Shown here piece after piece: positions 1-64,000 of a stretch of 64,000 nucleotides of DNA. The stretch lies in NCBI GenBank assembly GCA_016934735.1, contig JAFGSG010000105.1, forward strand, positions 1 through 64,000. The letters are read 5' to 3'. The DNA is from Spirochaetota bacterium. Lineage in GTDB: Bacteria > Spirochaetota > UBA4802 > JAFGDQ01. Position 1 is the stretch's first letter; each line of letters opens with the position of its first letter. The translations under genes were made by a program, and so were the position numbers. The notes under the pieces are model-generated. The model saw only the letters and a program-made list of their open reading frames with translations, searched no databases and was not told the origin of the DNA.

Positions 1-57
1 CTTCGTCGATCCAATCCTATGATTGTTTCTCTATGAGGCTATTATCTTTTTCCCTAT

Positions 58-813
58 TTGTCGCACTTGATACTTGAAGTCAGGATATATAAAAATGCTC
101 CATATTATATAAGTCTTGGCAAATATATTGTAGTAAGTATTTCTGACACAGGAATCGGTATGGACAAAAAAACACAAAACCGCCTCTTCGAGCCGTTCTT
201 TACTACAAAGGGGAAAGGGAAAGGGACAGGATTCGGACTGGCATCTGTTTACGGCACTGTTAAAAATCATAGCGGGATGATCAATGTTTATAGCGAAAAG
301 GGCCGCGGATCGGTCTTTAAGGTTTATCTTCCTGTTGCGAAAGAATCTCCTGATACAGGAACAGATACAGAAACGGATACAGAAACGGATACAGAAACGG
401 ATACAGAAACGGATACAAGTGCTCCGTCTGCAAAGAATATAAAAGTATCTGCCCATGTGTTGCTTGTTGATGATGAGGAAGATCTGCGCATTGTAGGGGA
501 AAAGATGCTTAAAAAACTCGGGCATACAGTCAGCGTATGCAAAGACGGTAAAGAAGCGGTGAAGTTTTATAAAAAATCATGGAATAAAATAGATATTGTT
601 CTGTTAGATATGATAATGCCAGCTATGAACGGCAAGGATGCGTTCATAGCAATGAAAAAAATAAATCCGCATATTAAGGCTCTTTTGACTTCCGGATATA
701 GCCTGAACGGAGAAGCTCAGTCTATATTAGATAAAGGAGTTAAGGGATTTCTGCAAAAACCTTTTAAAAAGAATGAACTTTTAATGAAAATTTCGGAAAT
801 ACTGAACTCCTGA
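58..813 (+). pseudogene. 5'-truncated hybrid histidine kinase (HATPase remnant plus REC domain)
   Basis: HATPase motifs DTGIGM, FEPFFTTK, GTGFGLA and a REC domain (VLLVDDEE, LLDMIMP, KPF) are present. There is no dimerisation/H-box region, and an in-frame TGA lies at 34-36 just upstream of a TTG with no clear RBS. Confidence 0.65.
352..420 (+). repeat. 12-bp in-frame tandem repeat (gatacagaaacg, 4 perfect copies plus degenerate flanks), encoding TDTE
   Basis: Perfect units at 364-375, 376-387, 388-399 and 400-411; degenerate units at 352-363 and 412-420. Confidence 0.95.
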
Positions 814-1167
814 ACAATAGACAATTCTTTATTTAAATCAAAAAAAATCTGCATGGAAATATAATTCTAATAAGCTAGTTTTATATGGTTTTTCGGGTTT
901 TATCTCTGCCTGTTGGGCGGGAGGGGATTGCCGGCAAAAGCAGAAAATATAAAAAATTGCTTTACTATTGCGTTATTGTATATTGTTTTGTGTAACAAAG
1001 AAAAAGTGCAGATTATTTAGTCTTTATATGTCTTTTTTAAGCAAAGTCATATAAAAAATCAGTCAGATAAACAATTAATAGACATATCTCAAAAATTATG
1101 TAATGTGTTTTATCTTATCGGAAAATTTTTTTTTGGGATAACCTGAAATAATAAAGGAAAGAATAAT

Positions 1168-2040
1168 ATGAAAGGAATAATTTTAGCAGGAGGGCACGGC
1201 ACAAGGCTTTATCCTATAACTCATGTTGTATGCAAACAGCTCCTGCCTGTCTATGATAAACCGATGATTTATTATCCGCTCTCGACACTTATGCTTGCAG
1301 GAATCCGGGATATACTCATTATATCCACTCCTGATGACCTGCCTAAAATAGAGAGCCTGCTCGGTGACGGCAGGAATCTGGGGCTTTCACTGAATTATAA
1401 AGTTCAGGAAGTGCCGCGCGGACTCGCGGATGCGTTTATTGTGGGAGAGCAGTTCGCGGGCAACGATAAAGTATGTCTTATTCTCGGAGACAATATTTTT
1501 TACGGACATGGTTTGCCCGAATTAATGAAAGAGGCGTCATCGCATGATAGGGGTGCTACAGTTTTCGGGTATTACGTAAGCGATCCCGAAAGATACGGTG
1601 TTGTGGATTTTGACGCTGACGGCAAAGTCCTTTCAATAGAGGAGAAACCTGCGAAGCCGAAATCGAATTATGCGGTGGTCGGCCTTTACTTTTACGACAA
1701 TACTGTAGTGCAGAAAGCAAAATCACTGAAACCCTCAGCCAGGGGAGAGATCGAGATCACTGATCTGAACAATGTATACCTGAAGAATAATGAGCTGCGC
1801 GTAAAGCTGATGGGCCGCGGATTTGCCTGGCTCGATACAGGCACTCATGCTTCAATGATCGAGGCTGCGCAGTATGTGAAGACGATCGAGGACAGGCAGG
1901 GACTGAAGATATCCTGCATTGAAGAGATAGCTTATTCAATGGGTTACATCAATGAGAAGCAGCTGCGGGTAGTCGCTGAGCCTCTCAGAAAATCAGGGTA
2001 CGGAGAATATCTCTTAAAGATACTGGAGATGAAAAAATAA
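1168..2040 (+). CDS. rfbA: glucose-1-phosphate thymidylyltransferase
   Basis: [18 protein letters not shown] nucleotidyltransferase signature; first gene of rfbACDB. Confidence 0.97.
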
Positions 2041-2041
2041 A

Positions 2042-2590
2042 ATGCCATTTGATTTTAAAAAACTTGAAATCGACGGTCTTGTTTTAATTGAGCCCCGGAT
2101 TTTTAAGGACGAAAGGGGCTTTTTTCTTGAATCGTATAAAAGATCCGATTTCGTCGCCAATGGAATAGAATATAATTTTTTACAGGATAATCATTCTCTT
2201 TCCGGCAGAAACGTTATCCGCGGACTGCATTATCAGCATGCGCCTAAAGCGCAGGGCAAGCTTGTGCGGGTGATGACAGGCTCCGTATGGGATGTTGCAG
2301 TTGATATTCGCAGAAGCTCTCCAACCTACTTAAAATGGCTGTCGGTTGAGCTCTCGGGAGAAAATAATAAAATGCTTTTTATCCCGCCGGGATTTGCCCA
2401 CGGATTTCTTGCCCTCACGGACAATGTGCATCTCGTATACAAGTGCACCGAAGAATACGATCCGAAACTCGATACCGGCATAAGATGGGACGATCCGGAT
2501 ATAGGAGTGAAATGGCCTGTTGCGGATCCTATTATTTCTTCAAAGGATGCGGTGCTGCCTTTGCTAAAGGATGCGAAGATTTTCGATTAA
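2042..2590 (+). CDS. rfbC: dTDP-4-dehydrorhamnose 3,5-epimerase
   Basis: RfbC signature (RDERGFFLESY, LQDNHSLSGRNVIRGLHYQ, FIPPGFAHGFL); adjacent to rfbA. Confidence 0.96.
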   Translation: MPFDFKKLEIDGLVLIEPRIFKDERGFFLESYKRSDFVANGIEYNFLQDNHSLSGRNVIRGLHYQHAPKAQGKLVRVMTGSVWDVAVDIRRSSPTYLKWLSVELSGENNKMLFIPPGFAHGFLALTDNVHLVYKCTEEYDPKLDTGIRWDDPDIGVKWPVADPIISSKDAVLPLLKDAKIFD

Positions 2591-2674
2591 AAAGAAATTA
2601 CATCTATCTTGTAAATTGGAATATTTATAGTTTCCAAAATTGAACGGTAGGAGAGGAGTAAGAAAAGAAAATAA

Positions 2675-3538
2675 ATGATCTGGCTTATAGGCAATAAAGG
2701 AATGCTCGGCACTGACGTTGAGCAGAAATTGAAAGCGAGTGCTTTTGATTATTCTGCATCAGATATGGATGTTGATATTACAGATATAGGCGCTTTAAGA
2801 AATTTTTCTAAAGATAAAAAAATCGAATGGATAATAAACTGCTCAGCCTACACAGCGGTAGACAAAGCGGAGGATGAAGCCGGGAAAGCTTTTAAAATAA
2901 ACGCAGATGGGGCAGGGAATGTTGCTCTTGTTGCAAAAGAACGGAAAGCAAAGCTGATACATTTTTCTACGGATTATGTATTCGACGGTACAAAATCCGA
3001 AGCATATATAGAGAACGACATGACCGGTCCGATAGGTGTTTACGGAAGAAGCAAGCTTAAAGGCGAAGAAAATATATTGCAGACATTGTCCGAACATTTT
3101 ATTTTTCGGATCTCCTGGCTTTACGGGCATCACGGTGCGAACTTCGTTCATACAATGCTCAGATTGTTTGGCGAGCGGGACGAAGTACGCGTTGTCAACG
3201 ACCAGTGGGGCAGCCCCACATTTGCCGAAGACGTAGCCGATCTCATAATTAAGATTATCAGAGAAAATTCGACTGCGTACGGGATATACCACTTTACAAA
3301 CGGCGGAAGGACAACCTGGTATGAGTTTACACGCGAGATTCACAGGCTTGCTAAAGAAATAGGTCTCAAAAAAAATGACATTAAAATAACACCGGTATCG
3401 ACGGCTGAATATCCGACAAAAGCAAAACGGCCCGCAAATTCCTGTATGTCTAAAACTAAAATAGAAAAAACGCTTGGCGTAAAAATACGGCCATGGCAGG
3501 AATCTCTGGTGGAATTTCTCTCTGAAAAAGTATTATAA
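2675..3538 (+). CDS. rfbD: dTDP-4-dehydrorhamnose reductase
   Basis: Rossmann start IGNKGMLGTDV, STDYVFDG, YGRSKLKGE. Confidence 0.95.
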   Translation: MIWLIGNKGMLGTDVEQKLKASAFDYSASDMDVDITDIGALRNFSKDKKIEWIINCSAYTAVDKAEDEAGKAFKINADGAGNVALVAKERKAKLIHFSTDYVFDGTKSEAYIENDMTGPIGVYGRSKLKGEENILQTLSEHFIFRISWLYGHHGANFVHTMLRLFGERDEVRVVNDQWGSPTFAEDVADLIIKIIRENSTAYGIYHFTNGGRTTWYEFTREIHRLAKEIGLKKNDIKITPVSTAEYPTKAKRPANSCMSKTKIEKTLGVKIRPWQESLVEFLSEKVL

Positions 3539-3575
3539 AGTCATTGTAAAATTATAATTTTTAGTTAGCAAATCA

Positions 3576-3594
3576 TCCCGTCCGCAGGACGGGA
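3576..3594. repeat. perfect palindromic hairpin tcccgtcc-gca-ggacggga downstream of rfbD
   Basis: 8-bp perfect stem with 3-nt loop; no T-run. Confidence 0.7.
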
Positions 3595-3605
3595 ACAAAT
3601 TCAGA

Positions 3606-3651
3606 GAGAAACAAACTTATCATTTAATTGATCATTTAAAATTTGTTTCTC
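3606..3651. repeat. inverted repeat gagaaacaaa / tttgtttctc
   Basis: 10-bp perfect arms at 3606-3615 and 3642-3651. Confidence 0.7.
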
Positions 3652-3660
3652 AGAAGTTAT

Positions 3661-3796
3661 TGATAATAAATTGAAATACATTACAAAATTTTCTGCGGAA
3701 TCAGACCTTCCAGGTTAGTTTTTTATGTTTTTGTGGGCTTTTGCATCAGGTCTGAAAGGCGTCCTCAAAAATTTTGTAATGTATTTCAATTTATCA
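3661..3796. repeat. MITE-like element or long hairpin with ~27-bp perfect terminal inverted repeats
   Basis: Arms 3666-3692 (ataaattgaaatacattacaaaatttt) and 3768-3794 (exact reverse complement); inner palindrome tcagacct/aggtctga; ends TGAT...ATCA. Confidence 0.8.
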
Positions 3797-3929
3797 GGGA
3801 ACATGACTTAATTTTTAGACATTTAGTTAATATTATTTAGGTTGATGGATTTTCTGTTTTTGCTGTTATTGGATCATTAGACATATTTTATCATTCAGAA
3901 TAGGAGAAATACTTTTAAGGTTCATTAAA

Positions 3930-5000
3930 ATGAGAAAAATTAAAAATATACTTGTTACAGGCGGGGCGGGATTTATAGGATCAAATTTTATTCATTATCT
4001 TTTCAACGACACGGAATTCGACGGCAGAATAATAAATGCGGATAAACTTACTTACGCTGGTAACCTTGAGAATCTAACTGAGATAAATAAAAAGCATGAA
4101 GGCAAGCGGTATTTTTTCGAAAAAGCTGATATATGCGATTACAACGCAATTGAATTACTCTTCAGGAAATACGATATTGATACAGTTATTCATTTTGCTG
4201 CTGAGTCGCACGTTGACCGCTCAATACACGGGCCGAGAGATTTCATAGAGACTAACATAAACGGTACATTCTGTCTGCTTGAGAATGCGCGTGCTTTCTG
4301 GGGAGACCGTGATGATGTGCTGTTCCATCATATCAGCACGGACGAGGTGTTCGGTTCTCTCGGTGAAACAGGCTTTTTTTATGAAACGACACCGTATGAC
4401 CCGCGCAGCCCTTATTCTGCTTCAAAGGCTTCATCAGACCATCTCGTACGCGCCTATAATCATACATACAACCTGCCGGTTACATTGTCTAACTGTTCCA
4501 ACAATTATGGTCCATATCAGTTCCCCGAAAAGCTTATACCTGTTATGATACTTAACATTAAAGAGAAGAAGCCTCTTCCTGTTTACGGTGACGGCAGGAA
4601 CATACGCGACTGGTTATATGTTAATGATCATAACAGCGCTGCGTGGGCAATTATTAACAAAGGCAAAACCGGGGAAACTTACAATATCGGCGGAGAAAAT
4701 GAGTGGGAAAACATTAAGCTGGTTAATTCTTTGTGTGAGAAGGTGGCGCGCTTCCTGAAAAAGGATACAGATTATTATAAAAAGCTGATCACGTTTGTAA
4801 AGGACAGGCCTGGCCATGACAGAAGATATGCGATCAACTGTGACAGGATCAAAAGCGAACTCGGATGGAAGCAGAGCGTGGATTTCGACGCCGGCCTTGA
4901 CAGAACCATAGAATGGTACCTGAATAATCAGAGGTGGATAGATAATGTCCGTAGCGGTGAATATAAAAAGTGGATGGAGAAAAACTATTCAAAAAGATAG
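3930..5000 (+). CDS. rfbB: dTDP-glucose 4,6-dehydratase
   Basis: NILVTGGAGFIGSNF, HFAAESHVDRSI, YSASKASSDHLVRAY. Confidence 0.97.
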   Translation: MRKIKNILVTGGAGFIGSNFIHYLFNDTEFDGRIINADKLTYAGNLENLTEINKKHEGKRYFFEKADICDYNAIELLFRKYDIDTVIHFAAESHVDRSIHGPRDFIETNINGTFCLLENARAFWGDRDDVLFHHISTDEVFGSLGETGFFYETTPYDPRSPYSASKASSDHLVRAYNHTYNLPVTLSNCSNNYGPYQFPEKLIPVMILNIKEKKPLPVYGDGRNIRDWLYVNDHNSAAWAIINKGKTGETYNIGGENEWENIKLVNSLCEKVARFLKKDTDYYKKLITFVKDRPGHDRRYAINCDRIKSELGWKQSVDFDAGLDRTIEWYLNNQRWIDNVRSGEYKKWMEKNYSKR

Positions 5001-5190
5001 GAGATGCGGTTTGATTTTAATTGTTCCGCTTAAGATTTTTAGTAAGGCTTCAGAAAAAATATTTGACTTAAATTAAATATTATATGATATTTTACAAAAT
5101 GTTCCGTAGTCCGTTCTTTATTATCGATTCTACAATCAGTAAAAATTGGCTTGAAATTTACGGGTCGATTTCATAGTGTGTCGAAAATAA

Positions 5191-5272
5191 GCGAGCGTGG
5201 CGGAACTGGCAGACGCGCCAGACTTAGGATCTGGTGCCGCAAGGCGTGGGGGTTCAAGTCCCTTCGCTCGCA
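5191..5272 (+). tRNA. tRNA-Leu (anticodon TAG)
   Basis: Acceptor gcgagcg/cgctcgc, long variable arm, anticodon loop cttaggat, T-loop ggttcaagtcc. Confidence 0.93.
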
Positions 5273-5279
5273 TTAAAAT

Positions 5280-5351
<72 letters not shown>

Positions 5352-5354
5352 CAT

Positions 5355-5386
5355 AGCCGCGTTAGTAAATAACGCGGCTTTTTTTA
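5355..5386 (+). terminator. Rho-independent terminator after tRNA pair
   Basis: agccgcgtta-gtaaa-taacgcggct followed by a T-run. Confidence 0.88.
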
Positions 5387-5574
5387 TTTTGAGGCGTAAT
5401 GTTCCGGTCGTATCATTGTGTATTTTTTGCTTTCAATTTGCTTTACAAATCAATAAAATCCTGAAACAACATACCATTCTGATAGTGCGAATCATTTCCT
5501 ATGAATTAGTACCTCTGGCCATATACAGATTATTTTCTGTTGACTTTTTTTTTCTATTGGTAATAATAGAAGAT

Positions 5575-6333
5575 GTGAATATCGCGAAAAGTTATGCTAA
5601 TCAACCTCTTCATGCTGAAATCGGCGGGATCATTAAATCCCACTCGGAGAATAAAACAGATATACGAAGCATTGTGATACATATTATTGACTGGAATCAG
5701 GTGCATCGTGTAATAGACCTTGGCTGCGGATACGGCTGGTTTGAAGAAGCAGTCTTGTCGTCCGGAAAAAGCTTTGATCTTATTGTGGGTATTGATTACC
5801 TGAAAGAGAACGGCCCTGCCTTCATGAATTATGCGAAAAAGATCGCTAAAGAAGCTGTGTTTAAAGCTTCTGCTCTTCCTGCTGCAATTGATTTCCCTGC
5901 AGGATATTTTGATCTCGTTATCTGCGCTTATTCTCTATATTTTTTTCCGGGTATACTTCCGGAAGTAAAACGAATTCTCCATAATGACAGTTCTTTTATT
6001 ATAATAACACATAGCGATTCTATGCTTGAAGAAGGAAAGAAATTTTTTGACTTTAAGAATTTAAGAACAATTATTGATAATTTTTCAGCGGAAAACGGAG
6101 AAACTATACTACGAAAATATTTTACTTCTATAAGATCTATTGACTATAATAATTCACTGATATTTCATAAAAACGACGAGGAGGATCTCGGCCGGTATAT
6201 AGATTTTAAACGTGAATTTATTAAGAAAGATGCTGATCCCGATATTGTAAGAGAAACAATGTTAAGAGAGCTTTTGAATAATGGAGAATTCCGCCTTAAT
6301 AAGAACGACAGAATATTCATGGTAAAGAAATGA
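5575..6333 (+). CDS. class I SAM-dependent methyltransferase
   Basis: VIDLGCGYGWFEEAV motif I, YFDLVICAYSLYFF; the listed ORF (5389) is probably over-extended, with a GTG start at 5575 plausible. Confidence 0.8.
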   Translation: MNIAKSYANQPLHAEIGGIIKSHSENKTDIRSIVIHIIDWNQVHRVIDLGCGYGWFEEAVLSSGKSFDLIVGIDYLKENGPAFMNYAKKIAKEAVFKASALPAAIDFPAGYFDLVICAYSLYFFPGILPEVKRILHNDSSFIIITHSDSMLEEGKKFFDFKNLRTIIDNFSAENGETILRKYFTSIRSIDYNNSLIFHKNDEEDLGRYIDFKREFIKKDADPDIVRETMLRELLNNGEFRLNKNDRIFMVKK

Positions 6334-7334
6334 ATAGAAAGGTTTTTTGTAATTTCTGCGGAGAAAGACTCAGCATTGATCATCTGGATGAGAAGGAAAG
6401 GCAGGTATGCAGGAACTGCAATAAAGTATATTATGAAAATCCACTTCCTGTCGCGTCGGTTATACTTTCGAACAGGAACAGGGAAACACTTCTTGTGAAA
6501 AGAGCCAATGAGCCATTCAGGGATATGTGGTGTCTTCCGATGGGTTTTGCGGAAACAGGAGAAAGTATTGAGGATGCCGCCCTGAGAGAGCTGAAAGAAG
6601 AAACAGATATCACAGGAAGGATCGTACAGCTTGTCGATGTGGGTTCCCATACGAATCCGCTTTATGGCGAGCTTCTCGTCGTTACTTTTGAAGCGGAAAA
6701 AGTGACTGGTATTGAGACTGCAGGAGATGATGCTTCAGACTGCAGATACTTTCCGATCATGAATCTTCCGAAGCTTGCTTTTGATTCCAATGAGAAGGCC
6801 ATTCAGAAATACATTGAACTAAAGAAAGACCTCTGGAATATATACGATTCTGTTGACACCTTTGTGGAATCGGCGCTTAAAGGGAAAACTCCATACACAA
6901 AACCTCTTCTTTCGGATGAGCTTATAAGCGTTGCAAGTACAAACTCAAAAAAAATTATTAATCTCTGGCTTGATGATATAACCACCAATCCTTCTACGAA
7001 ATCCTATCATCATCTTGACAGAAAAGACCTTTTTGAAAGGGCAGCTTTTATAATAGATAAGTTTGACTTGTGGATTAAGGGAGAGAAAAGCGAAAAGGAA
7101 CTCAAGGATTTTTATTATGATCTTGCAAAAAGGCGCAAAGAAGAAAATGTAATTCTGGAAGATCTGGTCAGTTCTTTAAGCCTTCTTAAAAAGCACATAT
7201 GGATGTTTACATATTCATTCGGAGTATGGGAGAAAGCGGTTGACATTTACCGTATGTTTGAGCTTGGAGAAAGACTTATTTATTTTTTTGATAAAGCCGC
7301 CTATTATACAGTTATGGGGTATAGGGAATTCTGA
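6330..7334 (+). CDS. Zn-ribbon NUDIX hydrolase with helical C-terminal extension (RsbRD-N-like)
   Basis: CNFCGE...CRNC ribbon; Nudix box GFAETGESIEDAALRELKEETDI; ~150-aa helical C-terminus. Confidence 0.85.
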   Translation: MNRKVFCNFCGERLSIDHLDEKERQVCRNCNKVYYENPLPVASVILSNRNRETLLVKRANEPFRDMWCLPMGFAETGESIEDAALRELKEETDITGRIVQLVDVGSHTNPLYGELLVVTFEAEKVTGIETAGDDASDCRYFPIMNLPKLAFDSNEKAIQKYIELKKDLWNIYDSVDTFVESALKGKTPYTKPLLSDELISVASTNSKKIINLWLDDITTNPSTKSYHHLDRKDLFERAAFIIDKFDLWIKGEKSEKELKDFYYDLAKRRKEENVILEDLVSSLSLLKKHIWMFTYSFGVWEKAVDIYRMFELGERLIYFFDKAAYYTVMGYREF

Positions 7335-7470
7335 AAAAGAGACTCTGTTAAATATGTAAATATAATACAGTCCGCAGCCGGAGCCTCTATGAAATGGGTT
7401 GATGCAGACAGAATTTTAAATTGAGATATATCTCTTTAATGGATCAATAGCAGAAATTGCATTCTGAAAT

Positions 7471-8028
7471 TTATAATCCAAGATCGTCCGCAATTGTCTG
7501 CATGGCGCAAAGTGAAATTTCAGCAAATTTATTCAGTTCAATCCCGATTTTTTCACACTCCATTATTATTTCACGGTTTACTGATCTCGCGAACGCTTTT
7601 TCTTTCATTCTTTTTGTGACGGAGCTGGCTTTTACGCTGGAAAGCTTTTTGTCAGGATATACCAGCGTTACGGCGGTTATAAGTCCTGTGATAGTCTCGC
7701 CTGCAGCAAGTGCATGCTGGCATTTTGTGCTTCTTTTTTCTCCCGGATGAGCCTCTTCATTGTGCAGCCGAATTGCGTTAATTATTTCTTCTTCAACACC
7801 TTCGCTGCGCAGCATATTCACTGCTTCCTTTGTGTGTACAGCCAGATCCGCATTTGTAATTTCAACGTCAATATCGTGAAGCAGACCGGCTAAAGCCCAT
7901 TTTTCCTCATCTTCTCCCAGTTCCTTTGCCAATGATCTGAGAACTGCTTCTGATGCCAGACAGTGTTTAAGCATATTTTCATTTTTTATGAATTTTTGTA
8001 AGAGTAAAAGGGCTTTTTCTCTGATCAT
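7471..8028 (-). CDS. HD-domain (HDIG) hydrolase
   Basis: HCLASEAV, WALAGLLHDIDVE, HNEEAHPGEKRSTKCQHALAAGETITG. Confidence 0.85.
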   Translation of the reverse strand: MIREKALLLLQKFIKNENMLKHCLASEAVLRSLAKELGEDEEKWALAGLLHDIDVEITNADLAVHTKEAVNMLRSEGVEEEIINAIRLHNEEAHPGEKRSTKCQHALAAGETITGLITAVTLVYPDKKLSSVKASSVTKRMKEKAFARSVNREIIMECEKIGIELNKFAEISLCAMQTIADDLGL

Positions 8029-8034
8029 AAAGGA

Positions 8035-8403
8035 TTATTTATCAGATTCTTTGTAATGTTTTCGCAAACCATTCTGTTGTATGGAATACTCGATTGTAAC
8101 ATAATCATCATAAATAGTATATTTCACTATAGTGCCGTTTCTCACAACATCAACCGTTTTATCAAATAAATCTTTTGCACAAAATTGAGCATTCATTAAA
8201 GCGGCTTCTTTTGCTGAATCAACCCTTGCTTTGCCACTAAGGCTCTCATTCGGCCATCCTCTGCAGATAATTACGAATGTATTATTATTTTTAAACCATT
8301 TTTTTTCAATTACTGTATCTTTTGCCGTGTCTTGCTTTTTATCGCTGTCAAAAAACCATGAAGCAAGCGAAAATATTAATATTACAGGAATAAGTTTTTT
8401 CAT
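8035..8403 (-). CDS. hypothetical secreted protein
   Basis: N-terminal signal-like MKKLIPVILIFSLASWFF when started at 8403; ORF coherent, no family recognised. Confidence 0.55.
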   Translation of the reverse strand: MKKLIPVILIFSLASWFFDSDKKQDTAKDTVIEKKWFKNNNTFVIICRGWPNESLSGKARVDSAKEAALMNAQFCAKDLFDKTVDVVRNGTIVKYTIYDDYVTIEYSIQQNGLRKHYKESDK

Positions 8404-8508
8404 GTGATAACTCCAGGTCGGAAAATTAAGATATAATATAATTATTATACTATGATATAACACAGTATTATAATTGGCAATTATTACTCACCGGATATAA
8501 AATATTTT

Positions 8509-9387
8509 TTAATGAACAATATCTTCGTCATCTGGATAGTAATGCTTTCTTGCCCATTCAAGGTCGCTCTTCTCTTTATGCGTTAAAGATCCCATGCCTT
8601 CTTTTGCAATTTTTTCAAGCAGTGAGTCAATTATGTTTTTTGCCTGTATTCTCTTATCGATTTCCTGCTGTTTCCGTTTTAATCTTTCCTGCATTAAAAA
8701 TTGACTGACTTTTCCGCCTGTGGAAGCTTCGTTTTTATTTTTTAATCGAGATTTTTTTCTTTTATATATGATAAAAACAAAACCTGAAAACAACCCTCCC
8801 AGGTGGCCGATGTGACTAATGGTACCCCCTGCACCGGCGGCGCTTGAAATTGTACCGAGAAATTCTATTATTCCAAAGCCTATAACCAGATATTTAATTT
8901 TAACAGGGAACAGGAAATATAAAAGCACTTCCCTGTTGGGCCAGATCATTCCGTAAGCGAGAAGGATACCATATATTGCGCCTGAAGCGCCAATGGTTAT
9001 GGGAGCATAACCATATTGCGCAAAAACAATAAAGTTCATAAAAGCAATAAAAAGTCCGGCTCCAATTCCGCAAAAAATATAATATTTCAGAAATACTTTT
9101 TTCCCCCATCTCTGTTCCAGTTCGCCCCCGAACATCCATAATGCAAATAGATTAAAAAACAAATGTAAAAGGTTCCCATGCAGAAACATATATGTAACAG
9201 GCTGCCATATTTTAAATTCGTATATAAAACCCACATGATTTAATCCGAAGATCCTTTCTGCAGTTCCTGCAAAAAAAAGATTAAAAATATGCTGCAGCAC
9301 AAATATGCCTGCATTTATTATCAATAATTTTTTTACAATTTCAGTTATCGGACCTCCAAATCTAAAGTTGACATTCTGTCTTAACAT
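8509..9387 (-). CDS. rhomboid family intramembrane serine protease
   Basis: HGNLLHLFFN, catalytic GASGAIYG and HIGHLGG motifs, six-TM pattern. Confidence 0.93.
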   Translation of the reverse strand: MLRQNVNFRFGGPITEIVKKLLIINAGIFVLQHIFNLFFAGTAERIFGLNHVGFIYEFKIWQPVTYMFLHGNLLHLFFNLFALWMFGGELEQRWGKKVFLKYYIFCGIGAGLFIAFMNFIVFAQYGYAPITIGASGAIYGILLAYGMIWPNREVLLYFLFPVKIKYLVIGFGIIEFLGTISSAAGAGGTISHIGHLGGLFSGFVFIIYKRKKSRLKNKNEASTGGKVSQFLMQERLKRKQQEIDKRIQAKNIIDSLLEKIAKEGMGSLTHKEKSDLEWARKHYYPDDEDIVH

Positions 9388-9417
9388 TTTTGTAAACCTC
9401 TTCTCTTGTGTTATTTA

Positions 9418-9871
9418 TCAAGGAATTGTTTTCTGATTAGATCGTATCCCATGGCATTATCAATAAAGATTTTAAATAAATCAGGGTCAAAATTTGATGC
9501 CTGCTCTTTCATGATCCCGATGGCTTCCTCATGTGAATACGCTTCTTTATAAGGCCTTTTCGATACTAGCGCGTCATTATACATCGCTTATTGAAACAAT
9601 TCTGGCTGAATAAGTGGTATTTGTTCTCCTCTTAAGCCTTCCGGATAGCCTGTGCCGTCCCAATGTTCATGATGATACAGATCCTCTCCAGATGTTCGCC
9701 TGTCTCCCGGACTCTAACCTCTGCTAACTTAGTCAGTGAAAACAGAGTTGTTCTCTGGGTTTTTAAAATCTCATTTTTTTCAAGGTGTTTTGATATTGCA
9801 TTCAGAACTAAAGGTTCATCATCAACGACAAGAATTTTTGCTGGTTTGTCTATGTTTAATTCTTTTTCCAA
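9418..9871 (-). pseudogene. decayed response regulator/HD-GYP phosphodiesterase
   Basis: Minus-strand reading gives REC start KILVVDDEPLVLNAI, then [48 protein letters not shown] and DALVSKRPYKEAYSHEEAIGIMKEQASNFDPDLFKIFID in different frames with deletions. Confidence 0.88.
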
Positions 9872-9960
9872 GGCAAGACCTTTATATTCTATATTGGTTT
9901 TTTCGTATTTGCCGCATTATTGGTATTATGTAAAGGTAAAGGAGTCTTGAATAATTACAT

Positions 9961-10845
9961 TTATCCTTTATTGACGACTTTATTAAGCGGATATTCAATT
10001 ATTCCGTCAGCGCCTTCGTCTATCAGAACAGGAATCAGCTCCCTGACTAATTTTTCGTTTATAACTGTTTCAACAGAAAACCAGTTGGCATTATATAGTT
10101 CCGAAACTGTAGGAGCAGTAATGCTTGGCAATATTTTTACAATAGACTGTATAATATTTTTAGGAACATTCATCTTGAGGCCGACCAGAGTGTCAGCGCT
10201 CAGTGCGCCTTTGAGAAGCAATGATATCTGCTCAATTTTTTTCTTTTTCCACGGCTCCTTGTAGCTCTTGCGGTTCGCGATCAATTTTGTGTTTGTTTCC
10301 AGCAGAGTATGAATTATTTTTAAACCATGCGCTTTGATTGTGGAGCCGGTCTCTGTTACTTCGACTATTGCGTCAACCAGGCCTTCAACCACTTTAGCTT
10401 CTGTAGCGCCCCATGAAAACTCTACTTTGACAGGAATATTTTTTTCTTTGAAATATCTTTTTGTAAAGTTTACAAGTTCTGTTGATATTGTTTTTCCCGA
10501 GCAGTCTTCTATTGAATGTATATTTGAATCTTCGGGAACAGCGAGAACCCATTTTGCTTTTTGAGTGCTCACCTTGGAGTAGATCAGATCGGTGATAAGT
10601 TCGACTTCGGATTTATTTTCAAGAACCCAGTCCAATCCGGTAAGTCCTACATCAAGCACGCCGCTTTCAACATATCTTGCCATTTCCTGTGCCCTTATGA
10701 GGGAGCATGATATTTCATCATCATCTATTGACGGGTAATAATTCCGTGATGAGACAGAAATTCTCCAGCCGGCATTTTTAAATAATTCTATAGTTGATTT
10801 TTCGAGGCTTCCTTTTGGGATCCCTAATTTTATTTTTTTTTTCAT
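9961..10845 (-). CDS. hisG: ATP phosphoribosyltransferase (long form)
   Basis: [55 protein letters not shown]-terminal regulatory domain. Confidence 0.93.
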
Positions 10846-11225
10846 TTTTTGTCCCCATACACTTCTTCCGGATTGAATATTCTTACGCCGTCTTCGATAA
10901 AGTTACCGTTTTTATAAAGTTTATAAAAGCAGCTTTTGTATCCGGTATGACAAGCTGCGCCTCCGATTTGTTCAACTTTAAGCAGAACTGTATCATTGTC
11001 GCAGTCAACTCTGATCTCCTTTACTTTTTGAATATTACCGGAAGTTTCGCCTTTTTTCCAGAGTTCATTTCTGGATCTGCTCCAGTAATGTACGATTCCA
11101 GTTTTTAGGGTTAATTCCCATGATTCTTTATTCATAAACGCCATCATAAGTATTTCGCCGGTTCTTTCATCCTGGGCAATCGCCGGGATCAGCCCGTTTA
11201 ATTTTTTAAAATTAAGTTCTATCAT
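10842..11225 (-). CDS. hisI: phosphoribosyl-AMP cyclohydrolase
   Basis: [64 protein letters not shown]. Confidence 0.96.
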
Positions 11226-11478
11226 AAATAATTTATTGTTTATATCCTTTCGAAAATAAATTGAACTTGCTGCATAGGTTGAAATAGCAGGATTCTTCCA
11301 TACCGCAGCAGCGAAGATTTCCGATATTTTTTAAAAATATGCAACAACTATATTATAAGTGTAAAAAATTAATACAATCGTAAAAAAATCTATCTGGAAA
11401 TTATTTTTAATTTATAGGCTAATTATTTTATTTAATGAGATTAGTCAAGTGACTTATAAACGGAGGCCGGGATTTATT

Positions 11479-12132
11479 TTAGCAAGATGTATCATGATTT
11501 TGAATGAGTTGCTGACATAAACGTACGCCTGTCATAGCGTCATTTGCCCATGCGTCTGCACCTGTAAAAACGCGTATTTGTTCATCCACCAGGCCGCCTA
11601 TGATAAATGATGGCACTGGCCGTATTTCTGAGCGTAGGAGTTCAATAGTAGTCCGCATGGGAGGATAGGAGGAATTAAGGAGACAGGAAAGGCCGACAAT
11701 ATGCGGTTTAATTTCTTTTGCTCTGGCAAGAAAATCGCCTGGCGGTGCATCTACACCGATATCCAATACAGTAAAACCATAACAACTTAACAGAACCCTA
11801 ATAATGTCTTTGCCGATGTAATGGATGTCTCCTTCGACTGTACCCAAAAGGACCCGTCCTCTTTCGTTCCCGGAAACCCGGCTTGTGATCAGAGGAAGAA
11901 CTTTTTCGCCTACCTGATGCATTATCTCTCCTGCCATGATTAATCCGGAGAGGAAGTATGACCCTTTTTCATACCGTTCGCCTACCATCCGGATTCCCTT
12001 CTGGCACTCTTCCATAAGAAGCAGAGGGTCAACACCTTCATTGATGCGTTTATCCACCTGATTTAGAACTGCATCCTCGTTTAAGTCAGCAATAAGATTA
12101 GAGAGCTCGGTTTGTGGTTCTGATGACTTCAT
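11479..12132 (-). CDS. corrinoid (cobalamin-binding) methyltransferase protein, MtbC/MtvC-like
   Basis: B12 base-off motif GDIHYIGKDI (DxHxxG), downstream GLSCLLNSS and FIIGGLVDEQ; B12-binding cap helices N-terminal. Confidence 0.92.
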   Translation of the reverse strand: MKSSEPQTELSNLIADLNEDAVLNQVDKRINEGVDPLLLMEECQKGIRMVGERYEKGSYFLSGLIMAGEIMHQVGEKVLPLITSRVSGNERGRVLLGTVEGDIHYIGKDIIRVLLSCYGFTVLDIGVDAPPGDFLARAKEIKPHIVGLSCLLNSSYPPMRTTIELLRSEIRPVPSFIIGGLVDEQIRVFTGADAWANDAMTGVRLCQQLIQNHDTSC

Positions 12133-12148
12133 TCCTTTCCCGTTGTAT

Positions 12149-12919
12149 TTATTGATTTTCCAAAATAATGTCGCTTGTTTCGCCCGATCCGACTCTTGTA
12201 TTAAAGCTGATCTTATCGCTTCTGCATAAAAAGTATCCCCAGCTTATCGGTCTGTTGTCAAAATCGAAGAAGATATGCTCAAGCCGGAATGAGGGTAAAG
12301 AAGTGTCTACCAATAAAAGATGGGCTTCAGTCTCACTGAGTATTGCAGGCTTTATGGATATCTCACCGCGTTTGAGACTTGCTTCGCCTCTGCCGGTAAA
12401 AAGACCATAAAGTGCGGTAACTCCCATTTCCGATTCAACGGTGGGATGGGTTGGATTGTAAATTAAATATTCCTGATGGTAAAATACCGGCTCCATATCC
12501 TTCATTATTAATCTGCGGATAAGTATGACCCTTGTATCCGGCTTAATGTTCAGCTTTAACGCTATATCTGCATTTGCTTTGATTATCTTGACTTCAAGCA
12601 ATTTGACTTTAGTATCAATATTTCCGCTGAAAATATCCTGCAACTCACGTGAACCGAATTTTACGGAGTGTAATTCGATTGCTTTTACAAAGGTGCCTCG
12701 TCCCTGCGTAGTGCTGACAACGCCTTCCTGAAGAAGGATGTTAATTGCTCTGCGAACCGTCATCGGACTTACATTATAAGACTTGCATAGCTGCGATTCA
12801 GATGGCAGGCGCCCGCCGGGGCGAAATTTGCCGGAATCTATCTGACTTCGCAGAATATTAACAAGCTGAATATAAGCGGGTTTGAACGATTTTCGATCTA
12901 TATTTGAATTATATTCCAT
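12149..12919 (-). CDS. GntR-family regulator (UTRA/HutC type)
   Basis: YIQLVNILRSQIDSGKFRPGGRLPSESQLCKSYNVSPMTVRRAINILLQEGVVSTTQGRGTFV plus UTRA-like C-terminal domain. Confidence 0.95.
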   Translation of the reverse strand: MEYNSNIDRKSFKPAYIQLVNILRSQIDSGKFRPGGRLPSESQLCKSYNVSPMTVRRAINILLQEGVVSTTQGRGTFVKAIELHSVKFGSRELQDIFSGNIDTKVKLLEVKIIKANADIALKLNIKPDTRVILIRRLIMKDMEPVFYHQEYLIYNPTHPTVESEMGVTALYGLFTGRGEASLKRGEISIKPAILSETEAHLLLVDTSLPSFRLEHIFFDFDNRPISWGYFLCRSDKISFNTRVGSGETSDIILENQ

Positions 12920-13063
12920 AATATGCTAGTAATTGAGTTGCTAAATGGAACTTGTATGTATATATATTGTTTTGTCAACTCGAAAAGTGTTATATCTATT
13001 AAAAAATATATTATGATGAAATATTGGAGATCATTTTTATTCATTATTATTATTTTTTTTATC

Positions 13064-13091
13064 TTGACAAACATCCCTATATAATATAATA
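13064..13091 (+). promoter_or_regulatory. candidate promoter for UroD-family gene (TTGACA 13064-13069, AT-rich -10)
   Basis: ttgaca followed at 15-17 nt by tataat/taataa-like hexamers; divergent from the GntR gene. Confidence 0.45.
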
Positions 13092-13229
13092 AGTTTAAAG
13101 GATGTAAATATTAATTTTTTTGACGATTATTTAATAATTGTCATATTTTATTAATGCTTTTAATAAAATCATTAAATTATAATAAAAATCATAGTTGTCT
13201 AATAATTACAATGAATAGGAGGGCTGGTT

Positions 13230-14480
13230 ATGAGTAAAACACCTGAAATGCTTTATAATGAACGGGAAAAAAGAGTGTTGGATGTTATAGCTTTAAAAAA
13301 ACCGGATAGAATACCGATTATGGTCATGTTCAGCTTTTTCCCCGCCAAATATTCAGGAATGACAACAGAAGAGGTCATGTACGATCCGGACAAACTCTGG
13401 AATGCTCAATGGAAGGTGATGACCGACTTTGAGCAGGATATGGAGCAGAATCCTTTTGCCCTGCGTTTCACGGGTCCTTTACTTGAAGCTCTTGATTTCA
13501 AACAATTGAAGTGGCCTGGTCATGGGGTAGGGCCTAATTATTCATATCAGTTTGTTGAAGGTGAATATATGGCCGCAGATGAATATGATCATTACCTTCT
13601 TGATCCTACTGATTTTATGATCCGTAAATACTGGCCTCGTATATTCGGCAACATGAAAGCGCTTGAGAAACTTCCTCCTCTTCATAATATTATAACATAT
13701 TCTATGGGTGTTCCGACAGGATTTGCTATTTTCGCCGCTCCTGATGTTCAGCAGGCTCTGGATACGTTCAAGAAAGCAGGAGAGAAGTCTGCTCAGCTTG
13801 CTTCATATGCCAAATCGTTCAGCGAAAAAACAAAGGAAGCCGGATTTCCATTGCAGACAGGCGGTTTCTGCCAGGCTCCCTTTGACACTCTCGGGGATTA
13901 TTTCAGGGGTATGAAAGGGCTTATGCTGGATATGTACCGAAGGCCGGATAAGATAGTCAAAGCATGTGAGAAGCTTTTTCACTTTATGCTTGAAATGGCA
14001 CTTAACGCGGCAAAGAACACAGGTAATCCCCGCATATTTATTCCGATTCATAAAGGAATCGATGGTTTTATGTCCGAGGAGCAGTTTAAGAAATTATTCT
14101 GGCCGACTCTAAGGGATCTGATGATTGAACTTATCAATAATGGTTTAACTCCATGTCCGTTATGGGAAGGGAACTGTACTTCGCGTCTTGAAATCATAAA
14201 GGATATTCCGGCCGGCAAAGCAATTTATTCTTTTGAAGCAACGGATATTTTTAAAGCAAAGGAAGTGCTCGGCGACACAGTATGCATCAGGGGAAATGTA
14301 CCCGCATCTATTCTGTCGACTGGTACGCCTGATGATGTGCGGGCATACTGTAAAAAATTGATTGATGTAGCCGGCAGGGACGGCGGATATATTATGGACG
14401 CGTCAACCGGACTTGATGATGCAAAAGTGGAGAATGTAAAAGCAATGTTTGATTTCACCAGAGAGTACGGTGCGTATTAA
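13230..14480 (+). CDS. uroporphyrinogen decarboxylase-family methyltransferase (candidate methyltransferase I)
   Basis: UroD/MtaA-like fold pattern: REKRVLDVIALKKPDRIPI, GGFCQAPFDTLGDYFRGMKGLMLDMYRRPDKI, CIRGNVPASILSTGTPDDV. Confidence 0.85.
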   Translation: MSKTPEMLYNEREKRVLDVIALKKPDRIPIMVMFSFFPAKYSGMTTEEVMYDPDKLWNAQWKVMTDFEQDMEQNPFALRFTGPLLEALDFKQLKWPGHGVGPNYSYQFVEGEYMAADEYDHYLLDPTDFMIRKYWPRIFGNMKALEKLPPLHNIITYSMGVPTGFAIFAAPDVQQALDTFKKAGEKSAQLASYAKSFSEKTKEAGFPLQTGGFCQAPFDTLGDYFRGMKGLMLDMYRRPDKIVKACEKLFHFMLEMALNAAKNTGNPRIFIPIHKGIDGFMSEEQFKKLFWPTLRDLMIELINNGLTPCPLWEGNCTSRLEIIKDIPAGKAIYSFEATDIFKAKEVLGDTVCIRGNVPASILSTGTPDDVRAYCKKLIDVAGRDGGYIMDASTGLDDAKVENVKAMFDFTREYGAY

Positions 14481-14613
14481 TACTTTACTTTTTTTATTTA
14501 TACTATTACAATAATGTATTTATTAAAGATAACAATATATTAAATTATAATATAAATCGGTAAATTCAGCATATTTTTCAATTTTTTATAACATGTGTTA
14601 TTGTAAAAAGACA

Positions 14614-14642
14614 TTGACAGTTTTTACAATAATATATGATAT
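14614..14642 (+). promoter_or_regulatory. candidate sigma70-type promoter for fhs (TTGACA, 17-nt spacer, TGATAT)
   Basis: ttgaca at 14614-14619 within a 12-bp perfect inverted repeat (14598-14609/14621-14632). Confidence 0.5.
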
Positions 14643-14713
14643 TTATACACAATGCTTAACTAATGTACTCTGTGTTTAAATAGTTTAAATTTATTTATTT
14701 AAGAGGTATTTCA

Positions 14714-16474
14714 ATGTATTACGATCCAACACAAATGACGGACTGGCAAATATCAGAAGCTGCCGAAGAAAGGATGAAAGTGTCCTTTCAGCTTCAGGAC
14801 GAACTGGGATTAAAATGGGAGGAAATGCTTCCCTTTGGAAGAGTCAGCAGGCTGGATTTTATAAAGATTCTGGAAAGGCTGGAAAAGAAAGAAGACGGCA
14901 AATATATAGATATAACTGCAATTACACCTACACCTTTGGGAGAAGGTAAGACCACAACCACTATGGGACTTATTGAAGGCCTTGGCAAGAGAGGCAAAAA
15001 AGTAGGGGGAGCCATAAGACAGCCCTCTACCGGCCCGACAATGAATGTAAAAGGAAGCGCGTCCGGCGGAGGCAATGCGCAGGTTATACCGCTAACTGAA
15101 TTCTCTCTTGGATTAACGGGCGATATTAATGCTGTAATGAATGCTCATAATCTTGCTATGGTTGCACTTACTTCCAGAATGCAACATGAGAGAAATTACG
15201 GAGATGACGAACTCGCAAAAAGAAATCTTAAGCGTCTTGACATTGATCCGAAAAGCGTTCAAATGGGATGGGTTATGGATTTTTGCGCCCAGAGCCTTAG
15301 GAATATTGCAATAGGTCTTGGCGGCAAGATGGACGGATATATGATGCAGTCCAGATTTGACATAGCTGTCAGCTCTGAAGTTATGGCAATTCTCTCAATT
15401 GCCAGAGATCTTAAAGATATGCGTGAAAGGATCGGAAAGATAACAGTTGCTTATTCTAAATACGGCAAACCCGTGACAACAGAAGATCTTGAGGTGGCCG
15501 GAGCTATGACAGCATTTATGAGGAATAGCATAAATCCGACCTTACTTCAGACAGTTGAAGGGCAGCCGGTAATGATCCATGCCGGGCCGTTTGCTAACAT
15601 CGCAATCGGGCAGTCGTCAATTATTGCGGATAGAGTCGGACTCAAACTCTTTGACTATCATGTCACTGAAAGCGGATTCGCGAGCGATATCGGTTTCGAA
15701 AAGTTCTGGAATGTGAAATGCCGCATAAGCGGTATGAAACCGCATGTGGCTGTAATCACGGCAACTATCAGGGCATTAAAGATGCACGGAGGAGGACCCA
15801 GAGTGGCTCCCGGGATCGCGCTGGCTCCGGAGTACAGAAAAAAGAATCTTGCTTTGCTTGAAAAAGGAATGCCAAACCTGCTTCACCATATTAAAATTGT
15901 AAAACAGTCAGGAATGCATCCGGTTGTATGTATAAACGGTTTTGCTACGGATACAAAAGAAGAAATCGCTCTTGTCCGGAGAATGGCTGAGAAAGCAGGT
16001 GCGCGCGTAGCGTTTTCGGAACATTGGATGAAAGGCGGTGAAGGCGCTTTGGAACTCGCGGATGCGGTAATTGATGCCTGCAATGAGAAAACGAAATTCA
16101 AGTATCTTTATCCGCTTGATATGCCTTTAAGAAAAAGAGTGGAATTGATCGCGAAAAAGATTTACGGTGCATCCGGGGTTTTATGGATTCCGGAGGCGGA
16201 AGCAAAAGCCAGGAAACTGGAAGCTGATCCTACAAAGAAGGATTACAATACAATGATGGTAAAGACTCATTTAAGCTTGTCACATGAGCCTGATCAGAAA
16301 GGAGTACCGAAAGGGTGGGTGCTTCCGGTAAGAGATATACTCGTATATGACGGCGCAAAATTTTTATGCCCGGTAACGGGTACTATTAGCCTTATGCCAG
16401 GCACTAGTTCTAATCCTGCTTACAGACAAATAGATGTTGATGTTGAAACTGGAAGGATTAAGGGTTTATTCTGA
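14714..16474 (+). CDS. fhs: formate--tetrahydrofolate ligase
   Basis: [48 protein letters not shown]. Confidence 0.97.
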
Positions 16475-16667
16475 TATATATTAAGATTTGTTTTTAATAA
16501 TCAGCCAACAGGTTCGATTCATAATGGTATTTGTTTTACCGGAGGTGTTGGCAAAGTGGAAACTTCCATTAAGATTTTTGGCATCAATGCTTTATCAACG
16601 CTCTTTATGTAACAGGTAACCGGTGCTAAAGACATGAAAAATCATTTAAAATTTTAAGGAGAAAACC

Positions 16668-17528
16668 ATGGAAACACGTGTAGTCAGTCACAAAGGCAAA
16701 GAAGTAATAATTGGAGATAAGCTCCCTACTGTTCTCATCGGTGAGAGAATAAATCCTTTCGGCAAAGGGCCGATAAAGGAGGGCATGATATCCGGCAATA
16801 TGGAACCTATCCGTCAGGAAGCAATAAAACAGGTGGAAACCGGCGCAGATATACTCATTGTAAGTGTGGCTGCTTTCGGTGTTGACGAAAATGTAATTTT
16901 TCCCAAAGCTGTTGAAGCTGTCATGAATGCGGTAGATGTTCCGATATGCCTTGAAAGCAGAAATCCGGTTGCACTTGAGAAAGCCCTGCAACTGGGATGC
17001 GGTAAGCCAATTATCAGTTCTGTAAATGGTGAAAAGGAGCTTTTGAATAATCTGCTGCCTCTGGTGAAAAAATATGATACTTCTCTTGTTATTCTGGCTT
17101 CTGACTCAAATGGCATACCCAATAATTCTCAAAAAAGACTACAGATACTGACAGATATTTGTAACAATGCAAAGGAAATGGGAATTGGCCCTGAAAGACT
17201 GCTCGCAGACTGCATAGCGGAATCCAGCGCTGTAAACAGTATGGCCGGTCTTCTTACAATGGAAACCATGCGAATGGTAAAAACAGACCTCGGCATTAAC
17301 TTTGTTCTGGGAGCCAGTAACGTCTCCTTCGGACTGCCGGACAGGCCGGTCATCAATGCTGTATTCCTCGCACTGGCAATAAATGCCGGGCTCAATTCGG
17401 CAATAGTAAATGCCGCAAAGATGAAACCTTACATTATGGCAACTGATCTGATGTTGGGCCTTGATCCAAAGGCGCGCCGTTACACTACTTATTTTAGAAA
17501 AATGAAAAGCCAGGCAGCTGCCAAATAA
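16668..17528 (+). CDS. methyltetrahydrofolate-type methyltransferase (pterin-binding, MtvA/MtgA-like methyltransferase II)
   Basis: DHPS-like TIM barrel: VLIGERINPFGKGPIKEGM, ETGADILIVSV, VPICLESRNPVALEKAL, FVLGASNVSFGLP, ATDLMLGLDPKA. Confidence 0.87.
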   Translation: METRVVSHKGKEVIIGDKLPTVLIGERINPFGKGPIKEGMISGNMEPIRQEAIKQVETGADILIVSVAAFGVDENVIFPKAVEAVMNAVDVPICLESRNPVALEKALQLGCGKPIISSVNGEKELLNNLLPLVKKYDTSLVILASDSNGIPNNSQKRLQILTDICNNAKEMGIGPERLLADCIAESSAVNSMAGLLTMETMRMVKTDLGINFVLGASNVSFGLPDRPVINAVFLALAINAGLNSAIVNAAKMKPYIMATDLMLGLDPKARRYTTYFRKMKSQAAAK

Positions 17529-17660
17529 AATTCAGTTACAGAATTATGGGAATAATGACTGTTGTTTCTGACTCTCTGTGATAAATCTACATCTAATAGT
17601 ATAGCAAGTATTCGAAATTGCTAAATATTATATCTGCGATATGGAGGAAGGGGTCTTGTT

Positions 17661-19529
17661 ATGAAGACATGTAAGGTTATTTTTGCGCCTTCGTCCAAAG
17701 AAGTTATTGTTAATGAAGGTTCAAGTATTCTTGATGCTGCAAGAACGGCAAATGTCTATATTGATTCTCATTGCAGCGGGAAGGGTACCTGCGGTAAATG
17801 CAAAGTACGCGTTATAGAAGGCAATGTTAATCCGGTAACCCTAAATGAGATTAAATTTATCAATGAGAGTGACAGAGAACTTGGTTTCAGGCTGGCATGC
17901 ATGACTATGGTCGACAGTGACCTTACGGTTTTTTTGCCGGGAGAAAATATTATTAAAGCCAAGACGGCAGACAAACTTTTTTCAAAAAGAACCGACGTAA
18001 ATAATCCCGCAGTAAAAAGTTATTATGTAGAACTTGTTTCCGGTAAAGACGATCACAGTCGTTCCTATCTTGATGAAATGAAGAAATATCTGTATGAGAG
18101 ATACGGACTGAAAGATTTGGACTGCGATATCAATGCACTTCAAAGTCTTGTGCATACAATGAAAGAAGGCAAAGGCAATGCTACTGTTTTTATCTGGATG
18201 GACAAAGAGATTATCAGCCTTCGGCCAGGGCAGGATGAAAAAAGTCTTGGTCTGGCTCTCGATATCGGAACGACCACAGTTGCTCTTTATTTATGCGACC
18301 TTCAAAACGGCGAAGTTATCTCAAGCGGATCAGTCACCAATCCGCAGGTGCTTTTCGGAACGGATATAATGTCGCGCATAAATTTTTCAGTCGATCATCC
18401 CGCCGTAGGAATAAAAAAGATGCAGACGGAACTAATACGTTCAGTGAATGCCATTGTGAACCGGATGACCGAAGACAACGGAGTGTCAAATCAGCAGATT
18501 CTGGACATGACGGTTGTAGGCAATACTGTTATGCACCATATTTTTCTAGGCATAGCACCGGATCATCTCGGACTCTGGCCGTTCAGCCCGTCTGTTCAGG
18601 AGTCAGTAAATGTGAAAGCGCGCGAATTCGGAATACGCATTAATCCTGCTGCTTATGTCCATGTACTGCCTGTTGAAGCGGGTTTTGTGGGCGCGGACAA
18701 TGTCGGCGTATTGCTTTCTGAAACACCTTACAATCAGGAGGAAATGTCTCTTACCATTGACCTTGGTACAAACGGCGAAATTGTACTCGGAAATAAAGAC
18801 ACACTCTTATCATGTTCGTGTGCAACAGGCCCTGCGCTTGAGGGAGCGCATATTGTAAGCGGCATGAGGGCATCGGCTGGAGCAATTGAAAAAGTAAGTA
18901 TAGATCCAGAGACTTTCGAGGTAGACTATAAAGTAATCGGTGCAGATGATCCCAACATTGAAAACGGCGATGTCATAAAACCTATAGGCATTTGTGGTTC
19001 AGGAATAATTGATACAGTAGCGCATTTTTTTAAGACAGGCCTGATTGGAGAAAGCGGAGCCTTTAATCAGAATATTAAAACTCCAAGGTTAAGGAAAGGG
19101 CATTCCGGTGTGATGGAATTTGTACTTGCATGGAAAGATGAGACTGCAACAGGGAATGATATTGTCTTAAGCCAGAAAGACGTACGTCAGATTCAACTGG
19201 CAAAAGGTGCTTTACATGGGGGATGCAGAATCTTAATGAGCCGTTTGAATATAACATCTATTAAGAAAATGGTGATTGCTGGAGCTTTCGGTATGCATAT
19301 TGACAAGGAAAATGCTCTTACTATAGGGCTGTTCCCGTGGTGTGAGCCGGAAAATATAATTATGGCAGGCAACTCTGCAGGCCATGGCGCATATTTGGCG
19401 CTTGTAAATATAGAAAAGAGAAATGAAGCCGATAGAATCGCAAAAGATGTCATCCACATTGAGTTGGCTCTGGAAAAGGAGTTTCAAACTCAATTTATGA
19501 AAGCTCTTTCAATACCGTATGAGCCATAA
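17661..19529 (+). CDS. RACo-like reductive activator of corrinoid protein (2Fe-2S plus ASKHA/DUF4445)
   Basis: 2Fe-2S motif CSGKGTCGKCKVRV...LACMT; ASKHA phosphate loop LGLALDIGTTTVALYL; LTIDLGTNGEIVLG; AGAFGMHIDKENALTIGLFP. Confidence 0.92.
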   Translation: MKTCKVIFAPSSKEVIVNEGSSILDAARTANVYIDSHCSGKGTCGKCKVRVIEGNVNPVTLNEIKFINESDRELGFRLACMTMVDSDLTVFLPGENIIKAKTADKLFSKRTDVNNPAVKSYYVELVSGKDDHSRSYLDEMKKYLYERYGLKDLDCDINALQSLVHTMKEGKGNATVFIWMDKEIISLRPGQDEKSLGLALDIGTTTVALYLCDLQNGEVISSGSVTNPQVLFGTDIMSRINFSVDHPAVGIKKMQTELIRSVNAIVNRMTEDNGVSNQQILDMTVVGNTVMHHIFLGIAPDHLGLWPFSPSVQESVNVKAREFGIRINPAAYVHVLPVEAGFVGADNVGVLLSETPYNQEEMSLTIDLGTNGEIVLGNKDTLLSCSCATGPALEGAHIVSGMRASAGAIEKVSIDPETFEVDYKVIGADDPNIENGDVIKPIGICGSGIIDTVAHFFKTGLIGESGAFNQNIKTPRLRKGHSGVMEFVLAWKDETATGNDIVLSQKDVRQIQLAKGALHGGCRILMSRLNITSIKKMVIAGAFGMHIDKENALTIGLFPWCEPENIIMAGNSAGHGAYLALVNIEKRNEADRIAKDVIHIELALEKEFQTQFMKALSIPYEP

Positions 19530-19791
19530 AAATTTATTGACAAGTATGCTATACTGTTGGACAGTATAATCGTCAGTAATCTGGAATGTAATATAAATGA
19601 AATATACGGAATAGCTATGATATTGGACTATGTTCTTTAATAAAGAAAAATTTTAAGATACATCCTGAATTAGTTGTTAGTTGCATGTTCAACCGGTTTT
19701 TTGATAGATAGAATAAATTTTATATAAAGCTATATATTTTTACTGGTTTTATTATTCATTTTACAATTTAAAATACATATGTTTTAAAACC

Positions 19792-19820
19792 TTGACAAAA
19801 TTTTTGAATATAAATATATA
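19792..19820 (+). promoter_or_regulatory. candidate promoter for CooC-like gene (TTGACA-17-TATATA)
   Basis: ttgaca 19792-19797, tatata 19815-19820; followed by palindrome 19819-19836. Confidence 0.55.
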
Positions 19821-19863
19821 TCAGTATATATTGATAATACGATATTTAAAAAATGAATAATTT

Positions 19864-20637
19864 TTGGTTGGAGATCTTTTAATGAGTTATATTATAGCTC
19901 TTGCCGGCAAAGGCGGAGTTGGCAAGACATCCATTGCTGCTTTGATTGTAAAATATTTATTAAAAAATAATAAAACACCGATTCTTGCACTGGATGCTGA
20001 TCCGAATTCTAATTTTGCCGAATCCATCGGTATTAATATTGATGATACCATCGGCAGCGTGCTTGCTGATTTCTTAAAAAATAGAGGCGAACTTCCTCCT
20101 GGTATGACAAAGCAATCTTTTCTTGACCTGAAGCTGCATCAAATATTAAAAGAAGGTAAAAATATTGATATGATGGCAATGGGTGCTCCGGAGGGCCCGG
20201 GCTGTTATTGCGCTGCTAACTCAATACTTAAAGATTATTTTGAAAAACTGGCAACAAATTATAAGTATATTGTAATTGATAATGAAGCAGGAATGGAACA
20301 CTTCAGCAGAAAAAACAATAGTAAGATTGACCTGCTTATTATGTGTTCAAATTATTCGCTAAAGGGAATAAAAACAGCCAAGAGGCTTTCGGATCTCGTT
20401 GATGCTCTTGGCCTGGAAATAAAAGAGCGTGTATTGATCGTGAATCAGACTCCGGAACAAATAGATCAAGGCATACTGGAGGAAATTAAAAAAACAGGTT
20501 TGCAATTAATGGGGAGTATTGTATCTGATAACTTAATCGAAGAATTTGAGATTAACGGAAAAGCATTAACCGAATTACCGGATGACACAAAAGCATACAG
20601 AAGTATTGAAATGCTTTTAAATAAATATATCAATTAA
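19864..20637 (+). CDS. cooC: CooC/AcsF-type P-loop ATPase (CODH maturation), copy 1
   Basis: AGKGGVGKTS P-loop, CxC motif GPGCYCAAN, DNEAGMEHFSR. Confidence 0.87.
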   Translation: MVGDLLMSYIIALAGKGGVGKTSIAALIVKYLLKNNKTPILALDADPNSNFAESIGINIDDTIGSVLADFLKNRGELPPGMTKQSFLDLKLHQILKEGKNIDMMAMGAPEGPGCYCAANSILKDYFEKLATNYKYIVIDNEAGMEHFSRKNNSKIDLLIMCSNYSLKGIKTAKRLSDLVDALGLEIKERVLIVNQTPEQIDQGILEEIKKTGLQLMGSIVSDNLIEEFEINGKALTELPDDTKAYRSIEMLLNKYIN

Positions 20638-20691
20638 AAAATTGTATTATATTATTACAATTTTGTACTTTTTAAAATAAGAGAGGTTTTA

Positions 20692-21582
20692 ATGTCTGCA
20701 AAGATAATCAGCGGAAAGGATGTTGCCGCACAGATAAGAGAAGAATTAAGGGCCGAGGTTATGGACTTAACCAGCAAATATAATGTTAAGCCTGGACTAG
20801 TTACAATCCTGGTGGGAGAAGATCCTGCTTCGCAGAGTTATGTATCGGGAAAACAAAAGACCGCAAAGGAGTTGGGTTTTTTTTCAATTCAGGATACGCA
20901 GAGTGCGGATATATCCGAAGATATGCTTTTAAGTTTGATTGATAAGTATAATCATGATCCGAAAATTCATGGAATACTTGTACAGCTTCCATTACCGAAA
21001 CATATCAACGAAAATAAAGTGCTTTATGCGATCGATCCGGACAAGGATGTGGACGGCTTTCATCCGGTCAATGTCGGGAAGCTGATGATAGGCGAAGGAA
21101 GATATTTCCCGTGCACGCCTTTCGGCATACAGCAGCTCCTTATCCGTTCTGGAGTAAAGACCGAGGGTTCAGAAGTGGTTGTTGTAGGCAGAAGCAATAT
21201 TGTCGGCAAACCGATCTCAATGATACTTGTTCAGAAAGCAGCAGGCGCAAATGCCACTGTAACGATGTGTCATACAAAGACAAAGGATATAAAATCTCAT
21301 ACATTAAGGGCAGATATTCTGATAGTTGCAGCAGGCAGACCCAAAGCAGTGACAGCAGATATGGTTAAAGAAGGCGCTGTTGTAATAGACGTAGGCGTAA
21401 ATCGTATTGGAATGACCCCTGAAGGTAAAGCAAAATTAGTGGGGGATGTAGACTTTGATGCAGTAAAAGAAAAAGCAAGCTTGATTACACCTGTTCCCGG
21501 CGGCGTCGGCCCTATGACAATTACAATGCTTATGTATAATACTGTCAAGGCTGCAAAATTTGCCGCTGGCTTGGAAAAGTAA
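20692..21582 (+). CDS. folD: bifunctional methylenetetrahydrofolate dehydrogenase/cyclohydrolase
   Basis: GEDPASQSYVSGKQKTA, GILVQLPLPKHI, VVVGRSNIVGKPISMIL, TPVPGGVGPMTITML. Confidence 0.97.
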   Translation: MSAKIISGKDVAAQIREELRAEVMDLTSKYNVKPGLVTILVGEDPASQSYVSGKQKTAKELGFFSIQDTQSADISEDMLLSLIDKYNHDPKIHGILVQLPLPKHINENKVLYAIDPDKDVDGFHPVNVGKLMIGEGRYFPCTPFGIQQLLIRSGVKTEGSEVVVVGRSNIVGKPISMILVQKAAGANATVTMCHTKTKDIKSHTLRADILIVAAGRPKAVTADMVKEGAVVIDVGVNRIGMTPEGKAKLVGDVDFDAVKEKASLITPVPGGVGPMTITMLMYNTVKAAKFAAGLEK

Positions 21583-21662
21583 GTTGATTTATTTTTAAAC
21601 AGCTGATTGCTTTGTATATCTTTAGAATGATTTAATATTTTAAAATATCTTGAGGGAATGAT

Positions 21663-21881
21663 ATGGCAGATAAACAAATCGAAAGAAAGGATTTCGCAGG
21701 GAGAACGGTGAAAATTCTTGGCGAGACTTATGATCCCGGATCGCCGGAATGTATAGGCTGCGGTGAAGATATCGGATGGAGATCCCATTTTAAAACGCGG
21801 GAAGAGAAAATAAAATATATTAAAAGCGCGGAGAGGTACTGGTACAGTAAAGATTGGTTTGGAAGCGAGAAACGCAAGTAA
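21663..21881 (+). CDS. small 72-aa CxxC protein of unknown function
   Basis: Well-formed ORF with GAGGGAA upstream; CIGCGEDIGW motif; co-directional between folD and acsD. Confidence 0.75.
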   Translation: MADKQIERKDFAGRTVKILGETYDPGSPECIGCGEDIGWRSHFKTREEKIKYIKSAERYWYSKDWFGSEKRK

Positions 21882-21929
21882 TATTGCGTTTTTGCGTTTA
21901 AGTGCGAAAAATATTAAGGAGGGCTTTAA

Positions 21930-22880
21930 ATGGGATTTGAAATACCTAAAATGAATTATACAGGCAGTATAAAAGAGATAACTCTTGGGAAAGGTGATAA
22001 AGCTGTAACAGTCGGCGGTGAATCATCTTATCCTTTTTATTTGTTTGAAGGGAATATGCCGCGCAAACCGCGAATTGCCATGGAAGTGTATGATTATGAG
22101 CCGACAGACTGGCCTGAAGCAGCCGTAGAGCCCTTCAAAGACGTGCTTGGTAATCCGGCAGCATGGGCAAAAAAGAATGTCGAAGTATACGGTGCGGAAA
22201 TGATAGCTCTTCAGCTGAGAAGCATTGATCCGAACGGAATGAACAGAAGTACAGAAGAAGCTGTGAAAGTAACCAAAATCGTTGTTGATGCTGTTGATGT
22301 TCCGGTAATTGTATGGGGTGTTGCAAATCCTGAAAGAGACACTGAAGTTCTTAAAGCAATAGCTGAACAATGCGCCGGAGAAAATTTAATTATAGGCCCT
22401 GTTGAAGAAAAGGATTACAAACAGATCGGCGCTGCCACCATCGCCTATAAGCATATCGCTATCGCTTCGAGCCCTATAGATGTGAACCTTGCCAAACAGC
22501 TCAACATATTACTTGGGAATCTTGGGGTTCCAGAAAATCAAATGATAGTTAATCCTACAACAGGCGCTCTCGGATATGGTCTGGAATATTCTTATTCCGT
22601 AATTGAAAGAATTCGAATGGCTGCACTTACTCAGGAGGACGATAAATTGCAGTATCCAATAATCTGCAATCTTGGATTTGAGACATGGAAAACAAAGGAA
22701 GCAAAACTGCCTCAGGCAGATGCCCCGACGCTCGGCGATGCAAAAAAGCGCGGGATATTAATTGAATGTGTGACGGCAATGAGCCTTCTTCTGGCAGGTG
22801 CTGATATTCTGATTCTTCGTCATCCGGATTCCGTTAAGCTGATTAATTCAATGATTGCTAAAATGACGGCAGCGGAGTAA
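21930..22880 (+). CDS. acsD: CO dehydrogenase/acetyl-CoA synthase corrinoid iron-sulfur protein small subunit (delta)
   Basis: CFeSP small-subunit barrel; VIVWGVANPERDTEVLKAIAEQCAGENLIIGPVEEKDYKQIGAATIAY; position in acs cluster. Confidence 0.94.
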   Translation: MGFEIPKMNYTGSIKEITLGKGDKAVTVGGESSYPFYLFEGNMPRKPRIAMEVYDYEPTDWPEAAVEPFKDVLGNPAAWAKKNVEVYGAEMIALQLRSIDPNGMNRSTEEAVKVTKIVVDAVDVPVIVWGVANPERDTEVLKAIAEQCAGENLIIGPVEEKDYKQIGAATIAYKHIAIASSPIDVNLAKQLNILLGNLGVPENQMIVNPTTGALGYGLEYSYSVIERIRMAALTQEDDKLQYPIICNLGFETWKTKEAKLPQADAPTLGDAKKRGILIECVTAMSLLLAGADILILRHPDSVKLINSMIAKMTAAE

Positions 22881-22954
22881 TTACATGCCGAAATTTTTTA
22901 TAATTATTATGATCTTGCAAAGAATGCTTAAAAAATGTTATAAGAGGTAATTAT

Positions 22955-24907
22955 ATGGCAGAAAACAAACCGATTAGTGTAGATAAAACAGTTCTTGAGC
23001 TTTACGAAAAAGCAAAGAAGGATGGAGTTAATACAGTATTTGACAGGGCAATGGATATGAAGCCGTGCCCGATAGGCGCTGAAGGGAGCTGCTGTAAGAA
23101 TTGCGCTATGGGCCCGTGTCGCGTACCGCTACCGAAGAAAGAAGGCGGGGAACAGAAAGTCGGCCTCTGCGGAGCTACTGCAGCGACTATTGCTGCGAGA
23201 AACTTTATTAGAATGATTGCCGGCGGAGCTTCTGCGCATTCCGATCATGGAAGGGGAGTAGCTGAGACATTTCTTTTGGCAGCAAAAGGGGAAATTCCCA
23301 ATTACAGGGTAAGAGACACTCAGAAACTGTATCAGCTCGCCATGGACATGGGTATTGAAATAGAAGGCAGGGAAGATAAGGATATTGCGGTCGAGCTTGG
23401 GGAGAAGGCTCTTGCCGAATTTGGCCGGCAGACAGGTCATATCTCGCTTCTGGAAAAGGCTCCGGAAAAAAGAAAAGATATATGGAAGAAAGAAGGAGTA
23501 ATGCCTAGAGGTGTTGACCGGGAGATTGTTGAGATAATGCATAGGACCCATATGGGAGTTGATCAGGATTACAAGTCTCTCCTGAAGCAGGGAACCAGAG
23601 CTGCTATTGGCGATGGCTGGGGAGGATCTATGCTTGCAACTGATCTCCAGGATATTTTATTCGGCGTGCCGGTGCCTGTTATAAGTGAAGCTAATCTCGG
23701 TGTGCTTAAAAAAGACGAAGTGAATATTATAGTACACGGACATGAGCCGCTGTTATCGGAAATGATTGTACTGGCATCACATGACCCCGAATTGCTGTCG
23801 CTTGCAAAATCTAAGGGAGCCAACGGCATCAATCTTTCAGGCATGTGCTGTACGGCAAACGAGGTATTGATGAGGCATGGAATACCTATCTCCGGCAATT
23901 TTCTTCAGCAGGAATTTGCAATCGTTACCGGAGCTGTGGATGCGATGGTAGTTGATGTGCAGTGCATTATGCAGTCGCTGGTATCCGTGGCCTCATGTTA
24001 TCATACAAAGATTATTACAACAAATCCAAAAGCTGATATTACAGGAGCAACCAGAATTGAATTCCACGAGCATGATGCCTTGAATTCCGCGAAGAAAATT
24101 GTAAGATCTGCGATAGAAAATTTTAAAAACAGAAAAGGTGAAGTTGTTATTCCTAATCATAAAAGCAAAATGATAGCGGGCTTTAGTCATGAGACAATAA
24201 ATTATCTGCTGGGAGGATCATTCAGGGCTTCCTATAAACCATTGAACGATAATATAATAAACGGCAGGATAAGAGGAATTGCCGGAGTCGTAGGTTGCAA
24301 TAATGCGAGGACCACACACGACAGCCATCATCTTATTCTTATAAAGGAACTCATTAAGAACGATGTTATTGTTCTTACAACAGGTTGCAGCGCGATCACT
24401 GCAGCAAAGGAAGGATTGCTTACACCTGAGGCAGCTTATGAATACGCAGGGCCGGGACTCAGAGAGGTATGCGAAACAGTCGGCATACCGCCTGTTCTGC
24501 ACATGGGATCATGCGTAGACAACAGTAGAATATTAATGGCTGCAACAGCGGTTGTTAAAGACGGCGGTCTTGGCAACGATATTTCCGATCTGCCTGCTGC
24601 AGGTGCTGCTCCTGAATGGATGAGCGAAAAAGCAATTTCAATCGGACATTATTTCGTTGTATCCGGAGTATATACCGTTTTCAGCGGTTCGGAAACCTTC
24701 CCTGTGTTCGGGAGCAAAGATGTTACCAAATACCTTTTTGAAGAAATGCAAGAGACATACGGAGGAATGTGGGATTTTACGAGTGACCCGATGGAAATGG
24801 CAAAGAAGATGATTGCTCACATAGATAAAAAGCGCAAGGCTCTTGGCCTTGATAAAGCAAGAGAAAGAGTTCTATTTGATATGGAAGCAAGACGCGAGCT
24901 TGTTTAA
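22955..24907 (+). CDS. cooS: anaerobic carbon-monoxide dehydrogenase catalytic subunit
   Basis: CCKNCAMGPCRVPL cluster B/D region, GMCCTANEVLMRHGIP, GVVGCNNART, TTGCSAITAAKEGLL, MGSCVDNSRI. Confidence 0.97.
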   Translation: MAENKPISVDKTVLELYEKAKKDGVNTVFDRAMDMKPCPIGAEGSCCKNCAMGPCRVPLPKKEGGEQKVGLCGATAATIAARNFIRMIAGGASAHSDHGRGVAETFLLAAKGEIPNYRVRDTQKLYQLAMDMGIEIEGREDKDIAVELGEKALAEFGRQTGHISLLEKAPEKRKDIWKKEGVMPRGVDREIVEIMHRTHMGVDQDYKSLLKQGTRAAIGDGWGGSMLATDLQDILFGVPVPVISEANLGVLKKDEVNIIVHGHEPLLSEMIVLASHDPELLSLAKSKGANGINLSGMCCTANEVLMRHGIPISGNFLQQEFAIVTGAVDAMVVDVQCIMQSLVSVASCYHTKIITTNPKADITGATRIEFHEHDALNSAKKIVRSAIENFKNRKGEVVIPNHKSKMIAGFSHETINYLLGGSFRASYKPLNDNIINGRIRGIAGVVGCNNARTTHDSHHLILIKELIKNDVIVLTTGCSAITAAKEGLLTPEAAYEYAGPGLREVCETVGIPPVLHMGSCVDNSRILMAATAVVKDGGLGNDISDLPAAGAAPEWMSEKAISIGHYFVVSGVYTVFSGSETFPVFGSKDVTKYLFEEMQETYGGMWDFTSDPMEMAKKMIAHIDKKRKALGLDKARERVLFDMEARRELV

Positions 24908-24967
24908 GTTAATTTTATTAGGAAAGGATTTGTAATAAATTTATATAGTTAGCAGAGTCAGCTCTCA

Positions 24968-25030
24968 TGCCCTCACTCGGCCGACGCTATCGTGCGGCCG
25001 CCCTCTCCCGTTTTACAACGGGCGAGGGCA
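24968..25030. repeat. GC-rich dispersed repeat, copy A
   Basis: tgccctcactcggccgacgctatcgtgcggccgccctctcccg...cgggcgaggg; matches copy B at 40445. Confidence 0.75.
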
Positions 25031-25113
25031 AAGAGCTATCTTTATTAACTCCGCTTACTTTTCATTTAACCTCAAAATTTGGGGTCGGAATTAGAAATAC
25101 AGGAGGCAAAAAA

Positions 25114-27318
25114 GTGTCTAAGATCATAGCATCGGCAGGGATAAGAGGCGCTCACAAGATTGTCGAGAGAGCGGATAAAAAGTTAAAAGAATCGATTGAT
25201 AAATGGGGCCCCAATCAGGATGTTGCATTTCCGAATTCCGGTTATTATTTACCGATAATTTACGGAATGCTTGGCCACAAAGTTGAAAAATTGAAGGATA
25301 TGGAATCAGTAATTTCCGTATGCAAAAATTTGCTTCCTGCTCCGGTCAGGGAAAAGTTTCATCTTCCGTATCTGGGGCCTGCGCTTGATGCAGGGATGGC
25401 GACATTTTTTTCTGAAGAAATGCTTGAAGCAATTAAATATATCGAAAATCCGAATGTGTATGTGAAGGGCGAGGATGTGACAGACAGCAATTTCTGGCTT
25501 GGTGCAGCCGATGATATTATCATGAGAAAACGCGGAGTCGAATTCGTTGACGGTACAGCTCCCGGATTTGCGGCAATTCTAGGTGCGCCGGAAGACCCGA
25601 AGATTGCAGCAAAGATTGCGCTAGAACTTCAGGAGAAAAATTTATATGTATTTATGGCTGCAACAACCGACGGCAGGAGCATGCCGGAGCAGCTTATCAG
25701 CGAAGGAGTGCAGGTCGGCTGGGGTACAAGGCTGGTACCCTTCGGCCCCGAGTCGTCCGCTGCTATATTCGCGATCGGATTCGCGACTAGGGCGGCAATG
25801 TCGTTCGGGGGTATAGAGCCCGGCGATTACCGTAAAATTCTTATATACAATAAAGACAGAATATTTGCTTTTGCCATTACATTCGGCTATGTAAGCGATG
25901 ACTGGTACGCAAACGGCCTCGGGTGCGTAAATTACGGTTTTCCGATCATTGCCGATACGCCGATACCGGAGATTCTGCCGACCGGTATCTGCACATACGA
26001 GCATGTTGTATCGAACATTCCGCATGAAAGCATCGTTTCAAAAGCGATAGAAGTAAGAGGGCTTAAAGTCACAGTAACCAAAGTACCGGTGCCGGTTTCC
26101 TACGGTCCGGCATTTGAAGGTGAAAGAGTAAGAGGCGATGATATATATCTTGAGGCCGGAGGCGGGAGAACGCATGCAGTGGAACTGGTCGTTTCTTCAG
26201 ACATGAATAAGATCACCGACGGCAAGATTGAGGTCGTAGGCCCTGATTTAAAAGATGTTCAGCCCGGAAGCAGGCTGCCTTTGGCAATTTTTGTCGAGGT
26301 AGCCGGAAGGCAGATGCAGGAAGATTTTGAACCAATTCTGGAAAGACAGATCCACCATCTGATAAATTACGCTCAGGGAATAATGCACATAGGACAGAGA
26401 GACATTGCCTGGCTCAGGGTTGCCAAACAGGCTGTTGATAAAGGATTCAAACTATCAAATATTGGCGATATTCTTCATGCTAAATTCCATCAGGATTTTG
26501 GCAGCATTCTTGATAAAGTACAGGTTACAATTTTTACTGAAGAGAAAAAGGTAAATGAAATTCTCGGGAAGGCAAGGGCGATTTATAAAAAGAGGGATGA
26601 CAGGATTGCGGGTATGACCGATGAGGATACTGATCCGTTTTATTCGTGTACTCTCTGCCAGTCCTTTGCTCCAAGTCATGTCTGTATAGTAACTCCGGAG
26701 AGAACCGGGCTTTGCGGGGCATATAACTGGCTGGACTGCAAGGCGTCAAACGAGATTAATCCGACAGGACCGAATCAGCCTGTTCCAAAAAAAGAAGTAA
26801 TAGACGCAAGATACGGGCAATGGAAGGGAGTGGATGAATTTGTTTCAAAGGCTTCGAGAGGCAATGTATTAACTGCTGATGCGTACAGTATTATGCGAAA
26901 TCCTATGACATCGTGCGGCTGCTTTGAAGCAATATCTGCGCTTCTTCCGACATGCAATGGTATAATGACTGTAGATAGGGATACGGCTGACATGACGCCG
27001 TGCGGAATGAAATTTACAACGCTTGCAGGTACCGTGGGCGGCGGCAACGTAACCCCCGGATTTCTCGGCCATAGCAAATATTACATTACAAGTAAAAAAT
27101 TCATTGCTGCCGAAGGCGGAATAAAAAGGCTTGTATGGATGCCAAAATCACTGAAAGAAGAAATAAGAGACAGATTCAGTAAAAGAGCTTCAGAAATAGG
27201 TTGTCCGGACTTGCTCGACAGAATTGCTGATGAAACTGTTGCTGTTACAGAAGAGGAAGTATTGACATATATTACCGAGAAGCAGCATCCGGTTTTGACT
27301 ATGGAACCGATTATGTAA
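25114..27318 (+). CDS. acsB: CO-methylating acetyl-CoA synthase catalytic subunit
   Basis: A-cluster ligand motifs CTLCQSFAPSHVC...C and TSCGCFE. GTG start at 25114 is in frame with an aggaggcaaaaaa RBS; the listed ORF start (24967) lies inside a repeat. Confidence 0.95.
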   Translation: MSKIIASAGIRGAHKIVERADKKLKESIDKWGPNQDVAFPNSGYYLPIIYGMLGHKVEKLKDMESVISVCKNLLPAPVREKFHLPYLGPALDAGMATFFSEEMLEAIKYIENPNVYVKGEDVTDSNFWLGAADDIIMRKRGVEFVDGTAPGFAAILGAPEDPKIAAKIALELQEKNLYVFMAATTDGRSMPEQLISEGVQVGWGTRLVPFGPESSAAIFAIGFATRAAMSFGGIEPGDYRKILIYNKDRIFAFAITFGYVSDDWYANGLGCVNYGFPIIADTPIPEILPTGICTYEHVVSNIPHESIVSKAIEVRGLKVTVTKVPVPVSYGPAFEGERVRGDDIYLEAGGGRTHAVELVVSSDMNKITDGKIEVVGPDLKDVQPGSRLPLAIFVEVAGRQMQEDFEPILERQIHHLINYAQGIMHIGQRDIAWLRVAKQAVDKGFKLSNIGDILHAKFHQDFGSILDKVQVTIFTEEKKVNEILGKARAIYKKRDDRIAGMTDEDTDPFYSCTLCQSFAPSHVCIVTPERTGLCGAYNWLDCKASNEINPTGPNQPVPKKEVIDARYGQWKGVDEFVSKASRGNVLTADAYSIMRNPMTSCGCFEAISALLPTCNGIMTVDRDTADMTPCGMKFTTLAGTVGGGNVTPGFLGHSKYYITSKKFIAAEGGIKRLVWMPKSLKEEIRDRFSKRASEIGCPDLLDRIADETVAVTEEEVLTYITEKQHPVLTMEPIM

Positions 27319-27322
27319 TTTT

Positions 27323-27355
27323 GTTGTTAAGAGCATATTTCAGCAAATTAACAAC
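27323..27355. repeat. inverted repeat gttgttaa/ttaacaac just after acsB
   Basis: 8-bp perfect arms 27323-27330 and 27348-27355. Confidence 0.6.
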
Positions 27356-27385
27356 TTTGGTAGCTTTGTTTGCGGGAGTGTAAGT

Positions 27386-27453
27386 AATTCTATTTTAATG
27401 TATGCGGAATTCGGGCTTCGGCCTCAAACAGTTCCCGCCATTAAAATCGAATT
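27386..27453. ncRNA. large stem-loop between acsB and acsC with a UUCG-capped apical hairpin
   Basis: Arms 27386-27400 and 27439-27453 complementary at 14/15; inner gcggaa/ttcccgc; apical GGC-TTCG-GCC 27414-27423. Transcript status unknown. Confidence 0.5.
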
Positions 27454-27606
27454 GTCGATATTTCCTTCTGAGAAACTAAAATTTAAAAGGCCGAATTTTT
27501 TCTTTCAATAGTTTCTTCAGGATTTGTCCCCGCCCGCCGGATGGGTTGAATTGCTAAATGAAATTATATTCAATAAAATATTAATAATATCTCAGGAGAT
27601 AATAAG

Positions 27607-28953
27607 ATGGCGCTTACCGGAATTGAAATTTATAAAATGCTTCCGCAGACAAACTGTAAAGACTGCGGCGTTCCCACATGTCTCGCGTTTGCTATGAAAC
27701 TTGCGGCAGGACAGGCTAAGCTGGATGCATGTCCTCATGTTTCTGCCGAGGCCAGGGAAAAACTTTCGAGTGCTTCGGCACCTCCTGTTATGCCGGTAAG
27801 CATAGGAAGCGGAAATAGTGTGTTTAAGACAGGCGGAGATACTGTTTTATTCAGACATGAAAAGACTTTTGTCAGCCCCACGGGTATTGCTGTTCTGATA
27901 ACTGATAAGATGAGCGATACGGATGTCGGTAAACGGCTTAAAAATTATAAAGATCTGCAGTATGAACGTGTTGGACTTCACCTGAAAGCGGATCTTGTTG
28001 CGATTAAATCCGAAAGCGGAGATGCTTCATCCTTTGAAAAATTAGTCAATACAGTAAAGGGCGAAGTAGATGCCGGCCTTATTTTAATGAGCGACAAAGT
28101 AGATGTTTTGACAGCGGGGGTTAAAGCATGTTCTGATAAAAAACCTCTCATTTACGTAGCGACAAAGGAGAATGCAGATGCAGTCGGCAATCTTGCAAAA
28201 GCAAATAAATGCCCTGTTGCTGTAAAAGGAAGCAATCTTGATGAAATAATAGAACTTACAACCATGCTTGCCGGAATGGGACTAAAGGAAATCATAATAG
28301 ATGCCGGTTCAAGAACAATGCGCAAAGCATTTGAAGATCAGGTCATAATAAGACGCGCTGCCATAAAGAAAAGCTTTAAACAGCTTGGTTTTCCTACTAT
28401 TGCTTTCCCATGTGAAATGACAAATGATCTCATGGAAGAAACCCTTATCGCATCTACATTCATAGCAAAGTACGGCAGTATTGTCGTCCTTTCTGATCTT
28501 GAAGGAGAAAGCCTGTTCCCTTTGTTGGTGCAGAGGATGAATATTTTTACGGATCCTCAGCGGCCAATGGCAACAGAGAAAGGTATTTATCCTTTTAATA
28601 ATCCTGATGAAAATTCTCCGGTACTCATCACATCAAATTTTTCGCTTACATATTTTATAGTTTCAGGTGAGATAGAAGGAAGCAGGGTTCCCACATGGCT
28701 GCTTGTTCTGGACACTGAAGGCCTATCTGTTTTAACAGCATGGGCAGCCGGTAAATTTGCCGCTGATTTGATTGGAGCTTTCGTTAAGAAATGCGGGATA
28801 ATGGATAAGATTAAACATAAATCTCTTGTGATTCCGGGATTTGCTGCATCAATAAGCGGCGAATTGGAAGAGGAACTTGCAGGATGGAAGATTACGATCG
28901 GACCAAGGGAAGCTCAGCATATTCCCGGCTTTATTAAAGAATACAAAGTTTAA
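27607..28953 (+). CDS. acsC: corrinoid iron-sulfur protein large subunit (gamma)
   Basis: 4Fe-4S motif LPQTNCKDCGVPTCLAFAMKLAAGQAKLDACP; TIM barrel plus C-terminal corrinoid domain. Confidence 0.95.
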   Translation: MALTGIEIYKMLPQTNCKDCGVPTCLAFAMKLAAGQAKLDACPHVSAEAREKLSSASAPPVMPVSIGSGNSVFKTGGDTVLFRHEKTFVSPTGIAVLITDKMSDTDVGKRLKNYKDLQYERVGLHLKADLVAIKSESGDASSFEKLVNTVKGEVDAGLILMSDKVDVLTAGVKACSDKKPLIYVATKENADAVGNLAKANKCPVAVKGSNLDEIIELTTMLAGMGLKEIIIDAGSRTMRKAFEDQVIIRRAAIKKSFKQLGFPTIAFPCEMTNDLMEETLIASTFIAKYGSIVVLSDLEGESLFPLLVQRMNIFTDPQRPMATEKGIYPFNNPDENSPVLITSNFSLTYFIVSGEIEGSRVPTWLLVLDTEGLSVLTAWAAGKFAADLIGAFVKKCGIMDKIKHKSLVIPGFAASISGELEEELAGWKITIGPREAQHIPGFIKEYKV

Positions 28954-28970
28954 TTCGGGGGAATTATAAA

Positions 28971-29855
28971 ATGGCATTTATAAGAATAGGCGAAAATTTA
29001 AATGTAATGTCCAAAGTGCTCGGCCCGGCAATGAAAGAGAGGAATGCCAAGCCAATACAGGAGATGGCGGTCCGGGAGACTGAGGCAGGTGTGGATTATA
29101 TAGAGGTAAACATAGGCCCTGCGAAAAAAGCCGGTGCTGAAATGATGGAATGGCTGGTAAAGACCATCCAGGAAGTTACAGATACGCCATTATCTCTTGA
29201 TACAACCAACATGGAAGCTACCGAGGCCGGGTTGAAAGTAGCAAAAAATCCTCCCTTAATTAACTCGGTCTCTCTTCAGACATCAAGGATTGATAAAGGC
29301 CTGCAGATGGCAAAGCAGTATGATGCTGACTTCATCGCTCTTTTATGGAGCGACGGCGGGATGCCGAGAGATGTTAATGAGCGCGCAATGCATGCTGTTG
29401 ATTTTATTCAAAAAGTGACTGACATAGGATTATCCACGGATAAAATGTGGATCGATCCGATTCTATCGCCTATATCGGTTGAAATAAATCAGGTAAAAGC
29501 ATGTGTGGAATTCATGGGAATGCTTAAAGATATTGCTCCCGGAATTAAATCGACAGGAGGCTTGTCGAATGTGTCGAACGGCGTGCCTGATGAGCTCCGG
29601 ACTTATCTCAACATTCCTTATGTGATCATGCTCATTAAGAACGGTCTTACATCTGCAATAGTGGACGCTTTTGATAAAAATCTGACAGAGGCTGTACACG
29701 GCAGGAATGACAGTTTAGTCCGGCTTATCAGCAAAGTAGCTGACGGCGAAAAGGTAGACACGAGCAGTTTATCTGACCTTGAAATTAAATATGTTAAAAG
29801 CGCCAAGGTGCTTATGGGAGAAATACTGTTTTCCAATGCATGGCTTGAAGTATAA
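28971..29855 (+). CDS. acsE: methyltetrahydrofolate:corrinoid/iron-sulfur protein methyltransferase
   Basis: IGENLNVMSKVLGPAMKERN, VDYIEVNIGPAKKAG, LSLDTTNMEATEAGLKVAK, STGGLSNVSNGVP. Confidence 0.94.
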   Translation: MAFIRIGENLNVMSKVLGPAMKERNAKPIQEMAVRETEAGVDYIEVNIGPAKKAGAEMMEWLVKTIQEVTDTPLSLDTTNMEATEAGLKVAKNPPLINSVSLQTSRIDKGLQMAKQYDADFIALLWSDGGMPRDVNERAMHAVDFIQKVTDIGLSTDKMWIDPILSPISVEINQVKACVEFMGMLKDIAPGIKSTGGLSNVSNGVPDELRTYLNIPYVIMLIKNGLTSAIVDAFDKNLTEAVHGRNDSLVRLISKVADGEKVDTSSLSDLEIKYVKSAKVLMGEILFSNAWLEV

Positions 29856-29879
29856 ATGCAATCGTAAAAAGAATATAAT

Positions 29880-30560
29880 GTGGCTTCTAAAGATAATATA
29901 ACTGATAGTATCTATTATGCTCCGGGAATTAAATTACCAAAACAGGATAATTATGAGACAGCCTATAATGAGGCTGCCGGAGAGCTTTTAAAACGGGATT
30001 TAAAGGATATCGCTTTAAAAAGCGGAGCGCAATTAATTCAACAGGATGCTTCTTCAATTCTGGCCCTCACTTTTTTGTATAATGATATATACATTGAATA
30101 TCCTCAGATCAGATTATATTACAAAAATAAAGATACAGAGCCGGGTCTGTGGTATAAAATTTTAATACTGCATTATTTGATTCAGGCTAAGGGCAGTCCC
30201 GCCAGCGGCGAGCAGATAACTTTTAAACAAATAACAGGCGGTCTTGCGTATTATCCGGCTTTTCACAGAAGAACAATCAAACCACTTATAAAATCATTTG
30301 AAAATGATTTCAATAAATATATTATAGCAGCAGAAAGAATCGGAGGAGTGAAATCCGATATCAGTAAATATTCTGTTTTCTTCCGGGTTTTTCCGAGAGT
30401 TTCTGTTCTGCTTAATTTATGGGAAGGCGATGAGGAATTGCCTTGTGACGGCAATATAGTTTTTGATTCATCGATTACTGATTATTTAACTACTGAAGAT
30501 ATTACTGTTTTGTGCAATATTATTACTTTAACTATAATTAAAGAAGGTGCCGGAGAGTAA
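29880..30560 (+). CDS. DUF3786-like protein in acs cluster
   Basis: GTG start; reads as the DUF3786 family (GLWYKILILHYLIQAKG...TGGLAYYPAFHRRTIKPLI); directly followed by cooC. Confidence 0.7.
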   Translation: MASKDNITDSIYYAPGIKLPKQDNYETAYNEAAGELLKRDLKDIALKSGAQLIQQDASSILALTFLYNDIYIEYPQIRLYYKNKDTEPGLWYKILILHYLIQAKGSPASGEQITFKQITGGLAYYPAFHRRTIKPLIKSFENDFNKYIIAAERIGGVKSDISKYSVFFRVFPRVSVLLNLWEGDEELPCDGNIVFDSSITDYLTTEDITVLCNIITLTIIKEGAGE

Positions 30561-30566
30561 CAAAAT

Positions 30567-31313
30567 ATGAAAATTGCGATTTCAGGAAAAGGCGGAGTCG
30601 GTAAAACTACGCTTGCCGGAGTACTGACCTATTATCTTGCTGAAAAAGGAAATCGGGTAATTGCCGTGGATGCGGATCCGGACGCCAATCTGGCTTCAGC
30701 GCTCGGTATAGACAGCACAGGAATTATCCCGATAGCGGGAATGGAATCATTGATAGAAGAGCGAACCGGAGCAAAACCCGGTACATCCGGGTCTTTCTTT
30801 AAAATAAATCCGAAGGTTGACGATCTGCCGGAAAAATTATGGATAGAGAAAGGCAACATACGCTTAATGGTCATGGGCACAGTAAAGAAGGGCGGGGCAG
30901 GCTGTATATGCCCTGAAAGTACTTTACTTAAAAATCTTATTTCTCATCTCGTACTATTCAGAAATGAAGTTGTTATACTCGACATGGAAGCAGGAATAGA
31001 GCATCTGGGCAGAGCAGTCGCTTCTTCCGTAGATGTTCTTATCGTTGTTGTGGAGCCCGGCAAAAGGAGCATAGAAACTGCAAAGCACATTAAATCACTC
31101 GCTGAAGATATCGGAATTAAAAATGTTTCTGTGGTCGGCAATAAAATTCGAAAGAAAAGCGATGAAGAATTTATAATAGAAAATTTAAACGGAATGCAGG
31201 TACTCGGTTTTCTGCCTTTTGATGAAACTCTGGTTGAATCAGATATTACCGGAATTCCGGTCCTGGAAAAATATTCAAAAGAAGCCGGAAAAATATTAGA
31301 CGGGATCAAATAA
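30567..31313 (+). CDS. cooC: CooC-type P-loop ATPase, copy 2
   Basis: SGKGGVGKTTLAG, VDADPDANLASALG, GGAGCICPESTLLKNL, LDMEAGIEHLGR. Confidence 0.93.
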   Translation: MKIAISGKGGVGKTTLAGVLTYYLAEKGNRVIAVDADPDANLASALGIDSTGIIPIAGMESLIEERTGAKPGTSGSFFKINPKVDDLPEKLWIEKGNIRLMVMGTVKKGGAGCICPESTLLKNLISHLVLFRNEVVILDMEAGIEHLGRAVASSVDVLIVVVEPGKRSIETAKHIKSLAEDIGIKNVSVVGNKIRKKSDEEFIIENLNGMQVLGFLPFDETLVESDITGIPVLEKYSKEAGKILDGIK

Positions 31314-31317
31314 ATTA

Positions 31318-31494
31318 TTATAATCTTTTAAGTAAAAACTCTATTTCTTCAGTTTTCTTACTGTTGTTTTTTTTGGAATTTATCAGAGAGTTCCGCAGTT
31401 TGTCAAGCAGTCTTCTTTTTTCAGCAAGCATGGTTTCCTGATCGGACGTTTTTTTGCATCGGTTCCGTTTGGGTTCCGGACTGTTATATGTCAT
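31318..31494 (-). CDS. small basic 58-aa protein immediately downstream of DEAD-box helicase
   Basis: Manual translation MTYNSPEPKRNRCKKTSDQETMLAEKRRLLDKLRNSLINSKKNNSKKTEEIEFLLKRL*; ATG 1 nt after the helicase stop. Confidence 0.5.
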   Translation of the reverse strand: MTYNSPEPKRNRCKKTSDQETMLAEKRRLLDKLRNSLINSKKNNSKKTEEIEFLLKRL

Positions 31495-31495
31495 C

Positions 31496-33124
31496 CTATC
31501 TTCTCTTCTTATTGTTTTCTTTTGCTAATAGTTCAGGGCTTGGAATAAAACTGGCTCCGTATTTCTTTCTGTAATATTCCATGCGTTCCTGGACTGTACC
31601 TTTTTTATCAGCTTTAACTTTCTGTTTAAAATTAGTCTGATTTTTTTTATTTGCTTTAGTGCTAAGAAAAGATAAGAACTTTTTAAAGATATTTTTTCTT
31701 TCATTCTTTGCGGAAAAAACAGTTTCGGCTTTTTCCCTGATTATGGTCTCTTTATGTTTTTTGCGTGTTTCATGTGATATATTTTTATATGATTCAATAT
31801 TGTCATCGACAGGCCGGATAGATCCACTTTTCTCATGTCTTGCTTTCAACTTTTTGCGTACATTGGGTTCTTTCAGTGTCTGGGATTTTTTTGCATGTGC
31901 AGGCCTGCTGGCTTTATGCGGCGGACCTTGTCTAAGGGTTTCTTCCCTTGCTGCCTTTTCAAGGGAAAAATGAATGCCCGCGCTTTTATCTTCAACAAAC
32001 ATGTCGTCATCTGCTTTTTTTACTGGAATTTTGTATTTCGTAAATGCTTCGATCGCTTCCAGTCCGTATACATATTTTTCGCATGCAAGAGATATTGCTT
32101 TACCAGATTTGCCTGCTCGTGCCGTTCTTCCGATTCTGTGTACATAATTTTCGCAGTCTTCCGGAAGATCATAATTTACGACCAAATCAAGATCATCTAT
32201 ATGAAGGCCCCGGGCAGCTACTTCCGTTGCCACAAGAAATTTTATTTTACCTGATTTTACTTTTTCAATTATTTTTAATCTTTTACTTTGCGGGAGGTCG
32301 CCCATTATGTACTGGCATTTTATTCCGTTAAATTCAAGCCTTCTGCACACTTCATGGGCTGTTCTTTTCATGTTTGTAAATATTAATGCGTTTTTAGGCT
32401 GCTCCTTTTTAAAAATTCCCAGTAAAAGTTTAATTTTTTCATTTTTACCTACATGATATAATTCCTGCGTAATCTTATCCACTACAATTGTTTCAGGGGA
32501 AATTTGTATTTCAGCCGGATCGTTCATATATTTCCAGGCCAGATCCCTGACGCGGGTATTAAGTGTTGCGCTGAAAAGCATTGTTATTCTGTCGAATCCT
32601 GATGGCATGTTAACAATTATTCTCTGCAGGTCCGGAAGAAAACCCATGTCAAAGAGGCGGTCAGCTTCATCGATTATTAGAAAACCAATCTCGCGGAAAT
32701 TTATTTTTTCCTGTTCACTGAAATCTATCAGCCTACCGGGCGTACCGATTATTATATCAATACCGTCTTTCAGTATTTTTTCCTGTTCGGTATACCCTAC
32801 ACCGCCGTAAAAGCAGCCTATTGAAAAATGCAGATATTTTCCGATTATTTTTGCTTCTTTCTCTATTTGAACTGCGAGTTCTCTTGTCGGTGCTACAATA
32901 AGAGTTTTTTTATTTTTAAATCCGGTATCTTCAAGAAGCAATTGAAAGATTGAAATTAAAAAAGCGCCTGTTTTTCCGGTTCCGGTTTGAGATTGAACAC
33001 ATACGTCTTTTTTGTTTAAAGTTTGAGCGAAAGTCGCTTCCTGTACTGCAGTGCACTCAATGAATCCTGCTTCTTTAATTCCTTTGAGTAGATTTTTATT
33101 TAAGTTTAGCTCGGTAAAATCCAT
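31496..33124 (-). CDS. DEAD-box ATP-dependent RNA helicase with basic C-terminal tail
   Basis: QSQTGTGKTGAF, PTRELAVQ, IDEADRLFDMGF, SATLN, HRIGRTARAGKSG; Lys/Arg-rich C-terminus. Confidence 0.96.
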   Translation of the reverse strand: MDFTELNLNKNLLKGIKEAGFIECTAVQEATFAQTLNKKDVCVQSQTGTGKTGAFLISIFQLLLEDTGFKNKKTLIVAPTRELAVQIEKEAKIIGKYLHFSIGCFYGGVGYTEQEKILKDGIDIIIGTPGRLIDFSEQEKINFREIGFLIIDEADRLFDMGFLPDLQRIIVNMPSGFDRITMLFSATLNTRVRDLAWKYMNDPAEIQISPETIVVDKITQELYHVGKNEKIKLLLGIFKKEQPKNALIFTNMKRTAHEVCRRLEFNGIKCQYIMGDLPQSKRLKIIEKVKSGKIKFLVATEVAARGLHIDDLDLVVNYDLPEDCENYVHRIGRTARAGKSGKAISLACEKYVYGLEAIEAFTKYKIPVKKADDDMFVEDKSAGIHFSLEKAAREETLRQGPPHKASRPAHAKKSQTLKEPNVRKKLKARHEKSGSIRPVDDNIESYKNISHETRKKHKETIIREKAETVFSAKNERKNIFKKFLSFLSTKANKKNQTNFKQKVKADKKGTVQERMEYYRKKYGASFIPSPELLAKENNKKRR

Positions 33125-33302
33125 AGTAGTTTTAAAATTATTTCCATCTAAAGTTTTGTGATCACTATTGGATATATATAAGTGATAATTTATTATTATA
33201 AAATTAAGTATAAATCAGAGTGAACGAAAGACCAGATAAATACCTAAGTCAAGAAAAAAAAGAAATCCTTTCAATTAAATGCCTAATTTCAGAAAGAAAT
33301 TG

Positions 33303-33368
33303 TTGACAGCCGGAAATATCTTTAATATATTATAACCAAATAGTTAGTTAAACTAAATAGTTAGTTAA
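33303..33368 (+). promoter_or_regulatory. promoter (TTGACA-17-TATATT) with two direct aaatagttagttaa operator-like repeats
   Basis: ttgaca 33303-33308, tatatt 33326-33331; repeats at 33338-33351 and 33355-33368 upstream of the TetR gene. Confidence 0.7.
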
Positions 33369-33438
33369 TATTATAAACAGTCATGTCAATACTTCCGAAA
33401 CAGGATGCGATTAAAATAATAAGGGATAAAAAAAGTAA

Positions 33439-34056
33439 ATGGGTAAAACTGAAGAAAAAATTTTAGAGGCAGCTATTAAAGAATTCTCAGAACATGGATT
33501 TGCCGGTGCCAGAATAGACAGGATAGCAAAGACAGCAAAGGTCAATAAAGCAATGATCTATTATTTTTTTAAAGGTAAGGAAAAGCTGTATGAGTCTATC
33601 CTTTCTATTCATGTTAAGAGTATATCCGGCTTTGTTCAAAATATCATGCCTGATGGAAAAGCAGACATAAACCAGATATACAGTTTAATTACAAAATTTT
33701 TTGAATATCTAAACGGTTTTTCTCCGGAGTTTATCAAGATATTACTTGGGGAGCTCGCAAGCGGCGGTAAATACATAAAGAAGTTCATATTCCCGAAACT
33801 TATCGGACCTGTAAGTTCAATATTAGTAGAAAATTTAATCCGTGAAATTGATAACAAAACGATTCGGCCGGTTAATCCATATTATACCTATCTGCAAATT
33901 ATCGGCAGTATTATGTTTTTTATTATCATGAAAGTAGCACTTAAAGGTACTACGCTTCATGATATTCTTTACAGCGAAAATTATGCTGAGAAATTCAGGG
34001 ATAATTTGATCGATATTGTTAAACACGGAATTGAAGCAAAGGAGAAGGGGCAATGA
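33439..34056 (+). CDS. TetR/AcrR family regulator
   Basis: KILEAAIKEFSEHGFAGARIDRIAKTAKVNKAMIYYFFKGKEKLYES HTH. Confidence 0.95.
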   Translation: MGKTEEKILEAAIKEFSEHGFAGARIDRIAKTAKVNKAMIYYFFKGKEKLYESILSIHVKSISGFVQNIMPDGKADINQIYSLITKFFEYLNGFSPEFIKILLGELASGGKYIKKFIFPKLIGPVSSILVENLIREIDNKTIRPVNPYYTYLQIIGSIMFFIIMKVALKGTTLHDILYSENYAEKFRDNLIDIVKHGIEAKEKGQ

Positions 34057-35459
34057 ATAGAAAAATAGTAAAATACACGGGAATAGTGATCTATCTACTA
34101 TGCTTTTTCGTGCCCGTAGAAATGATATCAGCTCAGACAGGAATCCGGCAGGAAAAGATCGGAATTGAAAAAGCAATTCAAATCGCTCTGGAGAATAATC
34201 ATGATTATAAGATCGCAGTGTTTAAAGAAAAGGAAGCCGGCGAAAAAGTAAATGCAGCGTGGGGACAGCTTTGGCCTGTGCTCGAATCCGAGGCTTCAGC
34301 TATGAGGCAAAATGCCGAAAGCGGATTCATGAGCCTTTCGGACGGTCAGAATGAGATCCGATTTGTGCAGTTGAAATTCGGATTAAACCCCGGCATGTTT
34401 TATCATTCGCTCAGGGCATCTCAGGATGCATCGAAAATTGCGCGTGAAGAAGTACGTAGAATAAAAGCTACAGTTGAGCATGGAGTTGTAAAAGGATTTT
34501 TTGACGTGTTGCTTGCCAGCGAGATCGTCAAACTTCACCAGGAATCTATTGACGTACTGAATACAAATCTACGCGATGTTCAGAATATGTATAAAACGGG
34601 ATTAGTACCAAAATTCGAATTACTTCAGGCTGAAGTAGAACTTCACAAACATGAGCCAATGCTTCTTGAAGCGAAAAATAATAAAAAATCAGCTCTGGAT
34701 ATGTTCAATTATATTCTTGGCAGCGATAAGCTGGAATTCGAACCGGATGATGCTATATTAAAAGACGAATCAATGAAAAGTCCGGCGGGGGGAAACAGCA
34801 AAGAGGAATATCTTATTACTACTGCTTTGAAAAATCGTCCTGAGCTTATACAGCTGGAAAAAAAGCGCAATCTAACGGAACATTCAAAGAATATAAACAG
34901 CTCGTATTATCTATGGCCGACATTTTCAGTTGGAGGATACTACGGAAAAACGCAATATCTCCCAAATGAGATTGAAGCGCCTGCACCTATTGCCTCTTCT
35001 CTTTCAAATATAACTGGAACCGATGAATGGCAGAAAACATGGCAAATCCGAGTGGCGGCAACATACAGATGGGGAGCCATAATACCTGCTGACCCGACCA
35101 GGGCGGCTGAACGCGAAGAAAAGCTTAAAACAAAAGAAGCTGAAGAAGAACTTTTAAAACTTAAAAGGCTTATAGGGATTTCAATACGATCCAATTACTC
35201 AAAACTGATCACTTCATATCAGATAATAAAATCGCAGAAAGAAAATGTGGCAACAGCTGAAGAGGGTCTGCGAGTAGCAAAAGAGAGCTACAGGGCGGGA
35301 ATAATAAAAAATTCCGAACTGCTATCTGTAGAACTTTCATTAAATAACGCCAGAACTTCTTATATCAACGCGATTCACGGCTACTATGTCTCTCTTGCTG
35401 AATTAAAAAAGGAAATCGGCATAAATGACGAAAGAATAATTATGGAGGATGTAAAATGA
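34053..35459 (+). CDS. TolC-family outer membrane efflux protein
   Basis: Signal peptide, two-fold helical OEP repeats; ATGA overlap with tetR. Confidence 0.9.
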   Translation: MNRKIVKYTGIVIYLLCFFVPVEMISAQTGIRQEKIGIEKAIQIALENNHDYKIAVFKEKEAGEKVNAAWGQLWPVLESEASAMRQNAESGFMSLSDGQNEIRFVQLKFGLNPGMFYHSLRASQDASKIAREEVRRIKATVEHGVVKGFFDVLLASEIVKLHQESIDVLNTNLRDVQNMYKTGLVPKFELLQAEVELHKHEPMLLEAKNNKKSALDMFNYILGSDKLEFEPDDAILKDESMKSPAGGNSKEEYLITTALKNRPELIQLEKKRNLTEHSKNINSSYYLWPTFSVGGYYGKTQYLPNEIEAPAPIASSLSNITGTDEWQKTWQIRVAATYRWGAIIPADPTRAAEREEKLKTKEAEEELLKLKRLIGISIRSNYSKLITSYQIIKSQKENVATAEEGLRVAKESYRAGIIKNSELLSVELSLNNARTSYINAIHGYYVSLAELKKEIGINDERIIMEDVK

Positions 35460-36262
35460 ATAAAAAGAAATTAATACCTTTAATTGTAGTAATCTTACTT
35501 ATTACAATAACCACCTTATATTTTGAGGTTTTTAGATATATTGAAAATAATAAAGATATAATTGAAGGTTCAGGTACAATCGAGGTAACAGAGATCGAGA
35601 TAAGCTCCAAGATCGCGGGCAGGGTGGCTGAACTTCCCAGGCAGGAAGGAGTGAATGTCAAGAAAGGCGAACTTATAGTAAAGCTTGAATATGACGAACT
35701 AAGTGCTCAGAAACTTTCAATACAGGCAAATCTGATTAATGCAGAAAAAAATCTGCAAAGATTAAGTGACTTATATAAATCCGGTTCGGTTTCAAAACAG
35801 AATTATGATAATGCCGAAACGGCATATCGCGTAGCAAAAGCAGGATATGGCCAGATTTCTGCGACGATCGATAACGCGGTCATTAATTCTCCTATAAGCG
35901 GAACAGTTCTGGATACAAATCTGGAAGTAGGAGAGATGGCCTTTCCCGGCACTTCCATCGTCACTGTTGCTGATCTTTCAAAGCCATGGATGTATGTCTA
36001 TATAAATGAAAAAAAACTTGGTTTAGTAAAACTTGGGCAGAAAGCTTTTATTACAGTGGATTCGTTCACGGATAGAAAATTCAATGGAAAGGTAATTGCC
36101 ATTTCCAATAAGGCAGAGTTTACACCAAAGACTATTCAGACAAAGGAAGAGCGTGTTAAGCTCGTGTTTGCTGTAAAAATAGCCATTGAAAATCCTGACA
36201 TAAGCCTTAAACCCGGGATGCCTGCTGATGCCGAGATTATGATAAAGGAAAATTTGCATTGA
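35456..36262 (+). CDS. HlyD/RND-type membrane fusion protein
   Basis: N-terminal TM, EISSKIAGRVAELPRQEGVNVKKGELIVKLE biotinyl-lipoyl-like domain. Confidence 0.9.
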   Translation: MNKKKLIPLIVVILLITITTLYFEVFRYIENNKDIIEGSGTIEVTEIEISSKIAGRVAELPRQEGVNVKKGELIVKLEYDELSAQKLSIQANLINAEKNLQRLSDLYKSGSVSKQNYDNAETAYRVAKAGYGQISATIDNAVINSPISGTVLDTNLEVGEMAFPGTSIVTVADLSKPWMYVYINEKKLGLVKLGQKAFITVDSFTDRKFNGKVIAISNKAEFTPKTIQTKEERVKLVFAVKIAIENPDISLKPGMPADAEIMIKENLH

Positions 36263-37179
36263 TAGAAGTACAAAACATATCAAAACACTTTGGAGATATA
36301 AGCGCAATTTCTTCTCTTTCGTTTCATGTAAATCGGGGTGAAATATTCGGTATTGTAGGTCCGGATGGCGCAGGAAAAAGTACGCTTCTTCGTCTTATTG
36401 CCAGCATCCTTTCTCCCAATGAAGGAAGTATTACAATAAAAAATATTGATGTACACAAATACCCTTTTCGTATCAAAGAAAATATGGCATATATGCCTCA
36501 GCGTTTCGGTCTATACGAAGATCTTACTGTGGAAGAGAATATTCATTTTTTCGGCAGATTATTCGGTGTACGTCATAAAGAAATACTAAATAGGATTAAA
36601 AGGCTTTATCAATTCAGCAGACTGGAACCGTTTAAAGACAGGCTTGCAGGCAAACTCTCCGGCGGCATGAAACAAAAGCTCGGCCTTGCTTGCAGTCTTA
36701 TTCACAGCCCTGAAGTGATATTACTTGATGAGCCTACAAATGGCGTCGATCCTGTTTCAAGGCGTGAATTCTGGAGAATATTGTATGATCTTTTAAGCGA
36801 AGGCGTCACGATTGTTGTAAGCACGGCATATCTGGATGAAGCGGAACGCTGCACAAGAGTGGCACTCATGCACAGTGGGAAATTTCTCACGCTCGGCACT
36901 CCTTCCGAGATCAAGAGTAACATTAAAAGCACTCTTCTCGAAATCCTTTCACCTGATATATGGGAAATCGAAAAATCGCTTAAAGGAACTAAATCATATA
37001 ATAATATAATAAGAGAAGGAAATGCTGTTAAGCTTTTTACGGATAATCAGGAAAAGGCAAAAAAAGAAATAATTAAAATCCTGACGGGGAAAAAAATCAG
37101 AATAAAATCAATAAAAAAAATACTGCCCACCCTTGAGAACTGTTTTGTTGAAATTATATCAAGGAGAAATATAAAGTGA
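36259..37179 (+). CDS. ABC transporter ATP-binding protein
   Basis: GPDGAGKSTLLR Walker A, LSGGMKQKLGLACSLIHSPEVILLDEPTNGVDP. Confidence 0.95.
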   Translation: MIEVQNISKHFGDISAISSLSFHVNRGEIFGIVGPDGAGKSTLLRLIASILSPNEGSITIKNIDVHKYPFRIKENMAYMPQRFGLYEDLTVEENIHFFGRLFGVRHKEILNRIKRLYQFSRLEPFKDRLAGKLSGGMKQKLGLACSLIHSPEVILLDEPTNGVDPVSRREFWRILYDLLSEGVTIVVSTAYLDEAERCTRVALMHSGKFLTLGTPSEIKSNIKSTLLEILSPDIWEIEKSLKGTKSYNNIIREGNAVKLFTDNQEKAKKEIIKILTGKKIRIKSIKKILPTLENCFVEIISRRNIK

Positions 37180-38324
37180 AACTTGTTAAATCCTTAATAA
37201 GAATAATTTCAATAGCTGAAAAGGAATGGACTCAAATACGCAGAGATCCGAGAAGCCTTTATATATCAATGATTTCGCCTGTAATATTCACATTGCTTTT
37301 CGGTTATGCCCTTACAGTTGATGTAAAAAATGTAAGCATGGCAGTATTTGACCAGGATAAAACATTAACTTCAAGGAAGTTCCTTGAGGAATTCAGTCAT
37401 ACTGAATATTTAAAAATAAATCAATATGTTTCGAAGTACAATGAGATAGACAGGCTGATAAATACCGAAGAAATTAAATTGGCCATCATTTTACCCCGAA
37501 ATTTTGAGAAAAATTTTAAAACAGGGAAAAAAGTCGATATTCAGCTGATTGCCGACGGTTCCGATTCTACTTCCGCGTCAGTGGCGATAGGATATGTTAA
37601 GGCAATAGTCGCGAATTTTAATATTGATATGAAAATAAAGGAACTTAAGAAAATCGGCATCACAGAGACAAGAGTGCCGGTTGAAGCAAGGAGCAGGGTA
37701 TGGTATAATCCGGAACTTCAAAGTAAAAATTTCATAATACCCAGCCTGATAATAATGATCATGACGATTATTTCGGCTCTAATTGCTTCGCTTACGATTT
37801 CCAGGGAGTGGGAGAGGGGCACAATGGAAACCCTGATAACCACACCTCTTCGCGGATCTGAACTTGTATTCGGGAAACTGTTACCCTATCTCCTTATAGG
37901 ACTTTTCGATGTAATATTAATGGTATCCATAGGATATTTTATATTTAATGTATCTATAAAAGGCAATATTATTGAATTATATCTTCTGGCTTTACTGTTC
38001 CTTATAGGCACATCGAGCATGGGTATGATGATATCATCGGCGACACGGTCTCAGGTTTTGTCTGTGCAGGTTTCCTTAAATATTACTTTCCTGCCTACCA
38101 TGATATTATCCGGATTTATATTTCCTGTAGAGAATATGCCTCTCCTCATCCAGGGAATTACCTATCTCGTACCTGCCAAGTATGGTATTATACTTATCAG
38201 GGCTATTGTGCTTAAGGGAATTAGCGTTTTGCTTTTATGGACGCAGATTGGATTTCTTTTTATATTCGCGGCACTAGCAATTATTATCAGCATTAAAAAG
38301 ATTACATTGCGTTTGCCGGAATAA
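37176..38324 (+). CDS. ABC-2 type permease
   Basis: EWTQIRRDPRSLYISMISPVIFTLLFGYAL; C-terminal 6-TM pattern. Confidence 0.92.
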   Translation: MKLVKSLIRIISIAEKEWTQIRRDPRSLYISMISPVIFTLLFGYALTVDVKNVSMAVFDQDKTLTSRKFLEEFSHTEYLKINQYVSKYNEIDRLINTEEIKLAIILPRNFEKNFKTGKKVDIQLIADGSDSTSASVAIGYVKAIVANFNIDMKIKELKKIGITETRVPVEARSRVWYNPELQSKNFIIPSLIIMIMTIISALIASLTISREWERGTMETLITTPLRGSELVFGKLLPYLLIGLFDVILMVSIGYFIFNVSIKGNIIELYLLALLFLIGTSSMGMMISSATRSQVLSVQVSLNITFLPTMILSGFIFPVENMPLLIQGITYLVPAKYGIILIRAIVLKGISVLLLWTQIGFLFIFAALAIIISIKKITLRLPE

Positions 38325-38352
38325 TTTTACTAAAGTAAACTGGAATAATTAT

Positions 38353-39513
38353 ATGAAAATATCTGTCAGAAAAGATATTTTGAAAACACTCCTTAAAAAA
38401 GAGTTCAAACAGCTTTTTAGAGATAAGCGTATGCTTGTTACACTATTTATTTCGCCGATGGTAATGCTGATATTACAGGGTTATGGAGTTAGTACTGATG
38501 TAAAAAAAATCAAGATTGCCATATTTGATGAAGACCGCACTTCGGAAAGCAGAAAATTTATCCGCATATTTACAGCCAGCCCGTATTTCACATATTACAC
38601 ATACCTGGAATCGGAAAACGAAATCACTGACTTACTGAATAAAGGCAAAGCGGATATTTTTATGCACATTCCAGTCCGCTTTTCAAAAAATGTAAAGTCC
38701 GGCAAACACGTGGATGTGCAGATTATACTGGACGGCACTGATTCTAACAGGGCTGCCATGATAATGTCTTACATAAATCAAATAACAAATGAATTTTCTC
38801 TGGATTACTTTACCAGCAGGATAAAATTGCTGATCCTGAGCAGGGGGATCGGAGGAATGCGTATCAGCGAAACAATAGGGATCCAGGAAAGGGCTTTATT
38901 TAATCCGGAGTTGATAAGCAGAAATTTCTTTCTTCCTGGTGTACTTATATTACTAATTTCCGTAGTTACTATAATGCTCACATCAATGGCTATTGTAAAG
39001 GAAAAGGAATCCGGAACAATTGAACAGATAATTGTATCTCCGCTTCGGCCTGTGGAATATATAATTGGAAAAATAATGCCGTTTACAGCCATAGCATTTT
39101 TTGATATAATCATAATATCTCTAATAGCAATTTTATGGTTCAATGTGCCGTTCAACGGTAGTTTTATTTTCCTTCTTATCTCAGGGATGCTATATATTAT
39201 ATCTGCCCTTGCAGTGGGATTGTTTATATCTACGGTTTCAAAGACACAACAGGAAGCTATGCTTTCGACATTTGTATATTTTCTGCCTGCCATGCTGTTT
39301 AGCGGATTTGTTTTTCCTATATACGCAATGCCGAAGATTATTCAGCTGATTACTTACATAAATCCAATAAGGTATGGAATTGAAATAGTCAGGGGAATAT
39401 TTCTTAAGGGTATAGGAATCAGTATGCTATGGCCTCAGTTAAGCATACTTTTTTTCATGGGCACGGTATTATTATTATTAAGCATAAGACGGGTTGCAAG
39501 GAGGATGGAGTAG
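38353..39513 (+). CDS. ABC-2 type permease
   Basis: KKEFKQLFRDKRMLVTLFISPMVMLILQGYG; KEKESGTIEQIIVSPLRPVEYIIGK. Confidence 0.92.
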   Translation: MKISVRKDILKTLLKKEFKQLFRDKRMLVTLFISPMVMLILQGYGVSTDVKKIKIAIFDEDRTSESRKFIRIFTASPYFTYYTYLESENEITDLLNKGKADIFMHIPVRFSKNVKSGKHVDVQIILDGTDSNRAAMIMSYINQITNEFSLDYFTSRIKLLILSRGIGGMRISETIGIQERALFNPELISRNFFLPGVLILLISVVTIMLTSMAIVKEKESGTIEQIIVSPLRPVEYIIGKIMPFTAIAFFDIIIISLIAILWFNVPFNGSFIFLLISGMLYIISALAVGLFISTVSKTQQEAMLSTFVYFLPAMLFSGFVFPIYAMPKIIQLITYINPIRYGIEIVRGIFLKGIGISMLWPQLSILFFMGTVLLLLSIRRVARRME

Positions 39514-40439
39514 TGGATTACTCTGTTGAAGTTCAGAATCTGAGTAAAAGGTTCGGCGATTTTACGGCAGTAGACGATATCAGCTTTTCTGTGAATAAAG
39601 GTGATATATTCGGATTTCTCGGTCCTAACGGGGCAGGTAAAAGTACAACAATTCGCATGCTCTGCGGAATATTAGAACCTACCAGCGGCAAAGGTACTGT
39701 CATGGATTTTGATATTATGAAGGAGCAGGACAATATAAAAAATAAAATCGGATATATGTCACAGAAATTTTCGCTCTATGATGATCTGACGGTTATCGAA
39801 AATCTTGAATTTTTTGGAAGCATATATGGGCTAAAAGGCAGCGAATTAAAGAAAAGAATGAAATATGTAATAGAAATGACTGAGATAAAAGAAAGAAAAG
39901 ATGCAGTAGTAAAAACTCTTCCTAGCGGTTTAAAGCAGCGTCTCGCGCTTGGCGCAGCTATTGTTCATGATCCTCCTATACTGTTCCTCGACGAACCCAC
40001 TTCAGGAGTGGACCCGATAATGCGGAGGACTTTTTGGGAGTTGATATATGAATTTTCCAGGCAGGGGAAAACCATTTTTGTAACAACGCATTACATGGAC
40101 GAGGCTGAACATTGCGACTGTATGGCACTCATCATCGCTGGAAAGATAATCGCTATGGATACGCCTGCGAATCTGAAATCAGCTTTATCCTACAGCGTTT
40201 ACGCGCTTTATGCTCCTGACTTTATCAAGGTGTTTGATTATGTATCAGACCTGCCATACATTGAAGAAGCAGCTATATTTGGGAGTTCCATACATATATT
40301 GTGCGATGGAAAATTCAAGTTAAAGGCTGAATTAACCAAAGATTTAAAATCAAAAGGGATCAAAAATTTCAGAATAGGAAAGATATCACCCACACTTGAG
40401 GATGTTTTTGTTACAGAAGCAAGAAAGCTCGGAGTATAA
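39513..40439 (+). CDS. ABC transporter ATP-binding protein
   Basis: GPNGAGKSTTIRMLCG, LPSGLKQRLALGAAIVHDPPILFLDEPTSGVDP; GTG start overlapping the upstream stop (TAGTG). Confidence 0.93.
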   Translation: MDYSVEVQNLSKRFGDFTAVDDISFSVNKGDIFGFLGPNGAGKSTTIRMLCGILEPTSGKGTVMDFDIMKEQDNIKNKIGYMSQKFSLYDDLTVIENLEFFGSIYGLKGSELKKRMKYVIEMTEIKERKDAVVKTLPSGLKQRLALGAAIVHDPPILFLDEPTSGVDPIMRRTFWELIYEFSRQGKTIFVTTHYMDEAEHCDCMALIIAGKIIAMDTPANLKSALSYSVYALYAPDFIKVFDYVSDLPYIEEAAIFGSSIHILCDGKFKLKAELTKDLKSKGIKNFRIGKISPTLEDVFVTEARKLGV

Positions 40440-40444
40440 TGAAG

Positions 40445-40510
40445 TGCCTTCACTCCCCGGCCGGCGCTATCACGCGGCCAACCTCTCCCGCCTAGGCGGG
40501 AGAGGGTAAG
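40445..40510. repeat. GC-rich dispersed repeat, copy B
   Basis: tgccttcactccccggccggcgctatcacgcggccaacctctcccgcctaggcgggagaggg; palindromic ctctcccg/cgggagag. Confidence 0.75.
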
Positions 40511-40550
40511 CGGTCGTCAGGCTCGCTTGGGTAAGGGCAGTTTTATTTTA

Positions 40551-41018
40551 TTAATCATTTTCCTTATAATACAGATCAACATCAAATCCGCCGAAACTGG
40601 AGTCGAAAGAAATATTTATATTTTCGTATAATGTCTTCATGTTAATAGGATCGCTGTTAAATTCAGGAGGGGACAGCCGTATATCCTTCTCTACAAATTG
40701 GAGCTGGTTGGCGAAAGTGCCGGTTATCATGTTGGCAAGCTCTCCGGCAACGTCAGCATAGTGCTTCTGCTGTGAACGCCCTGTCAGCTTTGCATCAGGG
40801 ATCATTCTCTTTATTAAAAGATTTAGCGTGCTTTTGGGTATATTCAATACGATTTCACCGAGCAATGATCCATCGATTTCAACAGCAACTTTTGCATCAT
40901 TATCCGAAGATTTGCTCTCAAAAACTTCTGTAATCGCGTTATCATTAAAAAATTTTTTAAATATATGGTCCACAGATCTTATGATGCAATTATAATATCT
41001 GTCGTAGCTGTTCATCAC
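40551..41018 (-). CDS. CheX-like chemotaxis phosphatase family protein
   Basis: DVAGELANMITGTFANQL motif region and N-terminal fold pattern. Confidence 0.75.
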   Translation of the reverse strand: MMNSYDRYYNCIIRSVDHIFKKFFNDNAITEVFESKSSDNDAKVAVEIDGSLLGEIVLNIPKSTLNLLIKRMIPDAKLTGRSQQKHYADVAGELANMITGTFANQLQFVEKDIRLSPPEFNSDPINMKTLYENINISFDSSFGGFDVDLYYKEND

Positions 41019-41104
41019 CGCCTCATCTGCAATAGAAGTATGCTAATATTCCTGAACATGCATTATGTCATATGAAATAAGCTATTAGTCAAGTTAATTT
41101 TTAA

Positions 41105-42049
41105 TTAAGCACAGCATTCTATTGCAGTCTTTGCTGCTCCAAGTGCCGGTGTTTTTTCTTCGTCTTTTATTAAAAGATATTTAATGTTCTCTTTTAATCC
41201 GGCCTGAACTCTTTCCTGAACAACTTTTTTTACTATTGGAAAAATAATTTTATGTGCTCTGGATAATCCGCCTGCAAGAATAACCGCTTCCGGATTAAAA
41301 ATAGAAATCAGATTCGATATTCCGATTCCGAGGTATTCGGATATTTCAGCGAAAATTTCATTTGAAAATGGATCACCCTTTAAAGCTTCATCGTATAATA
41401 GCTTTGAAGTGAGATTTTCATTTTTTATTCGTTTATTAACAGATGATTCAGGATATTTTTTAAGTCTGGATTTTGCGGTTTCTATGACCGCAGTTGCTGA
41501 AGCGTAACGCTCAAAACATCCTCTGTTGCCGCATGAGCATTTTCTGCCCTTGTAGTCTATTGTGGTATGCCCGACTTCCATTGCGCTTCCTGAACGTCCC
41601 GTATAGACTTTGCCGTTAATGACTACTCCTCCGCCTATTCCGGTGCCCAGAGTAAGCATAATCCAGTTCGAAAAATTTTTACCATTGCCCAGCCAGAGCT
41701 CCCCGATTAAAGCGGCTGTGGCGTCATTTTCAAGAAATGTCCTTATACCTGTTCTGCCTTCAATTAATTTAACAAGGGGATATTTTTTCCATGCCTGGAT
41801 ATTGGCACTGGTCAGTATTATGCCTTTTGCCTTATCAATTGCACCGGCGGCTCCTATTCCAATACCTTTAACTTTTTTTGCCGCTATTTCATTAAAAGCT
41901 TTTAACTCTTCAATAACCCTGCATATTCCGTCTTCAATCTCCTGCGCATTTTTTTCTGTTGGAATTTTTTTAAAGCTAAGAACATTGCCTTTTTTATCTG
42001 TCAGAACGAATTTAATGGTTGTCCCGCCGATATCTATGCCTATATACAT
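41105..42049 (-). CDS. ROK-family sugar kinase
   Basis: YIGIDIGGTTIKFVLTD, LTLGTGIGGGVVINGKVYTG, CxCGNRGCFERYAS zinc motif. Confidence 0.93.
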   Translation of the reverse strand: MYIGIDIGGTTIKFVLTDKKGNVLSFKKIPTEKNAQEIEDGICRVIEELKAFNEIAAKKVKGIGIGAAGAIDKAKGIILTSANIQAWKKYPLVKLIEGRTGIRTFLENDATAALIGELWLGNGKNFSNWIMLTLGTGIGGGVVINGKVYTGRSGSAMEVGHTTIDYKGRKCSCGNRGCFERYASATAVIETAKSRLKKYPESSVNKRIKNENLTSKLLYDEALKGDPFSNEIFAEISEYLGIGISNLISIFNPEAVILAGGLSRAHKIIFPIVKKVVQERVQAGLKENIKYLLIKDEEKTPALGAAKTAIECCA

Positions 42050-42296
42050 ATTGACCTCTCAGAGCGGATATTATTAGTTGTTAAAATTTACAGAAAATAC
42101 AGCATCACGTTAAAAAAATATTTCAGAAAATCAAGCAACTTATCTTTACAAAATTTGTTTAATAATTATAGACATTAAGATTGTATTGATAGTCAATGCA
42201 ATCTTATTCATATTTAATTCTTTATTATTGAAAAAGCACTTGAATGATTTTTAATTTTTATAATACTGGATTATATAATACGATATATGATGACAT

Positions 42297-43145
42297 ATGA
42301 TAAAAAAGATAGATCTTCATGTTCATACTAAAGCTTCTGACGGAATTTATACTCCTAAAGAAATAATTGATTATGCGATTGCTAACGGCATTAGCTCACT
42401 CGCTATTACGGATCATGATACGGTTGATGGATTGGCCGAAGCAATGGATTATGCAAATAAAATCGGATTTGAATTAATTCCCGGGGTTGAATTCGGCCTT
42501 GAATACAAGGCAGGCTCTTTCCATCTGTTGGGATTGTACGTAGATTACGGAAATCCGGCTCTTATAGAAGCAACGGAATTTTTAAAGAAATCAAGAATGA
42601 TAAGACTTGTTAAAATGGTCGAATTATTAAATAATGAAGGATATAATATCTCTTTAAAAGAAGTCGAACAGGAGGCAATGGGAGCTGCGGTCGGGAAGCC
42701 TCATATTGCGAGGATTATGATAAGAAGAGGCTATGCGGAAGACATGGCATATGTCTTTAAAAATTTTATGATCAAAGGGAAACCCGGGCATGTAAAGAGA
42801 GACAGAATTTTTCTTAATGAAGCAGTATCGGTAATTAAAAATTCGGGCGGTATTCCAATCATCGCTCATCCTATATCATTGAATGCAAAATCATTTGATG
42901 ATTTTGAAGATAAGCTGGATGAATTCATTCTGGGTGGTGTGCAGGGTATTGAAGTCTATTCATCTATGCACACAATGAATGACGTAGCCGAGTTCTTAAG
43001 GATAGCAGATAAAAAAAATATACTCATTTCCGGCGGAAGCGATTTTCACGGAGACAAAGGGAAGCGGATTGGAGTATATACTGACGGTAATTTTATTCCA
43101 GATTATATTCTTGATGATATTAAAAATTTCGTGAAAGATAGATAA
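42297..43145 (+). CDS. PHP-domain phosphoesterase
   Basis: KIDLHVHTKASDGIYTPKEII, ITDHDTVDGL, PHIARIMI, SGGSDFHGD. Confidence 0.92.
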   Translation: MIKKIDLHVHTKASDGIYTPKEIIDYAIANGISSLAITDHDTVDGLAEAMDYANKIGFELIPGVEFGLEYKAGSFHLLGLYVDYGNPALIEATEFLKKSRMIRLVKMVELLNNEGYNISLKEVEQEAMGAAVGKPHIARIMIRRGYAEDMAYVFKNFMIKGKPGHVKRDRIFLNEAVSVIKNSGGIPIIAHPISLNAKSFDDFEDKLDEFILGGVQGIEVYSSMHTMNDVAEFLRIADKKNILISGGSDFHGDKGKRIGVYTDGNFIPDYILDDIKNFVKDR

Positions 43146-43156
43146 TTATTAATATT

Positions 43157-44245
43157 ATGAAGACTTTGGATAAATATTTACTATCACAGTTTCTAAAAGT
43201 CCTGTCAGGTTCACTGTTGTTTATGGCTGGATTGTACCTGATTATGATTTATTTGGATAATCTGAAATATTTTGCTCATCCGAATGTTAAGACAAGTTTA
43301 GTACTCAGCTATATCCTGAATGTTACACCTGAGATATTAATACTTGTGCTCCCGCCGGCTGCGCTGTTTTCCACTTCGTATATATTCGGCACAATGAATT
43401 CAACCAATGAAATTATTGCTGTTTATAACGGAAGGATAGGATTCATGCGTTTAATTTCACCGCTTATTATATTAGGACTCGTAATTGCTGTATGTAGCTT
43501 TTTCTTTTTTGAATTTGTTTCTGCCGAAAGCAGCAATAAGGCATTTGAGATAAGAGATCAGATTAAAAAGCATACTGGTAAAACTCTTAGACATGCATAC
43601 AGTAACTCAAAGCTATTTTTAAAAGGAAGCGATGGTATTATCTATTATGTGGAGCATTTTGATTCAATCAGCGAAATGATACAAAAACCCGTGATTTTTA
43701 AATTTAATTCAGAAGGCACTTTGGTCTTTCAATTGAGCGCTGTGTCAGGGATTTATGATGAAACAGGTAAAATATGGAATTTTAATGATGTAAACATAAT
43801 TAATTATGATGGAAAAGATGGATATTTAAACGAAAAACATGCACGTTATTCAATGAAACTTAAAGAATCTCCCAAAAATTTTTTGAAGACATCCATGAGC
43901 TTGATGCAGATGCGGTACAATGAAGCGTTGGAATTTATTGAATCTAAACGCCGAAGCGGATCAGATTATAAAAAATATCTGGTTGAATTTCACTGGAGAT
44001 TTTCCTTCCCGTTTTCAGTTGTTATTACTATTTTAATTGGATGCGTAGCTGGAATATATTTCAGGAAAGCAGTGCTTGTCCTGTCTTTTTTTCTGTCCAT
44101 AATCTTGTCTTTTGGATATTATGGTATTCTTGCGCTGGGTATTGCATATGGAAAATCGGGAAAACTTGATCCTGTATCAGCTGCATGGATTGCAAATGTA
44201 ATATTTTTTACAGGCGGAATAGCAGCCTTGCGGTTTAAGAAATAG
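43157..44245 (+). CDS. LptF/LptG-family (YjgP/YjgQ) permease
   Basis: TLDKYLLSQFLKVLSGSLLFMAGLYLI; EFHWRFSFPFSVVITILIGCVAGI. Confidence 0.88.
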   Translation: MKTLDKYLLSQFLKVLSGSLLFMAGLYLIMIYLDNLKYFAHPNVKTSLVLSYILNVTPEILILVLPPAALFSTSYIFGTMNSTNEIIAVYNGRIGFMRLISPLIILGLVIAVCSFFFFEFVSAESSNKAFEIRDQIKKHTGKTLRHAYSNSKLFLKGSDGIIYYVEHFDSISEMIQKPVIFKFNSEGTLVFQLSAVSGIYDETGKIWNFNDVNIINYDGKDGYLNEKHARYSMKLKESPKNFLKTSMSLMQMRYNEALEFIESKRRSGSDYKKYLVEFHWRFSFPFSVVITILIGCVAGIYFRKAVLVLSFFLSIILSFGYYGILALGIAYGKSGKLDPVSAAWIANVIFFTGGIAALRFKK

Positions 44246-44276
44246 GCTTATATGCAATAACCATCTGTATGAATGG

Positions 44277-45350
44277 ATGTTTATAATGAATTCACGAGTA
44301 ATTTATAAATATATCAGATTTATTTTTATCCCATTGATCCCGGTTTATCTTCTTGCTTTTTATCTAAAAAAATTTTTTTCAACTCCTGTTACTTTCAGTA
44401 TCCCTGTGATTTGTGTCGGCAATATTACTACCGGTGGTGCGGGAAAGACCCCCGCAGTCATTGAGCTTGCAAAATTATTTAAAGATATGGGACTATCCCC
44501 TGGCATTGTCAGCAGGGGTTACCGTGGTTCAAGATCGAGAGAAGGAGCAATAGTGACCGACGGAAGTGCAATTTTTATAAGTCCGCGCGAATCCGGAGAT
44601 GAATCCTATTTAATTGCATGCTCCCTGACCGATGTTCCGGTTGCTATCTGTACAGACAGGGTGAAAGCAATACGCAGTCTCCTTGATGCATTTAAAGTTG
44701 ATATTGTATTAATGGATGACGGATTCCAGAATAATTCTGTCCACAGAGATATTAATATAATAATTATTGACGCAGTTAATCCTTTCGGGAATGGGCTGAT
44801 GTTGCCGGCAGGCGATTTAAGGGAACCGCGAATTTCATTAAGACGTTCCGATATTATTTTTATAAATAAATGGGATTTAATTACTAATAACGAGTTGGAT
44901 GTATTAACAAAAAAGGTAAAAAAAATAACAGGTGATAAAAATTTATTTTACTCAGGATATCATATAGAAGACCTGCTTCAAGTGAATAATTTGAATAATA
45001 AGCTATCGATTGAACAAATAAAAAATAAAAATATATTGATTGTTTCAGGTATTGGTAATCCAGAGGGCTTCAGAAAGTCCATTCTTGGACTTAAACCAGC
45101 TTCAATGAAGCATATTGTATACCCTGACCATTTTAATTATTCTTTACGTGAAATAAAAAAAATTGTTATTAAAGCTGAAAATTATGATTTTGTAATAACA
45201 ACAGAGAAAGACTATATGAAAATACGTGATTTTCATTTAACAGAAAAATTCTACCTTTTGAAAATATCTTTCAGGATCAAAGATGTTGCAATATTTGAAA
45301 AATGTATTGATTCTTATTTAAAAAAAATTAAAAATAATAAACATGTTTGA
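44277..45350 (+). CDS. lpxK: tetraacyldisaccharide 4'-kinase
   Basis: PVICVGNITTGGAGKTPAVIELA, ISRGYRGS-like VSRGYRGS, VLMDDGFQN. Confidence 0.95.
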   Translation: MFIMNSRVIYKYIRFIFIPLIPVYLLAFYLKKFFSTPVTFSIPVICVGNITTGGAGKTPAVIELAKLFKDMGLSPGIVSRGYRGSRSREGAIVTDGSAIFISPRESGDESYLIACSLTDVPVAICTDRVKAIRSLLDAFKVDIVLMDDGFQNNSVHRDINIIIIDAVNPFGNGLMLPAGDLREPRISLRRSDIIFINKWDLITNNELDVLTKKVKKITGDKNLFYSGYHIEDLLQVNNLNNKLSIEQIKNKNILIVSGIGNPEGFRKSILGLKPASMKHIVYPDHFNYSLREIKKIVIKAENYDFVITTEKDYMKIRDFHLTEKFYLLKISFRIKDVAIFEKCIDSYLKKIKNNKHV

Positions 45351-45383
45351 TTAAATATTTTTTTGAATTTTAAGGTGATATTT

Positions 45384-45797
45384 ATGGCAAATGACTGTTT
45401 GTTTTGTAAAATAATAAAAGGGGATATCCCCTCTGCAAAGGTTTACGAAGATAAAGATGTCGTCGCATTTCTGGATATTTTTCCTTTTACAAAGGGCCAT
45501 ACTATTGTTGTGCCTGTTGAACATCACGAAACCTTCTTCGATTTTCCTGATGAAAAAATGGCGAATTATTTCACTATTCTTAAAAAACTTGCGGATCAGA
45601 TAAGGCTTAATCTAAAGGCTGATGGGTTGAATATTGTTCAGAATAATTTCCGCGCTGCGGGGCAGGTGGTTTTTCATATGCACTATCACATAATACCAAG
45701 ATGGACAGATGATAATAAACCCTTTATTAAACAACCTAAGGATCAGGCAGGCCCGGAATATTTTGCTGAAATGCTCAGGACGATCAAGGGATTGTAG
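45384..45797 (+). CDS. HIT-family protein
   Basis: CLFCKIIKGDIPSAKVYED; histidine triad HMHYHIIPR; ATG at 45384. Confidence 0.95.
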   Translation: MANDCLFCKIIKGDIPSAKVYEDKDVVAFLDIFPFTKGHTIVVPVEHHETFFDFPDEKMANYFTILKKLADQIRLNLKADGLNIVQNNFRAAGQVVFHMHYHIIPRWTDDNKPFIKQPKDQAGPEYFAEMLRTIKGL

Positions 45798-45823
45798 CTT
45801 TTCTCCGGTGTGATTGATATTTA

Positions 45824-46408
45824 TCATCTGGTAATGGACTGAATTGTTTTATTTATTAAATCAGAATTTTCTTTAAATATGATTTTGAGCATGGTTCCGG
45901 GAAGAGGATGTTTTCTGGGATAATTTATATCTTTAGTATTGGAATTATGCCATTTGCCCTTTTCCCAATAGTCATAAAAATACGTATATAGCGTCATCTT
46001 ATTTCCATTTTCGGAGAAGTCGAGTTTATTAAATTCCGGCAACCTATCAAGAATATATTGCTGATCATTTTTTGCAATAAGTAATATCTTTGATGGATAA
46101 AATATAAAAGTATTTTTTTTATCTGCCTTTTCCCGCCATTCAAGAAATTCAATGCTTTTTACATCTTTAATATTTATTTGGATATTCTTGCTTTGATGAC
46201 TAAAAGAAATATTTGTTATTCTGAGATATAGATTACCGTTGATTATCTTTTTTCCTGAGCAAATAATTTCAACCGGAAAAGCCGTGTTGCCTGAGTCTTT
46301 AAAGCTAAAATTGACAGAAGGATCTTTTGGCGGATCAGGATATTTATATGCTTCCGGAGCAATTACTGTGCTGAAAAGAATAATGATTACTGTAAAGCAT
46401 TTTAGCAT
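45824..46408 (-). CDS. hypothetical secreted protein
   Basis: N-terminal signal MLKCFTVIIILFSTVIAPEA; no family recognised. Confidence 0.55.
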   Translation of the reverse strand: MLKCFTVIIILFSTVIAPEAYKYPDPPKDPSVNFSFKDSGNTAFPVEIICSGKKIINGNLYLRITNISFSHQSKNIQINIKDVKSIEFLEWREKADKKNTFIFYPSKILLIAKNDQQYILDRLPEFNKLDFSENGNKMTLYTYFYDYWEKGKWHNSNTKDINYPRKHPLPGTMLKIIFKENSDLINKTIQSITR

Positions 46409-46415
46409 GGAATAT

Positions 46416-48335
46416 TTATTTTAGGATCACCAATAGTGCTTCAATTTCTTTTTTAATTTTTTCAGCGCGCTCCCATGTTTCTTTTACAAAACTATCATGG
46501 GCTGCTGCAGAATGAGCAAATGTATAGTCTGCTATTATTTCAGCTCCGCGCAGGTCGTCTTTTTCTTTTGTTTTTTGAACGGCACGTGCTATATCCTGCT
46601 CCATAACAGCAAGGCGAAGCAGATTGTCTTTAATGAAAAGGCTGTCAAAGCCGTTCTCAAGTAAAGTCTTGCGCTGATGCTCCCATAACGCATTTTCAGT
46701 TACAGTATTGTATATAGTAAGGCCTATATCTTTTTCACTTATATCAATCAACTCATCTATATGCTGCTTTAGTCCGCAAAGTGCGTAATATTCTATGTAA
46801 GCGCTGTATGCTGCAATTCCTTTTATACGGCTTTCTTCAGTCAAAAAATTTTTCCCAAGGCCGGTAATATCTTTTGAAGTATAAAATTCTTTTATTTGAG
46901 ATATACATGCAAGCCTTGAGCGTGCTGTGGTCATCATATCAATAATTTCAGGCCGGAAAACATCGAATTCAAATGCAGCTCTGTGCGCTTTGTTACGCTT
47001 TTTGTATTTGCCTTCGTTTCTTTTTACAGCGTAAAGGTCGTCCGAGAGAACCCAACCGGGAAATATTTCATTATAAGCCGGAGGGATACCGTTTACAGAG
47101 CGCGTGGGATTATTTATAAGCGAAAAAGGGAACTCTACTTTCTGGGGCAGGGCATTGACCGCTGTTGCGATAATTGAGTATGGAGCTTTTGTAAAGTCGC
47201 TGGGAAATTTTATATTTACTCCGAGGCCGAAAAATGTGCCCTCTCCGCACCATATTTCCTGATCGGGCGCTTTAGAGGTATGGTTCGAGCCTATGTTCGC
47301 GCCATAGCCTACATTGCCTTTGCCTTCAGGCCACATAGCAGCTATAAGCAAGGCCTGATGATGGAAGCCGACAAAGGGGCCTACAAGGCTTGCTGTCACT
47401 TCGCCTTCGCCGACACCCGTATTCGGGCCGAGAATGCTCTGTGTGACTTTACCGTGCCGTTCAACATGTGAATATTCGGTAAGTACTGACTCGTCCACGA
47501 TAGCCATTGAGGTAATCTGGCACCCCCACTGAATGCATGAATTTTTAACATAAGCGCCGTGACTGATCTCAACAGGTTCATCTGCTGATCCGAGTACAGT
47601 GCAGTTCTGAACAAGCACAGCTCCGTCAATTACTGTTGATTTTCCAATATAGCAGTCCTCGATTTTTGTGGTATTGTGAATGATACAGTCATTCTCGATA
47701 ATCCCGACACCGATATTGCAGATTGCAGAATATTTTTTTATAAAGTATGCATAATTATCGATGAGCGCTTTATTATTGCGCTCTGTGCTGACGGTTTGCG
47801 CGATTGGTATTGTTATTTCCGCAAAGGAAAGGACCTCGCGGCCTCCGGTTTCTATGCCGACGGAGATTTCACGCCCGTTGCCGAATGAAGAATTTTTTGA
47901 GCATACAAGACTGCCGACATTGTTTATTACCGACATGCCTTTAATAATGTAATTCGAAATGCACTTTGCATTCCATACACAGCAGTTGTCCCCGACCTCA
48001 GAATTGATTATAGTGCTTTTATGAATTCCGGAAGGCAAAGCCATGGCAGATTCTATTTTTATTTCTCTTCCGTCAAAAAGTCCAAGTACACACCTGCCGA
48101 TAAAATAATTTTCCGATATATGTTCAGTTTTGAATTTGTTGCAGACGAGAATTTTTTTCCAGTCTTCTGAATAATTTCCCTGCGCTTTCAGTTTTTTTAT
48201 TTCCCGGGCAGTAAGAACCCTGACTTTATTTCCGAAGAGCCGGCTTTTGGTTTTTTTCCTGATAGCAGATTCAAGAGACTGTAAAAATTCCGATGAGTCG
48301 AAAATTCGGCTTAAAACCATCGTCAGTTGTTCCAT
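46416..48335 (-). CDS. DUF4954 left-handed beta-helix protein
   Basis: Hexapeptide-like repeats and NIGSNHTSKAPDQEIWCGEGTFFGLGVNIKFPSDF; adjacent to nagB. Confidence 0.8.
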   Translation of the reverse strand: MEQLTMVLSRIFDSSEFLQSLESAIRKKTKSRLFGNKVRVLTAREIKKLKAQGNYSEDWKKILVCNKFKTEHISENYFIGRCVLGLFDGREIKIESAMALPSGIHKSTIINSEVGDNCCVWNAKCISNYIIKGMSVINNVGSLVCSKNSSFGNGREISVGIETGGREVLSFAEITIPIAQTVSTERNNKALIDNYAYFIKKYSAICNIGVGIIENDCIIHNTTKIEDCYIGKSTVIDGAVLVQNCTVLGSADEPVEISHGAYVKNSCIQWGCQITSMAIVDESVLTEYSHVERHGKVTQSILGPNTGVGEGEVTASLVGPFVGFHHQALLIAAMWPEGKGNVGYGANIGSNHTSKAPDQEIWCGEGTFFGLGVNIKFPSDFTKAPYSIIATAVNALPQKVEFPFSLINNPTRSVNGIPPAYNEIFPGWVLSDDLYAVKRNEGKYKKRNKAHRAAFEFDVFRPEIIDMMTTARSRLACISQIKEFYTSKDITGLGKNFLTEESRIKGIAAYSAYIEYYALCGLKQHIDELIDISEKDIGLTIYNTVTENALWEHQRKTLLENGFDSLFIKDNLLRLAVMEQDIARAVQKTKEKDDLRGAEIIADYTFAHSAAAHDSFVKETWERAEKIKKEIEALLVILK

Positions 48336-48337
48336 TC

Positions 48338-49129
48338 TTATCGTCCTACCATTTTTTGGACTAAATGTTTATTGTCTCGTACCCAGTTGTAATATTCTTT
48401 TCGTTTCAGTTTTGAGGCTGCGGCTTCATCGAGAACTACTGTAGCGAGTGTGTGAAGCTGCAGAGCTGTTGCAGTGATCTGGCTGGTCACAGGGCCTTCT
48501 ATGAATTGAGCAACAACATCCGCTTTTTTTTCACCGTTTGCAATTAAGAGTATTTTTTTTGCCTCCAGTATTGTGCCTACGCCCATAGTGATCGCGAAAC
48601 GCGGGACATCTTCTATCCTATCGAAAAAACGCGCATTATCCTCAATTGTCTGTTTATATAATGCTTTTACGCGCGTACGGCTGGCGAAAGAAGAACCAGG
48701 TTCGTTAAACCCGATGTGGCCGTCTCTGCCGATGCCTAATATCTGGAAATCAATTCCGCCGGCATTTTTTATCTGCTGTTCATACCATGCGCTGAATTCT
48801 TCCGGATCTTCAGTGTTTCCCTGCGGGACATACACATTTGCCTGATTGACGTTTACATGCCTGAATAAATTATCCTGCATAAAATAATTATAGCTGTTCT
48901 TATGTAATGGAGGCAATCCGACATATTCGTCAAGATTAAAAGTTGTGATCTTTGAGAAGTCAAGTCCCTCTTCTTTATGCACTTTGACAAGCTCCTGATA
49001 TGTTCCTATAGGAGTATCTCCTGTTGCTAAACCGAGTACTATGTCATGTTTTTTCTTTATCTCGCGCGCGATAAAATGTGCTGAAATTTTACTCATTTCC
49101 TGATAGGTTGGAGCTATAATAATTTCCAT
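48338..49129 (-). CDS. nagB: glucosamine-6-phosphate deaminase
   Basis: VLGLATGDTPIGTYQELV, TFNLDEYVGLPP, LGIGRDGHIGFNEPGSSF. Confidence 0.97.
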   Translation of the reverse strand: MEIIIAPTYQEMSKISAHFIAREIKKKHDIVLGLATGDTPIGTYQELVKVHKEEGLDFSKITTFNLDEYVGLPPLHKNSYNYFMQDNLFRHVNVNQANVYVPQGNTEDPEEFSAWYEQQIKNAGGIDFQILGIGRDGHIGFNEPGSSFASRTRVKALYKQTIEDNARFFDRIEDVPRFAITMGVGTILEAKKILLIANGEKKADVVAQFIEGPVTSQITATALQLHTLATVVLDEAAASKLKRKEYYNWVRDNKHLVQKMVGR

Positions 49130-49231
49130 GAATTACCTCCGTAAATTTAAGTATGTATATAAAACTGCAGAAGTATACAATAATGGTTATAAATTAATCA
49201 ATAATAATTTTTGAGCTTTTTATGTATCAGC

Positions 49232-49714
49232 TTATATTTGTATTGTATTTTCTATACTTTCCAGGGCATCCGGTATTTTTGGGGTATCCGGTATTATAAC
49301 ACCAAAAATAAGATAAAACAGAACTATTGAAGATAAAAGAATGATAATGGATAACCATTTATTATATATGCCGTTTGTGCGTCTGAGCAGATATATAGTG
49401 AGAATAATGATAATGACTGGACCTATCAGGCTGGCATTGATTAAACTTGTAAATAGCCCGCCTGTCATTGCAGACAGATCAACACTGATTGTGGTAATGA
49501 TTGCATATATTTCCGCCAAAAGAACGATTAATAAAAGCAGAGAAATTGCTTTTGCAAAGATACCCTTTGTGATGTATAATTCATAAATAACGGCAGGAAG
49601 TATTATGGATGCAGTTATCAGCGGTTTATTTATTATGATGCCGGATATAATTCCCAGAATAGCTATTATGCTAATTGATGTGCATATTAAAACAGCATAT
49701 TTATGTTCCTTCAT
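49232..49714 (-). CDS. hypothetical membrane protein
   Basis: Multiple hydrophobic TM-like segments, good ORF. Confidence 0.55.
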   Translation of the reverse strand: MKEHKYAVLICTSISIIAILGIISGIIINKPLITASIILPAVIYELYITKGIFAKAISLLLLIVLLAEIYAIITTISVDLSAMTGGLFTSLINASLIGPVIIIILTIYLLRRTNGIYNKWLSIIILLSSIVLFYLIFGVIIPDTPKIPDALESIENTIQI

Positions 49715-49950
49715 AGTCCCTTTATTTATCTAAAACATCCATTTGTGTTATGAGTAAAATATGTATCTTAGTTAAAGATAGATTATGAGATTGTCAATTT
49801 TTTTATATAATTGGGTTAAATGAAAAATTAATATTAGAAATAATGAAATTGCCGTTGACTTGTTTTAACTCTTTTAAATTGTTATTATTTAAAAAGTGAT
49901 TTGCTTCAAATTACAAAATAAGTATAAAAAATTACTACAAAGAATACTGA

Positions 49951-51060
49951 ATGAAATTTAACATAAGAATAATTATACTTTTATTAATTGTATTTTTAAT
50001 CCCGCTATGTGCACGTATTGCGGAAAACAAACTTGCTGACAATAAAGATTCCCTCATAAGTGACCACTTTGACGGCAGGCGATATTTTAATCCGGATGCA
50101 CCTAAACCACAGGAGCAGTCTGATCCTAAACAGCAGAAAAGCCGGCGCAGCTGGATTTCCAGACTGCTGTTCGGAAGCGGATGGCCGGATTGGCCTGCTC
50201 TGGATGATGACCATTCCGAAACAGGCCCTAGGCCGGCAGTCAGCGTTGGAGACGGGGAAATCCGTGTCACTCTTGTGAATCATTCGACTTTTCTTATCCA
50301 GATGGATAATCTTAATATTTTAACAGATCCGGTATGGTCAAAAAGAGTGGGCCCGCTTTCCTGGCTTGGAGTAAAAAGGCACCGTAAGCCCGGTATTCAT
50401 TTTGAGGATCTGCCTCCGATTGATGCTGTTCTGATTTCACATAATCATTATGACCACATGGATATGCCAACGCTTAAGCGCCTTGCGGAGAAGTTTCATC
50501 CCGGTGGTTTAACTTCGTTAGGGAATCTGGGAAATCTTCTTGATGCTGGTTTTGAATCCGCTATGGAACTGGACTGGTGGCAGTCAGCGGAGCTCCCGAC
50601 CGGCGTCACTGTCACGCTTGTCCCGGCACAACATTTTTCAATGCGTTCACTCTGGGATAGGGATGAGACATTATGGGGAGGATTTGTTATTTCAGGGCCT
50701 TCTGGCAATGTGTATTTTGCAGGTGATACCGGTTACGGGCCGCATTTTAAGGAAATCGGACAGAAGTTTGCTCCTATAAAGATTGCTATGATTCCCATTG
50801 CCCCTTTTCGTCAGCCGGAAGCTGATGAAAATGCAGCGCCTAATTTTTCAAGAGTGCATACAAGCCCTTTTGATGCAGTACAAGCACACATTGACCTGGG
50901 TGCCGGATTTAGCCTCGCCTGCCATTTTCAGACCTTTCAGCTGGGCGGTGAGGAATACGACGCCGCACCTAAGGCGCTAGCTGTAGCGTTGAAAAAGTTC
51001 GGGCTTGTATCTGATACTTTTATAGCACCTGCTTTCGGAGAAATGATATCTGTCCCGTAA
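49951..51060 (+). CDS. metallo-beta-lactamase fold hydrolase (NAPE-PLD/UlaG-like)
   Basis: VLISHNHYDHMDMPTL metal motif, YFAGDTGYGPHF, LACHFQTFQLGGE. Confidence 0.92.
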   Translation: MKFNIRIIILLLIVFLIPLCARIAENKLADNKDSLISDHFDGRRYFNPDAPKPQEQSDPKQQKSRRSWISRLLFGSGWPDWPALDDDHSETGPRPAVSVGDGEIRVTLVNHSTFLIQMDNLNILTDPVWSKRVGPLSWLGVKRHRKPGIHFEDLPPIDAVLISHNHYDHMDMPTLKRLAEKFHPGGLTSLGNLGNLLDAGFESAMELDWWQSAELPTGVTVTLVPAQHFSMRSLWDRDETLWGGFVISGPSGNVYFAGDTGYGPHFKEIGQKFAPIKIAMIPIAPFRQPEADENAAPNFSRVHTSPFDAVQAHIDLGAGFSLACHFQTFQLGGEEYDAAPKALAVALKKFGLVSDTFIAPAFGEMISVP

Positions 51061-51109
51061 TAGGAGTCGGACTGGCTATATCGATGTATGTGTGAGGTTA
51101 TCAATATTA

Positions 51110-52543
51110 ATGAAAAACCATGATAAAGAAATTTATACAAGAGTGCTTGAATATATCAACGAGAAACAACTTCTTGCTAAAGGTGAAAAAATATTGCTTT
51201 CTCTGTCAGCCGGAAAGGATTCAATGATGCTTCTGGATATTTTTCTGCATTTGAGAGATCAGCTTTTGCTCGATATAGCCATGTTCCATCTAAATCATAT
51301 GATGCGAGGTAAAGATGCGGATGATGATGAAAAGTTCGTAGCGGAAATATCCCGCTCCAATAATATCCAATTATTTTTATATAAATTTGATTTTAAGAAA
51401 AATAAACCGAAAGGTTTTTCTTTTGAACAATACGCGAGGAAGAAAAGATATGAACTCCTCAATAAGGTATTTACAGAAAATAATTTTCAAAAAATTGCAA
51501 CAGCTCATAATCGGGACGATAATATTGAAACGATTCTCATGAGGATTTTAAGCGGGACAGGTATTCACGGACTCGGCGGTATTGAATGCAGGAGGGGAGG
51601 CATAATTAGGCCTTTACTTATTCTTTCTTCAAAAGAGGTTTACGAGCATTTAGTAAATAAAAAAATTCAATGGAGAGAAGATTTATCCAACAAGGATGAA
51701 AAATACCTGCGCAATTTTTTGCGTAATTCGCTTATTCCTAAAATCACTTCTCGCTTTGATGGAGCGGGGGAAGCTTTATTATCGCTTTCAAATATAGCTA
51801 AAGATTATACGTCATTGATTGATGAACTCGTTAAAGAACAGGGAGAGTTATATATTTTTGAAAATAAAAGCGCTATTTTTGAAAAAGATATATATATTAA
51901 AGATAAGAAACTCTTCAAGTATGTAATATCAAAAGCAATTCGGGAAAATTTTAACGAATTTGTGACAATAGGTATGCTCGAAGAGATTTATAAGAAAGCA
52001 GTCACTAAAAAAACTAATCTGCTTCTTTATAAAAACAGGAACATTTTAGTAAAAAAAACTTTCAAAAACAATAAAAAGGTTATTGTAATTTCGGAAAATA
52101 CCGGATATAACCACAATAAAATTGACTGGGAGTATAAAATTGATTTAACTTTAGTTAAGAATGTAAGTATTTTTATTAAAGAGATAAACAGATATTTAAA
52201 TTTCAGGGTTGTTGATTATAATTATTTTCAGAAAAACAGGAATTTTGATTTAATATTTGTTTCTCTTAAAGAAGATATTAAAGAAGCTCGGATAAGAAAC
52301 AGGCGCAACGGAGACAGGATAGTTCTGGAACAAGGTTCAAAAAAAATTAAGGAATTATTGATAGAATATAAGTTTGAAAAGCTAGTTAAGGACATGGTTC
52401 CGCTTTTTATAATAGATTCTCATGTAGCTGTATTTATGCCTGGCATCGTCAGCACTATTAAGAACAGAGTGTCAGTAGATTTTCATGTAAAAAACGATTC
52501 AAAAAAAATACTTGCTATACACAGTGAAGAATATCAACTGTGA
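51110..52543 (+). CDS. tilS: tRNA(Ile)-lysidine synthetase
   Basis: LLSLSAGKDSMMLLDIF PP-loop, ATAHNRDDNIETILMRILSGTGIHGLGGI. Confidence 0.94.
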   Translation: MKNHDKEIYTRVLEYINEKQLLAKGEKILLSLSAGKDSMMLLDIFLHLRDQLLLDIAMFHLNHMMRGKDADDDEKFVAEISRSNNIQLFLYKFDFKKNKPKGFSFEQYARKKRYELLNKVFTENNFQKIATAHNRDDNIETILMRILSGTGIHGLGGIECRRGGIIRPLLILSSKEVYEHLVNKKIQWREDLSNKDEKYLRNFLRNSLIPKITSRFDGAGEALLSLSNIAKDYTSLIDELVKEQGELYIFENKSAIFEKDIYIKDKKLFKYVISKAIRENFNEFVTIGMLEEIYKKAVTKKTNLLLYKNRNILVKKTFKNNKKVIVISENTGYNHNKIDWEYKIDLTLVKNVSIFIKEINRYLNFRVVDYNYFQKNRNFDLIFVSLKEDIKEARIRNRRNGDRIVLEQGSKKIKELLIEYKFEKLVKDMVPLFIIDSHVAVFMPGIVSTIKNRVSVDFHVKNDSKKILAIHSEEYQL

Positions 52544-52560
52544 TAATAATAATTCATTAG

Positions 52561-52675
52561 ATTTGATGCAAATCTGTCATGTCGGTAATTCGCATGTCCG
52601 GATATTGAGCCCGGGTGCAAAGTAACGGGAACTATCCCTGTTAATAATAGAGATCTCAATTTACCGGAAATGACA
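52561..52675 (+). ncRNA. structured leader or ncRNA candidate upstream of ftsH
   Basis: Nested helices: TGTCAT/ATGACA (52575-52580/52670-52675), CGGTAA/TTACCG (52583-52588/52661-52666), ATTGAG/CTCAAT (52604-52609/52655-52660), plus ATTTG-atg-CAAAT (52561-52573). Confidence 0.45.
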
Positions 52676-52725
52676 TTATAATTATGCAATAGGTCTATCA
52701 GGTTTAAAATTTCAGGAGTAATTAG

Positions 52726-54642
52726 ATGAATAAAAACGGAAAAAATATAGCCTTAGTCTTACTGGTTGCAGTTTTGGTCATGGCTATATATAAGATGAAT
52801 GATGTTACTAAACAGAAAGTTGAATCTCTGCAATACAGTGATTTTATTAAAAAAGTTTATGATAAGAAGATTAAAGGTGTAAGCATTGTCGGCGGAACAA
52901 AAATAAAAGGCCAGTACTTAAAAGGTGAGAATGCTTATGTTTTTGAAACAATCATTCCATATAACGATCCCGATTTGGTAAAAGTTCTTATTAACAATGA
53001 TGTGGAAATTCAGGGTGAAGAAGCGGATGAGAATTTCTGGGTTAAAGGACTGTTTAGTTTTCTTCCATGGCTCATTTTTCTCGGATTGATCTGGTTTCTA
53101 ATGATGCGCCAGATACAGGCTACAGGCACAAAGGCAATGTCGTTCGGGAAGAGCAGGGCAAAGATGAGCCCTGAGACAAAGAATAAAGTTACGTTTGCGG
53201 ACGTGGCCGGCGTTGAGGAAGCCAAGGAGGAGTTAAAAGAGATTATAGATTTTCTGAAAGAGCCGAAGAAATTTATCGGTATAGGAGCGAAAATACCCAA
53301 GGGAGTGCTTTTAATGGGTTCTCCCGGTACTGGAAAGACATTGCTTGCAAGGGCAATCGCAGGAGAGGCGGATGTTCCGTTTTTCTCGATCAGCGGGTCG
53401 GACTTTGTTGAGATGTTCGTTGGCGTGGGTGCGTCCCGTGTAAGGGATCTCTTTGATCAGGGCAAGAAAAACGCACCATGTATTATCTTTATTGATGAGA
53501 TAGACGCTGTTGGAAGACTGCGCGGTGCTGGTCTGGGCGGCGGACATGATGAAAGAGAGCAGACGCTGAACCAGCTTCTTGTTGAGATGGACGGTTTCGA
53601 AACGAATGAAGGAGTCATAATAATTGCGGCGACAAACAGGCCAGATATCCTGGATCCTGCGCTTCTTCGTCCCGGAAGATTTGATAGACAGGTTGTGGTT
53701 GATGTACCGGATATAAGAGGACGCGAAAAGATACTCGCCGTTCACTCAAAAAAAATACCTCTTTCCCGCGAGGTCAATCTGAAAATAATTGCAAGGGGAA
53801 CTCCCGGTTTTACCGGAGCTGATCTCGCGAATCTTGTTAATGAAGCAGCTCTCTTATCCGCAAGAAGAAACAAGAAAAGGGTAACCATGCTGGAAATGGA
53901 GGATGCAAAGGATAAGGTGCTTATGGGGCCTGAGAGAAGATCAATTCTTATATCCGATGAAGAAAAAGAAATAATAGCATTCCATGAATCAGGTCATGCG
54001 ATTCTTGGAATGCTTCTGCGTACTGAAGATACGATACATAAGGTGACGATAATTCCAAGAGGCAGGGCTCTTGGATTAACAATGAATCTTCCTAAAGAAG
54101 AGAAACATCTTCATTCGAAGAGTTACTGGCTGAATCAAATAGTGCAGCTATACGGCGGACACATAAGCGAAAAATTACAGTTTAACGATGTCACAACCGG
54201 TTCAAGCAATGACATTGAAAGAGCAACCGACATCGCAAGAAGAATGGTATGCGAGTGGGGTATGAGTGAGAAGATGGGCTCACTGACATTCGGTAAGAAA
54301 AACGAACAGATATTTTTAGGAAGAGAGATCTCCCAGCATAGGGACTACAGCGAAGCAACTGCGGAGCTTATTGATATTGAAGTTAAATCAATATTAAAAG
54401 AATGCGAGGATAAAGCTAGAAGTTTACTTGTAGAGTACAAGGATAAATGCGAAAAAATCGCACGATATTTAATAGAACGTGAAAGCTTAAATGAGCAGGA
54501 TATTAAAATGATAATGAATAACGAAGAGCTTCCTGCATTGGTGGTTTCCGATAAATCAAAGACAAATAAAGCGGAGAAGGAGAAGAAGAGCGATCAATCA
54601 AAACCTGTTGAGGATAAAAAATTACGTCCTGCTGAATTATAA
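52726..54642 (+). CDS. ftsH: ATP-dependent zinc metalloprotease FtsH
   Basis: [27 protein letters not shown] (HExxH), SRH region, N-terminal TMs. Confidence 0.98.
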
Positions 54643-54708
54643 GGAATCTATTGAAAATTTGATTTTTTCTTCAAATTTTTCCTGAAAACAGGATGTGTTA
54701 TATGTCCT

Positions 54709-54728
54709 ATTTGACACGGATGTCAAAT
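54709..54728. repeat. perfect hairpin atttgaca-cgga-tgtcaaat downstream of ftsH
   Basis: 8-bp perfect stem with 4-nt loop. Confidence 0.6.
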
Positions 54729-54797
54729 ATATATTCATTAGTTACATCACTATTTAATTATTAGAATCAACCATAATTAAATAAAGGTATTTTATTT

Positions 54798-55886
54798 ATG
54801 AAATCCGGCGATATAGATGATTTACTTTTAAACGTAGATGAGAATTTTGATGAAAATCCGCAGTCAAAGGGAGAGGAATTAAAAGGATCATCAGCGGAGA
54901 AAGAATCTTTAAAAGAAAAAGAATCACAGAAAGATACAGCAAAATCAATTTCGTTGTCAAAGATGCATGAAAGTGCTGATTTGTCGTTTCTGGAAAACGT
55001 AGATTCCGATGATTCGAAAGACGAATATGATGAATATGAAAAAAAGATAAAAGAAGAGCTGTCTCTGGACCATTCCGAAGATGCAGGCAGGGATCCGGCA
55101 GAAAAAACAGGAGAGGAAATTCAGGCAGAAACAGAAAATATTACGAAAATAAAAATAGAAAAAGTAAAGTTTATTCTTAGAGGTACCAGAACATGGAATA
55201 CCCGTGAACCGTATGTTTTACCTGTAAATTATGATAAATTAAATATTGATTATAAAGATTTGTATAAAACATTTTATCTTATTAAAGTACAGAGTGATGG
55301 GCAGAATATACAGGGTGAGATGAAGAGAGCTATGTTTAAGTTCATCAGAAATCCCGAAAAATATATTATTCATGAATATACTGAATTTATTAATAACAAC
55401 TTGTTTTCGTTAACTGCGGAACTTGGAAATTATTTTGGTTTCCAGAATGAAAATCTTCAATTATTTGTATATCATCTCGGTATTTTGACGCTTTATAAAA
55501 TCATAATCATCCGTTTTCAGACTGATAAAATCGGTTATTGTTATAAACTGCAGGCTGATAATAACGTGGTAAGATATATTCCGTTTGAATTTGTAAAAGA
55601 AGTAATTTTACAATGGCACAATGATAATATAATCGGCAATGATTATCCTTATGACGGGATAATAGAATATAACGATCTGAAAAGAGTGGTTTCCAGGCGC
55701 TATACATCTGAATATGAAAAATATAACAGCAAGCTTGACGATTTAATATCAAAATCGAAATTGAGCACAAGTGCTTCCGACAGGGATGAAATTTTTAAAA
55801 GCAAATGGGATGATTGGTTCGGAAAAACGAATATACTGGTTTATAACAGGTTTCTTGAACGTACAATATTTAAAATAGTAAAATAG
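54798..55886 (+). CDS. hypothetical protein with acidic low-complexity N-terminus
   Basis: Long well-formed ORF; ~110 aa Glu/Asp/Lys/Ser-rich N-terminus followed by a globular-looking region. Confidence 0.7.
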   Translation: MKSGDIDDLLLNVDENFDENPQSKGEELKGSSAEKESLKEKESQKDTAKSISLSKMHESADLSFLENVDSDDSKDEYDEYEKKIKEELSLDHSEDAGRDPAEKTGEEIQAETENITKIKIEKVKFILRGTRTWNTREPYVLPVNYDKLNIDYKDLYKTFYLIKVQSDGQNIQGEMKRAMFKFIRNPEKYIIHEYTEFINNNLFSLTAELGNYFGFQNENLQLFVYHLGILTLYKIIIIRFQTDKIGYCYKLQADNNVVRYIPFEFVKEVILQWHNDNIIGNDYPYDGIIEYNDLKRVVSRRYTSEYEKYNSKLDDLISKSKLSTSASDRDEIFKSKWDDWFGKTNILVYNRFLERTIFKIVK

Positions 55887-55997
55887 ATGACCTCACACCC
55901 GGGCGAGTCTTGCGGCCATTCACCGGTAAAATGCCCTCGCCGGCCATTCTAGTGGGAGGGGAGGCGTTGTACAGGGTGACTGCGCGATTTGTGGCAG

Positions 55998-58091
55998 CTA
56001 CGACAAAATTGAGAGTACTTTTTTTGTTCTTATTCCGGTGAGAAGCGGCGATAACCTGATATCATTTTGAAGGTCGCTTAATGTTTGATGCATATTTTTT
56101 GCTTTTGTAACAATAATCTCAGCCTCTTTTTTAGCTTCAATTATCAGATCCATATCGTTTATTATATCCGCGAATTCAAAACCGGAGGAGCGCCCATGCT
56201 GTCGACTGCCAATAATTTCTCCGGCTCCCCTGGATTTTAAGTCTTCTTCTGCTATCTTAAACCCGTCATCTGTGGATACAATTGTCTCAATTCTTTTTAC
56301 AGCTTCCGCAGATATATTATCAGGATAAATCAGTGCACAGAAAGATTGATGTTCGCCCCTGCCGACCCGCCCTCTTAACTGATGCAGCTGTGCAAGCCCG
56401 AATCTCTCCGCATGTTCGATCACCATTATATTGGCGTTGGGCACATCAACTCCGACTTCAATCACGGTAGTAGAAACCAATATATCGGTATATCCATTCT
56501 TAAATCTCTGCATAATAGAGCCCTTTGCGTCTGAACTCATTTTCCCATGAAGGAGTTCGACTTTTCTGTGCGGAAAAATTTTAGTGCGCAGCTTATCATA
56601 TTCTTCAATAGCGGATTTCAAATCTATTTTTTCTGATTCCTGAATAATGGGCAGAACAAAATAAACCTGTCTTCCCTGGGATATGTATTTTTCAACTGAA
56701 TTATAAACCCACTGAATTTTTGATTCCGGGAACGACAGTGTTTTAATCGAAATCCTATCTTTAGGCTTTTCGTAAATATATGATACATCCAGATCACCGT
56801 ATAGTGTTAAAGAGAGAGATCTTGGAATAGGGGTGGCTGTCATTATAAGCAGATCAGTAGACTTGCCTTTTTGCCGTAGTTTCGCCCTCTGATTGACTCC
56901 GAATTTATGCTGTTCGTCAATAATTATTAATCCTAAATTGTTAAACTTAACTTTTTCCTGAAAAAGCGCATGTGTTCCTATTACAATTTTTATTTCTCCA
57001 TTTGAGATCTGTTCATAAATTTTCTTTTTTTCGCTATGGGAAGTATTTCCTGTAAGCAGCGCAATACTGATTTTATCCGGTATATATTTTGAAAATGTTT
57101 CATAATGTTGATTTGCCAGAACTTCAGTCGGAGCCATATATGCAGACTGCTCTCCTCTTCCGCATGCAAGCAGTGATGCTGCGATCGAGACTATCGTTTT
57201 CCCGCTTCCCACATCTCCCTGCAGCAGCCTGTTCATAGGGTAAAAATTATTCATGTCGTTTTTAATTTCATCGATGCATCTGATCTGATCGACGGTTAAG
57301 ACAAAAGGTAATTTCGATAAAAATTCTTTATAATACAAATCATCAATTTTATTCCTTTTAATATTTATTTCATTTCTGGCGAATTTTCTTGAAACACACA
57401 GATAGTATTGAAGGAAGAAAAGTTCATTAAACGCAAGACGTCTTCTGGCGTTCTCAGCATCGGCGATCGAGTCCGGAAAATGGATTGAAAAAATAGCTTC
57501 TTTTAAGTTAATAAGTCCAAGTCTTTTAAGAAACGTCTCATCAAGAGGATCGGAAATATTTTCAATATCAGTGTCTATGATCGATCGGATAATTCTTCTG
57601 AATCCCCTTGAATCAAGTCCGATCTTTTTCAGTTTTTCTGTAGACCGGTAAAGCGGAATTATTCTGCCTGTATTTATTGATTTTATTTGAGATTCTTCGT
57701 CTATAAAATCAAAATCGGGGTGTACAATCTGTTTCTGATTGTAAAATTCAACGGTGCCTGAAAACAGCACATAGTCCCCGGCTTTAAACAGCTTCGCAAA
57801 ATAGTACAGGGAATTAAAAAAAATACCGGAGATTGAATCGCTCCCGTCATCAATAATTACCTGCAGATATTTTCTTTTCCTGCCGGTTATAATTGATTCG
57901 ACAATGTGCCCGCCTACGGTTACTGACTCATTTACGAATACATCTTTTATTGGTTTGAAAACGGATCTATCAATATATCTCCTCGGGCAGAAGTATAATA
58001 GATCCTCTGTAGTTTCAATGCCAAGTTCGTGCTTTAATGCTTCTGCTTTCTTGGGCCCTATTCCCTTTATGTATTGAATATTGTTGTCCAT
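55998..58091 (-). CDS. recG: ATP-dependent DNA helicase RecG
   Basis: RLLQGDVGSGKTIVS, DEQHKFGVNQRAKL, MTATPIPRSL, QLRGRVGRG. Confidence 0.97.
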   Translation of the reverse strand: MDNNIQYIKGIGPKKAEALKHELGIETTEDLLYFCPRRYIDRSVFKPIKDVFVNESVTVGGHIVESIITGRKRKYLQVIIDDGSDSISGIFFNSLYYFAKLFKAGDYVLFSGTVEFYNQKQIVHPDFDFIDEESQIKSINTGRIIPLYRSTEKLKKIGLDSRGFRRIIRSIIDTDIENISDPLDETFLKRLGLINLKEAIFSIHFPDSIADAENARRRLAFNELFFLQYYLCVSRKFARNEINIKRNKIDDLYYKEFLSKLPFVLTVDQIRCIDEIKNDMNNFYPMNRLLQGDVGSGKTIVSIAASLLACGRGEQSAYMAPTEVLANQHYETFSKYIPDKISIALLTGNTSHSEKKKIYEQISNGEIKIVIGTHALFQEKVKFNNLGLIIIDEQHKFGVNQRAKLRQKGKSTDLLIMTATPIPRSLSLTLYGDLDVSYIYEKPKDRISIKTLSFPESKIQWVYNSVEKYISQGRQVYFVLPIIQESEKIDLKSAIEEYDKLRTKIFPHRKVELLHGKMSSDAKGSIMQRFKNGYTDILVSTTVIEVGVDVPNANIMVIEHAERFGLAQLHQLRGRVGRGEHQSFCALIYPDNISAEAVKRIETIVSTDDGFKIAEEDLKSRGAGEIIGSRQHGRSSGFEFADIINDMDLIIEAKKEAEIIVTKAKNMHQTLSDLQNDIRLSPLLTGIRTKKVLSILS

Positions 58092-58284
58092 TGAAATTAT
58101 ATTTTATTTTTTCGGATATTTGAAAATAAACACTTATACAGAATTTATGAATAATATAATTGGAATGTATCTGTCAACAATTATGCTTTAAATTATTAAT
58201 CTTATATATTTAAATAATTAAATCTTGATTTTATTTTCTTACTATGATAGAATGAAACAGTAAAAATTCTTGTGGAGAACGCAA

Positions 58285-59364
58285 ATGATTAAAGGCGTTA
58301 AAACAATTACAGACAGGAATTTATTCCAGAATATTTTAAAGAAATTTTTTTATAACAGAATATCTTTTATTTATTCCCAAAAAGCAAATATTGAAGTACA
58401 ATTTTTAGATACTCCGGATGGACTGGTAAATATACAGATTCCATTTGATATGGAAGAGCAGAAAAATTGCATTGCTTATACAAGAAATGAGAATAATATA
58501 ATAGTTGTTTTTCTTAAATATGTCAGCCATAAAACGAAAGATATTTTAGTATTTAATCCCGCAAAATTTCAGGTTATGTCTGTTGAAAGGAAGGATGAAA
58601 GAAGATCAATTATCGAAGCCGGAATAGATAAATCCTTATTATATATTACAAATTTTATTACAGATAAAATTATCGGCAGTTCGCTTACCAGCCAGGAAAA
58701 AATTTTAAAACGTATAAAAGAAATTATCGAGTATGATCACCTGAAGGAATATGAATACCTAAAAATATTTTTCTGGAATGAAAATATATCCGATCCAAGA
58801 ATGAAATTTTTTTTTACTAACAGAAACCATATTTTTATCCCGGATATGACTTTCGAAAGCGGCGATTATATATACAGATATTATTTGAATAATATATATA
58901 ATCAGGATGCTTATTTAAAAACACATAAAGAATTGATCTCCGAGATTTCAGTTCCCATATTATTTGATTTAAAAATTCCATATGGTTACATACAGGTGAA
59001 TAAATACACTCCTTTCCCCAAGTCGTCAGTCACACTCATTAAAAGGCTTGCGTCAATTGTGGATGAGTTAGCAAAAAAGAGCAATTTGTTTTCCGTTTCT
59101 AATGATAAGCTTTTAGTTTCAGATATTTCAAAAACAGGTGTGGGTATAGTATTTAATAATCAAAAATATATTCCATATTATAAAAAAGACAGCTACGTGT
59201 CAATGGACCTGCTGCTCCCGCATTATAAAAAAGCTTCTATGCTTGCCGACGTAAGGCATCTCGAGATGATGCATAATAAAACGATCAAAGTAGGTTTTGA
59301 GATTAAGGATATGGACAGCGCCAGCAGGGACAATTACGAAAAATTTCTGGGGTTGATTGAATAA
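58285..59364 (+). CDS. DUF1577/PilZ-like protein
   Basis: Reads as the spirochaete DUF1577 family; C-terminal PilZ-like segment; ATG at 58285 with ggag upstream. Confidence 0.6.
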   Translation: MIKGVKTITDRNLFQNILKKFFYNRISFIYSQKANIEVQFLDTPDGLVNIQIPFDMEEQKNCIAYTRNENNIIVVFLKYVSHKTKDILVFNPAKFQVMSVERKDERRSIIEAGIDKSLLYITNFITDKIIGSSLTSQEKILKRIKEIIEYDHLKEYEYLKIFFWNENISDPRMKFFFTNRNHIFIPDMTFESGDYIYRYYLNNIYNQDAYLKTHKELISEISVPILFDLKIPYGYIQVNKYTPFPKSSVTLIKRLASIVDELAKKSNLFSVSNDKLLVSDISKTGVGIVFNNQKYIPYYKKDSYVSMDLLLPHYKKASMLADVRHLEMMHNKTIKVGFEIKDMDSASRDNYEKFLGLIE

Positions 59365-59394
59365 TAAGTTCAAATATATAATTGCTTTCGTTAT

Positions 59395-59439
59395 ATAATC
59401 ATTAAGCCGCATAAAAGATTATAGCGGCTTAATGATTAT
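59395..59439. terminator. bidirectional terminator between convergent genes
   Basis: Perfect 16-bp inverted repeat ataatcattaagccgc / gcggcttaatgattat (59395-59410/59424-59439). Confidence 0.85.
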
Positions 59440-59486
59440 TCAGTTTGTTCCTAATAAATAAAAAGCTGCCCGGACCTTTTAACTAA

Positions 59487-62216
59487 TCAGTTTTGCATTA
59501 AGGGTTTCATCCGCTTTCTGATGAATATCTTGATTATTTCCATAGATAAAAATACAAGAGCCCCGATTCCGAGAATGATTCCAATATCTTTCAAACCAGG
59601 TATATTGATTCCGAAGGCCTCCCTTACTGCCGGAATCTGCATTAATACAATAAGCAGAAGCATTTCCCATCCTATGGCCAGCAACAGCCATTTATGAGGA
59701 GGAGCGGAGAAAATGCTGAATCTCATTGATCTGAAATTGAGCGCTATAATCATTTCCACTATAATGAACAGGAAGAACATTTCAGTCCTCGCATGAGATA
59801 TCTCACCAAGGTCATGGAAAAATAGACCGAGAAAAAGAGGAATTTCAATAATTATCGCGAGCACAATAAATGCCCTTACATCCCATGAAAAAACGCTTTC
59901 CTTGGGATCACGAGGCGGCCGTTTCATTATATCCGAATCGGGCGGGGCTACGCCGAGAGCAAGGGCGGGCAAACCGTCTGTAGCCAGGTTAATATATAAG
60001 ATCGCAGCCGGAAGTAAAGGCAGGTATTCGGGGCCGAGAATCAGAACAACACCTCCGATAACCGCAACTTCCGTGATGTTGCAGCGAAGAAGATATGTAA
60101 GATATTTTTTGATATTGTCATAAATCCATCGGCCGAGTTCAATAGCTGTCACAATAGATGCAAAGTTATCGTCAGTAAGCACCATGTCAGATGCTTCTTT
60201 CGCCACCTCGGTACCGGAGATTCCCATGGCAATACCAATGTCCGCATGTTTAAGAGCGGGTGCATCGTTTACACCATCCCCTGTCATTGCAACAACCTCG
60301 CCGATTTTTTTCCAAGCTTTTACTATCTTAAGCTTGTCGGTAGGCGAAACGCGCGCATAAACAGTGACATCTCTCACTATTTTTTCAAGATCTGAGTCGC
60401 TCATTTTTTCCAGTTCGTCGCCAATCAGTACTCTGTCATTATCATTGTATATTCCTATTTCCTTTGCAATTGCTACTGCGGTCAGCTTGTGATCCCCGGT
60501 TATCATTACCGGTTTAATGCGGATGTTTTTGCACACCTCAACTGCCTTAATGGCTTCCGGCCTTGGAGGGTCTATCATGCCCGTTAGTCCGAGAAATATC
60601 ATATTATTCTCGACGGATTCCTCAGTGCATACGGTATTTTTAGTTAACTCCCTGTATGTAAACCCCAGGACGCGGAAAGCACTCCCGGCCATTTCTTCAT
60701 TGATTTTCAGTATTTTTATTTTTATCTCTTCTGTGAGTTCTTTTACTGATTGTCCGTCATGATAATGGGTGCAGAGATTAAGCACGGTTTCCGGCGCTCC
60801 TTTCATGAACGCGTGGCATTTTCCGTCAGGGGTCTCATGCACGGTTGTCATGCGTTTGCGTTCAGAGGAAAAAGGCAGTTCTTCTGTCCTTGTGTATTCC
60901 ATGCGCAGTGAAGCTTTTGCTAAGCCGGCTTTTTCAGCTAATACTACAAGTGCGGCTTCGGTCGGATCTCCCGTGATGGTCCACTGGTCTTTTTCTTTTA
61001 TTAAAAGATCTGCATCGTTGCACAGGAGTCCATTAAGCAGAAGCATGCGGAGCCCTTCCGACTCATCAGGTTTAACAGGCTTGTCTGCACCGCCTGTTTT
61101 TTTTAATTCTCCTTCAGGTATATATCCAGCGCCCGTAACATCAATGGTTTGCATCCCGGAAAATATTTTGCGCACGGTCATTTCGCCGCGGGTCAAAGTG
61201 CCGGTTTTATCAGTGCATATGACTGTCGTACAACCCAGTGTTTCTACTGCCGGCATTTTACGCACCAGGGCGTTCTTTTTGGCCATCTGGCGCATCCCTA
61301 TGGCCAGTGCGCCTGTTACAATTGCTGCAAGAGCTTCCGGTACTGCTGCGACAGCTAATGCTACAGCGAACATTATCATTGTAATGACAAATCCGAAATC
61401 GATTGTACCGTGGAGATATTCCCTACCTATGCTGAAAAAGACGACTAAAACACATATACCGATTGCGATTATTCCCAGCCATTTGCCGATTTCCTCTGTA
61501 CGTTTTTCGAGCGGCGTTTTTTCAGTCTGTACCGCTGATACTTCCTTTGCAATTGTCCCGAAGACAGTCTGCATTGCAGTATCTGTTACTATGACTTTCC
61601 CTCTGCCGTAAGTTACGGTAGTGCCGGCAAATACTATATTTTTACGGTCGCTGATTCTGGTTTCCGCTGGTTGCGGTTCTATTGACTTGCTTACCGGTAC
61701 TGATTCGCCTGTAAGTGCAGCCTGATCACACCTGAGAGAATGTGTTTCGATTACCCTGGCATCAGCCGGGATTTTATCTCCGGCTTCAAGGAGCACTATA
61801 TCGCCCGGGACAAGATTCTTGGACAGCAGTTCTTGCTCTTTCCCGTTCCTAAGCACTCTAATGGTGGGTGACAGCATTTTTTTTAATGCTTCAAGTGCCT
61901 GTTCCGCCCTGTACTCCTGAACAAATCCCAGGATAGCGCAGAATATAACGATTACAGCTATAATTGCGGCATCTACTACTTCACCAACTAATGCTGAAAG
62001 AATGATTGCAGCGATGAGGATAATGATTAATATATTTTTAAATTGACCAAAAAACATTACCCACGGAGGGGTCTTCTTTTCGTGTTCCAGTTCGTTAAGG
62101 CCGTATTTTTGGAGCCGCTGTTCGGCATCTTCTGAGGATAATCCGGTATGTGAATTTACACCTAATTTATTGACGACATTATCGATTTTTTCTGCATGCC
62201 ATGAAGTACCTGTCAT
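59487..62216 (-). CDS. cation-transporting P-type ATPase (type II, Ca2+-like)
   Basis: CTDKTGTLTRGEMTV, TGES, TGDGVNDAPALKHADIGIAMG, N- and C-terminal cation ATPase domains. Confidence 0.95.
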   Translation of the reverse strand: MTGTSWHAEKIDNVVNKLGVNSHTGLSSEDAEQRLQKYGLNELEHEKKTPPWVMFFGQFKNILIIILIAAIILSALVGEVVDAAIIAVIVIFCAILGFVQEYRAEQALEALKKMLSPTIRVLRNGKEQELLSKNLVPGDIVLLEAGDKIPADARVIETHSLRCDQAALTGESVPVSKSIEPQPAETRISDRKNIVFAGTTVTYGRGKVIVTDTAMQTVFGTIAKEVSAVQTEKTPLEKRTEEIGKWLGIIAIGICVLVVFFSIGREYLHGTIDFGFVITMIMFAVALAVAAVPEALAAIVTGALAIGMRQMAKKNALVRKMPAVETLGCTTVICTDKTGTLTRGEMTVRKIFSGMQTIDVTGAGYIPEGELKKTGGADKPVKPDESEGLRMLLLNGLLCNDADLLIKEKDQWTITGDPTEAALVVLAEKAGLAKASLRMEYTRTEELPFSSERKRMTTVHETPDGKCHAFMKGAPETVLNLCTHYHDGQSVKELTEEIKIKILKINEEMAGSAFRVLGFTYRELTKNTVCTEESVENNMIFLGLTGMIDPPRPEAIKAVEVCKNIRIKPVMITGDHKLTAVAIAKEIGIYNDNDRVLIGDELEKMSDSDLEKIVRDVTVYARVSPTDKLKIVKAWKKIGEVVAMTGDGVNDAPALKHADIGIAMGISGTEVAKEASDMVLTDDNFASIVTAIELGRWIYDNIKKYLTYLLRCNITEVAVIGGVVLILGPEYLPLLPAAILYINLATDGLPALALGVAPPDSDIMKRPPRDPKESVFSWDVRAFIVLAIIIEIPLFLGLFFHDLGEISHARTEMFFLFIIVEMIIALNFRSMRFSIFSAPPHKWLLLAIGWEMLLLIVLMQIPAVREAFGINIPGLKDIGIILGIGALVFLSMEIIKIFIRKRMKPLMQN

Positions 62217-62556
62217 AGGATAACTCCTTTATTTAAGATAATCTGTCATTATTGACATTATTTAAAATGAAGCCTGGTCTTGTATTCAAATTTATTGATA
62301 TGAATCAATTTTAGTTTATATAATTAAGATGAATAATTTTATTATCAAATTACTAAATTTGACCTATTGTACTCAGTGAAATATTTTACATGTTTTTTGT
62401 CAATTAATTAACCTTGAAAAGATAAGTACCTTTGAGCTTTATTTATAAATAATTTTGCCTTGACTGGATTATTTAATAGAATTAAATTCTGCTGGCTTAT
62501 TGATTTTAAATTTGCTTTAATTATAGTGGTGAATATCATTAATATGCATCAATATA

Positions 62557-63048
62557 ATGAATCCGCAGAAATTTAATAAATATCTCACTCTTTTCGGACT
62601 TCGCGCAAATTATACACTGGAAGAGCTGTCTGCCTCCTTTAGAATGCTTGCCAAACTGAATCATCCGGATGTCAGCAAAGAAAAAGATTCCGTTCAATTG
62701 ATGGCCCTTATAAACGAAGGCTACCAGTTTTTGAAAGATAGTCTTGCAAATGGAGAGATGAATGAATATCTTGCGTACAGAGAATCGGAAAAAAAAGAAG
62801 ATAAAGGAAGGGTTGAGGATATTTTTTATGATCAGTATAAGAAAGGATTTGTAATATTAAAATCTGCCTTTGAAGATTATTACGGGGATTCGGAGAATAA
62901 ATCCGGAGTAGGCAAGACTGAACAGTTAAAAAAGGAGCTTTTACGGGCCAAAATAGAATTTGCGGTTTTAATCAATGACCTGCCGTACAATGTCTGGGTA
63001 AACGACGCTATCGACAAAATAAACAGAATAAATAAATGGTTGAATTGA
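62557..63048 (+). CDS. J-domain-like protein
   Basis: YTLEELSASFRMLAKLNHPDVSKEKDSVQLMALINEGYQFL resembles a DnaJ helix II / HPD motif. Confidence 0.75.
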   Translation: MNPQKFNKYLTLFGLRANYTLEELSASFRMLAKLNHPDVSKEKDSVQLMALINEGYQFLKDSLANGEMNEYLAYRESEKKEDKGRVEDIFYDQYKKGFVILKSAFEDYYGDSENKSGVGKTEQLKKELLRAKIEFAVLINDLPYNVWVNDAIDKINRINKWLN

Positions 63049-63049
63049 T

Positions 63050-63745
63050 TTATTTTTTTGCAGAAGCTAGAGCAGCAGCCAGTTTCTCTCTTTTGGAAGT
63101 CAGCCTTTTTAAATGATCATTTATAATTTTCCCATAACTTAAGTCGCCTTTTACAATAGAATATCTTTCGGATTCAATAAATCCCAGGCCGGTGGTGATT
63201 TTAATTTCACTTGCGTCCATCGCGTATTTTTCCGCTTTTCCCCAGTATGGGATTGCTTCCCTGTAAAGACTTTCAGCTATATCAAAGCTTTCATTGATTT
63301 CTTTTGCAAAAGGCGAGTTATAAAAATATATTTTCTGTTTGTCATACCTCGATGCAATTCTCAAGTAATTTCGCATGATGAGAATGTTGATATGCATAAA
63401 CATAAGACGGCGGTATTTTAAATATTCTTCATCTGATTCAACCTTGACCAGTGCTTCGGAGGGATGCCTGAATTTGCAGTTTAATGCAGTCTTGAGCCTG
63501 TCAATATTTTTTCTGAGCGAGTTTTCATTATAATGCTGTTTCATGCCATATAGCTGATAAAAATCTTCAAGATAATGGGGAACAGTATAATAATGTAGCC
63601 TTACCTTTGGGATATAATCGGAAAACGGGACATATTTATCTTTTTCTTTGTTAAAATACTGATATTGATAGTCTTCAGAAAAGAGTGTTCCCTGCAGGGA
63701 TATTATGAAAACAGATATTAGGATTATTTTAATTACGTGTTTCAT
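63050..63745 (-). CDS. hypothetical secreted protein
   Basis: N-terminal signal-like MKHVIKIILISVFIISLQGTLF; coherent ORF. Confidence 0.6.
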   Translation of the reverse strand: MKHVIKIILISVFIISLQGTLFSEDYQYQYFNKEKDKYVPFSDYIPKVRLHYYTVPHYLEDFYQLYGMKQHYNENSLRKNIDRLKTALNCKFRHPSEALVKVESDEEYLKYRRLMFMHINILIMRNYLRIASRYDKQKIYFYNSPFAKEINESFDIAESLYREAIPYWGKAEKYAMDASEIKITTGLGFIESERYSIVKGDLSYGKIINDHLKRLTSKREKLAAALASAKK

Positions 63746-64000
63746 TTATGAAAAATTTTATTTTTTCCCTTTCCCCTTGATCCCCCGCAGTGGGAATTAT
63801 TGTAAATATGTTTCTCAGCATTGCAGAAATTTGATTAGAGAGAATAGAATTTAATATAATTACAATTAATTATCGGAATTTTTTATAATTAATGAAGCAA
63901 AGGATTAAATTCCCATGCTGTGTGGCCGGGGGCTGTATTCAGAAAAGAACAGATTTAAATACTCTTTTAAGGCAAACGCGTACTGAAGTTTTATTTTAGT

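Follow-up and report, generated by a model that had tools for sequence, protein, structure and literature searches.

Comparative sequence analysis identifies an imported corrinoid methyltransferase module, with a probable regulator-linked corrinoid sensor, in the Wood-Ljungdahl locus of a Spirochaetota bacterium

The Cdm, Odm/Vdm, Mtv and Mto systems consist of a UroD-superfamily methyltransferase I (MTI), a corrinoid protein (CP), a methyltransferase II (MT II) and an activating enzyme. How the 26 systems of Acetobacterium dehalogenans are regulated is largely unexplored, and the regulator of cdm has not been identified (PMC13222342). In Eubacterium limosum, genes of the MttB family usually occur in association with B12-binding proteins, transporters and GntR regulators (PMC4791908). 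A precedent for a B12 protein acting as the co-regulator of a transcription factor is provided by AerR-CrtJ; in this pair and in PpaA-PpsR of purple bacteria, a stand-alone cobalamin protein composed of a helix bundle and a Rossmann fold modulates the transcription factor (PMC9144470). No earlier report of a two-gene methyl sensor comprising a GntR regulator and a corrinoid protein was found in a literature search.

In this study, a gene block was analysed within a 64,000-nucleotide stretch of a Spirochaetota genome (hereafter the window, meaning the whole stretch). Six intact open reading frames were found across positions 11479-19529, and the domain-level assignment of all six was backed by Pfam and NCBIfam (Table 1). 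A sequence-only reading of the window had named these genes and coordinates correctly but had counted five genes; it had also rightly distinguished the 286-aa pterin-binding protein from acsE at 28971, the two being separate genes with 28% identity in alignment. The same gene set was found again in other phyla, and the block begins and ends where a horizontally acquired segment does; thus, the arrangement is not due to chance.

Table 1. Genes and candidate DNA elements of the block, with positions in the window.
Feature	Position	Strand	Description
CP_R, regulator-linked corrinoid protein	11479..12132	-	217 aa; B12-binding_2 + B12-binding; GDIHYIG
GntR+UTRA transcription regulator	12149..12919	-	256 aa; 16 nt upstream of corrinoid gene
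Weak operator-like site AACTTGTATGTATATATA	12949..12966		Partial match to palindrome AAGTTATATATATAACTT
TTGACA-N4-TCCCTATATAA element	13064..13084	+	Upstream of methyltransferase I gene
UroD-superfamily corrinoid-dependent methyltransferase I (putative substrate enzyme)	13230..14480	+	416 aa; URO-D
fhs, formate-tetrahydrofolate ligase	14714..16474	+	NCBIfam; sole fhs match in genome
Methyltransferase II (methylcorrinoid:tetrahydrofolate methyltransferase)	16668..17528	+	286 aa; Pterin_bind
RACo-type ATP-dependent reductive activator of corrinoid proteins	17661..19529	+	622 aa; 2Fe-2S + ASKHA

All six genes, fhs included, were closest to Thermodesulfobacteriota, and the flanks are spirochaetal, with hisG before the block and cooC-folD-acs after it. 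Close kin possess the Wood-Ljungdahl locus and lack the module genes. The fhs gene matched Thermodesulfobacteriota-type genomes at 76-81%, compared with 66-70% for the kin sharing the Wood-Ljungdahl locus, and its tree placed it with the former (support 99/98). GC content did not mark the block. Judged by these affinities, the block was acquired horizontally and has sharp edges, its donor apparently being a sulfate-reducer-like bacterium. The import would have been set into the Wood-Ljungdahl locus of the spirochaete with fhs replaced as well, a clear example of a native Wood-Ljungdahl locus gaining fhs along with a module for methyl use.

Corrinoid genes were called by homology; longest-ORF calling misses them on GC-rich contigs (e.g. 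5183-5794 in locus L009). The block CP retains the cobalamin motif DIHYIG, and D-H-G is kept in 94-100% of CP_R proteins. This retention, the divergent orientation of the gene pair to an MTI gene that has no other CP alongside, and the GntR-linked CP adjoining an MTI gene at 6/32 relatives' loci, where it could therefore carry methyl groups, are consistent with the block CP being the working carrier of the block MTI, as the sequence-only reading had proposed, with GntR as an ordinary regulator that binds the substrate through its UTRA domain. We regard this reading as unlikely, because the block CP falls in a GntR-linked clade, separate from the MTI-linked carriers. A single tree branch (support 96/82) has the GntR-linked CPs on one side, with two label changes among 83 rows; the near-invariant carrier residues A155, D157, K160 and G170-R171 are not retained in the GntR-linked clade. 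The GntR-linked CPs of genomes G546, G399 and G207 were 60-63% identical to the block CP. A second CP (CP_M) is present in the methyltransferase operon at 28 of the 32 well-covered loci, and in the nearest orthologous systems the gene immediately ahead of MTI likewise encodes a different CP, the genome containing this GntR-CP pair as well. In the spirochaete itself, a CP on another contig (G000:C55:28427-29050) is 73% identical to the CP that precedes MTI-fhs in G546. The C55 protein, and not the block CP, is most likely the methyl carrier. With the likely carrier on another contig, the block by itself probably falls short of a full four-component system. The claim that a complete O-demethylase-type system lies in the block is thus not borne out, as no carrier-clade CP stands next to MTI; the other three parts, MTI, MT II and the activator, were correctly recognised.

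The block CP probably senses methyl supply rather than carries methyl groups, because its lineage nearly always occurs together with a gene regulator: a corrinoid gene lies directly downstream of the regulator in 56 of the 57 closest GntR relatives outside the phylum. In the mirror-tree comparison, for which the adjacent MTI gene was used, the regulator co-diverged more closely with CP_R (r = 0.89) than with CP_M (r = 0.62); the adjacency control, CP_M with MTI, gave r = 0.59, and the bootstrap intervals of the r differences exclude 0. Tight linkage alone could yield co-divergence of GntR and CP, although it is less pronounced for CP_M and MTI, which are just as adjacent.

Shared DNA elements were also found. 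The palindrome AAGTTATATATATAACTT occurs upstream of this GntR in relatives. The operator-like site of the block, AACTTGTATGTATATATA, scored 11.2 and is weak on its own, since scores of up to 17 arise when the region is shuffled. Within 175 kb, the best-scoring regulator-type palindrome is located 72 bp upstream of the C55 corrinoid gene. The 21-bp element TTGACA-N4-TCCCTATATAA matched only six of 345 genomes from the phylum of G207, and none with the reversed control; five of the six carry this GntR, four of these five having also helped to define the element. A shared element is present at the promoters of MTI, TRAP and acs. The HutC-type operator (GTnTAnAC) was not enriched upstream of the regulators. 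Two motifs from a second, mainly Bacillota group were rejected, namely, a 14-mer found at a single constant position within the coding start, and a GC-rich 18-mer with little consistency; hence, no operator is claimed for that group.

The pterin-binding protein is identified as methyltransferase II, and the activator as RACo. MT II matched G546 at 74% and G207 at 60%, with 4o0q as its best solved match. RACo carries the RACo domains and matches the RACo structure 3zyy over its full length, features shared with AcsV/RACo of the CODH/ACS cluster. Its best NCBIfam match is AcsV (489 bits, under the 800-bit cut-off), and both genes are transcribed in the acs direction, as would be expected if they were CODH/ACS parts (a second AcsE and AcsV) unrelated to the UroD protein. 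This explanation is quite improbable: the closest homologs of MT II sit in MTI clusters (60% in L009 and 48% in L065), and the nearest relative found for RACo (54%) belongs to an MTI-CP-RACo cluster of Syntrophobacterales (L028), not to an acs cluster. Both genes are of foreign origin, like the rest of the block. In kin whose acs locus is the same, neither gene is present there, and the 96%-complete genome G001 lacks an MT II as well as any match to RACo, AcsE being the sole counterpart; a native acs origin of RACo and MT II was rejected on the basis of these kin loci.

The UroD protein was compared with one characterised MTI, CdmB, which is also its best solved relative (E = 1e-41, and 4e-68 with a profile); the corresponding values were 3e-6 for HemE and 0.004 for MtaA, and the profile search favours CdmB over both by about 60 orders of magnitude. 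NCBIfam scores missed every relevant cut-off (37 bits for the CoM methyltransferase PRK06252, cut-off 244; 29 for MtaA, cut-off 400; 19 for HemE, cut-off 303). In the tree, the UroD protein lies within a 20-member methyltransferase clade with HemE and MtaA outside; CdmB is also outside this clade (96/91, C-terminal part only). The AlphaFold model (pLDDT 92.5) matches UroD structures, and CdmB is absent from its Foldseek matches against the PDB, so that the structure comparison adds the UroD fold alone. A HemE or MtaA-type protein, and hence no substrate methyltransferase, would suit the Pfam URO-D domain (1e-22) and the fold but is scarcely credible given these bit scores, the profile search and the tree. 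By homology, the protein is an MTI of the OdmB/MtvB/MtoB/CdmB kind, with predicted methyl transfer to Co(I), which agrees with its earlier designation as the substrate-specific enzyme.

Orthologs of the UroD protein (69-72% identical) were found in seven Thermodesulfobacteriota-type genomes. Their neighbourhoods read CP-MTI-MTII in G399, G362 and G207 and MTI-CP-RACo in L028, and the orthologous operon of G546 reads corrinoid protein-MTI-fhs, which upholds the proposed link of the module to the Wood-Ljungdahl pathway. The sequence-only reading had named two outcomes against itself, a grouping with HemE or MtaA and a lack of co-conservation; given the tree placement and the co-conservation of the module genes in relatives, neither was found. 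Chloromethane, the substrate that analogy with CdmB would suggest, is not claimed here, the UroD protein being outside the CdmB lineage. The linked transporters are of the TRAP type, which suggests an organic acid, and the substrate probably carries a carboxylate.

The account we favour, with reasonable though not high confidence, is an imported module in the Wood-Ljungdahl locus in which the C55 CP serves as the carrier and the block CP and GntR form a sensing unit. MTI would transfer the methyl group of the substrate to the corrinoid carrier, MT II would pass it to tetrahydrofolate, and RACo would re-reduce the carrier; methyl-H4folate would then enter acetyl-CoA synthesis or oxidation. GntR and the block CP are proposed to act as a two-gene methyl sensor analogous to CrtJ-AerR. 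We infer that the two proteins make physical contact, and that the block CP, methylated or not, would alter the grip of GntR on its operators, thereby switching the MTI-fhs operon and the remote carrier gene. A broader proposition is put forward tentatively, and may well not hold: that such GntR/UTRA regulators of Spirochaetota, Thermodesulfobacteriota and Bacillota use a dedicated CP as a detachable sensor, which MTI methylates when substrate is available and whose methylation or cobalt state switches the regulator.

If true, transcription would here be controlled by a direct readout of the methyl-corrinoid pool. The conserved regulator-corrinoid pair would offer a direct handle on the way in which acetogens and related bacteria select from their dozens of methyltransferase systems and would allow substrates to be assigned via regulons. 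A corrinoid gene next to a regulator should not, by default, be taken to encode a methyl carrier.

Compared with the Cdm, Odm/Vdm, Mtv and Mto systems, the block shares the MTI superfamily, the MT II family (that of 4o0q), a RACo-type activator and, presumably, methyl delivery to tetrahydrofolate. It differs in having the carrier CP outside the block, fhs inside it and a divergent GntR-CP pair, and from Cdm also in an MTI clade apart from CdmB. Like AerR, the block CP is a stand-alone cobalamin protein encoded with its transcription factor (16-nt gap). Whereas AerR is a light sensor paired with a PAS/HTH protein, CrtJ, the block combines GntR/UTRA with a methyltransferase-type corrinoid protein. 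Since its factor is of the GntR/UTRA type and not a CrtJ/PpsR homolog, the pair would not be a member of the AerR system but may work like it.

The window comes from contig C137 (65,143 bases) in a 3.55-Mb draft spirochaete genome that is 91% complete. All six genes of the block were uninterrupted, and Pfam and NCBIfam searches agreed with the domains that the sequence-only reading had assigned to them. Gene names were taken from catalogues and denote resemblance, not tested function; the compared genomes were mostly drafts, and some were represented by contigs alone.

The locus was compared with those of spirochaete kin. The order fhs-cooC-folD-acsD-cooS-acsB-acsC-acsE was observed in G001, a genome of the same family, and recurred without folD in G008 and without cooC in G021; neither methyltransferase II (MT II) nor the corrinoid activator (RACo) lay between fhs and the following gene in these three genomes. 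In G002, another spirochaete of this family, hisG adjoined fhs-cooC-folD with no intervening module gene. Searches of G001 (96% complete) gave no match to methyltransferase I (MTI), the block corrinoid protein (CP) or RACo, and AcsE as the only match to MT II. The best match of window HisG was in G002 (87%), and those of FolD, AcsD, CooS, AcsB, AcsC and AcsE were in G001 (74–84%). GntR, CP, MTI, Fhs, MT II and RACo were closest to Thermodesulfobacteriota-type genomes (54–81%); window Fhs shared only 70% identity with G001, and the remaining module proteins were distant or missing in the kin. Window Fhs was also nested within the Thermodesulfobacteriota-type group of the Fhs tree (support 99/98). 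Judging from these sequence comparisons, the block is a horizontal import. Given that G546, a genome of the latter type, carries CP-MTI-fhs on one contig and folD-MT II-GntR-CP on another, fhs travels with the module; G546 itself need not be the donor.

In a single-sequence search, the only solved relative of the block UroD protein was CdmB from Acetobacterium, a haloalkane methyltransferase I; CdmB, MtoB, MtvB, OdmB and VdmB all belong to the UroD superfamily (PMC13222342). HemE and MtaA were rejected as identities, both matching far more weakly and sitting elsewhere in a tree whose sole characterised MTI was CdmB. The best solved match of the 286-aa pterin protein (MT II) was 4o0q, whose sister entries 4O1E and 4O1F served the CdmB authors in positioning methyl-H4folate and H4folate within their own MT II (PMC13222342). 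The RACo-type activator aligned with RACo 3zyy over its full length.

Searches with the window GntR covered 345 genomes from the phylum of G207 and 349 from that of G211. They yielded 57 fetched loci, 56 of which had a corrinoid gene directly downstream on the same strand. Among own-phylum matches, four were likewise paired and four others, all weak, were unpaired. A second corrinoid gene stood beside a UroD methyltransferase at 28/32 loci with at least 5 kb on both sides. Because loci were gathered by similarity to GntR, MTI or corrinoid proteins, these rates apply to this GntR subfamily and do not extend to GntR proteins in general. In a tree of 83 corrinoid proteins (five long-branched rows excluded), GntR-linked members, including the block protein, formed one side of a branch (support 96/82) and the linkage label switched only twice; a larger FastTree agreed in outline, with two GntR-linked clades. 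Pairwise GntR distances correlated with those of the neighbouring CP at r 0.89 versus r 0.62 for the MTI-linked carrier, and carrier and methyltransferase, whose genes are equally adjacent, gave r 0.59. GntR-linked proteins retained the cobalamin ligand motif, lacked the carrier near-invariant residues A155, D157, K160, G170-R171 and W209, and had W195 and C206 of their own (alignment numbering).

In each of the closest orthologous systems whose upstream sequence is intact (G546, G399, G362 and G207), MTI is immediately preceded by a corrinoid gene other than the GntR-linked one. The window-genome ortholog of that gene in G546 (73% identity) lies on contig C55, with no MTI alongside. The palindrome AAGTTATATATATAACTT was over-represented upstream of GntR genes in this clade (log-likelihood 89.6 versus 32–47 in shuffles). 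With a matrix built from those sites, none from C55, the top-ranked position among 175,538 bases from the window genome fell 72 bp before the C55 gene; the window's own copy was weak. Of the individual clues that the window regulator may control the carrier elsewhere, this C55 site is the strongest.

A second element, TTGACA-N3..5-TCCCTATATAA, was detected upstream of window MTI, CP-MTI-fhs (G546), an MTI-side operon (G384) and acs genes (G374, G446), and is taken as a putative shared regulatory site. It occurred in 6/345 genomes. Five of these six belong to the 19 genomes that carry this GntR, and four of the five had served to define the pattern; the reversed pattern gave 0 matches in the 345 genomes. 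In the fifth, G399, it preceded a gene for a TRAP solute-binding protein, 63% identical to that in the MTI locus L009 and 57% identical to one beside an MTI on window-genome contig C117.

Coordinates of the block and of related features
Feature	Sequence	Positions
Six-gene block	window	11479-19529
TTGACA element	window	13064-13084
DUF3786 protein, between acsE and second cooC	window	29880-30560
Carrier-type corrinoid gene	C55	28427-29050
Second full cassette, TRAP DctP-(160-aa ORF)-DctM-MTI-CP, one strand	L061 (window-genome contig C117)	9139-16011
MTI paralog, 60% identical, with neighbours	L056 (window-genome contig C59)	1923-10367
Alphaproteobacterial UroD methyltransferase cluster	L015	7812-17350
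CP-MT II-short URO-D protein (288 aa)-RACo cluster, opposite an MTI gene	L201	9073-14647

The window genome holds several further UroD methyltransferases. The L061 cassette is divergent from another GntR-CP pair. Around the L056 paralog lie genes for a glycyl-radical-type activating enzyme, two family III CoA-transferases, an MFS carrier and TRAP DctM; no corrinoid gene was recognised in its vicinity. Placement next to the Wood-Ljungdahl locus recurs in three more genomes (L284, L285 and L286), where acs genes (AcsD-CooS-AcsB or AcsE) are accompanied by RACo, an MTI-CP operon and a GntR-CP pair; a DUF1638 gene follows the pair in L284. Relatives among the spirochaetes (L141, L142 and L143) also have the DUF3786 family in their acs loci. 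UroD methyltransferase systems of this type are usually described from anaerobes. The alphaproteobacterial clusters (L015, also L014, L016, L017, L019 and L020) have their own CP, RACo and MT II, and L015 additionally encodes methylenetetrahydrofolate reductase, an amidohydrolase and an AMP-binding ligase.

Starting from parts, an origin and a pairing observed by sequence, the proposed mechanism would have a TRAP carrier import an acid, MTI demethylate it and pass the methyl group to the C55 corrinoid protein, MT II produce methyl-H4folate, and RACo rescue Co(II). The block corrinoid protein may signal methyl supply to GntR, by analogy with the published CrtJ-AerR pair, in which a stand-alone B12 protein is able to steer a transcription factor (PMC9144470).
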